Source: Lachnospiraceae bacterium (lineage in GTDB: Bacteria; Bacillota; Clostridia; Lachnospirales; Lachnospiraceae). From it: a DNA stretch of 43,572 bases. The position numbers were made by a program, and so were the translations under genes. The notes under the pieces were generated by a model. That model searched no databases. It saw only the letters and a program-made list of their open reading frames with translations, and had not been told where the DNA came from. Each line of letters starts with the position of its first letter. The stretch's first letter is position 1. The stretch is from positions 1 through 43,572 of the forward strand of contig JAFVCL010000005.1 in NCBI GenBank assembly GCA_017479285.1, in the 5' to 3' direction. This document shows, one piece after another, positions 1-43,572 of the stretch.

Positions 1-20
1 AAGGGTTTATAAAAATATAA

Positions 21-66
21 AACAGACCTTGGAAAGGGGTCTCGTTAGTCCTTTTCAAGGTCTGTT
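21..66 (-). terminator. Intrinsic terminator downstream of the GMP synthase gene
   Basis: Two 17-base arms (21-37 and 50-66) pair with a single G-T type mismatch around a 12-base loop. On the minus strand the stem is followed by a T-rich run (complement of 1-20). It lies about 80 bases past the stop of the minus-strand gene at 148-1131, so it most likely ends that transcript. The stem is long enough to act in both directions. Confidence 0.75.
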
Positions 67-147
67 ACTATTGTTCTATTTAATTCTTACAGGCTAAGAC
101 AGTTTACCTCTTGGAGGATAATCTGCTTTGCCCTTGGACATCTTGTA

Positions 148-1131
148 TTATTCGTATTCGATTGTCGCACTGGGCTTCGGAGTAAAATCATAGAGTACTC
201 TGTTTACGCCCTTAACCTCAGTCGTTATTCTCTTAACAAGAGTCTTCATGAGGTCAAAGGGTATGTCCTCCACCTCAGCGGTCATAGCGTCGGTAGTGTT
301 AACGGCACGGATTATTACAGGCCACTCAAAGGTTCTCTTTCCGTCCTTTATACCTGTGGATTTAAAATCGGGAACAACGGTAAAGTACTGCCATACCTTG
401 CCCTCAAGTCCGTTCTTTGCAAACTCCTCGCGAAGAATGGCGTCTGCCTCGCGAACCGCTTCGAGTCTGTCTCTGGTAATTGCTCCGGGGCAGCGGACGC
501 CGAGTCCCGGTCCGGGGAAGGGCTGACGGTAAACCATATTGGACGGAAGTCCGAGACGCTCACCGACGATTCTTACCTCGTCCTTAAACAGGATCTTAAC
601 CGGCTCAACGAGCTCAAACTTCATATCCTCGGGAAGTCCGCCCGCATTGTGATGAGCCTTGATTCCTTTTTCACTCTCAAGGATATCTGGCCAAATAGTG
701 CCCTGTGCAAGGAATTCTATTCCGTCAAGCTTTCTGGCTTCCTCAGCGAATACCTCGATAAACTCACCGCCTATGATCTTTCTCTTTGTCTCGGGATCTG
801 TTACTCCGGCAAGCTTATCAAGAAATCTGTCGGTTGCATCCACATATACAAGGTTTGCCTTCATCTGGTTTCTGAATACTTCGATAACCTGCTCCGGCTC
901 GCCCTTTCTCAGTAATCCGTGATTTACATGTACGCAGGTAAGCTGGTCGCCGACCGCCTTTATCAACATCGCCGCTACAACCGAGGAATCAACTCCTCCC
1001 GAGAGTGCGAGGAGAACCTTTTTGTCCCCTATCTGCTCACGGAGAGCCCCTATCTGTTCTTCGATAAACGCATCGGCAAGCTCCGCGTTTGTTATCCTTT
1101 CCATATCATCCGGTCTTCTGTCGTAAATCAT
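148..1131 (-). CDS. guaA: GMP synthase, ATP-pyrophosphatase subunit (no glutaminase domain)
   Basis: Converts XMP to GMP with ATP and ammonia in purine synthesis. The 327-residue protein has the PP-loop SGGVDSS at residues 44-50 and ends in the GMP synthase dimerisation domain (PFPGPGLGVR, then FTPKPSATIEYE at the C-terminus). The usual bacterial GuaA has about 510-525 residues, with a class I glutaminase domain in front; that domain is absent here and no open frame upstream encodes it. This is the split arrangement known from archaea and some Firmicutes, with the glutaminase as a separate protein. The start is supported by AGGAGG nine bases upstream. It follows the chemoreceptor gene by 36 bases. 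Confidence 0.9.
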   Translation of the reverse strand: MIYDRRPDDMERITNAELADAFIEEQIGALREQIGDKKVLLALSGGVDSSVVAAMLIKAVGDQLTCVHVNHGLLRKGEPEQVIEVFRNQMKANLVYVDATDRFLDKLAGVTDPETKRKIIGGEFIEVFAEEARKLDGIEFLAQGTIWPDILESEKGIKAHHNAGGLPEDMKFELVEPVKILFKDEVRIVGERLGLPSNMVYRQPFPGPGLGVRCPGAITRDRLEAVREADAILREEFAKNGLEGKVWQYFTVVPDFKSTGIKDGKRTFEWPVIIRAVNTTDAMTAEVEDIPFDLMKTLVKRITTEVKGVNRVLYDFTPKPSATIEYE

Positions 1132-1167
1132 ATATTCTTTCCTCCTGTGAGCGGCAACTGCCGTTAT

Positions 1168-3213
1168 TTACACCGTAAAGCTTCCGAGTATTCTTATAAG
1201 CTCCTCGGATTTCGTTTTCAGCTTATTCGAAGCCTCGTCGAGATTACCGATAGCGGATACCTGCTTCTCGGCTGCATCATTAACCTCTCCCGCGCAGGAG
1301 ACGGTCTCTGTTGATATCTCCGAAATACCTTCTATTGAACTCAGCGTCTCTGCCCTCGACTTGTCCATCTGGCTGACATTCTCGAATATTGTATCAAGGG
1401 ACTCGATAAGTCCGGTAACCTGGGAATTGATTATATTGAACGATTCCTTTGTCTTCTCGACGACCTCGCTCTGGGATGCGACTGCCTCTCCCGCTTTTCC
1501 CGCCGTCTTTACAACATCCTCTGTCTGAAGGGAGACATCGTTGACTATCTCACTTATCCTTCCGGCAGATTCCATACACTGCGTGGAAAGATTTCTTATC
1601 TCTTCCGCAACTACCGTAAAGCCGCGTCCGGCCTCTCCCGCTCTTGCGGCCTCAATGCTGGCGTTAAGTGAGAGCAGATTTGTTCTCTTGGCGATATCGT
1701 TTATGGTGTTGACAACATCGTGTACTGCTTTAAGCTTCTCCTCAAGCTGCTTTATGGTGGAGATTACTTCATCCGTTATCTCACCGGTAACCTCCGCGCT
1801 TTCGGTAAGTTCCTTAACAGAAGCGATACCCTCCTCGATGGTTTCTCCGGTCCGGGCGGTAAATCTGCTTATCTCGTCCGTATTTCCGGTAACCTCGGTT
1901 ATCTTTCCGGAGAGATTGTCCATCTGTCTTAAGCAGTTGGTGGAGTTATTGTCAAGCTTGTCTGTTCCCTCCTCGATCCTCGTGACTGCTCTCCGGATAT
2001 CTCCGGAGGTTTCCTTAAAGGTCTCCGATGCGGTCTCCATCTCCTTTGCGGAGGAATCGACCTCTCCGCCTATCTCGTTGACCTTTGTTATAAGCTTCTT
2101 TACATTACCCACCGTGTGATTGATACCGCCGCAAAGCTGGGCAAGCTCGTCTTTTCCTTTTGCGTGGAGCTCTGTCGTGAGGTCTCCGTCCGCAACCTTT
2201 TTCAGCTTCCTTAATATGTAGTGGATTGTCCCGGTCATCTTTGCCGATATAAGGGTCGCAAGAGTAAGGCTGACTGCTGCCGCCACAATGGTAAGAACCA
2301 TCGTAAATATCTTGATGTTGTTTGTCCTTGCCACAATATCGGTCTGGGGGATAAGCGCGGCGACCATATCTCCGCTCTCGTTTATCTTGCTGAATGCGAA
2401 CAGGAATCGCTTTCCGTTCATCATTACCATATACGCGTCGGATTCCTTCTCTGAAGCAATCGCATCCGCATAAAAGCTCTGCCCGGATATGATCCCCCGG
2501 TTATCCATATCACTGTTGCCATGGAATTCCTTTCCGTCGGTAGTCACTATGGCAACATAGCCGTTCTCCCCCGCTTCAAGGATACTGAGCGCATCCCTTA
2601 TTGTCTCCGCATCAAAATCGGCGATAATAACGGCATTGAGATTTCCGAGCTTTCTTACATATCTGAGGGCATACTCCCCGACATGAAGTCCCATTTCGGT
2701 ATCAAGCTCATCATTTCTTCCGAAGAGATGCCACGAGCCGCTGTCCGCAGCGATTGCCTGTCCTTCTATCGAATCTGAGAATATCCGGTATGCGTTATCG
2801 GAAACGGGGATGCTCCGGGCCATAATGCTCCTTCCCTCTTCCCCGATAAAGTAGATATCCTTAACCTTTGTATCTACCGTGGTTTTTGAAAGGAGATTGT
2901 CCCCGTATGTCCTCTTAAGCGCTCCCGATTTTTCCTTGTCAAGGCTTCCCTTGAAGAAGAAGCCGAGATCCTGGTCGATGAGATATGCTCTGAATTCTTC
3001 CTTCTCGCTGTCGATGATAAGTGTTACATACTCATTAAGCACATCTGCAGTCTGCAGAGTCTGGTTCTTGTATTCCTCCGTTATTGCCACCGACGCCCTG
3101 TTGTAGGATATTATCCCCAATGCTACAACGCAGGCGATCGGTACAAAGAATGATATTATCAGTCTGAATCTGATGCTGTGAAAAAAAGGCACCCTAACCT
3201 TTTCTGTCCCCAT
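1168..3213 (-). CDS. Methyl-accepting chemotaxis protein
   Basis: Membrane chemoreceptor that passes an extracellular signal to CheA/CheW. Order in 681 residues: short cytoplasmic N-terminus, membrane helix about 16-37, a sensor region of about 260 residues resembling a Cache domain, second membrane helix about 301-323, HAMP about 324-377, then a long coiled-coil signalling domain. The signalling tip is clear at 520-540 (IEAARAGEAGRGF, VVAEEIR). There is no C-terminal pentapeptide for CheR. GGGAGG precedes the ATG. No other chemotaxis gene is in the window, so this looks like a scattered receptor; the ligand cannot be predicted. Confidence 0.95.
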   Translation of the reverse strand: MGTEKVRVPFFHSIRFRLIISFFVPIACVVALGIISYNRASVAITEEYKNQTLQTADVLNEYVTLIIDSEKEEFRAYLIDQDLGFFFKGSLDKEKSGALKRTYGDNLLSKTTVDTKVKDIYFIGEEGRSIMARSIPVSDNAYRIFSDSIEGQAIAADSGSWHLFGRNDELDTEMGLHVGEYALRYVRKLGNLNAVIIADFDAETIRDALSILEAGENGYVAIVTTDGKEFHGNSDMDNRGIISGQSFYADAIASEKESDAYMVMMNGKRFLFAFSKINESGDMVAALIPQTDIVARTNNIKIFTMVLTIVAAAVSLTLATLISAKMTGTIHYILRKLKKVADGDLTTELHAKGKDELAQLCGGINHTVGNVKKLITKVNEIGGEVDSSAKEMETASETFKETSGDIRRAVTRIEEGTDKLDNNSTNCLRQMDNLSGKITEVTGNTDEISRFTARTGETIEEGIASVKELTESAEVTGEITDEVISTIKQLEEKLKAVHDVVNTINDIAKRTNLLSLNASIEAARAGEAGRGFTVVAEEIRNLSTQCMESAGRISEIVNDVSLQTEDVVKTAGKAGEAVASQSEVVEKTKESFNIINSQVTGLIESLDTIFENVSQMDKSRAETLSSIEGISEISTETVSCAGEVNDAAEKQVSAIGNLDEASNKLKTKSEELIRILGSFTV

Positions 3214-3272
3214 TTGTTTTTCCTCCCAAGGTTATTCAGAGCAAGCGGAATATATTGTCCCGTTTGATTTTT

Positions 3273-4853
3273 TTAAATCTCAAAAAGGTCGCTGTACTCC
3301 TTAAGCGCACCCTCCGTCTCGTGTGCAAGCACCTTCTTTGCAAGCACTTTGCCGAGCTGTACGCCCTCCTGGTCAAAGCTGTTTATGTTCCATACAAAGC
3401 CCTGGAACATTACCTTGTTCTCAAAGTGTGAGAGGAGCGCTCCGAGTGCTTCGGGTGTAAGGCTGTCACCGATGATTATACTTGAAGGTCTTCCGCCCTC
3501 GAAGTTCTTGTTACTGTTCTCATCCTTCTTTCCGCAGGCAAACGCAACAATCTGGGCCGCAACATTCGCGCAGAGCTTCTTCTGGCTGGTGCTTCCCTGT
3601 ATCTCTACATCCGTTCCGATCTGGCTGTCCTTGAATCCGATGAACTGAAGAGGGATGATATTCGTTCCCTGATGGAGAAGCTGATAGAAGGAGTGCTGTC
3701 CGTTTGTTCCCGGCTCGCCGAATATAACCGGACCGGTAACATAATCTACGGGTTCTCCGAAGCGGTTAACGCTCTTTCCGTTGGACTCCATGTCAAGCTG
3801 CTGGAGGTGTGCCGGGAATCTCGAGAGCGCCTGGGAATAAGGGAGAACCGCCGTAGAAGGGTATCCAAGGACATTCCTCTCGTAAACTCCGATAAGTGCA
3901 TCCAGCATCGCAGGGTTCTTAAGAAGATCCCTGTTTGCGGCAAGCTTGTCCTCTGCGGCTGCGCCCTCAAGGAATCTTGCAAAAATTTCGGGACCGAAAG
4001 CAAGGGAAAGAATCGCTCCGCCCACACCCGATGTGGAAGAAAATCTTCCGCCGATGTAGTCGTCCATAAAGAACGCCTGTAAATAATCCGCGCTCTTTGC
4101 AAGGGGTGAGGTCTCGCTCGTAACCGCTATCATATGCTTTGAAGGATCAAGTCCCGCCTTCTTAAGCGCATCCTTTACAAAGGATTCATTTGTAAGGGTC
4201 TCGAGTGTTGTACCCGACTTTGAAACGAGGATGAAAATGGAATGTGCAACATCGACCGAGGCAAGTACCGCTGCGGCATCATCGGGATCCACATTGCTTA
4301 TAAACTTAGCTTCCATCTTGAAGCAGTCATTCTTCTTTGCCCAGTTCTCAAGCGCAAGATACATTGCGCGGGGACCAAGGTCGCTTCCGCCGATTCCTAT
4401 CTGGACAACCGTAGTAAACTTTTCTCCGGCAGCGTTTACGATCTCTCCGTTGTGAACCTTGTTCGCAAAATCCGCGATTTTCTTTTGTTCGCCGATATAA
4501 AACTCTCTCTTGTCGCCGCCGTCAGCATTTACAGCATTTCCAAGCTGTCCGCGGGTAAGGTGGTGGAGAACCATCCTCTTCTCACCGGTATTGATAACTG
4601 CTCCGTTATAGAGCTCCTCAAACTTATCCGTAAGCTGTGCTTCCTCGGCAAGCGCCTTGAGAGCGTCTATCGTCTCTTCGTCAACAGCCTTAGCCGCATA
4701 ATTGTAGTTAAGCCCTGCTGCCATGGGTACGGAGTAAGTCTTTACTCTCTTTGCTCCGCTCTCCCCGCTCATCACCTCCTGAAGCTTTACAGGCTTTACT
4801 GCCTTAAGCTTTCCGAACGCCTCCAGCTTATCAAAATTTTTCCAGTCTGCCAT
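3273..4853 (-). CDS. pgi: Glucose-6-phosphate isomerase
   Basis: Interconverts glucose-6-phosphate and fructose-6-phosphate in glycolysis and gluconeogenesis. It has 526 residues with two SIS-type sugar isomerase domains. The signature VQIGIGGSDLGPRAM lies at about 150-164, and NGQHSFYQLLHQGT carries the conserved active-site His region. The length fits the long Pgi group. GGAGG lies eight bases before the ATG, and its own promoter is visible at 4906-4934. It ends 59 bases before the chemoreceptor start, so readthrough into that gene is possible. Confidence 0.95.
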   Translation of the reverse strand: MADWKNFDKLEAFGKLKAVKPVKLQEVMSGESGAKRVKTYSVPMAAGLNYNYAAKAVDEETIDALKALAEEAQLTDKFEELYNGAVINTGEKRMVLHHLTRGQLGNAVNADGGDKREFYIGEQKKIADFANKVHNGEIVNAAGEKFTTVVQIGIGGSDLGPRAMYLALENWAKKNDCFKMEAKFISNVDPDDAAAVLASVDVAHSIFILVSKSGTTLETLTNESFVKDALKKAGLDPSKHMIAVTSETSPLAKSADYLQAFFMDDYIGGRFSSTSGVGGAILSLAFGPEIFARFLEGAAAEDKLAANRDLLKNPAMLDALIGVYERNVLGYPSTAVLPYSQALSRFPAHLQQLDMESNGKSVNRFGEPVDYVTGPVIFGEPGTNGQHSFYQLLHQGTNIIPLQFIGFKDSQIGTDVEIQGSTSQKKLCANVAAQIVAFACGKKDENSNKNFEGGRPSSIIIGDSLTPEALGALLSHFENKVMFQGFVWNINSFDQEGVQLGKVLAKKVLAHETEGALKEYSDLFEI

Positions 4854-4880
4854 TTTCGTTTCCTCCGTTTAAAAACACTA

Positions 4881-4904
4881 AAAGAGTGCATTTCTGCACC
4901 CTTT
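4881..4904 (-). terminator. Probable terminator after the ATPase gene, overlapping the pgi start site
   Basis: Arms 4881-4890 and 4895-4904 pair around a 4-base loop; the single mismatch becomes a G-U pair in minus-strand RNA. TTTTAGTGTTTTT follows on the minus strand. It lies about 70 bases beyond the ATPase stop. The likely pgi transcription start falls inside the stem, so pgi RNA would hold only part of it. Confidence 0.55.
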
Positions 4905-4905
4905 A

Positions 4906-4934
4906 AGTATAGTAAAAATCTATGGATTTGTAAA
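4906..4934 (-). promoter_or_regulatory. Sigma-70-type promoter for pgi
   Basis: Minus-strand -35 TTTACA (4929-4934), a 17-bp spacer and -10 TATACT (4906-4911). Transcription would start near 4899, about 45 bases before the pgi ATG. Confidence 0.7.
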
Positions 4935-4970
4935 TGATTTCAAATTTCAAATAGAGAGTCAAGATGCTTC

Positions 4971-6017
4971 TTAATTATTCATTTCATTTTTCACAAACAC
5001 ATCAAATCTGGGAAGCCTAAAACTAACCATCCAATGTGTGTTTGTATTTATCAGTCCCTTGTCTCTAAGCCTTGCCCTGTACTGCGAAAACTCATTCTTT
5101 TTTTCTTTTGCCAGCTCCAGTATTTCCGCTACATGCATTTCTTTTTTCTGAACAATAAAGGACATATACCATCTATCCTTGGGAGAAAGCTCCGACCAGA
5201 TTTTTTCATAGACATAGTGTCTTAATGCCTCATCAAATTTTGCAAGTATTTCGTTATTGATCATGTGGGTGTCATCTTCCCATAAGTACTTTCCAAGAGC
5301 CTGGTATGCAAAAGGATATCCTTTGGTTATCAGTGCATATTCCATCGCCGTATCCTGCTTTATCCCCATGGTTTTCGAGTATCGGTCCGCTATAAGAGTC
5401 ATATTCAGCGGTTCCATTTCGTATTTCAATGCCCTATACAGAAATGTAAGGTTTTTCTCGTTCTCAAGGCTTCTTATGTTCTCATACAAGCCTGCCATTA
5501 TAAGATAAATCGGCAATTCCTCTCTGATCATTATTTGAAAGCTGCTGGCAAATTCTCTCATGTAGGCAGTATTCGATACTTCATCAACCGTAACAAGAAG
5601 CCTTTTCTTTTTCTTTTTTATCTCCTTCAGTATTATCTCAAGGGCTGATTCAATATCGGCAACCGGTGATTTTGAAGTGATATTGACCCCTATTCCGAAT
5701 TTGGACAGATTGACACCGGTATCTATGAATTTTGTAAGGAAATCCTTACTGTCATAAAGCTTCGCGACAAGCCCTTCCAGCATATTTCTTTCCGGATTCA
5801 GCCTGATTATAATCCACTCCTCGGATTCAGCCAGCTTCCTTTCAATTGAAGTCATTGTAACGGTTTTTCCGCTTCCTCTCGTCCCTGACAGCATAAAGCA
5901 CGGATTCTGAACATATTCTCCACTTAATTCATCTATGATTTCATCAATCAAAATATCTCTGCTTATATACTGCAACGGCACTCTTCCAAAATTAATGGCA
6001 AAAGGATTCTTTTTCAT
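4971..6017 (-). CDS. ORC/CDC6-like P-loop ATPase with C-terminal winged helix
   Basis: An AAA-type ATP-binding protein of 348 residues. Walker A is GTRGSGKT at 45-52 and Walker B is LLVTVDEV with D145-E146. The last 80 or so residues (AEILELAKEKKNEFSQYRAR and onward) look like a winged-helix DNA-binding domain. This layout is found in AAA_16/ORC1-CDC6-like orphan ATPases of gut bacteria and archaea, whose role is unknown. AGGAG precedes the ATG by about ten bases. It is more AT-rich than its neighbours, suggesting acquisition by transfer. The striking feature is the phased repeat array covering its promoter and leader, which points to self-regulation or site-specific DNA binding (inference). 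No partner gene lies beside it. Confidence 0.8.
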   Translation of the reverse strand: MKKNPFAINFGRVPLQYISRDILIDEIIDELSGEYVQNPCFMLSGTRGSGKTVTMTSIERKLAESEEWIIIRLNPERNMLEGLVAKLYDSKDFLTKFIDTGVNLSKFGIGVNITSKSPVADIESALEIILKEIKKKKKRLLVTVDEVSNTAYMREFASSFQIMIREELPIYLIMAGLYENIRSLENEKNLTFLYRALKYEMEPLNMTLIADRYSKTMGIKQDTAMEYALITKGYPFAYQALGKYLWEDDTHMINNEILAKFDEALRHYVYEKIWSELSPKDRWYMSFIVQKKEMHVAEILELAKEKKNEFSQYRARLRDKGLINTNTHWMVSFRLPRFDVFVKNEMNN

Positions 6018-6066
6018 AATTTATAATCTCCTGACAATTTTATATAACCCCGAATCTGTTAAAACC

Positions 6067-6196
6067 CATATACGCTCTTTTTATATACTCCTATATACTT
6101 TTCCCTGTATTATATACTTCTATATACTCTTATATACTTTTCTCTATTCTATATACTTTTATATACTTTTCTTAAGTTTATATACTTTTATATACT
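6067..6196. repeat. Phased array of nine direct TATATACT repeats (plus one degenerate copy)
   Basis: TATATACT on the plus strand begins at 6082, 6092, 6111, 6121, 6131, 6150, 6160, 6179 and 6189; a degenerate CATATACG lies at 6067. The steps are 10, 19, 10, 10, 19, 10, 19 and 10 bases, that is one or about two helical turns, so all copies face nearly the same side of the helix. The array covers the -10 and spacer of the ATPase promoter and most of its leader. This is the layout of a cooperative operator or iteron cluster. Confidence 0.85.
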
Positions 6197-6204
6197 TTTG
6201 TCAA
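6177..6204 (-). promoter_or_regulatory. Promoter of the ATPase gene, embedded in the repeat array
   Basis: Minus-strand consensus -35 TTGACA (6199-6204), a 16-bp spacer and -10 TATAAA (6177-6182). The two right-most repeats overlap the -10 and the spacer; the other seven lie downstream of the expected start site. A protein bound there would block initiation or elongation. Confidence 0.6.
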
Positions 6205-6249
6205 GTTATAATGAATTGTTTCGTAAAGGCTGTTTAAGAATATTTAGAA

Positions 6250-6284
6250 AAACCGGAGTGACACTGTTTCATCATCTCCGGTTT
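6250..6284 (-). terminator. Terminator of the SUV3-like helicase gene
   Basis: Perfect 9-base arms (6250-6258 and 6276-6284) with a 17-base loop, followed on the minus strand by a T-rich stretch (the stem ends in TTT, then TTCTAAATATTCTT). It lies about 95 bases past the helicase stop. Confidence 0.65.
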
Positions 6285-6379
6285 AGTAATTTTTGATAAG
6301 ATTCTTTTTTATATTTTTGCTGGGAAAATGGCAATCCTATGCATCTTCCTCCCAATGTATCTCACCTGCGTTCCGCTCC

Positions 6380-8479
6380 TTAATGTCTTCCCCCTCTTCG
6401 GCCACGGTCACCGGCCTGTCTTGCGTACCTCGCCCCGTAGATTCCTCTGTTTTCCTCATAAATCTTTCGGCAAGCGCTGCATCTTTCCGACCCGAAACCG
6501 ACAGGTAGCTGTCTTCCGCAGTCCTTACATCTCTTGATGAACTTGTTTTTGTTTCCGCTGAGGAAATCCTCGATTGCAAGCTCGGTGTTTTTCTTCTCCT
6601 CCATCAGCCATTCCTCGTCCATTATCTTTCCCATGTGAACGGAGAAAAGGTGGTACAGCTCAAGAAGCTTGTAATAGGTCTCCAGCTTTTCAAGCTCATT
6701 ATGTCCGTTTCGCGGGTATGAGGGCTTCTCCAGTGAAACATCCGCCGCGTATGTAAGGCAGTACTGGACCCATTGGTCGAGAACTCTCGGATTTCCGTCA
6801 TCTATCGGGCAGGAGATCATATCATAAATGACATCCTTCTTGTTATCGCTGTCCCCGTATATAAGGTCAAAATCAAGGCTTTGATCCTTAAGTGTCCGGT
6901 AAAGTGTCAGCATACGGTCTATCTTCATTTTCTCGTATGGCTTTTGGGGATGGATATTGTACCATACCGTAAGTATCTCGCTAAGTGTGGCATCAAGTCC
7001 CACAAGCATCCTCGGGAAACCGAGTATCGCCGAATGTATCTGGGGGAGCGGCTTTCCGATCGTCTTCTTAAGCACCGGAAGAAATTCCGCATCTGTTGTA
7101 TTTACATACCCTATATCGTATTTTCCGAATCTTCCCGCCCGGCCGGCGATCTGGAGGATTTCGTCGGGCTTCAGGTCACGGCGCGTCTGTCCGTCAAATT
7201 TCCAGCTCTCCGCAAATATGATCCTCTGTATCGGAAGATTTATACCCATTCCGATCGCATCCGTGGAAATGACTATCTTCGTCTCTCCGCTCGCAAATCT
7301 CCTTACCTCGGATTTTCTTGTCTCCGGGGGGAGCTTTCCGTATATGACGCTCGCCTTTATCCCCATCATCTCAAAGCGCGCGGCAAGATCGAGCACACGC
7401 TTCTTGGAGAACAGTATATAGCAGTCCCCTTCCCTTATCTGGTTCCTTGTGATCCTGTTGCTGTCACTGAGCACGAAGGGCGTATCCTCAACCACAAGCC
7501 CTGTCTTTCTCTCATGCCTTGTAATATCATAGACATCACCGCAGGTTCCTATGATCTCCGTCAAAAGCTCAGTTACATTGTCGCTGGAGAGCAGGTATAT
7601 TTCCTTCGCCTTGATTCCCAGTATTGCTCTCGACCAGGCCGCGCCCCTCTCGGGGTCTGCGATCATCTGGCACTCGTCTATGACTGCTATGTCATATTCT
7701 CCCTCTATGTCGAGGGTCTCGACCGTCTGGGACAGCACCCTGCTGTTTTCCACCGTAATGTGCTCCTCACCGGTTCTCATGGAAGTCGGCGTTCCTGCAT
7801 CGTTAAGCGTATCAAAAACCTCAAGGGCAAGGAGTCTGAGGGGTGAGAGATAAACTCCGCACTGTGCCTCCTTAAGATGCTGGATTGCCTCATAGGTCTT
7901 CCCGGAGTTTGTCGGTCCGACATGAAGGTGGAAATTCCTGACCATCGCTCTTGTCTCGACATACTCCGCAGTCGGATCCGTCTGGACGAGTCCCATTATC
8001 TGCATCTTTATCTTCCGGTCGTAGAATTTGCGGAACTTTTCTTCTATCGGGGTTCCCTTTGTGATTATATATCTGTTCTTTGGATCCGATACATAATCGA
8101 GATAGCTCTCTATCGCATCATCGCTTCTTGTAAGCGCAAGGATTTCCCAGTCTTTTCCGGCAACGGTGGCAATCAGCCTGTCCATCTCCTCCTCGCTTTT
8201 CTTGCGCTGTGCAGGAGGCTGAAGTGAAATTGACGCCTTCATCGCAAGAATCCTCGGGTAAAGATCGGCATACTGATAGCCGTAAAATGCATTCCTCACC
8301 ACATTTCCGGTAGAATTTATCTTTTTATCAAGTTTTTTTATGTTGGAGGGGTTTTTTCTGTTGCAAAGTCTCTCAAAGGTATCGGCGTAGAGCTCTTCCA
8401 TTCTCTGCTCAAGAGCCCTCGCCCTTTCGAGCTCCGCTTCCCTCTCATCCTCTATCTGTGTCTGTTTATCCTGATCCAT
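6380..8479 (-). CDS. SUV3-like superfamily 2 RNA helicase with C-terminal zinc ribbon
   Basis: A DExH-type helicase of 699 residues that matches the SUV3 group (mitochondrial RNA degradosome helicase) better than RecQ or DEAD-box proteins. Motifs: GPTNSGKT at 188-195, SPLRLLALE at 212-220, DECQ at 268-271, YGKLPPETR at 380-388, TDAIGMGINL at 406-415 and QIAGRAGR at 443-450. A charged helical N-terminus precedes the core. The C-terminus has a four-Cys zinc ribbon (C651, C654, C667, C670) and a short Arg/Gly-rich tail that could bind RNA. The substrate is probably structured RNA (inference). It stands alone as a transcription unit with its own terminator. Confidence 0.85.
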   Translation of the reverse strand: MDQDKQTQIEDEREAELERARALEQRMEELYADTFERLCNRKNPSNIKKLDKKINSTGNVVRNAFYGYQYADLYPRILAMKASISLQPPAQRKKSEEEMDRLIATVAGKDWEILALTRSDDAIESYLDYVSDPKNRYIITKGTPIEEKFRKFYDRKIKMQIMGLVQTDPTAEYVETRAMVRNFHLHVGPTNSGKTYEAIQHLKEAQCGVYLSPLRLLALEVFDTLNDAGTPTSMRTGEEHITVENSRVLSQTVETLDIEGEYDIAVIDECQMIADPERGAAWSRAILGIKAKEIYLLSSDNVTELLTEIIGTCGDVYDITRHERKTGLVVEDTPFVLSDSNRITRNQIREGDCYILFSKKRVLDLAARFEMMGIKASVIYGKLPPETRKSEVRRFASGETKIVISTDAIGMGINLPIQRIIFAESWKFDGQTRRDLKPDEILQIAGRAGRFGKYDIGYVNTTDAEFLPVLKKTIGKPLPQIHSAILGFPRMLVGLDATLSEILTVWYNIHPQKPYEKMKIDRMLTLYRTLKDQSLDFDLIYGDSDNKKDVIYDMISCPIDDGNPRVLDQWVQYCLTYAADVSLEKPSYPRNGHNELEKLETYYKLLELYHLFSVHMGKIMDEEWLMEEKKNTELAIEDFLSGNKNKFIKRCKDCGRQLPVGFGSERCSACRKIYEENRGIYGARYARQAGDRGRRGGRH

Positions 8480-8589
8480 ATTGTCCTGTTAATTAATATT
8501 TATTTTTCAAGGTCAGATAACCAAAGCTTATCTGTCCCCTGTCTGAATTATAATTTTAAATCCGCGTAAACGGCAGCATGATTCTCCGC

Positions 8590-9342
8590 CTATTCGATAT
8601 CCAGCTCAACGGGGCAATCATCCGAGCCCATTATATCGCAATGGATCTTCGCGTCCTTCAATCTGTCTTTGATCCTATCCGATGCAACGAAGTAATCTAT
8701 ACGCCATCCCACGTTATTCTCTCTTGCATGGGACATATATGACCACCATGAGTAGATGTCTGCCTTATCCGGGTAGAAATACCTGAAGGTATCTATGTAG
8801 CCGCTCTCCAAAACCTTTGAAAAGCACTCCCTCTCTTCATCGGTAAAGCCCGCATTACGATGGTTTGACTTCGGATTTTTAAGATCGATCTCCTTGTGCG
8901 CGACATTTAAATCTCCGCAGTAAATCACGGGTTTTGTTTTCTCCAGTCCGAGAATATAACCAAGAAAATCCTTCTCCCACTGCTGTCTGTATTCAAGCCT
9001 TGTAAGCTCCCTCTGTGAATTCGGAACATAGACGGTTATAAAATAAAAATCCCCGAACTCAAGAGTTATTACTCTGCCCTCATGGTCGTGCTCGTCCACT
9101 CCTATACCGTAAGTAACGCTTAAGGGCTCTTTTTTCGTAAATACCGCCGTCCCGCTGTATCCCTTCTTCTCGGCGTAATTCCAGTACTGGTAATACCCCG
9201 GAAGGTCAAGCTGCAGCTGTCCCTCGGAAAGCTTTGTCTCCTGAAGACAGAATATATCCGCATCAAGAGCATTAAAGCTGTCCATAAATCCTTTTCCCAT
9301 CACAGCTCTGAGTCCGTTTACATTCCAAGAAATTAATTTCAT
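8590..9342 (-). CDS. xth: Exodeoxyribonuclease III / AP endonuclease
   Basis: Base-excision repair enzyme that cuts at abasic sites and trims 3' ends. The 250-residue protein has the endonuclease/exonuclease/phosphatase fold: N8 in SWNVNGLR, E35 in LQETKL, the metal and phosphate site GDLNVAH, and WRIDYF near the end. The last motif reads SDDCPVEL where the family normally has SDHxPV, so the conserved catalytic His appears to be Asp. The ATG directly follows the stop codon of the upstream deaminase gene, so the two are translated from one message. Confidence 0.9.
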
Positions 9343-10638
9343 TTATCCGAGTATCCTCTCCGCTATGTTGTTGCAGCTCTCAAATATCTTTTCCGGATTC
9401 TCACCGATATTATAATTCCCGTTAAGATACAGTATCTTACCGCCGATCATCGTCATCAATACATTTTTCTTTCCGCCGCTGTAGACAATATTGCTTATAA
9501 GATCGTTCTCAGGCTGCATATTGGGCTGGTGAAGATCTATAAGTATTATGTCGGCGTACTTTCCGGCTGCAAGCGAATCCGCATCCTTCAGTCCGATTGC
9601 CCTTGCTCCGTTGACCGTTGCCATCTCAAGAACGGAAGATGCCTTTACTCCCCTGCCATTCCCGTCCTGAACTCCTCCGAGGACGCTGACAAGATACATT
9701 TCCCTAAACATATCAAGGGCATTATTGCTCGCTGCGCCGTCGGTTCCGATGGCTATGTTGAGTCCCTTTTCCAGCATCTTTGAAACAGGCGCTATACCGC
9801 TGGCAAGCTTAAGGTTCGAGCAGGGATTGGTCACAACGCTCACCTCCCTTTTGGCAAGGGTGTACATCTCCTCCCCGGAAAGATGTACTCCGTGGAATAC
9901 TCCGCCGCCGTACTCGAATAGTCCAACCCCTTCCAGAAACATTCCCGGCGTGATACCGTTTCTCGACTTGCAGTCCTCCACCTCTTCCTTTGTCTCGGAA
10001 AGATGGCAATAAAACGGCGCTCTGTACCTGTGTACAAGCGAATTTACTTTATGGATAAGCTCCTTTGAGCAGGTGTATTCCGCATGTATTCCGAGCCTGT
10101 AGCTTATAAGGGGATCAAAGTGGTTCAGTCTCTCGTATTCCTCAGCCATATTTTCGGGGCTCGAGGTGTGGTCGTTCACATTTCCGCAGAGCACACATCT
10201 CATTCCCGTATCCCTGCAGGCTTCCGCTATCGTATCCGGAGTAAGGTACATATCGAATATGGCGGTTGTGCCACCGGAAACATATTCCATAACGGCAAGC
10301 CTTGTGAGCTCATATATATCCCCGGAGGAGAGCTTTGCCTCATTTGGAAAAACCTTTTGTGTAAGCCATTCCCGGAGCGGAAGACCGTCCGCATAGGAAC
10401 GGAGGAATGTCATTCCCGAGTGGGTATGAGCATTTTTTAAACCGGGCATAAGGAGATTCCCCCCACAGTCCAGTTCATAGTCCCATTTTATATGGGGAAG
10501 CTCGGGTCCGGCCTCACTTATCTCCTCGTCGGTTCCGGTATAGGCGATACGGTCATTTTTTATCCATATCTCCCCGTTGAATATGTCCCTTCCCATTTCC
10601 ATTGTAAGCACTCTGGCGTTGTACAGGCGAATATTCAT
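9343..10638 (-). CDS. mtaD: 5-methylthioadenosine/S-adenosylhomocysteine deaminase-like amidohydrolase
   Basis: Metal-dependent amidohydrolase of the cytosine/MTA/SAH deaminase group; removes the amino group of adenosine-type substrates. Visible motifs are the metal-binding PGLKNAHTHSGM, HAEYTCS, CHLSETKEE, and the late Asp in IGTDGAASNN. An upstream in-frame GTG would add five residues, but it lies inside the GGAAGGA ribosome site. The ATG at 10638 has that site seven bases upstream and is preferred, giving 431 residues. It is directly followed by xth. Chlorohydrolase-type relatives share these motifs, so the exact substrate is an inference. Confidence 0.85.
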   Translation of the reverse strand: MNIRLYNARVLTMEMGRDIFNGEIWIKNDRIAYTGTDEEISEAGPELPHIKWDYELDCGGNLLMPGLKNAHTHSGMTFLRSYADGLPLREWLTQKVFPNEAKLSSGDIYELTRLAVMEYVSGGTTAIFDMYLTPDTIAEACRDTGMRCVLCGNVNDHTSSPENMAEEYERLNHFDPLISYRLGIHAEYTCSKELIHKVNSLVHRYRAPFYCHLSETKEEVEDCKSRNGITPGMFLEGVGLFEYGGGVFHGVHLSGEEMYTLAKREVSVVTNPCSNLKLASGIAPVSKMLEKGLNIAIGTDGAASNNALDMFREMYLVSVLGGVQDGNGRGVKASSVLEMATVNGARAIGLKDADSLAAGKYADIILIDLHQPNMQPENDLISNIVYSGGKKNVLMTMIGGKILYLNGNYNIGENPEKIFESCNNIAERILG

Positions 10639-10658
10639 AAAGATTCCTTCCACTTAAA

Positions 10659-10682
10659 AGAGAGCCTTGGTTAAGGCTCTCT
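10659..10682 (-). terminator. Terminator after the DUF3048 lipoprotein gene
   Basis: Perfect 10-bp stem (10659-10668 with 10673-10682) and a 4-base loop. TTTT follows on the minus strand; a run of T also follows on the plus strand. It sits just past the stop at 10690 and upstream of mtaD. Confidence 0.8.
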
Positions 10683-10689
10683 GCACTTT

Positions 10690-11889
10690 TTATTCAAACT
10701 CAATAAGATCCTGGTACTGATCCCAGATCAGACATATCCATGTTTTGCCCTGGTTAAATATTATTGGCTCCTGATTTGCATCATAATATTTAAAGGGTTC
10801 GGAGTCCACATCATTTCTCGTCCAATAGCCCGGTATAGCCTTGCCCTCGGTAAATACCCACGCAGGATTCAGACCGTTCATTCCGAAATCAAGATAATCT
10901 TTCTTGTTTTCATCATAGAATCTTCCGTTGGTTATCATAAACACAACATTGCGACAGGTAAGTGCCTCGTTATTATACTCATCTATCTGAGGTTCACCGA
11001 ACTGATATCTTGTATACAAATGTGTGGCGGCATCATAGATGAAATATGCCATAGCATGTCCGTATCCGCCGTTTGCTCCATTTTGGGTAAATCCGCCGGG
11101 TGCAAGCTTAACCGCATCCGCACAATCCTCATAAGTCACAGTGTAACCGTCCTGTGCAAAGGGGAACGGATCCTGATGGGTATCGGAATACTCCGTGCGA
11201 TAATTATGTCTCGCCACCGCAGCCTCATATCCGGAGATCGTCATAATTCCGGTGAACTCTGTGGCATAGCCCGCTGCCTTTCGCTCTTCATCACGGGCAA
11301 AGGCTTCATCCGAAGGATCGTCGATTCCCATAACCGCAGCGGAAATGTTATCAACTCTGTCCGAATTGAGGAAGGGACCCGCATAGGGAATGGCCAATCC
11401 CCAGTTGCAATATATCGCATCCAGAGCCATTGCCTCATAGATGAAATAATGTCTTGCGCTTCTTATCGGTCCGATATGATCGAGTTCGTCGTAGTCCTCA
11501 AATACTCCCATTATTCTCGAGCAACCCAGGGATTCCATCGGCGCTTCAAAATAAACGCTCGCTTTGGAGATTCCATACTGGGGAAGAGCGGGCTTGTTAT
11601 CCGGTATCATAACAGCCATAGGTCGTCTGTTTACGATAGCCTCATCCTTCCACTCTCCGGTAAGATAGCTCTGCTTTTTTCCGTCAACGACCGGTCTTTC
11701 GGTAATAATTGCCGCATCGGCAGCTCCAACCTCTATCTGATCCTCTACAGCTATGTTGCTATTGCTGTTCCCACTTTCTATCGGAGTCGGGGTAAGCTCG
11801 GGAAGAAGATCACCTGTATCCTTTGTGCAGGCTGTCAATCCGATGCTTGCAATAAGAACCAGTACAGCAGCGATGATTTGTTTTCTCAT
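10690..11889 (-). CDS. DUF3048 (YerB-like) lipoprotein
   Basis: Exported lipoprotein of 399 residues. The signal peptide ends in the lipobox LTAC with C21 as the lipid site, followed by a Thr/Pro/Ser/Asn linker. The DUF3048 hallmark is clear: NRRPMAVMIPDN, then YGISKASVYFEAP and HIGPIRSARHYFIYEA. The B. subtilis relative is YerB; the family function is not established. A weak AGGGA ribosome site lies before the ATG. It stands alone, with tRNA-Leu upstream on the same strand and a strong terminator downstream. Confidence 0.9.
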   Translation of the reverse strand: MRKQIIAAVLVLIASIGLTACTKDTGDLLPELTPTPIESGNSNSNIAVEDQIEVGAADAAIITERPVVDGKKQSYLTGEWKDEAIVNRRPMAVMIPDNKPALPQYGISKASVYFEAPMESLGCSRIMGVFEDYDELDHIGPIRSARHYFIYEAMALDAIYCNWGLAIPYAGPFLNSDRVDNISAAVMGIDDPSDEAFARDEERKAAGYATEFTGIMTISGYEAAVARHNYRTEYSDTHQDPFPFAQDGYTVTYEDCADAVKLAPGGFTQNGANGGYGHAMAYFIYDAATHLYTRYQFGEPQIDEYNNEALTCRNVVFMITNGRFYDENKKDYLDFGMNGLNPAWVFTEGKAIPGYWTRNDVDSEPFKYYDANQEPIIFNQGKTWICLIWDQYQDLIEFE

Positions 11890-11947
11890 ACTTACAGTCC
11901 CTAATAATCTTAAGTAATGATTCTCTTATATTTTTAAACAACAAAAA

Positions 11948-12031
11948 TGCTGGTGGCCGGACTTGAACCGGCACGGGATTGCTCCCGAGGGATTTTAAGT
12001 CCCTTGCGTCTACCTATTCCGCCACACCAGC
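11948..12031 (-). tRNA. tRNA-Leu (anticodon UAA)
   Basis: An 84-base class II tRNA. The acceptor arm GCTGGTG pairs with CACCAGC; the anticodon stem AGGGA/TCCCT encloses the loop CTTAAAA, so the anticodon is TAA; a long variable arm (CGGGAGCAATCCCG) and a T arm with GGTTCAAGTCC follow. CCA is not encoded. A T-run directly after the gene on the minus strand can terminate transcription. Confidence 0.95.
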
Positions 12032-12044
12032 AATTCAATCAGTG

Positions 12045-12073
12045 ATTTTAGCATATTTATATAAAAAAAGCAA
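12045..12073 (-). promoter_or_regulatory. Promoter of tRNA-Leu
   Basis: Minus-strand -35 TTGCTT (12068-12073), a 17-bp AT-rich spacer and -10 TAAAAT (12045-12050), 13 bases before the mature tRNA 5' end. Confidence 0.6.
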
Positions 12074-12113
12074 ATTAAGAATTCTTAACGTTCATAAAAT
12101 GTCAAAATAAGTT

Positions 12114-14213
12114 TTACCGGTCAAAGCGAAGGACTGTCGCGCTTGTAGCCGGAAGCTTTATCTTCAGCATACCTGTATGCAGAGGATGGACCGTTTCTGC
12201 GAGAGAATATCCCTTTTCCGTAGACTGGAATACAACCCTCATATTACCGCTTCTGTGAGTACCCACCTCCCAGGCGGCGATTTCCTTGTCAACCTCGTGG
12301 CTGTTGTTGTTTATAATGATAATACACTGCTCTCCGCGGCTGAATCTGCCGTATGCAATAAAATTGTAATCACTGCCCAGCTTCTTTATCGAACCGTCTC
12401 TGAGAACAGGATATTTCTTTCTAAGGGCGATTATATCTCTGTGGAACTGTATCATCTGCTGATCCTCGTGCCCCCAGGGGTATGTCCTTCTGTTGTCAGG
12501 GTCCGTAAAACCACAGACTCCCGCCTCATCACCGTAATAGATCGTAGGTGCTCCCGGCCAGGTCATCTGTATTACGACCGCTTCCCTGAACACTGCTTTA
12601 TTGATGCCTTCCTCCGCAGCCCTCGGTCCCAGGGTATTGGTACGCCCAACCTTATGGTTCGTGCGGGTAAGGAACCTCGAATGATCGTGGTTTGAGAGCT
12701 CGTTCATCGCCACCTGCCAGGTCGGCATCGTGAAGCTTGATGTATGGTGTATCATCGCTCCCCAGAAGCTCTCAGCGTTCCCGAGAAGATTCTCACGGAA
12801 ATCGTCGCTGTGTTTCTCCATTCCGGTAAGGAACCATGTAACCGGCTCCATAAAGGCGTCGTAGTTCATAACGGTATCCCACTCGTCGCCCTGCAGCCAG
12901 TCTCTCGTGCTGCCGTAATGCTCCGCAAGGATTATCGCATTCGGATTTGCCTCTTTTACTGCCTTCCTGAAATCCTTCCAGAACTTATGGTTAAACTCGG
13001 GGGAGTGTCCGAGGTCAGCCGCCACATCGAGTCTCCAGCCATCTGCATTAAACGGCGGTGAAACCCATTTTTTTCCTATATTGAGGATGTAATCATACAA
13101 CTCCTTTGACCCTTCATAGTTGAGCTTGGGAAGCGTATCATGCCCCCACCAGCCGTCATAAGTAGGGTTATAGGGCCATCTTGAATCGTCGTTGAACCTG
13201 AAGTAATACCTGTAGGGACTGTCCGAAGAAATAAAAGCTCCCTTGTCGTATCCATCGGCGTTTTCATAAATCCGCTCCCTGTCCATCCACTTGTTGAAGG
13301 AGCCGCAATGGTTGAAAACTCCGTCAAGGATAACCCTTATTCCGCGCTTGTGCGCCTCCTCGACAACCTTGGCGAACAGCTCGTCACTGGCGGTAAGATT
13401 GTTAAAGCTCGTTACTCTGCGGATATATCTCGTTGAAAGCCTGTTTTCCTTTGAACCGGGAGGAAGAAGCTCTCCTTCATCATCCACGATCTTACCGAAA
13501 TGGGGATCTATATGATCGTAGTCCTGTATATCATATTTGTGGTTAGAAGGGGAGACGAAAAGAGGGTTAAAATATATAACCTCAACTCCAAGTCCCTCGA
13601 TATAATCCATCTTGTCAAGCACACCCTGAAGGTCTCCGCCGTAGAAGCAGCGTACATCCATGCTTGCAGGATCCCTGCCCCACTCATCAACCTTTATTAC
13701 CGGCTCCCCGATATAGCAATACTCATTTGAAAGTACATCATTTGAGGGATCCCCATTGCAGAAACGGTCGACATAAATCTGGTACATTACCGCTCCCTTT
13801 GCCCATCCGGGAGTCGAGAAGCCCGGGATTATCCCGAAATTGTAATACTCATTAACATCCCTTGTGCAGCCTCTCATGTCATAATAGCAGACGAGATTTC
13901 CGGATCTTATCTCAAAATAGTAGCTGAATTTTTCATCTGTAAGACGAACCTCAACCTCATAGTAGTCGAAATGCACCGCGGTCTCAACCTTGCTCATAAG
14001 GTATTTCTGACCGTGCCATACAAGGAGAACATAATCCACATTGTTTTTTGCGGTTCTGAATCTTATCTTTACATTTGAAAAAGCGTCCGGTTCCGCGGGA
14101 GACACATATTCGGCGGAGGTATCGCTGAAAAGTGCTCTCGTGTTGAATACCTGGCGCATGGTGTTGATATATTTCTGATAATACAGTATTCGGTTGCGTT
14201 TTGATAAATCCAT
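12114..14213 (-). CDS. GH13 alpha-amylase family enzyme (neopullulanase/cyclomaltodextrinase type)
   Basis: Hydrolyses alpha-1,4 (and perhaps alpha-1,6) glucans inside the cell; no signal peptide is present. In 699 residues, an N-terminal beta-sandwich (about 1-130) resembling the neopullulanase N-domain precedes the (beta/alpha)8 barrel. Catalytic residues can be read: nucleophile D396 in DGWRLDVAAD, acid/base E431 in ILAEHYG, and D510 in LSNHDHS; VILDGVFNHCG is conserved region I. A beta domain ends the protein. The likely substrate is maltodextrin or cyclodextrin taken up by transporters outside the window. The ribosome site is weak (GAGA); a good promoter lies at 14267-14295. Confidence 0.9.
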   Translation of the reverse strand: MDLSKRNRILYYQKYINTMRQVFNTRALFSDTSAEYVSPAEPDAFSNVKIRFRTAKNNVDYVLLVWHGQKYLMSKVETAVHFDYYEVEVRLTDEKFSYYFEIRSGNLVCYYDMRGCTRDVNEYYNFGIIPGFSTPGWAKGAVMYQIYVDRFCNGDPSNDVLSNEYCYIGEPVIKVDEWGRDPASMDVRCFYGGDLQGVLDKMDYIEGLGVEVIYFNPLFVSPSNHKYDIQDYDHIDPHFGKIVDDEGELLPPGSKENRLSTRYIRRVTSFNNLTASDELFAKVVEEAHKRGIRVILDGVFNHCGSFNKWMDRERIYENADGYDKGAFISSDSPYRYYFRFNDDSRWPYNPTYDGWWGHDTLPKLNYEGSKELYDYILNIGKKWVSPPFNADGWRLDVAADLGHSPEFNHKFWKDFRKAVKEANPNAIILAEHYGSTRDWLQGDEWDTVMNYDAFMEPVTWFLTGMEKHSDDFRENLLGNAESFWGAMIHHTSSFTMPTWQVAMNELSNHDHSRFLTRTNHKVGRTNTLGPRAAEEGINKAVFREAVVIQMTWPGAPTIYYGDEAGVCGFTDPDNRRTYPWGHEDQQMIQFHRDIIALRKKYPVLRDGSIKKLGSDYNFIAYGRFSRGEQCIIIINNNSHEVDKEIAAWEVGTHRSGNMRVVFQSTEKGYSLAETVHPLHTGMLKIKLPATSATVLRFDR

Positions 14214-14266
14214 ATCTTTATCTCGCTTTACATCTTATCCGGGAAAACGATTTTTCCACAGAGACT

Positions 14267-14295
14267 ATTTTACTAAAAGTGGGGCAATTTATCAA
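14267..14295 (-). promoter_or_regulatory. Promoter of the GH13 gene
   Basis: Minus-strand -35 TTGATA (14290-14295), a 17-bp spacer and -10 TAAAAT (14267-14272). The leader is about 50 bases long. Confidence 0.65.
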
Positions 14296-14323
14296 TACCA
14301 CTTTAATGCTCCCGTTACCAATA

Positions 14324-14354
14324 GAAAAGGACAGCCGGGGAAGCTGTCCTTTTC
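14324..14354 (-). terminator. Terminator after ftsH
   Basis: Perfect 12-bp stem (14324-14335 with 14343-14354) and a 7-base loop. The stem ends in TTTTC on the minus strand but the following tail is not very T-rich. It lies 140 bases past the ftsH stop and just upstream of the GH13 promoter. Confidence 0.65.
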
Positions 14355-14493
14355 AAGAGAAGGTATTTCTTGGGGTATAGCAAAAAAACTAATGTATTGG
14401 GGTACGCTCATTATATTATCATACCCTTCTTTTGTATGTAAGGCTCACTTTACACAAATTTCACAACAAAGCGCTGGGCTTTTTGTGCAACTT

Positions 14494-16338
14494 CTACAAA
14501 ATTTCTCCCTCTTCCGGTGTAACCCCGCCAAAGAGCGCCTCAAATTCCTCTCTTGTTATCCTCTCTTTCTCTATAAGGAGCTCAGCACACTTATGAAGTA
14601 TCTCCTTATGAGACAGAATTATATCCTTTGCCTTTTTATAGCAATCGTCAATGATGGATTTTACCTCCCGGTCTATCTCGCTTGCAACCTCCTCGCTGTG
14701 GTTTTTTGCATGGGCAAGGTCGCGGCCGATAAATACCTCGTCATCGTCATCCTCGTAGCATATAACTCCGATATTCTCGCTCATACCAAAGCGTGTTACC
14801 ATCATCCTCGCGGTCTTTGTAGCCTTCTTAATATCGCTTGAAGCTCCGGTCGTTATATCTCCGAATATAATCTCCTCCGCTATCCTTCCGCCAAGAGAAA
14901 CCATTATATCCTGGAGCATCTTTCCCTTCGTAAGGTACATTTCGTCCTTCTCGGGAAGAGGCATCGTATAACCGCCCGCGCCGGGACCTGTCGGAATTAT
15001 AGAAACAGTATATACCGGTCCGACATCGGGAAGCACATGGAACAATATCGCGTGTCCCGCCTCATGATAAGCGGTGATCTTCTTTTCCTTCTCAGACACG
15101 ATCCGGCTCTTTTTCTCGGTTCCGATTCCGACTTTGATAAAGGATTTCCTTATATCCTCCATGGAGATGTACGCCTTGTTCTCCTTTGCGGCTCTTATTG
15201 CCGACTCGTTAAGAAGGTTCTCGAGATCCGCACCGGTAAACCCGACGGTCGTCCTCGCGATATCCTCGATATTTACATCATCTCCGAGAGGCTTGTTCTT
15301 CGAGTGAACTTTCAGGATGTCCTCTCTGCCCTTTACATCGGGTCTGCCGACCACTACCTTACGGTCAAACCTTCCCGGTCGTAAAATAGCCGGATCAAGT
15401 ATATCCACCCTGTTTGTGGCAGCCATAACGATTATTCCCTCGTTATCCTTAAAGCCGTCCATCTCAACAAGGATCTGGTTAAGAGTCTGCTCCCTCTCAT
15501 CGTGTCCGCCCCCGAGACCTGTTCCGCGCCTCCTTGCAACCGCGTCTATCTCATCGATAAAGACGATGCAGGGCGCTTCCTTCTTTGCGGTATCAAAAAG
15601 GTCTCTTACTCTGGACGCACCGACACCGACAAACATTTCAACAAAATCGGAACCCGAAATCGAGAAGAAGGGCACTTTGGCCTCTCCCGCAACAGCCTTG
15701 GCAAGAAGGGTCTTACCGGTTCCGGGACTTCCCTCGAGCATGATTCCCCTGGGAATCCTTGCCCCGAGCGCGGAATATTTTCCGGGATCCTTAAGGAAAT
15801 CAACTATCTCCGCGAGCTCTTCCTTCTCCTCTTTAAGTCCGGCAACATTCTCGAATGTTATCTTGCCGTCCTTTATGACCTCCGCGTTTATCTTTCCGAA
15901 GTTCATCATACGGGAGCTTCCGCCGCCACCCGCTGCCCCCGCGCTTCCCGCAAAGAGCATGATAAACATGAACACCACTGCAACAACAAGAACGACGAGG
16001 GGGATAAGCACATTAAATGTCCAGGTATTCCAGAAGCCATCCTTTACCACAGGATCAAATCCGTATTCACGAACCACTGCCTCTGCATCCGACACAGATG
16101 TCACATACAACCTCTGCGCGCTTCCGCTGCTCATCTCGACAGTAAAATACCCCGCGTTTCCTCCCTTGTCCGGAACGATCGTCACTTCCGAAACCTTTCC
16201 GGATTCCATATCATTCACAAACTGATCATAGGTGTACGGTGCCGCACTGTTTCTTACCACATTAAGGATTATCACGATTGCCACGATCACAAGCATAAAG
16301 ATAAGATAACCGCGAAATCCCCTTCTACTGTTGTTCAA
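14494..16338 (-). CDS. ftsH: ATP-dependent zinc metalloprotease FtsH
   Basis: Membrane-bound AAA protease for quality control of membrane and short-lived proteins. In 614 residues: membrane helix about 10-28, an extracellular domain, second helix about 107-131, AAA module with Walker A GSPGTGKT (203-210, usually GPPGTGKT) and Walker B VFIDEID (259-265), then the M41 protease domain with zinc motif HEAGH (425-429). The start codon is TTG, with AGGAGG eight bases upstream and no better ATG. It follows hpt by 15 bases and ends the hup-to-ftsH cluster. Confidence 0.96.
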
Positions 16339-16353
16339 AAGTCCTTCCTCCTA

Positions 16354-16881
16354 TCAATCGAACTTTACCACCCCGATATAAGGGAGGTTTCTGTATTTTT
16401 GATCATAATCAAGTCCGTATCCGACCACGAACTCATCGGGAATCTCAAATCCGGTATAGTCCACCTTTACATCGGTAACTCTTCTCGAGGGCTTGTCAAG
16501 GAGCGTGCAGAGCCTTAATGACGCCGGCTTTCTGTCACGCATCATCGAGAGAAGATAGCTGAGTGTCCTTCCGCTGTCCACTATATCCTCGACAATTATT
16601 ACATCCTTGCCCGCTATCGGCTCGTCAAGATCCTTCACGATCTTAACGACCCCGCTTGATTTTGTATCTCCTCCGTAGCTCGAAACAGACATAAAATCAA
16701 GGGATACGGGAACGGTTATCCTCTTTGCGAGCTCGCACAGGAAAAAGCTTCCTCCCTTCAGAACACAGATAAGATGTACTTCCTTTCCCTCATAGTCGCG
16801 GCTTATCTGTTCGCCGATCGCTTTGATCCTCTTATCAACCTCCTCCTCGGAGATCAGTCCCTCAATATGATGTGCTTCCAT
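16354..16881 (-). CDS. hpt: Hypoxanthine phosphoribosyltransferase
   Basis: Purine salvage enzyme that joins PRPP to hypoxanthine or guanine. The 175-residue protein has the PRPP-binding signature VIIVEDIVDSGRTL at 94-107 and an early LKGGSFF loop, both typical of HPRT. AGAGG precedes the ATG. It lies 11 bases after tilS and 15 before ftsH; tilS-hpt-ftsH is a widely kept order in Bacillota, and in B. subtilis TilS and HprT also act together on the ftsH promoter. Confidence 0.95.
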   Translation of the reverse strand: MEAHHIEGLISEEEVDKRIKAIGEQISRDYEGKEVHLICVLKGGSFFLCELAKRITVPVSLDFMSVSSYGGDTKSSGVVKIVKDLDEPIAGKDVIIVEDIVDSGRTLSYLLSMMRDRKPASLRLCTLLDKPSRRVTDVKVDYTGFEIPDEFVVGYGLDYDQKYRNLPYIGVVKFD

Positions 16882-16892
16882 TTTAAACCTCT

Positions 16893-18401
16893 TTAACTTT
16901 CCTTTTCGTATGTGACCTTATATACTTCCTTTGTTTCTTCTGTAACCTTTATATCGTCGCTTATGCGATAGCCCACCAGCCATAAACACTTGTCTTTGCA
17001 GGCCACAACCGGTATATTGTCCCTTGCCGCGGCAGGAACCTTGCAGTCAATAAGATAAGCCTTAAGGCTCTTTTTTCCAAAGCCTCCGCCCGGCCGGGAT
17101 ATCATAAAATAATCACCGGAGCATCTTTTCCTCATCTCAATATGCCCGTCTATTTTATCACAATCCAGCCATTTAGTATACTTATTTACATTCGCTTCAT
17201 CGCCAAGTTTTCTCAGAAAATCCTTATCCTTTGATACAAGCTCGCTCAAAGCGTATCTCTCGATCTTTATCCTCCCCTTTACCGGGTTATCTTCGTCAGC
17301 GGATCTTCCGTATGTCTTATTGTTTATGCCCTGCTTTTGTCCCTCCGGGTCTCCGTTACTTCCGGACTCTCCTGCAAGCATTTTTGTGCGGATAGCAACA
17401 AAACCATATTCTCTTACGGCAGCTATTCCTCTTGCAATATCTATGGAGCGGTTTCCCTCCCTTTCGGCAAGCTCCAGTATCTGCTCTACCTGGAGGGCTC
17501 CAAGATCTCTTCCACCGCCGGAAACCTCCTTAAGACACCTGTGGGCCACTCTCTTTTTAAGCGCGATATGGAGCTTTGAAAACTCTTTGATATCAATTTT
17601 CACCGTGATATTATTTCCTTTACCGGCTACTTCCACACATCTGTCAAAGCATTCCCCCGTAAGCGCGGATAACAGATCCTCCGTCTCCGCCATCATCCCT
17701 GCCACTTCGTTTATATGTTTTACAGCTCCGGAAGCTACCCTTTCAGCCTCCGGCAGGATATTATGCCTTATGCGGTTTCTCGCATATATATCAAGCTCAT
17801 TCGTGCAGTCATTTACCCAGCCTTCATTTCTGTTTCGCAGATATTCTTCGATTTCCTCTCTTCCGGCAAACAAAAGCGGACGGACTATGGCGTATCTCCC
17901 CTCCCTTAACGCAGGTATTCCGGCAAGTCCTTTTATTCCGCTGCCTCTGAACATTCTAAAGAGCACCGTCTCCGCATTATCATTCATATTATGAGCGACA
18001 GCGATCTTTATCCTTTCGTCGGCTAACCCTTTTTCTTTGCCTGCCTGCTCCGCTTCCGCGTAAAAAGCCTCATAACGGACCCGCCGTCCCGCTTCCTCCT
18101 CCGACATTCCCCACATTTCCGCCAGTGCGGGAACAACTTTTTTTACCACTCTGCAGCTAACCCCAAGCCTTTCGCATAGCTTTTCCACAAACCGTGCATC
18201 CTCGTCAGCTTCTCTTCTGATCCCATGGTTGACATGCACGACACGGATTTCAATGCCAAGTCTTTCTCTTAACCCGCACAACAAAAATAAGAGGCAAACC
18301 GAGTCCGCCCCTCCGGAAATACCGGCGATCAAACAATCGCCTTTCCCAATAAGATTTTTGGCCTCCGTATAGGAGGCCGCTTTTTCAAATAAATCGCTCA
18401 T
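16893..18401 (-). CDS. tilS: tRNA(Ile)-lysidine synthetase
   Basis: Modifies C34 of tRNA-Ile(CAU) to lysidine so that it reads AUA. The PP-loop SGGADS lies at 29-34, followed by HVNHGIRREAD, typical of TilS; the C-terminal TilS domain includes RCSGDYF and GGFGKKSLK. At 502 residues it is somewhat long because of a hydrophilic insert around residues 345-370 (GESGSNGDPEGQ and onward) between the middle and C-terminal parts. Its ATG overlaps the divIC stop by one base (TGATG) and lacks a clear ribosome site, so it is probably translated by coupling. Confidence 0.93.
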   Translation of the reverse strand: MSDLFEKAASYTEAKNLIGKGDCLIAGISGGADSVCLLFLLCGLRERLGIEIRVVHVNHGIRREADEDARFVEKLCERLGVSCRVVKKVVPALAEMWGMSEEEAGRRVRYEAFYAEAEQAGKEKGLADERIKIAVAHNMNDNAETVLFRMFRGSGIKGLAGIPALREGRYAIVRPLLFAGREEIEEYLRNRNEGWVNDCTNELDIYARNRIRHNILPEAERVASGAVKHINEVAGMMAETEDLLSALTGECFDRCVEVAGKGNNITVKIDIKEFSKLHIALKKRVAHRCLKEVSGGGRDLGALQVEQILELAEREGNRSIDIARGIAAVREYGFVAIRTKMLAGESGSNGDPEGQKQGINNKTYGRSADEDNPVKGRIKIERYALSELVSKDKDFLRKLGDEANVNKYTKWLDCDKIDGHIEMRKRCSGDYFMISRPGGGFGKKSLKAYLIDCKVPAAARDNIPVVACKDKCLWLVGYRISDDIKVTEETKEVYKVTYEKES

Positions 18402-18709
18402 CAGTTGTCTTTACGGAAAACTATTTCACCCTCTTTTACGAGTCCGAGTTTTTCCTGCGCCTGCTCTCCGGCATAAGCCTTGGTCTGCACATATTTCTCG
18501 TATTCGTCTATCTCCAGCGCTCTTTCATTTTCCGCCTCTATCCCGGCATCGAGTTCCTCCTCCTGCGCCGTATATGCCTGGAGCTTATTCCTGGTATCTC
18601 TTCCCTGTATGAAGATGATTATCGATATAAGAAGCACTACCATAGCCACGAGCACAAAGCCCATAAAGCTGCTGTGTTTTCTCTTCTTAGCCATTGCGGT
18701 TTTAGCCAT
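18401..18709 (-). CDS. divIC: Septum formation initiator, DivIC/FtsL-like
   Basis: Small bitopic cell-division protein. A basic N-terminus, one membrane helix (GFVLVAMVVLLISIIIFI), an extracellular coiled coil (KLQAYTAQEEELDAGIEAEN) and the conserved ending KLGLVKEGEIVF define the DivIC family. The open frame reaches to 18760, but the ATG at 18709 has GGAAAGGA eight bases upstream, giving 102 residues. A second in-frame ATG five codons later arises from a short tandem duplication (ACCGCnATGGCTAA). In spore-forming relatives spoIIE usually lies between this gene and tilS; here the two overlap. Confidence 0.85.
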   Translation of the reverse strand: MAKTAMAKKRKHSSFMGFVLVAMVVLLISIIIFIQGRDTRNKLQAYTAQEEELDAGIEAENERALEIDEYEKYVQTKAYAGEQAQEKLGLVKEGEIVFRKDN

Positions 18710-18887
18710 AGCGGTTTTCCTTTCCGGTAAATACAATAAACGATAACGACCCTTTACCATGACACATATACTAAAATTTTACTCCAGTATATAGAATTAT
18801 GTCAACGATATTTTGCAAACTCCCGTTATTATTAAACAGTGTTCCGGGGCACCTCCGGATTTAATCGGGAATTGTATGCCCTGTCCG

Positions 18888-19148
18888 TCAGTCGATCGGA
18901 CCATCGCCGGAGATATACTCAAACAGTTCCTTTGCCTCGTCCTTTTTTACCGTATCCTGGATATCCAGCACCCGGACCTTAACCTCCTTGTTGCCGAAAG
19001 CGATTGCTATCACATCCCCCACCTTAACATCCGTCGAAGCCTTTGCAACCTTGTCATTTATCGTAACCCTGCCGCTGTCGCATGCCTCGTTGGCGACCGT
19101 TCTTCTCTTGATAAGTCGCGATACCTTCAAATATTTATCCAACCTCAT
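18888..19148 (-). CDS. rqcP: S4-domain RNA-binding protein RqcP
   Basis: Small heat-shock-15/S4 RNA-binding protein that in B. subtilis works with RqcH in tailing stalled nascent chains on 50S subunits. It starts MRLDKYLKVSRLIKRRT, the typical S4 beginning, and continues through GRVTINDKVAKAS and VGDVIAIAFG. An in-frame GTG seven codons upstream lies inside the AGGAGG ribosome site, so the ATG at 19148 is preferred (86 residues). The yabP and yabQ genes that normally follow in spore formers are absent; the 178 bases to divIC hold no frame. Confidence 0.9.
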   Translation of the reverse strand: MRLDKYLKVSRLIKRRTVANEACDSGRVTINDKVAKASTDVKVGDVIAIAFGNKEVKVRVLDIQDTVKKDEAKELFEYISGDGPID

Positions 19149-19222
19149 ATAATATATAATCCTCCTCACAGTCGCGCCTGCCGCGCGGTTTCAAATTCCC
19201 CAGCCCACGCCGTTAAGAAAAA

Positions 19223-19248
19223 GGAGCACATCCGCACGGATGCACTCC
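19223..19248 (-). terminator. Terminator after hup
   Basis: GGAG and CATCC pair with CTCC and GGATG across a 2x2 internal loop and a GCAC loop; TTTTTCTT follows on the minus strand. It lies 29 bases past the hup stop, so rqcP may depend on leak-through or on a promoter of its own. Confidence 0.75.
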
Positions 19249-19276
19249 CTTGATAATCTCAAACTCTAAACCAAAA

Positions 19277-19549
19277 TTAGTTTACAGCGTCCTTAAGAGC
19301 CTTACCAGCCTTGAACTTAGGAGCCTTGGAAGCCTTGATCTTCATCTCCTTGCCGGTCTGAGGGTTTCTTCCGGTTCTTGCTGCTCTCTTAGCTACCTCA
19401 AAGGTACCGAAACCAACGAGCTGAACCTTATCATTCTTCTTAAGAGCCTTGGTAACAACAGCGATGAAAGCGTTAACTGCTTCCTGTGCATCCTTCTTTG
19501 AAAGCTTAGCTTCCTCAGCAACAGCTGCAACAAATTCAGTCTTGTTCAT
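19277..19549 (-). CDS. hup: HU family DNA-binding protein
   Basis: Nucleoid protein that bends DNA without sequence preference. Its 90 residues match HU over the whole length: [12 protein letters not shown] start, [22 protein letters not shown] arm and the closing [13 protein letters not shown]. Its codons are strongly biased (GCT, AAG, CTT), as expected for a highly expressed gene. AGGAGG precedes the ATG, and a consensus promoter lies at 19608-19636. It heads the rqcP-divIC-tilS-hpt-ftsH group. Confidence 0.97.
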
Positions 19550-19607
19550 GTTATTATTTCCTCCTGAAATATGAGATTATTTGGTAGCAAACAAAAGCTA
19601 CTATTTA

Positions 19608-19636
19608 TATATACTTACTTTCACTCGTTTTGTCAA
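19608..19636 (-). promoter_or_regulatory. Strong promoter of hup
   Basis: Minus-strand -35 TTGACA (19631-19636), a 17-bp spacer and -10 TATATA (19608-19613). The leader of about 50 bases contains a small stem-loop (GTAGC/GCTAC, 19584-19601). Confidence 0.8.
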
Positions 19637-19692
19637 GAAAAAAGGGCATAAAAGTAGCCAAAGATTGCTAAAAAACGCTATTTTTTATCTGT

Positions 19693-21198
19693 CTATGGCT
19701 CTTTTACCAGATCCGCAAACGAAAACGATATATCCTTATCGTCGGAATCCACGGAAATCGTATAGCTTCTGGTTATATATCCGCTCCTGCTGAGGCTTAT
19801 TATATGCAATCCCTCGGTCTTTTTAAAGCTGCATGGACAGATCCCGACATACGCCCCGTCAAGATAGACCTCAACCCCCTCCGGAGCGTCTATATACACC
19901 TTATAGTATGTCGCAGTAACATCCGCGCCCGGAAGTGGAGCGTCTCCGACCACCTGGTCAGTCGGCTGAGTACCGGTGCCGGACTGTTCTTCTACCGAAG
20001 TGTTATCGGTTCCGTTCTGTTCATTCCCCGTGCTTTGATTACCGTCTCCGGAAGAATCTGTATTTTCCACAGCAGTATCCTGTCCGGAAGAAGACTCCTT
20101 GTCGGAAGAATCTGTCGATTCCTTCTCCTCGTCCGCTTCCTCCGGTTTTTCAAGTGTTATATCTATACCGGCAGTGGGCTGTCCGACATTGAGATACTGC
20201 GTTATGCTTGTATAACCCTCCGCTTTGCATATAAGCTGGTGGAGGCCGTATGTAAGCTCAACGCCCTCCGAGCAGTCCGTTAATTCCCCGTCAATATACA
20301 GCTTTGCCGTAGTCGGATTAAGCGAGAAAAGTATTGTACCTGTCTTCGGCTTCTCAAAAACCACATCGCTGAAGTCCAGCGAGGATTCGCTGTTTCTGTT
20401 TATCACCACACTCTTCTCGGAGGTTGTCCCCGAAGCGCTTATCTTTACCTGGTATTTTCCCTCCGGGACTGTTATGAGCATATCCTCGGAAACCCTCCGG
20501 ATAACAGCATTGCCTATCTCTATCCACCCTCCGATAAAGCCCTGGTGTCCCGAGAGCCTCAAGTATCCGTGCCCTTTATCAACAGTAATGCTGTAAACCT
20601 TGTTTCCGATACCTCTGAAGGTCAGTATATCGGTTTCAATGATATCCTGCTCCGTGATCTGCCTTTCATCGGAAAAACATACCGCATCACTGCTTATCTT
20701 GTAGGTGTCCTCACCAATGGTTACCTCTCTCTTTACGCTGTCCATCACATACCGGTTCGTATCCTCTATCGCCCAGGCATTTGATGAAAGCTGTATGCTC
20801 GTGAGATGCTTTTTATTCTTGATGAATTTCACATCAACGATATCCCCCGGACCGATCTGGTCTATAGTGAGAGACTTTCCGTATTTATCGTAAAAGCAGG
20901 TCGTTCCGTCATACTCAAGAGTATAGTTTTTCCCCACCGTAAGATTATAAAATGTCAGAGTCTTCTTCTCTTCGTCCTTCCTTATAAGGATCGGTGTATC
21001 CGCCGAATCAAAGCTGTCGGGACCGTAGATCACCGGGCCCTCGGCGGTCTCGTTTGTATCGCTGTTCTCCCCTCCCACAACCTTGGATTCCTCGGGAAAC
21101 AGACTTATATTTCCGCAGCCGCACAGAGAGACAGCCATTACCACTGCCAGACAAACGGAAGCAAAACCATTAAGATATTTACTTTTAAATCCGTCCAT
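19693..21198 (-). CDS. Lipoprotein with two PEGA domains
   Basis: Exported lipoprotein of 501 residues. The signal peptide ends in LCGC with C28 as lipid site. A beta-rich region (about 60-270) of unknown family is followed by a first PEGA-type repeat (from GTILFSLNPTTAKLYIDGEL), a long Glu/Ser/Asp/Thr/Gly linker, and a second PEGA repeat (YIDAPEGVEVYLDGAYVG) at the C-terminus. PEGA domains are surface modules often tied to the cell wall; no catalytic residues are visible. GGGAGG lies eight bases before the ATG. Function unknown; an envelope role is an inference. Confidence 0.85.
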   Translation of the reverse strand: MDGFKSKYLNGFASVCLAVVMAVSLCGCGNISLFPEESKVVGGENSDTNETAEGPVIYGPDSFDSADTPILIRKDEEKKTLTFYNLTVGKNYTLEYDGTTCFYDKYGKSLTIDQIGPGDIVDVKFIKNKKHLTSIQLSSNAWAIEDTNRYVMDSVKREVTIGEDTYKISSDAVCFSDERQITEQDIIETDILTFRGIGNKVYSITVDKGHGYLRLSGHQGFIGGWIEIGNAVIRRVSEDMLITVPEGKYQVKISASGTTSEKSVVINRNSESSLDFSDVVFEKPKTGTILFSLNPTTAKLYIDGELTDCSEGVELTYGLHQLICKAEGYTSITQYLNVGQPTAGIDITLEKPEEADEEKESTDSSDKESSSGQDTAVENTDSSGDGNQSTGNEQNGTDNTSVEEQSGTGTQPTDQVVGDAPLPGADVTATYYKVYIDAPEGVEVYLDGAYVGICPCSFKKTEGLHIISLSRSGYITRSYTISVDSDDKDISFSFADLVKEP

Positions 21199-21263
21199 AG
21201 TGTTACCTCCCGGCTCCGCACGGCGCCGTGGCTTCCTCCTTCGCCGAAAAAGCCCGGCCGGTT

Positions 21264-22628
21264 TTAAACGCCCCTGTCCTTTAGAAGCTCTGTTGCCCTG
21301 TTCCTTAAATAAACCTCATCGTTTTTTCCCGGCTCTTCCATTACCTCGTCCAAAAGCACTCCGAGTATTTCTCCTATAGCAGGACCCGGCTTTACTCCCA
21401 GTCCGATAAGATCTTTTCCGGTTATCTTAAGGTCCTTCAGAGAAAAACACTCATCCTTCTCAAGAACCTCTTTATACATTCTATCCCACTCCCGGATATT
21501 TTCAAGCTTCTCCTCCCGCATATAATCGCTCTGCGCCATTACATCCGCCTTCATAACCTCGAGGAGCATCGGAAGGAGCTCCCTGCCAAGCTTATTAAGC
21601 GCGCGCCTCACCACCCGTCCGGTTGCGGGTCTCCCCGTTCCGTAATCGTGGTATCTTACAAGAAGCGCGACCTTATTAATCGTGTCGTTATCCAGCTTAA
21701 GGCGGCGGAGAATCTTTACCGCCATGTCTGCGCTTACCGCCGGGTGTCCGTGAAAATGCGTCTTCCCGTCCCCATCCGTCTCTATCGTCTCCGGCTTACC
21801 TATATCATGAAAGAGCATTGCCAGCCTCAGTACCGGATCCGGTCTTACTCCCTCTATACCGTGGATCGTATGCTCTCCGACATTATAACAATGGTGCGGA
21901 TGGTTTTGCGGGGTCTCCATGGCACGGTCAAATTCCGGCAAAAATACTGCCGTAAGTCCGAGTTCATACGCCTTTCTCAGCTCCCCGGGATTATCGGAGA
22001 CAAGGAGCTTTATAAGCTCGGTATGTATCCGCTCCTCGCTGATCTTGTTAAGATTGCCTGCAAGAGCCTTTATCGCTTCTTCGGTCTCCGGCGCGATGGA
22101 GTACCCCAGCTGTGCGGCAAACCTCACTGCGCGAAGCATCCTGAGCGCATCCTCTCCGAATCTCTCCATCGGGTCCCCGACGCAGCGGATGACCCTGTTT
22201 TCAATATCAGAGAGTCCCCCGTAGAGATCCACAAGTCCGTCCCGCTCGTTATAAGCCATGGCGTTTATCGTAAAATCGCGCCTTCTTAGATCCTCTTTAA
22301 GTTCCCGCGTAAAGGTTACTTCCTTCGGATGCCTGCCGTCCTCGTAAAGTCCGTCGATGCGGTATGTGGTCACCTCAAAGCCCTCATCGCCCTGTAAGAC
22401 TGTCACGGTCCCATGCTTTAAACCCGTATCCACAGTCCTCCTGAACAGCGCTTTTACCTGCCGCGGACTTGCGGAAGTGGTTATATCCCAGTCCTGCGGT
22501 TCCCTCCCCAAAACGGAGTCCCTTACACAGCCCCCCACGGTGTAGGCTTCATATCCCGCCTCCTCGAGAGTCCGGATTATTAAATTTGCCCTCTCGGGTA
22601 TTTCTATCTTTATATCCTTCAAATCCAT
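21264..22628 (-). CDS. cca: CCA tRNA nucleotidyltransferase with HD domain
   Basis: Adds or repairs the 3' CCA of tRNAs, needed here because tRNA-Leu in this window does not encode CCA. In 454 residues: nucleotidyltransferase head with GGCVRD (32-37) and catalytic DWD (46-48), RRRDFTINAMAYN, the neck with ALRMLRAVRFAAQLGY, and a C-terminal HD domain (LFHDIGKP, FHGHPAVSA). The HD domain places it with the bacterial class II enzymes that carry a phosphohydrolase. It lies 65 bases before the PEGA gene and downstream of the HAD gene. Confidence 0.95.
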   Translation of the reverse strand: MDLKDIKIEIPERANLIIRTLEEAGYEAYTVGGCVRDSVLGREPQDWDITTSASPRQVKALFRRTVDTGLKHGTVTVLQGDEGFEVTTYRIDGLYEDGRHPKEVTFTRELKEDLRRRDFTINAMAYNERDGLVDLYGGLSDIENRVIRCVGDPMERFGEDALRMLRAVRFAAQLGYSIAPETEEAIKALAGNLNKISEERIHTELIKLLVSDNPGELRKAYELGLTAVFLPEFDRAMETPQNHPHHCYNVGEHTIHGIEGVRPDPVLRLAMLFHDIGKPETIETDGDGKTHFHGHPAVSADMAVKILRRLKLDNDTINKVALLVRYHDYGTGRPATGRVVRRALNKLGRELLPMLLEVMKADVMAQSDYMREEKLENIREWDRMYKEVLEKDECFSLKDLKITGKDLIGLGVKPGPAIGEILGVLLDEVMEEPGKNDEVYLRNRATELLKDRGV

Positions 22629-22703
22629 ATCAATACATCTTCCGGTGTAAATCGTACCACTTTAAATCCTTTCAGGGCGTTTTCACTATCCCGGTGAAAA
22701 TCT

Positions 22704-23597
22704 TTAGAGAATAAATTTCTCGATCACGGTCACAAGCCCGTCCTCATCGTTTGTCCCCGTAACAAAGTCCGCATGGGATCTTACTTCCTCCCTTGCGTTA
22801 CCCATAGCGACCCCCACTCCGGCGTACTCTATCATCGAAATATCGTTAAAACCGTCGCCGCAGCAAACTGTGTTTTCCCTCTTTACTCCGATCTTTTCAA
22901 GCATGGAATCCAGAGTCTCTGCCTTACTGACATTCTTTGGCATAACCTCAAGGAAAAATTCCTCCGAGCGGTAGATGGAAAGCGAATCTCCGTATCTGCT
23001 CTGCAGCTCCTTCTCATAGCCTGCGGCTATAACCCCCGGTGCGGTTATAAGACATTTGTTTACCGGATAATTTATAAACTCCCGGAAATCATAGACGGTT
23101 ATTACATCCATATTGTTGATGCGCGCTTCGAGAAGTATGTACTCATCGGGCTCAAAACCGGAAATTACATAATCTCCCTCCGGATTTATTCCCTTGTCCT
23201 TAAGGTATCCTCCCTGCTTTAAGACCTCTTCGCCGTTTCCCTTAAGGTAGTAAGAGATTATCCCCGCCTCCCTTTCCTTTGCAAATTCATAGATCTGAGC
23301 AGGGATTTCGGGCGGAAGTGTCTTTTGGTATATTACCTCGCCGCTTTTGCACTCAGCCACCCTCGCGCCGTTAAACGACAAAAGATATCCTCCGTACTTT
23401 GCAAGCTCCAGCTCGTTTTTGTACCTCAGCATACCGGGTGTCGGTCTTCCTGAGGCAAGGATAACCGCGTGTCCCATCTCCATTATATTTTTGATCGCAG
23501 CGGCAGTTTTCGGAGTGATCTCTTTTTTTGAATTTGTCAGCGTTCCGTCGATATCAAGTACAAGAGCTTTTCTCTCATTAATTCCAAGTTTTCCCAT
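22704..23597 (-). CDS. HAD-superfamily phosphatase, Cof type
   Basis: Predicted sugar-phosphate or cofactor phosphatase. The 297-residue protein has DIDGT (15-19) with nucleophile D15, motif II SGR, a type IIB cap, and CCGDGFNDISMI (motifs III-IV) followed by GVGVAMGNA, typical of Cof/YidA-like enzymes. AGGAC lies seven bases before the ATG. It follows the MATE transporter gene by 15 bases, so the two are probably co-transcribed, though no functional link is known. The substrate cannot be predicted. Confidence 0.93.
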   Translation of the reverse strand: MGKLGINERKALVLDIDGTLTNSKKEITPKTAAAIKNIMEMGHAVILASGRPTPGMLRYKNELELAKYGGYLLSFNGARVAECKSGEVIYQKTLPPEIPAQIYEFAKEREAGIISYYLKGNGEEVLKQGGYLKDKGINPEGDYVISGFEPDEYILLEARINNMDVITVYDFREFINYPVNKCLITAPGVIAAGYEKELQSRYGDSLSIYRSEEFFLEVMPKNVSKAETLDSMLEKIGVKRENTVCCGDGFNDISMIEYAGVGVAMGNAREEVRSHADFVTGTNDEDGLVTVIEKFIL

Positions 23598-23612
23598 AAT
23601 TAAAGTCCTGTA

Positions 23613-25037
23613 TCAATTAGCAATTTTCTTTATTTCCGGCTCTCCGGAGCCGAGCTCTTCACGCTTCATCTCGTTTAAGAATCCGAATGTCAGCGGAACC
23701 GTCATAATAAACGAACACAGATCCGCCCACATCTGAGCCATCTGTACGCCTGTCAGTCCAAGAAATCTCGGCAGTACAAGCACTATGGGGATAAGAAACA
23801 AGCCCTGTCTTGCGGCCGATAAAAGCGAAGCCCTGAAGGTTTTTCCCGCAGACTGCAGCATCATATTTGCAAGAACGGAAAAGCTGTTTAACGGGAATAT
23901 GATCATCTGGTATCTGAGCGCAACCCTGCCCACCGAGATTACATCCGCATCGCCCTTTCTGAAAAATCCTATGATGGGTTCGGAGAAGGTAAAGCACATT
24001 ACCGCTACAAGGAGCAATACAACAAATCCGACCCGCACACAGAACCAATACGCCTCGCGGACCCGCCCGTATTTTTTACCGCCATAGTTCATTCCGCAGA
24101 CAGGCTGAAATCCCTGGCCAAAGCCGATAAGAGCGGAATGGCTGAACATGAATACCCTGTTTACGATTGACATCGCCGCGATGGCAGCATCCGGATTATC
24201 AACTCCGTAAGTACCTGCACTGCGGTTTACGAAGGTTGTCGCCACACTGCCCAACGCCTGTCTTACCAGCGAGGGGAAGCCTCCCTTGAATATCTCCGCA
24301 AAATAATACCACTTGAAGCTTACATTCTTTAAAGTGATCCTCAGATTTCCGCCTCTGCGTGTCATCGCATAGAGGATCGCAAGACTTGCAAACTGGCTTA
24401 TTACCGTCGAAAGCGCCGCTCCGGCCACTCCCATTTTAAACCCGAATATAAGAAGGGGATCAAGCCCCATATTCAGTATTCCTCCGGAAGTAATCCCCAC
24501 CATGGCGTATGTTGCACTTCCCTGGAAACGGAGCTGGTTGTTAAGTACAAAGCTGCACATGGTAAAGGGAGCACCGATAAGGATTATCCTGAGGTAGTCG
24601 ACCGTGTAGGGAAGTATGGTCTCGGTAGAGCCAAGCATAAAAGCGAGCGGACGCACAAGGAAAGAACCTGCCACCGCCATTACCGTCCCTACGGCAAACG
24701 CATAGAAAAATCCGGTGGATGCCATCTTTTCCGCTTTTTCAAATTCCTCCGCACCAAGCGCTCTTGATATGTATGTCCCGGAGCCCTGCCCAAAGTAAAA
24801 GCCTATCGCCTGTATGACCGCCATTACCGAAAAAACGAGTCCAACCGCGGCGGTAGCCTGTGTGTTTATCTTCCCCACAAAAAAGGTGTCCGCCATGTTG
24901 TAGACAGCTGTGATCAGCATACTTATTATCGTAGGGATCGACAGCTTTCCGATAAGTACAGGAATCTTTTCCGTCAGCATATAATGTACTTTTTCCTGTT
25001 GTGACATTTTTCCGATAGTTTTCATCTTTAAACCCAT
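23613..25037 (-). CDS. MATE family efflux transporter
   Basis: Membrane exporter driven by sodium or proton gradient, of the NorM/DinF-type superfamily. Its 474 residues form about twelve hydrophobic segments, beginning GKLSIPTIISMLITAVYNMADTFFVGK, the usual first helix of the family. Three possible ATGs lie near the start (25037, 25025 and 25007); none has a strong ribosome site, so the exact start is uncertain. A hairpin terminator just upstream suggests its own promoter in the short gap or expression by readthrough. Substrate unknown. Confidence 0.93.
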   Translation of the reverse strand: MGLKMKTIGKMSQQEKVHYMLTEKIPVLIGKLSIPTIISMLITAVYNMADTFFVGKINTQATAAVGLVFSVMAVIQAIGFYFGQGSGTYISRALGAEEFEKAEKMASTGFFYAFAVGTVMAVAGSFLVRPLAFMLGSTETILPYTVDYLRIILIGAPFTMCSFVLNNQLRFQGSATYAMVGITSGGILNMGLDPLLIFGFKMGVAGAALSTVISQFASLAILYAMTRRGGNLRITLKNVSFKWYYFAEIFKGGFPSLVRQALGSVATTFVNRSAGTYGVDNPDAAIAAMSIVNRVFMFSHSALIGFGQGFQPVCGMNYGGKKYGRVREAYWFCVRVGFVVLLLVAVMCFTFSEPIIGFFRKGDADVISVGRVALRYQMIIFPLNSFSVLANMMLQSAGKTFRASLLSAARQGLFLIPIVLVLPRFLGLTGVQMAQMWADLCSFIMTVPLTFGFLNEMKREELGSGEPEIKKIAN

Positions 25038-25051
25038 CCGCTAATAAAACA

Positions 25052-25078
25052 CAAGAGCAGGCGGACCGCCTGCCCTTG
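25052..25078 (-). terminator. Terminator after the PrsA-like gene
   Basis: GC-rich stem (CAAG-x-GCAGGCG with CGCCTGC-x-CTTG, loop of 3) followed by TGTTTTATT on the minus strand, 38 bases past the stop at 25117. Confidence 0.8.
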
Positions 25079-25116
25079 TATGATTATAAAAAATTTTAAA
25101 ATTATCGTCAAATATC

Positions 25117-26679
25117 TTATTCCGCAGTTCCGGTTTCCTCAGTTGTCTCCGTGGCTTCGGTACTCTCGGAGCTCTCAGTGCTCTCCGCGCCGGCATCGGT
25201 ATCCTCCGTGCTCTCCGCGGTCTCCTCCTCGGCCTGCTGCGTAAGGTAAGCGAGATTTCCGGTTACTTCCATATCCCCGGTAAGACCATCGAGATACTCG
25301 TTCATTCTGTCAGTCATCATCGCATCGGTGGCAGTAAGCTTCCATACCGGCTCACCCTCGTCAAGATAGTAGATAACATATGTATACATTCCCGCAACAA
25401 AGAAGCTCTCTACATCTCCGCGCTTTCTTTCGGAATTGAATATCCACTCCTTGATGTCCCCACTGTAGGTATCTGAATTCTGGTTTTCAAACAGGCCTCC
25501 CTCGGTGGAATCATCGATGGAATACTCCTCAACAAGCTCTATAAAGCTCTCCTCCGTCTTCTCACCGGCATTATACTTTTCAAGTATCTCGGCTCCGTTG
25601 TCGCTTTCCGTAACAATTCCTCTTAAGTTTACCGTAGGCTCTTCAGAGCGGTATCTTGAAGTAAATCCGACAACATAATAAAGGTTTGAAGCAGTATTTT
25701 CAATGACAGTTGTGTCACCTTCTTTTCTGCTCTCGTCAAAAAGCCAATCTCTGATATTGTAGTTAACCGAGGAGCTGAGCTGGTTTACCAAGGGCTCTCC
25801 GTTCTCAAAAACCGAAGCCTTCTCCCTCTCCGCGCTCTCCTTTGCAACCTTCATAGCCGCTTCCTTCTCCGCATCCGAAGGGGTATAGCTTCCATCCTCG
25901 GCCACCGCAGCGCCCTCGTCCGCCAGCTCTGTGGGCTCGGTGGGGAGCTGTGCGTTCACGGTTACAAGGCTGTAGTCGACAGAATCGTATGTGCTCTTGT
26001 TCTCGCTGTAATAGCTCTCAACCTCTTCATCAGAGGGAAGCTTTGAATCATATACGCTCTGGTAGTACTCACTTATCCGTGCCTGCTTTTCGACAACGCT
26101 CTTAAGTCTTGCCTTTGTTGCGTACTCTCCGTATGCGTTCTTAAGGTAATCGGCGACATTCATATCGCTTTCCTTCGCTGCCTTTTCCGCACTCTCGACA
26201 AATTCCTTCCACTTCTCGCCCGCGTCATAGGTAAAGCCTGTATTTTTTGCTTCCCTGTCAATAGCAACATTTTCCTTTAACTGCTCTGCGGCAAGCTGCT
26301 CGAAGTAATCCTTAAAGGTAAGCTTATCGGAATACATTACCGTAGCGGGATCTGCTCCATCGGTAAGTCCGTAATATGAAAGATAGCTTCCGTAGTTCTG
26401 GATATAGGTGTTCTTGACTGTATTGTATACATAGTCAAATTCCACTCTTCCGATCTTTTCTCCGTCCACAGTAACGACCGGTGTCCTGAGCGCTATAATG
26501 TTGCGGACCGGGAATGAAAGGATAAATCCGATAAGCGCGGCTACAAGAACCACGCCCACGATCTTCCAGATCATGAGAGACCTCTCCTCCCTGCGTTTAT
26601 CCTCAGCGCGCTTCTGCATCTTGAGATCATATTTTGTCATCACTTTATCTGTCTCGGTTTTATTCTCTTTAGCTGACAT
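25117..26679 (-). CDS. Membrane-anchored PrsA/SurA-like peptidyl-prolyl isomerase
   Basis: Extracytoplasmic foldase candidate of 520 residues. A charged cytoplasmic N-terminus leads to one membrane helix (about 36-57), so it is anchored by a helix and not by lipid as in PrsA. Then come a SurA_N-like helical region (DGEKIGRVEFDYVYN and onward) and a parvulin-like segment with ILEKYNAG, FIELVEEYSIDDSTEGGLF and IFNSERKRGDVESFF. A similar but weaker segment (IRDWLFDESRKEGD) precedes it, suggesting tandem parvulin-like units. The last 45 residues are almost only Glu, Ser, Thr, Ala and Asp. Isomerase activity is not proven by the motifs. Confidence 0.75.
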   Translation of the reverse strand: MSAKENKTETDKVMTKYDLKMQKRAEDKRREERSLMIWKIVGVVLVAALIGFILSFPVRNIIALRTPVVTVDGEKIGRVEFDYVYNTVKNTYIQNYGSYLSYYGLTDGADPATVMYSDKLTFKDYFEQLAAEQLKENVAIDREAKNTGFTYDAGEKWKEFVESAEKAAKESDMNVADYLKNAYGEYATKARLKSVVEKQARISEYYQSVYDSKLPSDEEVESYYSENKSTYDSVDYSLVTVNAQLPTEPTELADEGAAVAEDGSYTPSDAEKEAAMKVAKESAEREKASVFENGEPLVNQLSSSVNYNIRDWLFDESRKEGDTTVIENTASNLYYVVGFTSRYRSEEPTVNLRGIVTESDNGAEILEKYNAGEKTEESFIELVEEYSIDDSTEGGLFENQNSDTYSGDIKEWIFNSERKRGDVESFFVAGMYTYVIYYLDEGEPVWKLTATDAMMTDRMNEYLDGLTGDMEVTGNLAYLTQQAEEETAESTEDTDAGAESTESSESTEATETTEETGTAE

Positions 26680-26703
26680 ATAAATGTCTCCTTATAACAA
26701 AAT

Positions 26704-26731
26704 GATTTGCACGGGTCAGCCCGTGCAAATC
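26704..26731 (-). terminator. Terminator after the leuA-araC fusion gene
   Basis: Perfect 12-bp stem (26704-26715 with 26720-26731) and a 4-base loop, followed by ATTTTGTTAT on the minus strand. It stands about 100 bases past the leuA stop and directly before the PrsA-like gene. Confidence 0.75.
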
Positions 26732-26829
26732 ACTATTCTACCCCATTTATTAAAAAAAATAAAGTATTTCACAAAAAACTCACAGATTTCTTTGATTTTC
26801 TGCCGTTTTCGACGGTTTCCCTCAATAGA

Positions 26830-28836
26830 TCAGGCGTTTTTGCGATACTGGAGAGGTGTCTTGTTAAAGCATTTCTTGAAGAGCCTGTTGAAATTCTCAA
26901 CATTCTCATACCCCACCTCCGCGGCTATGCTCTCTACACTCATAGTCGTTCCGTGGAGAAGATTTTTAGCCCTCTTCATCCTCTCGCTCTTTATAAGGTC
27001 CTGGAAGGTCTGGCCGGACTTTTCGCGGATAAACTTCGAAAGATAGGGCTTTGAGAGGTGGAACTCCGAGGTAAGATCATCGAGAGTCACATCCTTGTAA
27101 TGTCCCTGGATGTAACTTATTATCTGTGTAATCCTCTCCTCTCTTCCCTGGGTTATATGCTGCTCCGACGCCAGCCTGTTCACAGCGCTTGTCAAAGCTC
27201 CGATGGATGCCTTTATAATATCTTCGTCCACGCCCACTCCCCAATACATCTTACCGCTTGCAAGGATTCCGACATAGGATGCCGCCCTTGAGCTGGAACT
27301 CTTGGATATGGCATGCTCCTCGTATACCGACAGTTCGTAATCGATACCGAAAAGATTCTTGATGGCATTGCTTACCGCGTCAAGACGGCCGTTTCCGGAT
27401 GCCGTTATATCTCTTCTTTCTCCGCCTATCTCCGCGGTCAGCGTCGCGGTAATACCCTTGTCCTGTTTGAAATGACACTCGGGAATAGAAAATACATTTC
27501 TCGGAGTAATGTAGTTCTCCTCGAAGATCTGGAAAATCTCCTTTGGCAAAAGCTCCTGGTGCCTCTTGTCCGACACGCCCTTGATAAGATATCCGACCTC
27601 CTCCTGCATCGCTTTCGGAAGAGCAAATCCAAACTGATTCTTAAGGACAAAGGCTACTCCGCCTTTACCGGAGGTCGAATTAATACGGATAACATCGGAC
27701 TCGTACTCCCGTCCGACATCTGAGGGATCGATGGGAAGATAAGGGATATCCCAGCGCTTTCCGGTCTTTCCCGCATCTCTCCACGCCATGCCCTTGCTTA
27801 TCGCATCCTGGTGGGAACCGGAAAAAGCGGTAAACACAAGGTCTCCGGCATAAGGAGTTCTCTCGTGTACCCTGAGATTTGTGAAGCTCTCATACTTCTC
27901 TCTTATTCCCATAATGTCCGAGAAATCAAGACCGCTGTCCACGCCGTGAGTCATCATATTGTTTGCCACGGTAACAAGGTCAACATTACCGGTCCTCTCA
28001 CCGTTTCCAAAAAGCGTTCCCTCTACGCGGTCAGCTCCCGCAAGTACGCCAAGCTCCGCATCGCTGACACCCGTTCCTCTGTCGTTATGGGGATGTACGC
28101 TGAGCACAACATTATCGCGATACTTAAGATTCTTGCTCATATATTCGATCTGGCAGGCGAAAACATGGGGCATCGCCACCTGAACCGTTGAGGGGAGATT
28201 TATGATTACCTTCCTGTTTCTGGTCGGTTTCCAGACATCGAGCACCGCGTTGCAGACCTCAAGGGCGTACTCGGGCTCTGTCTGGGAAAAGCTCTCGGGG
28301 CTGTACTCAAACATAAAGTTCCCGTCCGTCTCGTCCGCCAGCTTTTTAAGAAGCTTCGCGCCGTCAACAGCGATCTTTTTGATTGCTTCCTTATCCTTCT
28401 TGAATACCTGCTGTCTCTGCTCAACAGAGGTGGAATAGTAAAGATGCACCACCGCTTTTGGAGCACCTTTTACCGCGTCAAAGGTCTTTTTTATGATATG
28501 CTCGCGGGCCTGGGTAAGAACCTGGATTGTAACATCGTCCGGTATCATATCCTTTTCGATAAGAGTCCTTATAAATTCGTACTCGGTATCGGAGGATGCG
28601 GGGAAGCCCACCTCTATCTCCTTAAAACCGATCTTTACAAGAAGCTCAAAGAATTCCAGCTTCTGTTCAAGGCTCATCGGGTCGATAAGCGCCTGGTTTC
28701 CGTCCCGAAGGTCAACGCTGCACCAGATTGGCGGCTTTGTGATCGTCTCCTTCTTCACCCAATCATAGGTAACTACCGGAGGCATATGATAAGTCTTCTG
28801 GTATTTCTCACTGTATTTATTCTTTGATACTGCCAT
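26830..28836 (-). CDS. leuA: 2-isopropylmalate synthase fused to a C-terminal AraC-type DNA-binding domain
   Basis: First step of leucine synthesis: acetyl-CoA plus 2-ketoisovalerate. Residues 1-556 match the long LeuA type: VDLRDGNQAL at 41-50 (metal and catalytic Asp/Arg), HPHNDRG at 248-254, GTLFGNGERTGNVDL at 273-287, and a C-terminal regulatory domain at about 440-556. After a short linker, residues 566-668 form a complete AraC/XylS double helix-turn-helix: first helix pair around 583-608 (LDDLTSEFHLSKPYLSKFIR), second around 632-665 (ESIAAEVGYENVENFNRLFK, then KTPLQYR). The reading frame is continuous with no stop between. Normal LeuA of this type ends near 550-560 residues. AAAGGAG precedes the ATG. 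A leucine-sensing regulator is an inference. Confidence 0.92.
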   Translation of the reverse strand: MAVSKNKYSEKYQKTYHMPPVVTYDWVKKETITKPPIWCSVDLRDGNQALIDPMSLEQKLEFFELLVKIGFKEIEVGFPASSDTEYEFIRTLIEKDMIPDDVTIQVLTQAREHIIKKTFDAVKGAPKAVVHLYYSTSVEQRQQVFKKDKEAIKKIAVDGAKLLKKLADETDGNFMFEYSPESFSQTEPEYALEVCNAVLDVWKPTRNRKVIINLPSTVQVAMPHVFACQIEYMSKNLKYRDNVVLSVHPHNDRGTGVSDAELGVLAGADRVEGTLFGNGERTGNVDLVTVANNMMTHGVDSGLDFSDIMGIREKYESFTNLRVHERTPYAGDLVFTAFSGSHQDAISKGMAWRDAGKTGKRWDIPYLPIDPSDVGREYESDVIRINSTSGKGGVAFVLKNQFGFALPKAMQEEVGYLIKGVSDKRHQELLPKEIFQIFEENYITPRNVFSIPECHFKQDKGITATLTAEIGGERRDITASGNGRLDAVSNAIKNLFGIDYELSVYEEHAISKSSSSRAASYVGILASGKMYWGVGVDEDIIKASIGALTSAVNRLASEQHITQGREERITQIISYIQGHYKDVTLDDLTSEFHLSKPYLSKFIREKSGQTFQDLIKSERMKRAKNLLHGTTMSVESIAAEVGYENVENFNRLFKKCFNKTPLQYRKNA

Positions 28837-29141
28837 AATATAACACTCCTTTATGCATCATCCGTTCAATTTGCTATATCGGTATATGAGCGATTTTAAT
28901 TTAGTCTTCCCGCCCGATTTCTCTGTGTTTTCCTTAATCCAGTGTGGCAAACACCGCCGATTACTGTATATCCTATCACTATTTACCTGATATATCAAGA
29001 CTCATTTATGCTATTTGGTTGACTTATTTTATCATTTATCCCCTCGCTCATATCGCATATCTTACACCCAAATCCTGATACTCCCCGTCTGTTCCGTATG
29101 CCCGGCGGTTTTTCTACCATGTCCTTAAAATCCGCATATTT
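28837..29141 (-). promoter_or_regulatory. leuA upstream region with promoter at 28970-28998
   Basis: This gene-free stretch carries a plausible minus-strand promoter: -35 TTGATA (28993-28998), 17-bp spacer and -10 TAGGAT (28970-28975). The -35 overlaps the palindrome TGATATATCA (28988-28997). The leader of about 130 bases has only a small GTGT/ACAC stem. I see no T-box consensus and no leucine-rich leader peptide. An open frame crossing 28995-29234 looks accidental. Confidence 0.45.
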
Positions 29142-29181
29142 AAATACAGCATACGCAGGAGCTTCCGCATATGCTGTATTT
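29142..29181 (-). terminator. Large hairpin after the aminotransferase gene
   Basis: Twelve-base perfect arms (29142-29153 and 29170-29181), extended inward by a few GC pairs. It lies 50 bases past the aminotransferase stop. The minus-strand tail (TAAATATGCGG) is only weakly T-rich, so termination is likely but not certain. Confidence 0.5.
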
Positions 29182-29230
29182 CTTACAGTATACTTCTTAT
29201 TATGTCTTCGGTTATTTTGCAAACCGGAAA

Positions 29231-30412
29231 TCAATCTCTCTTCCCGGCTCTCAGCTTATCAACAAACCTTGCAAACCGCTTCATCGCTTCTCTCAGCTGG
29301 TCGATGGAGTAGGCGTAAGAAATCCGAAGGAATCCTTCTCCGCTGTCTCCGAACGCAGTACCGGGTACAGCAGCGACCTTTTCCTCCGCCAGAAATCTCT
29401 GGGCAAACTCCTCGCTTGTCATTCCTAATTCCTTAATGCACGGGAAGATGTAGAAGGCTCCGAAGGGCTCAAAGCACTTAATCCCCATCTCCTTAAATGC
29501 GTTGATAAGGAAGCGTCTGCGCTGATTATATGCGACTCTCATCTCGGCAACATCGCCGTCACCATTTTTAAGGGCCTCTATAGCGGCATACTGGCTTGTT
29601 GTAGGTGCGCACATTATACAGAACTGGTGAATTTTGGTCATCTGCTTAATGATCTCGACAGGACCGCAGGCATATCCGAGTCTCCATCCGGTCATAGCAT
29701 AAGCCTTCGAAAATCCGTTTATGAGGATGGTTCTTTCCTTCATACCGGGGAGGGATGCTATCGAGACATGCTTGTCCTTATATGTCAGCTCCGCATATAT
29801 CTCATCGCTCATTACATAGATATCATTCTCGATGATAACATCGCGGATTGCCTCGAGATCTGCCCTTTCCATGATCGCTCCGGTAGGGTTGTTGGGGAAA
29901 GGAAGGATAAGGATCTTGGTCTTATCGGTGATAGCCGCTCTAAGCTCCTCAGCCGTAAGTCTGAATTCATTTTCCTCCTTGAGGTCGATGATCACAGGCT
30001 TTGCCCCCGCAAGGATTGCGCAGGGCTCGTACGAAACATAGCTGGGCTGAGGGATTATGACCTCATCTCCGGGATTGCACATAGCTCGTATCCCGATGTC
30101 TATGGCCTCGGAACCTCCGACGGTTACAAGCGTTTCCGAAACGGCGTCATAGGAAATCCCCTGGGTCCTTTTGATGTAATTGCAGATTTCTTTCCTGAGC
30201 TCTATAAGTCCGGTATTCCCGGTGTAATGGGTCTTTCCTTTTTCAAGCGAGTATATACCCTCGTCGCGAATATGCCAGGGAGTCTCAAAATCAGGCTCAC
30301 CCACACCAAGAGAAATGACATCTTTGTCATTCATCTCAACTACGATATCAAAAAATTTTCTTATTCCGGACGGCTTTATGCCGACAATTGTATCTGATAC
30401 AGGGTTTTTCAC
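29231..30412 (-). CDS. Class I/II PLP-dependent aminotransferase
   Basis: Transfers amino groups between amino acids and 2-oxo acids. The 393-residue protein has the fold-type I pattern: GVGEPDFETP, PFPNNPTG, SDEIYAELTY and the PLP-binding lysine K236 in NGFSKAYAMTGWRLGY; the C-terminal Arg lies in GFLRISYA. It looks like the aspartate/aromatic aminotransferase (PatA-like) group. The start is GTG, overlapping the Lrp stop by four bases (GTGA), so it is coupled to the regulator gene, which probably controls it. The amino acid used cannot be told. Confidence 0.9.
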   Translation of the reverse strand: MKNPVSDTIVGIKPSGIRKFFDIVVEMNDKDVISLGVGEPDFETPWHIRDEGIYSLEKGKTHYTGNTGLIELRKEICNYIKRTQGISYDAVSETLVTVGGSEAIDIGIRAMCNPGDEVIIPQPSYVSYEPCAILAGAKPVIIDLKEENEFRLTAEELRAAITDKTKILILPFPNNPTGAIMERADLEAIRDVIIENDIYVMSDEIYAELTYKDKHVSIASLPGMKERTILINGFSKAYAMTGWRLGYACGPVEIIKQMTKIHQFCIMCAPTTSQYAAIEALKNGDGDVAEMRVAYNQRRRFLINAFKEMGIKCFEPFGAFYIFPCIKELGMTSEEFAQRFLAEEKVAAVPGTAFGDSGEGFLRISYAYSIDQLREAMKRFARFVDKLRAGKRD

Positions 30413-30897
30413 GGCGTTACAATCTCCCTTTCATCTTCCGGCTTTTCATTCAGGATCGTTCCGTGATCCTTGTACTTTTTAAGAATGAAATGCGTAGCCG
30501 TGCTGAGTACAGTCTCGAGTGTCGATAGCTTGTCCGATACGAAGGTCGAAACCTCACGAAGCGTTTTTCCTTCGAGCGTCACGAGAAGGTCGTAACCACC
30601 GGATATAAGATATACGCTCTGAACCTCCGGGTACTTGTAAATTCTCTCCGCGATATTGTCAAATCCCTGTCCTCTCTGGGGAGTAACACGAACCTCAATA
30701 AGAGCGGTAACCTTCTCAATACTGGTTTTCTCCCAGTTTATCATGGTGTGATATCCGCAGACGATACCCTCATCCTCCATCTTCTGGAGTGTGTTCACAA
30801 CATCGATTTCCGCGACCCCGAGGATGACCGCCAGCTCTTTAAGGTCGATACGACTGTTCTTTTCAATGATTGCAAGTAACTCTTCTTCCATTTTCAT
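30409..30897 (-). CDS. Lrp/AsnC family transcriptional regulator
   Basis: Amino-acid-responsive regulator of 162 residues. The N-terminal helix-turn-helix (IDLKELAVILGVAEIDVVNTL) is followed by the RAM/AsnC ligand domain with VTPQRGQGFDNIAERI and the VYLISGGYDLLVTLEGKT core. AGGA lies seven bases before the ATG. It overlaps the aminotransferase start by four bases and sits in an operon with the PurM/HypE C-domain protein. Lrp-type proteins often control the gene next to them, so regulation of the aminotransferase and perhaps of leuA is a reasonable guess. Confidence 0.93.
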   Translation of the reverse strand: MKMEEELLAIIEKNSRIDLKELAVILGVAEIDVVNTLQKMEDEGIVCGYHTMINWEKTSIEKVTALIEVRVTPQRGQGFDNIAERIYKYPEVQSVYLISGGYDLLVTLEGKTLREVSTFVSDKLSTLETVLSTATHFILKKYKDHGTILNEKPEDEREIVTP

Positions 30898-30986
30898 GAT
30901 CTCATCCTCGTTTCTTTATTTTCTCCGGATATTTTTCCGGGTATTCTCTTTTCGATAAAATCCGTTGCGAAGCCTCTGACTGCCAT
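30894..30986 (-). CDS. Possible 30-residue ORF coupled to the Lrp gene
   Basis: A short frame starts ATG at 30986 (MAVRGFATDF) and ends in a TGA that overlaps the Lrp ATG by four bases. GGAGG lies about 14 bases upstream, farther than usual. The peptide is basic and hydrophilic with no known motif. It fills most of an otherwise unexplained 120-base gap in the operon. It may be a leader that couples translation, or it may be chance. Confidence 0.3.
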   Translation of the reverse strand: MAVRGFATDFIEKRIPGKISGENKETRMRS

Positions 30987-31017
30987 GCTCAAGGCGCTTT
31001 CCTCCGGGCGTCCTTTA

Positions 31018-31611
31018 TCAGATCAGCCCCAGGCGTACAAGCTCGTCGGGCTCCGGCCGGTTTAAATGACTTTCGGTTCCGTCATTATGCAGAATATGAG
31101 CCTTTTTATCGGTCGTATATCCGACTGCGCAGGCATTTATGCCCGCCTCCTTAAGTCTCTTAATGCACTCTTCCGCCTCGGGAACTATCGCAGTATAACA
31201 ACCCTCCGAATACAGATGGTACGGATTGACCTCAAGGAGCTCACAGATTTCGATCGTCTCCTGACGGACCGGGATTTTCCGAAGATCAAGTTCAAAACCG
31301 ACTCCGCTCTTCCCCGCAAGGTCATAAAGCGCCGTAAGTATCCCACCTTCGGACGCCCCGGAAACAAAGCACTCCTCCGGCTCCGGGATCCCGTAGCCCT
31401 TCAGGTATCCGATTATTATCTCCCGTGCGGATTCCAGCTTTCCAAGGAGTCCTGAACCGCCAAAGGAAACCGCGTTTCTTACAAGATGCGCCGGATATCT
31501 CTCATTTATCCTGTCCCCAAAGCTTTCAGCGAGGACAGCAGTACCCTTAAGCCCCATATAGCCGGTCATTATGACCGGCATATGATCATTTGTACTCAAT
31601 TGAATAATCAT
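31018..31611 (-). CDS. PurM/HypE (AIR synthase) C-terminal-domain protein without the ATP-binding half
   Basis: A 197-residue protein that resembles only the C-terminal half of the AIR synthase/HypE/ThiL/SelD superfamily: SGASEGGILTALYDLAGKSG corresponds to the DPTRGGLA-type loop of HypE, followed by ELDLRKIPVR, ICELLEVNPYHLYSEG and a closing VGYTTDK strand. The N-terminal ATP-binding domain is absent and no hydrogenase or purine gene is near. Its ATG overlaps the stop of the small membrane protein by four bases, supporting this start although no ribosome site is visible. Function unknown; a binding or scaffolding role is possible. Confidence 0.75.
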   Translation of the reverse strand: MIIQLSTNDHMPVIMTGYMGLKGTAVLAESFGDRINERYPAHLVRNAVSFGGSGLLGKLESAREIIIGYLKGYGIPEPEECFVSGASEGGILTALYDLAGKSGVGFELDLRKIPVRQETIEICELLEVNPYHLYSEGCYTAIVPEAEECIKRLKEAGINACAVGYTTDKKAHILHNDGTESHLNRPEPDELVRLGLI

Positions 31612-31706
31612 ACAACATATGCTAAAATCATAGGAACGACCATCGCCAGAACCAGTATTCCGGCGATTACTCCCGCAATAATCTTTTTGGTTTTTTTATT
31701 GTGCAT
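31608..31706 (-). CDS. Tiny single-pass membrane protein (32 residues)
   Basis: Starts MHNKKTKKIIAG and continues as one hydrophobic helix (IAGILVLAMVVPMILAYV), with a basic cytoplasmic end. An in-frame ATG three codons earlier (31715) is an alternative start; neither has a strong ribosome site. The stop overlaps the next gene by four bases (ATGA), and a near-consensus promoter lies at 31799-31827, so this is the first gene of an operon. The form recalls the short stress-related membrane peptides such as Prli42, but homology is not shown. Confidence 0.65.
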   Translation of the reverse strand: MHNKKTKKIIAGVIAGILVLAMVVPMILAYVV

Positions 31707-31798
31707 ATTTAACATGTCGCCACGCCCTTGTCCCGTATAATGAGCTCCGGCCTTTGAACCGTGATATTGTCACTGCTTCTCTGTGCCGAAACAGATTA

Positions 31799-31827
31799 AT
31801 TATACTCTACGAAACCCTAATTCGCAA
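31799..31827 (-). promoter_or_regulatory. Promoter of the small-membrane-protein/Lrp operon
   Basis: Minus-strand -35 TTGCGA (31822-31827), a 17-bp spacer and perfect -10 TATAAT (31799-31804). The leader to the first ATG is about 85 bases. The region is shared with the divergent gene at 31861. Confidence 0.75.
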
Positions 31828-31860
31828 GTTATACATACTGCTATACATAATGGTAACCCA

Positions 31861-32475
31861 ATGAAATTTCAATTTCCTATCCTTTTAAGCGTAATAATGT
31901 TTATCTTCGTGCTCCAGTTCGCTATCCGACGGGCCCGCAACAAAAACGACAATGCGGACAAGAAGTTCTGGGCACGCGAAGCCGAAGCCAACAATGTCCG
32001 CCGCAAATCCCTCGATGATGTGGAGTATATTGCTGTCGATATGGAAAAACTCCCCACCTCGGTTCTCCCCGGGGATGAGCTGGTGAGCGATTGCATAAAA
32101 GATGTAAAAGAACTTTCCGAACAAAAGATCATAAACCTTACCGGATTTACAAATACCGATCTTAAATTAAAATACGGCGTTGCAAACCTGACATACCTGT
32201 CGGAATGCGACAACCGTTACACGATTCTTATCCAGACGCTTCAAAAATGGTCAGGATATCTATGGGAAAAAGGGCTCACGGATCCGTCCGTACAGATAAT
32301 GGAATATGAAGTATCCATCGGCTCCGACGCGCCTTCCCTGTACCGCCGTCTTGCATCATATTACAACAAACGGGGCGAGAAGGAGCGTATCGAAGAGCTT
32401 CTTGAAAAGGTCGAAGCCATGAACCTTTTGACAACGAAGCCTCTTATAGCTGACCTGAAAGATTATCTTAAATAA
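31861..32475 (+). CDS. Membrane-anchored protein of unknown function
   Basis: One of the few plus-strand genes. From the ATG at 31861 it has 204 residues: membrane helix at about 5-21 (FPILLSVIMFIFVLQFAI), a basic stop-transfer segment, then a cytoplasmic helical domain. The C-terminal half (TILIQTLQKWSGYLWEKG, APSLYRRLASYYNKRG, IEELLEKVEAMN) looks like helical TPR-type repeats. An open frame extends 26 codons upstream, but those residues are hydrophilic and would place the helix internally. I do not recognise the family. It diverges from the small-membrane-protein operon. Confidence 0.75.
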   Translation: MKFQFPILLSVIMFIFVLQFAIRRARNKNDNADKKFWAREAEANNVRRKSLDDVEYIAVDMEKLPTSVLPGDELVSDCIKDVKELSEQKIINLTGFTNTDLKLKYGVANLTYLSECDNRYTILIQTLQKWSGYLWEKGLTDPSVQIMEYEVSIGSDAPSLYRRLASYYNKRGEKERIEELLEKVEAMNLLTTKPLIADLKDYLK

Positions 32476-32484
32476 ATGACCTTC

Positions 32485-32521
32485 AAAAACCGCAATCCCC
32501 TATCCGGAAATTGCGGTTTTT
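32485..32521. terminator. Bidirectional terminator between convergent genes
   Basis: AAAAACCGCAA (32485-32495) pairs perfectly with TTGCGGTTTTT (32511-32521), giving a T-run in either direction. It serves the plus-strand gene ending at 32475 and galT ending at 32525. Confidence 0.9.
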
Positions 32522-32524
32522 ATA

Positions 32525-34057
32525 TTACAGACTCTCTATAAATCTTGCAAAGCCTTCTCTGCCTTTCCCGTCCCTCTTGTAGACTCCCGCGTCCTCAAGA
32601 ACCTGCATAAAGACAAGCCCGATCTCATCCTCGACGATCTTGTCGATATTTGCTTCGTCTATCTTTTCATACTTCTGCTTAAACTCATCCACCCAGTCGG
32701 CGTGCTTCTCAAGAACCTCATCCGACCTAAGATCCTTTCCTGCAAGAACAGCCTCCTTAAGCAGTGCCATCTCACTCTTAAGCCTTGCGGGGAGCACGGC
32801 AAGCCCCATAACCTCTATAAGTCCTATATTCTCTTTCTTTATATGATGGAGCCTTGAATGGGGATGGAACACTCCCAGCGGATGCTCCTCTGTTGTAATA
32901 TTATTTCTTAAAACAAGATCAAGCTCAAACTTTTCTCCGCGCTTTCTCGCAATAGGGGTTATTGTATTATGCGGTTCTCCGTCAGTCTCCGCAAAGATAA
33001 AGCACTCCTTATCACTGTATCCGCGCCATGCCTCCAGTATCTTATCCGCAAGTGCTATTATCCGGTCAGTGTCCTCTCCGGAGAGCCTGATCACCGACAT
33101 CGGCCACTTAACTATTCCTGCTGCCACATCCTCGAATCCCGGTATCACAAACTCCTTTTCAACCGGTGCCTTCGCCATGGCGAATTCATAATGTCCGCCC
33201 TGGAAATGATCATGAGAAAGTATCGAACCTCCCACAATTGGAAGATCGGCGTTCGACCCCACAAAATAATGAGGGAACTGCTTTACAAAATCAAAAAGCT
33301 TGCAAAATGTGGCATGCTCAATTTTCATCGGAACATGCTGTGAATTAAACACGATGCAGTGCTCGTTATAATAAACATAAGGGCTGTACTGGAAGCCCCA
33401 GCCGCTGCCGTTTATCGTAACCGGAATAATGCGGTGATTCTGCCTCGCAGGATGATTTATCCTTCCTGCATATCCCTCATTTTCACGGCATAAAAGACAT
33501 TTCGGGTAACCCGACTGCTTTGCAAGCTTGGCAGCCGCGATTGCCTTGGGATCCTTCTCCGGCTTGGAAAGGTTGATCGTAATATCAAGATCCCCATACT
33601 CTGTCGGAGCTACCCACTTTACATCCCTTGCAATGCGATAGCGGCGGATGTAGTCGGAATCACGACTAAGCTTGTAATAATAATCAGTCGCAGCCTCGGC
33701 GCCCTCTGTCTCGTATATCCTGTTAAAGCGCGAGATAACCTCGCTCGGTCTCGGCATAAGCATACTCATGATCTTAGTGTCAAAAAGATCACGATAGGTC
33801 GTTGTATTTTCGGCGATCAGCCCCGCCTCGAAAGCATGATCGAGCATGGAACCGAGTATTTTTTCAAGCACCGTCCCACTCGCAAGCTCCTCCTCGGAAA
33901 ATGTGATATCATCCTCCCCGGAGTTTTCCGCATCTCCGGGATCATCAAGCTTAAAGAGCTCGAGCAACCTGTTTGTTGTAAATATTTCGTCCTCCCCGGA
34001 AACAAGACCGGTCTGAAGTCCGTAACGGACAAGCTTTCTTATATCATTTTGGATCAT
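32525..34057 (-). CDS. galT: UDP-glucose-hexose-1-phosphate uridylyltransferase (type 2 GalT)
   Basis: Leloir pathway step: galactose-1-phosphate plus UDP-glucose to UDP-galactose plus glucose-1-phosphate. The 510-residue length and pattern fit the Firmicutes GalT2 group and not the shorter E. coli type. Visible: CLLCRENEGYAGRINHPARQNHR, NSQHVPMKIEHATF, and SHDHFQGGHYEFAM with the His motif. AGAGG lies nine bases before the ATG. It follows galK by 64 bases in the same direction and shares its terminator with the convergent gene. galE is not in the window. Confidence 0.94.
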   Translation of the reverse strand: MIQNDIRKLVRYGLQTGLVSGEDEIFTTNRLLELFKLDDPGDAENSGEDDITFSEEELASGTVLEKILGSMLDHAFEAGLIAENTTTYRDLFDTKIMSMLMPRPSEVISRFNRIYETEGAEAATDYYYKLSRDSDYIRRYRIARDVKWVAPTEYGDLDITINLSKPEKDPKAIAAAKLAKQSGYPKCLLCRENEGYAGRINHPARQNHRIIPVTINGSGWGFQYSPYVYYNEHCIVFNSQHVPMKIEHATFCKLFDFVKQFPHYFVGSNADLPIVGGSILSHDHFQGGHYEFAMAKAPVEKEFVIPGFEDVAAGIVKWPMSVIRLSGEDTDRIIALADKILEAWRGYSDKECFIFAETDGEPHNTITPIARKRGEKFELDLVLRNNITTEEHPLGVFHPHSRLHHIKKENIGLIEVMGLAVLPARLKSEMALLKEAVLAGKDLRSDEVLEKHADWVDEFKQKYEKIDEANIDKIVEDEIGLVFMQVLEDAGVYKRDGKGREGFARFIESL

Positions 34058-34121
34058 CTTACAAAACCTCTTTATCTCTGCCGCAAAACCTGCGATCTAA
34101 TTACCGTTACTCTGTCTTTCC

Positions 34122-35297
34122 CTATATAACGCTCGGTCCGTCGCCGACTTCTACCACATAGAAATCCGCTTTGTAACCAATGTTTTTTTCATAGTTTTCT
34201 CCGACAGACTTTATAAATTCTTCGACATTCTCTTCTTTAACGATGGATACCGTGCATCCGCCAAAGCCCGCACCGGTCATTCTCGACCCGATCACACCGG
34301 GAACCTTCCACGCCGCGTCAACAAGCGTATCAAGCTCCTTTCCGGTAACCTCGTAATCATCGCGGAGAGATTTGTGGGACTCGTTCATAAGCTGACCGAA
34401 GGCTTTGATATTACCGGCCTTAAGCGCACGAACTGCCTCGATCGTTCTCTGGTTTTCGTATACCGCATGTCTCGCCCTGCGACACTTTGTGCCATCCTTT
34501 ATTACCGGCGACAGCTTCTCATAGGTGGCCTCATCAAGATCTCCGAGACTCTTGATATTTACCATAGTCTGAAGAGCGGCAAGCGCATCCTCGCACTCCT
34601 GTCGGCGCTCGTTGTACTTAGAGTCTCCAAGCCCGCGCTTTTTATTGGAGCATGCTATAACGATCTTTGCTCCCTCGAGCTTAAGCGGTGCATACTCGTA
34701 CTGAAGGGTTGCAGTGTCAAGGAAGATAGCGTGATCCTTCTTACCCATTGCGATGGCGAACTGATCCATAATACCGCAGTTGACACCGTTAAACTTGTTC
34801 TCCGAGAACTGCCCGATAAGCGCAAGATCCTGGTTCGTCACATCAAATCCGAAAAGATCTCTTAATATAAATCCGGTCAGTACCTCGACCGAAGCAGAGG
34901 AGGAAAGACCGGAACCATTGGGTATGTTTCCGTTTAACAAAAGATCAAAACCGCAATCGATCTTCATTCCTTTTTCAGCAAATGCCCATACTACTCCGAG
35001 AGGGTAATTTACCCAGTCCAGCTCCTTTGCGGGCTTTATCCCGCCCGAAATATCAGCCTCTATAACACCTAAATCCTCAAAATTCATTGAGTAGAAGCGG
35101 CACTTTTTATCCTCTCTTTTTCTTGCCACTCCATAGGTTCCGATAGTCAGCGCACAGGGAAAAACATGTCCTCCGTTATAATCCGTGTGCTCCCCGATGA
35201 GATTGACCCGGCCCGGCGCAAAATAAGCCTTTGTTCCCTCAGCGTCTCCAAATACCTCATTAAATTTGTTAAGTATTATTTCCTTCATTTCAGACAT
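34122..35297 (-). CDS. galK: Galactokinase
   Basis: Phosphorylates galactose with ATP. The 391-residue GHMP kinase has the galactokinase signature GRVNLIGEHTDYNGG (29-43), the ATP loop NGSGLSSSASVEV, the catalytic Asp region GVNCGIMDQFAIAMG and motif 3 TGAGFGGCTVSIV. GGAGG lies seven bases before the ATG. It heads a galK-galT operon; a TATAAT box lies about 80 bases upstream with a poor -35, suggesting that it needs an activator, probably the AraC protein next door. Confidence 0.96.
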   Translation of the reverse strand: MSEMKEIILNKFNEVFGDAEGTKAYFAPGRVNLIGEHTDYNGGHVFPCALTIGTYGVARKREDKKCRFYSMNFEDLGVIEADISGGIKPAKELDWVNYPLGVVWAFAEKGMKIDCGFDLLLNGNIPNGSGLSSSASVEVLTGFILRDLFGFDVTNQDLALIGQFSENKFNGVNCGIMDQFAIAMGKKDHAIFLDTATLQYEYAPLKLEGAKIVIACSNKKRGLGDSKYNERRQECEDALAALQTMVNIKSLGDLDEATYEKLSPVIKDGTKCRRARHAVYENQRTIEAVRALKAGNIKAFGQLMNESHKSLRDDYEVTGKELDTLVDAAWKVPGVIGSRMTGAGFGGCTVSIVKEENVEEFIKSVGENYEKNIGYKADFYVVEVGDGPSVI

Positions 35298-35378
35298 CCT
35301 TTTACCTCCTCCGATACCCGTTTAATTGTTTACCCGTTGGATTTCGCACAAACGACAACGAAACTGCTTTCATTTTTC

Positions 35379-35400
35379 ATTATAGTAGCCTATGAAACAA
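35379..35400 (-). promoter_or_regulatory. galK promoter, -10 box with weak -35
   Basis: Perfect minus-strand TATAAT at 35379-35384. At the right distance only TTTGTT/TTGTTT-like sequence is present, so the -35 is poor, as at activator-dependent promoters. Confidence 0.55.
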
Positions 35401-35403
35401 AAA

Positions 35404-35433
35404 CAAACCATACATTTTTGTTTGTATGGTTTG
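35404..35433 (-). terminator. Inverted repeat: araC terminator and possible gal operator
   Basis: CAAACCATAC (35404-35413) and GTATGGTTTG (35424-35433) are perfect 10-base arms around ten bases. On the minus strand TTTTTGTTTC follows, so it can end the AraC gene transcript (stop at 35449). It also lies at the upstream edge of the galK promoter. Confidence 0.7.
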
Positions 35434-35448
35434 TCAAAATGTTAAATA

Positions 35449-36330
35449 CTATATAAGCTGCTCTATCAGCTTCTCAACATCCAGAAGCTGCTCCCTGCTT
35501 CTCTCCTTTTTGCTCTGATTTCTGTACTGGGAGGGCGTTATCCCTTTAAGCTGGTGAAATGCCTTTGTAAACACCTGTCCGTCACTGTATCCGCAGGTAA
35601 GCGCGATGCTCTCGATAGAATAGTCCGTCGACTCTAAAAGCTCACGCGCCTTCGTTATCCTGAAGGTAGTCAAAAACTGCTGGGGAGACATACCGATAAC
35701 ATTCTGGAACAGCGTATAAAGATAGCTTCTGTTTATACAGACATAGTCCGCAACATCCGTAACCTTAATGGGGTTGTAATAATTGTTCTGGATGAAATCT
35801 ATTGCCTTGTTGACATAGACATTTCCCTTATCCTGATCTTCCCGGACCTCGACACTCTCGCTCCCCGCTATAACGGAGAGGAACACGCCCAGCAGCCCGT
35901 TCCGCCTCAGTTCATTTTGCATCCCGACCGTATTGTGCTCCATCATATCCCTTACGATATCGTAAAGCTCATTTGAAGCGTGGCAGGAAAATATTGGATG
36001 ATTCCCGGACAGACCCATGTTGCGAAGATAGTTTTCAGCCTCGCTCCCTCCGAAGCCCACCCAGAGATAGCTCCACGGTTCCTTCTCATCCGCCTCGTAA
36101 AACGCGAGCTCATCCGGCTCGATAAGAAACCCGTAACCGGCCTCTAAATGGTACTCTTTTCCGTGAAATCGAAAAAGCCCCTTACCGCTCAAAACATAAT
36201 GTATGAGAAAATGGGGCTTCGATGCCGGTCCGAAACTGTGAAGCGGCTCCGTCTGCGAACAGCCGCAGTTGTTCAGATACAGACTTCCGACTTTTTTGTT
36301 TTTGAATTCAAGCTTGAAGGCTTTCTCCAT
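35449..36330 (-). CDS. AraC family regulator with N-terminal cupin sensor
   Basis: Transcription factor of 293 residues. The N-terminal half is a cupin-type sugar-sensing domain (IHYVLSGKGLFRFHGKEYHLEAG is the recognisable stretch at about 43-65). The C-terminal 100 residues form the AraC double helix-turn-helix (VADYVCINRSYLYTLFQ, then SIESIALTCGYSDGQVFTKAF and PSQYRNQ). It belongs to the MsmR/RafR-like sugar regulators. It lies 18 bases after the REC-GGDEF gene and upstream of galK-galT in the same direction, so control of galactose use is likely but inferred. Confidence 0.92.
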   Translation of the reverse strand: MEKAFKLEFKNKKVGSLYLNNCGCSQTEPLHSFGPASKPHFLIHYVLSGKGLFRFHGKEYHLEAGYGFLIEPDELAFYEADEKEPWSYLWVGFGGSEAENYLRNMGLSGNHPIFSCHASNELYDIVRDMMEHNTVGMQNELRRNGLLGVFLSVIAGSESVEVREDQDKGNVYVNKAIDFIQNNYYNPIKVTDVADYVCINRSYLYTLFQNVIGMSPQQFLTTFRITKARELLESTDYSIESIALTCGYSDGQVFTKAFHQLKGITPSQYRNQSKKERSREQLLDVEKLIEQLI

Positions 36331-36348
36331 TAAAAGGCGCTCCCGTCT

Positions 36349-37698
36349 TTACTCCTGCTTAATATCCATTATTTCAAATAAAAGCTCCGCACTGTCTCTT
36401 CCGGACACATCTTCATAATGCTTTTTTATACGGGTCTCTACAACATTTTCAAGGTTCTGTGTATCAACATCGATCAGTACAAGCAGAAACTGGCTTATAC
36501 TGTAGCGCGTTCCCACATCATTGCGTCTCAGGGAACTGACTATTGCCTGTTCAACCTCTTTCATCCTCTTTTCGACTACTATCGAGGGTTCATCCTGGCC
36601 GCAATCCAGCGTGACCATAACAAGCTTCGCTCTCTGATGGGTCCGCTCGACACACCTCTCGATAAAGTTGTATATCCTCTGAAATTCCCGGTAATCTACC
36701 TTATAGACACCCTTTTTCTCCCGAATCTCCTGGCGGTCCTCGATGAGCTTTTTAAGCTGCTTGATGTTTACGACCTCCGCCCTGCTCTCCGAAGTATCCG
36801 TAAAATCCACCGAATAAAAACAGTATCCGTTTTTGCCGTTTCTCTTTGCGCAGTACAATGCCTTATCCGCGGCAGCGTACAGTTCGTCATAATTCTTTCC
36901 GTCCTCGGGAGCCGTGGCTATGCCTATCGACAGGGAGGAATTTATAAGATAATCCCTTTCGACCGCCTGTCTGTTATACTCTCCGAAAAGATCTATTATA
37001 TATTTTTCGGCAGTTTTTCTGTCCGAAAGGTTCGTAAGGAAAATACCGAACTCGTCTCCTCCGAGCCTGAAGGCAAAGCCCCTGTCCCTTACCGAATCCG
37101 CAAGGATGTCAGCAACAGCACAGATCGCATCGTCCCCCTTAAGATGGCCGTAAGCATCATTGAGATACTTGAAATTGTCAAGGTCGACCATTACATAGAC
37201 TCCCCTTCCGTACTTCTCAATGCTTTTATCTATATTTTCAACTGCATAATCGCGGTTGTAGAGTCCGGTCATTGAATCATGCAATGAACGGTTTATGACC
37301 TCCTCCATCTTAAGCTTAAGATCTTTCTGGGATTCCTTGCGCTCGAGCACCCTCGCCACTCTTTTAAGAAGCACATCCGGCACAAAGGGCTTGTGAATGA
37401 AATCCTCAACGCCCTCGTTAAGGCACTGTATCTCTATCTCCGACTTCCCCTCTCCCGTGATCATTATCACAGGAACATCCTCAAAGTAATTCTCCTCCTT
37501 AAGCCTCTTGATCCCGTCAAGTCCGTTTGCTACGGGCATGAGAAAATCGAGGAGAATAAGATCCGGCTTGTCATCGCTTACAAGCTTAAAAAGCTCATCG
37601 ATGTTCATACAGAGCTTTACTTCATATAAGGGGCTGAGAATCCTCTCAACCATATTTAACAACATTTTTTCGTCATCACAAACATATATCTTCTTCAT
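36349..37698 (-). CDS. Response regulator with GGDEF domain and a degenerate third domain
   Basis: A 449-residue signalling protein. REC domain (1-120) has the acidic pair D8-D9, phosphoacceptor D51, T81 and K103. The GGDEF diguanylate cyclase domain (about 140-297) has an intact R211-LGGDEF and MVDLDNFKYLND, so it probably makes c-di-GMP; the inhibitory RxxD site is not evident. Residues 310-445 resemble a second cyclase fold in which the signature position reads RYSISQF. No histidine kinase is nearby. The downstream AraC gene starts 18 bases after the stop, so the two are likely one transcript. Confidence 0.9.
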   Translation of the reverse strand: MKKIYVCDDEKMLLNMVERILSPLYEVKLCMNIDELFKLVSDDKPDLILLDFLMPVANGLDGIKRLKEENYFEDVPVIMITGEGKSEIEIQCLNEGVEDFIHKPFVPDVLLKRVARVLERKESQKDLKLKMEEVINRSLHDSMTGLYNRDYAVENIDKSIEKYGRGVYVMVDLDNFKYLNDAYGHLKGDDAICAVADILADSVRDRGFAFRLGGDEFGIFLTNLSDRKTAEKYIIDLFGEYNRQAVERDYLINSSLSIGIATAPEDGKNYDELYAAADKALYCAKRNGKNGYCFYSVDFTDTSESRAEVVNIKQLKKLIEDRQEIREKKGVYKVDYREFQRIYNFIERCVERTHQRAKLVMVTLDCGQDEPSIVVEKRMKEVEQAIVSSLRRNDVGTRYSISQFLLVLIDVDTQNLENVVETRIKKHYEDVSGRDSAELLFEIMDIKQE

Positions 37699-37888
37699 AA
37701 AAAAAGTTTCCCCGGGTATCCGGAATGCTATACCGCCCTTTTAATAAATGCTGTTTTATGCTATATATACCAGTAGATTGTTTATAACTGCAATTATACG
37801 CTTATATTAAAACATTTTATTAAATATATTGCTTTAAATCAAGATAAATATATCAATTTGTCCGCAAATTGCGGCTTTCGGAGGAAAA

Positions 37889-38791
37889 ATGTCAAAAAAT
37901 AACATTATTAAAATCAAAGATGACCTTGACCTTAAAAAAATAATGGACAGCGGGCAGGCTTTCCGGATAAAAACCTTTGATGACGGCTTTTTTCGCTTTA
38001 TCTGCGGCGAAAACATACTGTACATAAAGCCCATGGATACAGCAGGAGAGGGCAGCGGCAGGAGCAATAAAAACCGCAGCCGCGAGGCAAAGAGCTGCGA
38101 GATAATGACCTTCCGCGGTGGGATAAAGGACTCCTCACAAGATGCTTTTGACGGTTTCTGGGCCGGGTATTTCGACCTCGACCGAAACTACTCAAATATA
38201 AGAAAAAGCGTTTCTTCCGGAGATATGTTTTTAAGTGAAGCCTGCAGATGCGGAGAGGGACTCCGTATTCTTCGCCAGAATCCCTGGGAAATGCTTGTAA
38301 CCTTTATAATATCCCAGCGAAAAAGCATCCCTGCGATCAAGGATTCGGTGGAGAGGATCTGTGCCAGATACGGTCGTGAGGTTGATACCGGAATAGAAAA
38401 AATCCATCTCTTCCCCTCTGCGGAAGAAATGAAAAACGCGACCGAGGAAGAGCTGAAGGACTGCAAATTAGGCTATCGGGTTTCCTATATTCAGGACGCA
38501 ATAAAGCAGGTCTCGGAAAAAAACCTCGACCTGCAAAAAATCGCTTCACTCGACTATAAAAATTTGTTTGAAAAACTGAAAGAAGTAAAGGGTGTCGGCG
38601 ACAAGGTCTCAAACTGCATCTGCCTGTTTGCCTATGCAAAAACCGAAGCGGCTCCCGTCGATACCTGGATTGCAAAGGTTATCGACAAATATTACAACGG
38701 AATCAATCCCTTTCCTGCATACAAAGACTCCGCCGGCATCATGCAGCAGTACATTTTCTACTACGCGCTTACACATAAGGATGCATTCTGA
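37889..38791 (+). CDS. Ogg-type 8-oxoguanine DNA glycosylase/lyase
   Basis: Removes oxidised guanine from DNA and nicks the strand. The 300-residue protein has an N-terminal TBP-like beta domain and a HhH-GPD domain. VKGVGDKVSNC contains the predicted Schiff-base lysine K239, and APVDTW the catalytic D258, matching K249 and D268 of human OGG1; FIISQRKSIPAI is the family helix. A basic Ser/Arg/Asn insert (residues about 54-68) splits the N-terminal domain. GGAGG lies before the ATG. The 190-base upstream region is AT-rich with no clear promoter. It converges on the protease gene with three bases between. Confidence 0.92.
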   Translation: MSKNNIIKIKDDLDLKKIMDSGQAFRIKTFDDGFFRFICGENILYIKPMDTAGEGSGRSNKNRSREAKSCEIMTFRGGIKDSSQDAFDGFWAGYFDLDRNYSNIRKSVSSGDMFLSEACRCGEGLRILRQNPWEMLVTFIISQRKSIPAIKDSVERICARYGREVDTGIEKIHLFPSAEEMKNATEEELKDCKLGYRVSYIQDAIKQVSEKNLDLQKIASLDYKNLFEKLKEVKGVGDKVSNCICLFAYAKTEAAPVDTWIAKVIDKYYNGINPFPAYKDSAGIMQQYIFYYALTHKDAF

Positions 38792-38794
38792 TCC

Positions 38795-40996
38795 TTACTC
38801 AAGATTGTTTATGCTTCCGAAATACTGCGGCTCACAGGAATAAAGGTTTCCGTATACATCTACAATATCGTAATACCCTAAAGTCGTGTACTCATCAAGA
38901 TCTATTGTTAGATACTGAAGCCTTATCTCCTCGGCATTGAAGGGATCACCAGCCGGTTCATAGTACTCGTTTCCTTCCGCATCCAGGTACTGATACACAA
39001 GATCGAATTCGTCCTCCATATTGACTCCATAGATGGTATCGGATTCCTCTCCCGTATCATAGTCATAATAGCTGTACCCTTCCACAACTCCCGAAGGATT
39101 ATCATTGTCATAATAGATATACAATAACGCTCCGGTTCCGTTTACGGTTATCGGAATAACTCCCGTCTGCGCCCACACACCGAGTTCCGTATCCTCGTAG
39201 TAATCAATGCAATAGTATGTCGCGATATTGTCATTGACATGAACCCACGCATGGGGATCTACAAGCGCAAGCCTTCCGTTTGAATCAACCTTATAATCAT
39301 ATTCCTCGCCAAGCAAAAGAATACTTCCGTCATCCCTTTCAACCCAAAGTGTCTGTGAGATATAATAAAAGGTGTCCCACAGCTCATCGGATATATCGAG
39401 GTAGTAATAATAATCGCCCTCGTACACCGGCAGCTCGTATTCGGACGCAACACCTCCCGCAGAGGCAACCTCCGTTTCGAAATCCTCCACATACCAGGAG
39501 CCTCCGTATGCGCCTACATATTCATCCCCGAGAAAAGCAAGCCTTCGGGAAATAAATCCGTCGTAAAAATCAATTATACTCTCGTCATAATCAAGCTCTA
39601 CAAAGGACTCTCTTCCGAGATAGTACATATAGTATGCGTCATAAGGGCTGTATGCCATCAAACCGTGTCCATATACAAAATCACTCTCAGTATAGACAAC
39701 CGCATTTACGACAGCATTTATAAGAGGAGTTGAATTTGAATTATTATAACTCGTTGCAAGAGTAATGAGATCGACCGAATCGTTTTCCTCATAGTAACCG
39801 CAATTTCCCCTTGCCTGGTAGTATGTCGCATAATCCCCTGCGGAGAGGGCACTGCCCGCCTCGCTGATATAATTTATATACGCGTCATAGACATCATCAA
39901 TATAATCAAGCCTTATGACCGACATTGAGCCGATAAGACCGTCTTTTTCGTTCATATCCATATAATCCTGAACGATCTTTTCACTGAAGCTTCTCGCATC
40001 TCCGCCGAGCATCTCGACCCAGTTTGTGTAATAGATACCGGTGCCGTTTACATAGCTCTCCGCGCCGACCATGTAATCCGCATGTTCCTCCAGCGCGCGG
40101 GCCATCTCGAGTGTACACATGTTACAGGCATCGAATATGACCGCATCAAATTTCACCCCTGCTTTTTGAAGTTCTCCGCGGATCTCATAATCACACATCG
40201 TATCATACTCATCACCCAGCTCATCGGAGCCGAATCCCACCGGGATTCCTCCGCCGTGGTTCCAAAGTATCAGGGTGTAGTTCTCTGCGGGATAGTTTCC
40301 TGCGGCGTAGGAGATAAAGTCCGCAAGGTCACCCTCTCTCGTCATTGTTACCCTGCCAAGCTTCTCCAGCTCTACGATATCATTATTCTCAATCTTAAAG
40401 CGCGTTACCTCTCCATCGGGAACATCCGGGTGAACCCATGTATGTGCCCCGCCGCACTCAAGGATTATATTGCAATCATCGGGCAATTCTGCAGCGCACA
40501 TCTCATAAATATCGTCGGTTGCCGCTCCTCCGTAATACTCATCGGTTTCTGTCTCAAGATTACTTCCAACCATATAGATCATCAGCGTTCTTTTTGCAAG
40601 ATCGCCGGATACGGCAGGCGGCAGATTACTTCCGCCGTTTTCGGAAGTCCCCGTGCTCCCGGGATCGGCTGTGTTGCCGCCGTTTCCGGAAGTTCCGGAA
40701 TTTGCCGGACTTTCTCCGTTATCGTCTCTGCCGTTTACAACTCCATTTGTCGGAGTATTGGGGAAATAATAATTATTCTTCCTATAAACCACGATTGCGA
40801 TAATTATTCCCGCGATAATTGTAAGAACACCCACGGGAATACCGATGGCAAGACCAAGTATCTTGCCAAGATTACGCTTGGGCGGTGCCGGCTGGGGATC
40901 CGGTGTGATCTTCACTGCTTTCCTTACCTGTGCCCCGCAGCTCGTACAAAAACCTGCTCCCTCTTTAATCTGTGCTCCACACTTTGTACAAAACAT
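38795..40996 (-). CDS. Clostripain-like (C11) cysteine protease with N-terminal zinc ribbon and membrane anchor
   Basis: A 733-residue C11-family peptidase. A cytoplasmic zinc ribbon (C3, C6, C17, C20), a Pro-rich spacer and a membrane helix (about 43-71) come first, then a Gly/Ser/Asn-rich wall-spanning linker and the extracellular protease domain. The catalytic dyad is H247 in LWNHGGG and C291 in IFDACNMC. The C-terminal 300 residues are rich in Tyr and Asp and of unknown role. CAGGAG precedes the ATG. C11 enzymes cleave after Arg or Lys; the substrate here is unknown. Confidence 0.9.
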   Translation of the reverse strand: MFCTKCGAQIKEGAGFCTSCGAQVRKAVKITPDPQPAPPKRNLGKILGLAIGIPVGVLTIIAGIIIAIVVYRKNNYYFPNTPTNGVVNGRDDNGESPANSGTSGNGGNTADPGSTGTSENGGSNLPPAVSGDLAKRTLMIYMVGSNLETETDEYYGGAATDDIYEMCAAELPDDCNIILECGGAHTWVHPDVPDGEVTRFKIENNDIVELEKLGRVTMTREGDLADFISYAAGNYPAENYTLILWNHGGGIPVGFGSDELGDEYDTMCDYEIRGELQKAGVKFDAVIFDACNMCTLEMARALEEHADYMVGAESYVNGTGIYYTNWVEMLGGDARSFSEKIVQDYMDMNEKDGLIGSMSVIRLDYIDDVYDAYINYISEAGSALSAGDYATYYQARGNCGYYEENDSVDLITLATSYNNSNSTPLINAVVNAVVYTESDFVYGHGLMAYSPYDAYYMYYLGRESFVELDYDESIIDFYDGFISRRLAFLGDEYVGAYGGSWYVEDFETEVASAGGVASEYELPVYEGDYYYYLDISDELWDTFYYISQTLWVERDDGSILLLGEEYDYKVDSNGRLALVDPHAWVHVNDNIATYYCIDYYEDTELGVWAQTGVIPITVNGTGALLYIYYDNDNPSGVVEGYSYYDYDTGEESDTIYGVNMEDEFDLVYQYLDAEGNEYYEPAGDPFNAEEIRLQYLTIDLDEYTTLGYYDIVDVYGNLYSCEPQYFGSINNLE

Positions 40997-41130
40997 ATCT
41001 CTCTCCTGTTTGCAATCGCATCTGTTTATTTACGGATCTTTTTATTTACTTAAACAAGAACGGTATTTCTTTGAACATAGACTTACAGACATCTTCAGTA
41101 TATTATTTTCACGCTTTCTAATCAAGGGGA

Positions 41131-41148
41131 ATATGATATACTCTAAAT
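41131..41148 (+). promoter_or_regulatory. -10 box directly in front of the gene at 41149
   Basis: TATACT lies only six bases before the ATG at 41149, and the match at the -35 distance is poor. If used, the message would begin at or next to the start codon. Confidence 0.35.
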
Positions 41149-41643
41149 ATGAGCGATAAATATTTTGAGAATGCACTCTCCAATTTCATGAATGATTTTG
41201 CCGTCGGAGGTTCGATCAGGCATCTCGCGGACAACGGCTTTACCGTAAAAGAAATCCACGCAAGACTCGACTTCCCTATACCGGTTTCCAAGGTATCCGA
41301 AGCCGTCTGGAAACACTTTATCGAAACAGGGATCATACGGCTTTCCGAACCTGATGAAGAAGCTTTCACGGAAAAGGTCAGTTTCGTTAAAGAACAGGAT
41401 TCCTTTGGCAGAACCAGTTTCCGGCGCGTTACCGAAAAAATTAAAAACCCCGAAACCACATATTTTCCATGTGATTTCGGGAAAATGTTATACAAAGACA
41501 AAACAGGTTTTGAAAAAAAACTTGAAGTCCTAAGCACCCGCGACAAAGATTACATCCTCGGATTACCCTGGCCCCTTCAGACCGTCTGGCATATCGCCGA
41601 TGAGAGGATGACGCGGATACTGTCCAAGCTCCTAAGCCGGTAA
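41149..41643 (+). CDS. Conserved-looking hypothetical protein with HTH-like N-terminus
   Basis: A 164-residue soluble protein I do not recognise. The N-terminal part (GGSIRHLADNGFTVKEIHARLDFPIPVSKVSEAVW) reads like a DNA-binding helix-turn-helix, and the middle has an aromatic motif YFPCDFGKMLY. It is rich in charged residues, has no signal peptide and one Cys. GC and codon use match the neighbours, so it is probably a real native gene. No ribosome site stands at the normal distance; AAGGGG lies about 20 bases upstream. It faces the fRMsr gene. Confidence 0.65.
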   Translation: MSDKYFENALSNFMNDFAVGGSIRHLADNGFTVKEIHARLDFPIPVSKVSEAVWKHFIETGIIRLSEPDEEAFTEKVSFVKEQDSFGRTSFRRVTEKIKNPETTYFPCDFGKMLYKDKTGFEKKLEVLSTRDKDYILGLPWPLQTVWHIADERMTRILSKLLSR

Positions 41644-41688
41644 TACACATACTGACAGTTTAAGCATTCAACCTCCGTACAGGACTTA

Positions 41689-42162
41689 TCACCGGAACAG
41701 ATCCGGACATTTAAATTCCGTAACCTCCTCAAGAGCCCTCACAAACTCCTTAAGCCCCTCTCTGTCGCTTTCATCAAATCTCGCGAGAACCGGACTGTCA
41801 ATATCGAGCACTCCGACAATCCTTCCCTCGCTGTGGATCGGTACAACAATTTCCGAATTAGAAGCCCCATCGCATGCAATGTGTCCCGGAAATTCGTGCA
41901 CATTCTTAACAAGCTGTGTCTCATCCTTCTCCACAGCAGTCCCGCAGACACCTCTGCCAACCGCAATTCTTATACACGCAGTTTTCCCCTGGAAAGGACC
42001 GAGCACCAACGAACCCCTGTCCATAAGGTAAAATCCCGCCCAGTTAAGGTTCTCCATGCTCTCAAAAATCAGTGCCGAAGCATTCGCAAGCACCGGTATG
42101 AAACCGCGCCCATCCTCTGCCAACGAACGCAGCTGTTCTGTCATCAACTTATAATCTGTCAT
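41689..42162 (-). CDS. msrC: Free methionine-R-sulfoxide reductase (GAF domain)
   Basis: Reduces free methionine-(R)-sulfoxide, protecting against oxidation. The 157-residue protein is a single GAF domain with NWAGFYLM, LVLGPFQGKTACIRI, GRGVCGTA, FPGHIACDGASNSEIVVPI and GVLDIDSP. The three catalytic or resolving cysteines are present (C63, C73, C97). The frame opens seven codons earlier, but AAGGAAG lies in front of the ATG at 42162, which is preferred. Confidence 0.93.
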   Translation of the reverse strand: MTDYKLMTEQLRSLAEDGRGFIPVLANASALIFESMENLNWAGFYLMDRGSLVLGPFQGKTACIRIAVGRGVCGTAVEKDETQLVKNVHEFPGHIACDGASNSEIVVPIHSEGRIVGVLDIDSPVLARFDESDREGLKEFVRALEEVTEFKCPDLFR

Positions 42163-42196
42163 GATAATCTTCCTTTGAACCATTTACTATATTTAC

Positions 42197-43075
42197 TTAT
42201 CCTGCACACAATTCTATTGTCATTCCATCGGAGAAATAATCCTCAAAAATCAGGTCTAACAGTATTCCAATATTTTCAGTATTGTCAGGAAATATGCTTA
42301 TTTCTTCATTTTCTTTTGTAAACTTCTTAGGGACATATTTTGCAATCGACTTGTATCCCTGTTTTGTCTTGACTTCTTTAAGTAATGATGCTAACTTATA
42401 AGTAGAAAGAGCCCGGTCAGCGGTGAGCGGTGAAGATTCATTCTTCACTTCCACGGCATGTATGACAGAGGCTTTTTCTATTTCGGGATATGTTATAGCT
42501 ACATATAATCCGTTTTCTTTTACAGAATATTCTTTAATCTCAAGTTTAACAGGAATAATATACTCTCCGCTTTCAAAACCAGATATCAATACATACATAT
42601 TTTCAAGATCCGGATCATAATACTTTGTATCCTTATATCTCTCTTTGTGAACTTCTAATAATCTCGCATTTGTAACTACTTCCTTAAAACAGGGAAGCAT
42701 TTTTGCAAAACGGATTTGTCCTTCTTTTCCTGCTTCATTAATCTGTTTATTAACACTCTCATCAAAATTATTGCCAGAAAAATAAAACGGAATATGAATA
42801 TCTGAATTTAAAAACCTGCCAATTACTCCGAGTTCTCTCGCTTTATCCTTTATCTCCCTTTTTCCTTCTTTTCCATCTATACATTTTATCTTTTCTGTGT
42901 TTATTCCTGACTCTCTTATCTGTAATGAACTTATCTTTATTATATCAATAATTTCATCTTTTAATATCTCATACCTTTCATTTTCCGAAGAGTCAGCAGT
43001 AATAGTATGATATTTCTTTAAAAAAATATTTATGTATAAACTTATTATCTTGATATTATTGTCTTTATAACTCAA
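42197..43075 (-). CDS. AT-rich, phage/mobile-element-like protein of unknown function
   Basis: A 292-residue protein, rich in Lys, Ile and Glu and clearly more AT-rich than its neighbours, so probably acquired. It starts at TTG with AAGG-type sequence upstream; no in-frame ATG precedes it. The middle (about 125-215: FKEVVTNARLLEVHKERYKD, ENMYVLISGFESG, IIPVKLEIKEYS, GLYVAITYPEIEK) resembles domains found near the ends of large polyvalent phage and conjugative-element proteins (LPD3 or PBECR type); this is a memory-based, low-confidence match. It lies 88 bases from the end of the CRISPR array and reads in the same direction as the array is inferred to be transcribed. Confidence 0.6.
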   Translation of the reverse strand: MSYKDNNIKIISLYINIFLKKYHTITADSSENERYEILKDEIIDIIKISSLQIRESGINTEKIKCIDGKEGKREIKDKARELGVIGRFLNSDIHIPFYFSGNNFDESVNKQINEAGKEGQIRFAKMLPCFKEVVTNARLLEVHKERYKDTKYYDPDLENMYVLISGFESGEYIIPVKLEIKEYSVKENGLYVAITYPEIEKASVIHAVEVKNESSPLTADRALSTYKLASLLKEVKTKQGYKSIAKYVPKKFTKENEEISIFPDNTENIGILLDLIFEDYFSDGMTIELCAG

Positions 43076-43163
43076 ATACCTATTACCTTCCCTACTGTAT
43101 TATCAATTACGCAAAGTGTCATGATTCCTCTTTACCATTGAAATCTATTCTCTGTCATTTAAA

Positions 43164-43572
43164 AGGCTCCAAATCTTTTATCTCTCCAGATGCTAAAATA
43201 AACATATATTCATTGTTATGGTGGTATAAGTTTTACGATAACTCAATTTCTCCAGGTGCTAAAATCCTGAAGGTGAGGCACTGGTTAAAGCGGGTGTTTT
43301 ACGATAACTTAATTTCTTTAGGTGCTAAAATCTTCGGGTGTTCCTGCGTCAATCTGTGCGGTTTTACGATAACTCAATTTCTTCAGGTGCTAAAATTGTG
43401 CCAGCGGTAGCCGTTCGCCTTCAATGCGTTTTACGATAACTCAATTTCTTCAGGTGCTAAAATTTAAACGGTAAATCATTATCAAACACCGTTGTTTTAC
43501 GATAACTCAATTTCTTCAGGTGCTAAAATTGTGCCAGCGGTAGCCGTTCGCCTTCAATGCGTTTTACGATAA
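43164..43572 (-). CRISPR. CRISPR array, leader-distal end (36-bp repeats, 29-31-bp spacers)
   Basis: Repeats begin GTTTTACGAT and end GGTGCTAAAAT on the plus strand. Copies: 43164-43199 (degenerate), 43230-43265, 43296-43331, 43361-43396, 43428-43463, 43494-43529, and 12 bases of a seventh at 43561. The three left-most differ from the other three, which are identical to each other; the first keeps only about 20 matching bases at its right end. This decay marks the left side as leader-distal, so transcription runs on the minus strand. Repeat and spacer lengths suit type II, but no cas gene or tracrRNA is visible. Spacers at 43397-43427 and 43530-43560 are identical. Confidence 0.97.

Follow-up and report, generated by a model that had tools for sequence, protein, structure and literature searches.

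The window, by which we mean the whole analysed stretch of 43,572 nucleotides from a Lachnospiraceae bacterium, carries on its reverse strand a gene in which 2-isopropylmalate synthase (LeuA) is joined to an AraC-type DNA-binding domain (DBD), with a predicted operator and promoter in front of it (Table 1). The sequence-only reading had claimed that a complete LeuA runs in frame into an AraC double helix-turn-helix, and this holds in all respects: there is one open reading frame of 668 residues, and its HMGL-like, IPMS_D2, LeuA_dimer and HTH_18 matches each exceed the Pfam gathering score (for HTH_18, residues 589-666, E 2e-20, 73 bits against 33.6). NCBIfam places the protein in the LeuA subfamily NF002991 with 798 bits (cut-off 455), positions 3-550 of the 550 in the model lying on residues 10-554, and the score for TIGR00970, 679.4, is slightly below its cut-off of 697.4. 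The DBD starts after the natural end of LeuA, since a second, weak alignment to the LeuA of M. tuberculosis (1sr9) extends to residue 643/644 of that protein. The motifs DLRDGNQ (42), HPHND (248) and GNGERTGN (277), which we take to be the metal-binding and catalytic motifs of LeuA, have a conservation of 0.99-1.00 across 78 fused proteins; in the junction none of the 11 positions is invariant.

Table 1. The fused leuA-araC gene, the parts of its product and its predicted control sites (positions in the window)
Feature	Position	Strand	Basis
Fused leuA-araC gene (668 aa + stop)	26830..28836	(-)	ORF uninterrupted, ATG to stop
LeuA catalytic domain, HMGL-like, residues 37-312	27901..28728	(-)	Pfam E 2e-72, motifs, 1sr9 alignment
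IPMS_D2 post-catalytic domain, residues 332-399	27640..27843	(-)	Pfam
LeuA_dimer allosteric (dimerisation) domain, residues 429-555	27172..27552	(-)	Pfam, NCBIfam, 1sr9 alignment
Short variable junction, residues 556-566	27139..27171	(-)	Alignment, structure model
AraC-type double helix-turn-helix DBD, residues 567-666	26839..27138	(-)	Pfam, alignment, pN/pS, structure model
Predicted operator upstream of own gene (window-clade version); right end overlaps TTGATA	28991..29036	(-)	Window-clade sites
Predicted -10 hexamer TAGGAT, 134 bp before gene	28970..28975	(-)	Promoter layout

In the AF2 model the final helix of the regulatory domain covers residues 540-558 and is followed, after a short gap, by seven DBD helices within 567-666, for which the block pLDDT is 79-90. 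The model as a whole has a mean pLDDT of 79.6, with residues 327-354 and 356-392 below 50, and because its pTM is 0.52 the placement of the domains is unsure. The top matches in a structure search were M. tuberculosis LeuA (1sr9, 3fig), and the best 50 structure matches listed contained LeuA-type and other TIM-barrel enzymes instead of any AraC chain; AraC structures were matched when the fused protein was searched by sequence. The source genome is a draft of 102 contigs (87.5% complete), in which the fused protein is the sole LeuA match and five further matches are all AraC-type DBDs. Besides the DBD of the fused protein, the window has an AraC-type DBD at 35518-35817 (-).

An Lrp gene and an aminotransferase upstream had also been pointed out from the sequence alone. 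Both are present in the window, but they are not conserved neighbours, since they accompany 6 of the 41 closer fused loci and 0 of the 40 that are further removed, and as functional partners they were rejected on these counts. Directly downstream of leuA is a gene that looks PpiC-like by eye (25117-26679 (-)), and 34 of 41 close relatives, against 0 of 40 distant ones, have such a gene near their fused leuA. A HypE-like reading frame of 197 aa at 31018-31611 (-) matches the HypE model in its C-terminal third alone, and is possibly truncated or a different protein.

The pair of LeuA and AraC DBD was sought across Lachnospiraceae, as the sequence-only reading had proposed. In at least 68 of 299 genomes of the family the match runs without a break as far as residue 665 or further, and one more carrier (G163), with a contig end inside the DBD, brings the total to at least 69. 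Four carriers belong to other families, two of them to the same one (G641 and G507) and one to another (G643), these three from a search of the class, and one to another class (G983), and some carriers, e.g. G232, G191 and G296, are single-contig genomes. At the loci of named genomes 55 of 61 are unbroken, and the rest (L079, L081 and L093-L096) are contig-cut or broken. We therefore rejected a fusion by sequencing error, on the at least 68 unbroken genomes of the family and the 55 named loci. Across four groups of relatives, pN/pS averaged 0.066-0.086 for LeuA and 0.059-0.144 for the DBD, so that the DBD, like the LeuA part, is under purifying selection and is maintained. That the fusion is an artefact of assembly or annotation, or is decaying, is thus hardly credible; the window does come from a draft genome in 102 contigs, but neither the spread of the fusion, single-contig genomes included, nor the selection on the DBD agrees with it.

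In a tree of 130 LeuA proteins, 79 of them fused, every fused row falls inside one clade of 87 rows (93% SH-aLRT). Eight rows of this clade are not unbroken fusions, and two of the eight are loci where the DBD is split off by frame. The tree requires six changes when these two split loci count as DBD-bearing, a pattern that a single gain would explain, together with several losses and some transfer into other families, although gain and loss are indistinguishable here, because change counts cannot separate them. At the two split loci, L146 (G061) and L159 (G078), the DBD follows directly after the leuA stop in another frame, the DBD frame is intact and the leuA operator pattern described below is retained; the arrangement may be a natural split, recoding or an assembly indel. 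Separate genes in relatives had been named beforehand as the case that would speak against the fusion; when this was looked for, the two other-frame loci came up, against at least 69 fused genomes. A search for the DBD at the loci without a complete unbroken fusion found no ancestral free AraC gene beside an unfused leuA; it gave the two frame-split loci, L079 (start contig-cut), L081 (frame broken) and L147 (contig end), and at L141 and L153 distant AraC matches only. Some fused genomes have a second, unfused LeuA with 51-55% identity (G022:C1, G108:C4, G641:C19 and G507:C160).

Comparison of the upstream regions gave a common site of fused leuA, TTAAAAAAnATCAA-n6-TGATTAAATTTnnCACTT, and the predicted operator, about 45 bp long, abuts or overlaps the -35 position. 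With at most one mismatch the pattern is present in 33 of 62 non-redundant fused upstream sequences and in 2 of 49 others, both of which are the frame-split loci L146 and L159, and in Markov shuffles it occurs in 0.8 of 62. The unfused and the shuffled sets serve as controls, since the pattern was devised after inspection of such upstream sequences. An operator score above 15 within 650 bp upstream was reached at 51 of 78 loci with the DBD and at 0 of 48 without it, against 2% of random 650-bp stretches of the loci; 35 of the 51 are training sites, and among the non-training loci with the DBD the count is 16 of 43.

The layout of the promoter differs between two groups of fused loci. In the general clade, TAnnnT stands at a single fixed offset downstream in 41 of 41 operators, which had been picked without regard to the -10, the next best offset reaching 19; TG precedes it in 38 of the 41, as in an extended -10. 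Their -35 positions, in the best of four registers, match TTGACA in 2 of 6 positions at 6 sites, in 3 at 20, in 4 at 14 and in 5 at 1. Class II activation would suit this clade, given an operator at the -35. In the clade of the window, the operator extends at its right end over a -35-like TTG with a spacer of 16-18 bp (24 sites, match 3-5 of 6), and in the window itself TTGATA matches in 5 of 6 positions and is 17 bp from TAGGAT; this overlap would be as compatible with repression. The operator of the window is a diverged form, with 10 bits in the general model and 21.7 bits in a model that includes the window operator. The symmetry of the half-sites is ambiguous, with a score of 0.15 for the best direct shift, 22 bp, and 0.12 for the inverted reading.

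Leucine T-boxes are distributed in nearly the opposite way. The Rfam T-box model (RF00230) matched 14 of 19 and 9 of 20 loci in the unfused lists and 1 of 12 fused loci (L181), and no T-box was found in the window at the Rfam gathering score. By a search for the core motif in the 650 bp upstream, T-boxes are present at 6 of 78 loci with the DBD and at 36 of 48 without it; this count covers 126 of the 130 tree rows, four with short upstream regions having been dropped, and takes the two split loci as DBD-bearing. The specifier codon could be read in 18 of 24 T-boxes and was a leucine codon in all 18 (CTC 12, CTG 5 and CTA 1), placed by eye after GAA, where it presumably lies. The DBD and the leucine T-box thus have a mostly reciprocal occurrence at leuA. 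Seven fused loci (G176, G108, G282, G218, G144, G007 and G983) have both, with a T-box above the Rfam gathering score and the operator just before it. When corrected for the tree, only 3 contrasts fall on well-supported (starred) branches and neither association is significant; the operator follows the DBD in an average of 2.6 contrasts and opposes it in 0, and the T-box opposes the DBD in 2.1 and follows it in 0.1. At L156:5722-5885 (-) and L150:2458-2616 (-) a Clostridiales-1 RNA (RF01699) separates the T-box from leuA, in two unfused genomes that are nested in the fused clade.

Whole genomes were scanned with a sequence-only model of the 41 operators (R1), in which the best 110-150 first-look candidates were scored per genome. 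In a first set of 14 fused genomes, each of which had contributed to the training, the top match was at leuA with one exception, G207, where it was at leuC. Among 57 further fused genomes, 39 have a match upstream of leuA at E<=0.02, namely 22 of 22 that contributed to the training and 17 of 35 that did not, which leaves 18 of the 35 without a leuA match; 5 of the 57 have other matches only and 13 have none. Two of the 17 are unusual, since the site is about 825 bp away in G007 and on the opposite strand in G137. Five of 57 control genomes without an unbroken fusion have a match; the one in G061 is strong and belongs to a frame-split locus of the training set, and the other four are weak, with no LeuA within 1.5 kb, so that leuA matches number 0 in 56 controls. 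The difference between 17 of 35 and 0 of 56 has a Fisher p of 4e-9, relatedness being ignored.

At the same threshold the 71 fused genomes scanned gave 16 matches away from leuA. Five of these precede branched-chain genes, whose names were checked against protein families: leuCD in G207; ilvB in G191, with ilvE further downstream and a T-box between the site and ilvB; a leuDC-like pair in G202, whose large subunit belongs to the IPM dehydratase/aconitase subfamily and not to the LEU2 equivalog; ilvE in G091; and ilvN-ilvC in G036. Five of 16 corresponds to a p of 4e-7 to 1e-5 if the chance per match is 1-2%, which is a guess. The other 11 are, by eye, not at recognised branched-chain genes (G207:C15, G145, G261, G156, G297, G047, G292, G005, G181, G203 and G116). 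All four genomes of genus g207 have the leuC site, but LeuC as a general target was rejected, as in a correctly oriented rescan the site scored at 4 of 19 fused loci, which belong to this single genus, and at 0 of 11 others.

A model of the window clade (R2), trained with the window site, gave only two matches in the source genome at E<=2, one at leuA (7.5e-4, in the training set) and a weak, inverted one at ilvE (0.13, not in the training set). In seven other genomes it found a leuD-type gene in G156 (0.004), ilvN (0.02) and ilvE (0.07) in G042, and ilvN in G198 (0.03), as well as many matches, some of them stronger, that are not at branched-chain genes, e.g. G116:C6 (6.7e-6) and G198:C24 (3e-4). 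By eye, the former (G116:C6:532921-532962; L323, L310), in a genome of the same genus as the source of the window, lies in front of a short-chain dehydrogenase-like gene, about 80 bp from its likely ATG, and the latter (G198:C24:11770-11811; L318) precedes a small unknown gene and then a transporter that looks to be of the CstA type. Another operator-like site, at G297:C19 (L307), is near genes that by eye are nitroreductase-like, aminotransferase and Lrp-like, similar to those beside leuA in the window.

With a DNA-binding part of its own and a matching, conserved promoter site, the enzyme is probably a regulator of leucine genes itself. The sequence-only reading had gone as far as to propose an enzyme and a leucine-responsive transcription factor in one; this stands as an inference from the operator that goes with the DBD, the sites at leu and ilv genes and the T-box pattern. 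The Lrp and aminotransferase neighbourhood to which it had pointed is not conserved. We consider it likely that LeuA-AraC is a leucine-sensing trigger enzyme which, as an activator, regulates its own gene and, to a variable extent, other branched-chain genes. From these data we infer DNA binding, binding as a dimer, activation and leucine as the off signal. The LeuA homodimer would bring two DBDs together, and when leucine is scarce the dimer would bind the operator beside the -35 position and help the RNA polymerase by class II activation, which would give more LeuA and, where sites exist, more LeuCD, IlvB, IlvNC or IlvE. Leucine in the pocket at the dimer interface would then, by one conformational change, both inhibit the enzyme and withdraw or reposition the DBDs. 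A passage in PMC11057210 places the leucine pockets of M. tuberculosis LeuA at the dimer interface of the regulatory domain, where binding closes a loop. The DBD joins the last helix of the allosteric domain, and on the simplest reading leucine would shut down the enzyme and the DNA-binding or activating state at the same time.

The same protein could also work with the opposite sign, as a repressor of its own promoter with leucine as co-repressor. This we regard as unlikely, though it deserves serious attention, since the enzyme regulators PutA and BirA are repressors according to a passage in PMC6978683. The operators of the window clade, lying over their -35-like TTG, could be read in the same way, and so could an operator-like stretch that at some loci can be seen by eye downstream of the -10. 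The promoters of the general clade point in the other direction, as a mostly poor -35 together with an extended -10 whose distance is the same in all 41 is the layout of an activator-dependent promoter, and many members of the AraC family activate transcription.

It is improbable, to our minds, that the DBD binds DNA and autoregulates with no part played by leucine, which would then affect the enzyme only. The variable and probably flexible junction makes coupling between the domains less than evident, but it is the allosteric dimer domain that carries the DBD, and the DBD sits where most relatives have a leucine T-box, so that transcriptional control by leucine would otherwise have been lost. 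It is also very improbable that the operator is the site of a free AraC protein or of Lrp, with the fused DBD doing something else or nothing. There are candidates enough, in the five further AraC matches of the source genome and the Lrp gene that adjoins in the window, but Lrp is not regularly found beside fused leuA, purifying selection acts on the DBD, and the operator score at leuA follows the DBD (51 of 78 against 0 of 48, training sites included as given above).

The trigger enzyme that we prefer has parts with well known relatives. It shares domains, their order, the catalytic motifs and the allosteric dimer domain with the long-form LeuA (NF002991/TIGR00970), to which the M. tuberculosis enzyme belongs, but the latter ends after the dimer domain and the fused protein adds a DBD of 100 residues. 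With the AraC/XylS family it shares the C-terminal double helix-turn-helix and a predicted site that abuts or overlaps the -35; the usual sensor domains of that family are of cupin, periplasmic-binding-like or receiver type, whereas the sensing partner here is a complete metabolic enzyme. In yeast, the LeuA product alpha-isopropylmalate is the ligand of a separate protein, Leu3, which activates transcription of the leucine pathway; in LeuA-AraC enzyme and regulator are one chain. The proline dehydrogenase PutA and the biotin ligase BirA each possess a DBD of their own. They are treated as enzymes that are transcription factors in a passage of PMC6978683, and, as proposed for LeuA-AraC, a pathway enzyme regulates the genes of its own pathway. 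LeuA-AraC differs from both in the enzyme and in the family of the DBD, as well as in being the feedback-inhibited committed step of its pathway and in that activation is judged likelier than repression. Enzymes as transcription factors are already known; our literature search of open-licence full texts found no paper on a fusion of LeuA with AraC.

The leucine T-box leaders (RF00230), found at most of the unfused leuA loci that we examined, have leucine-dependent control of leuA in common with the proposed system, but a T-box responds to uncharged tRNA and works through RNA, whereas for the fusion the signal would be free leucine and the point of control initiation. We lean towards a scenario in which the feedback-inhibited committed enzyme became, by an AraC DBD on its allosteric domain, a leucine sensor that activates its own gene and a small leu/ilv regulon, the content of which varies with the lineage. 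In the lineage, control by the DBD would first have been added above a leucine-specific T-box leader, in series with it, and would then largely have displaced it, so that an RNA switch for tRNA charging gave way to a protein switch for free leucine. The loci with an operator and a T-box in series may have caught this exchange midway.

Autogenous control by biosynthetic enzymes is an old idea, and LeuA-AraC would, if the reading is true, be a direct test case for it, in which a single allosteric site sets both the flux and the gene expression of a pathway. The protein could also be used as a leucine biosensor, and where an annotation pipeline gives only the label "2-isopropylmalate synthase", a transcription factor would be overlooked. 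For the family itself, the fusion would explain how leucine control can persist in the many gut and rumen Lachnospiraceae whose leuA has no T-box.
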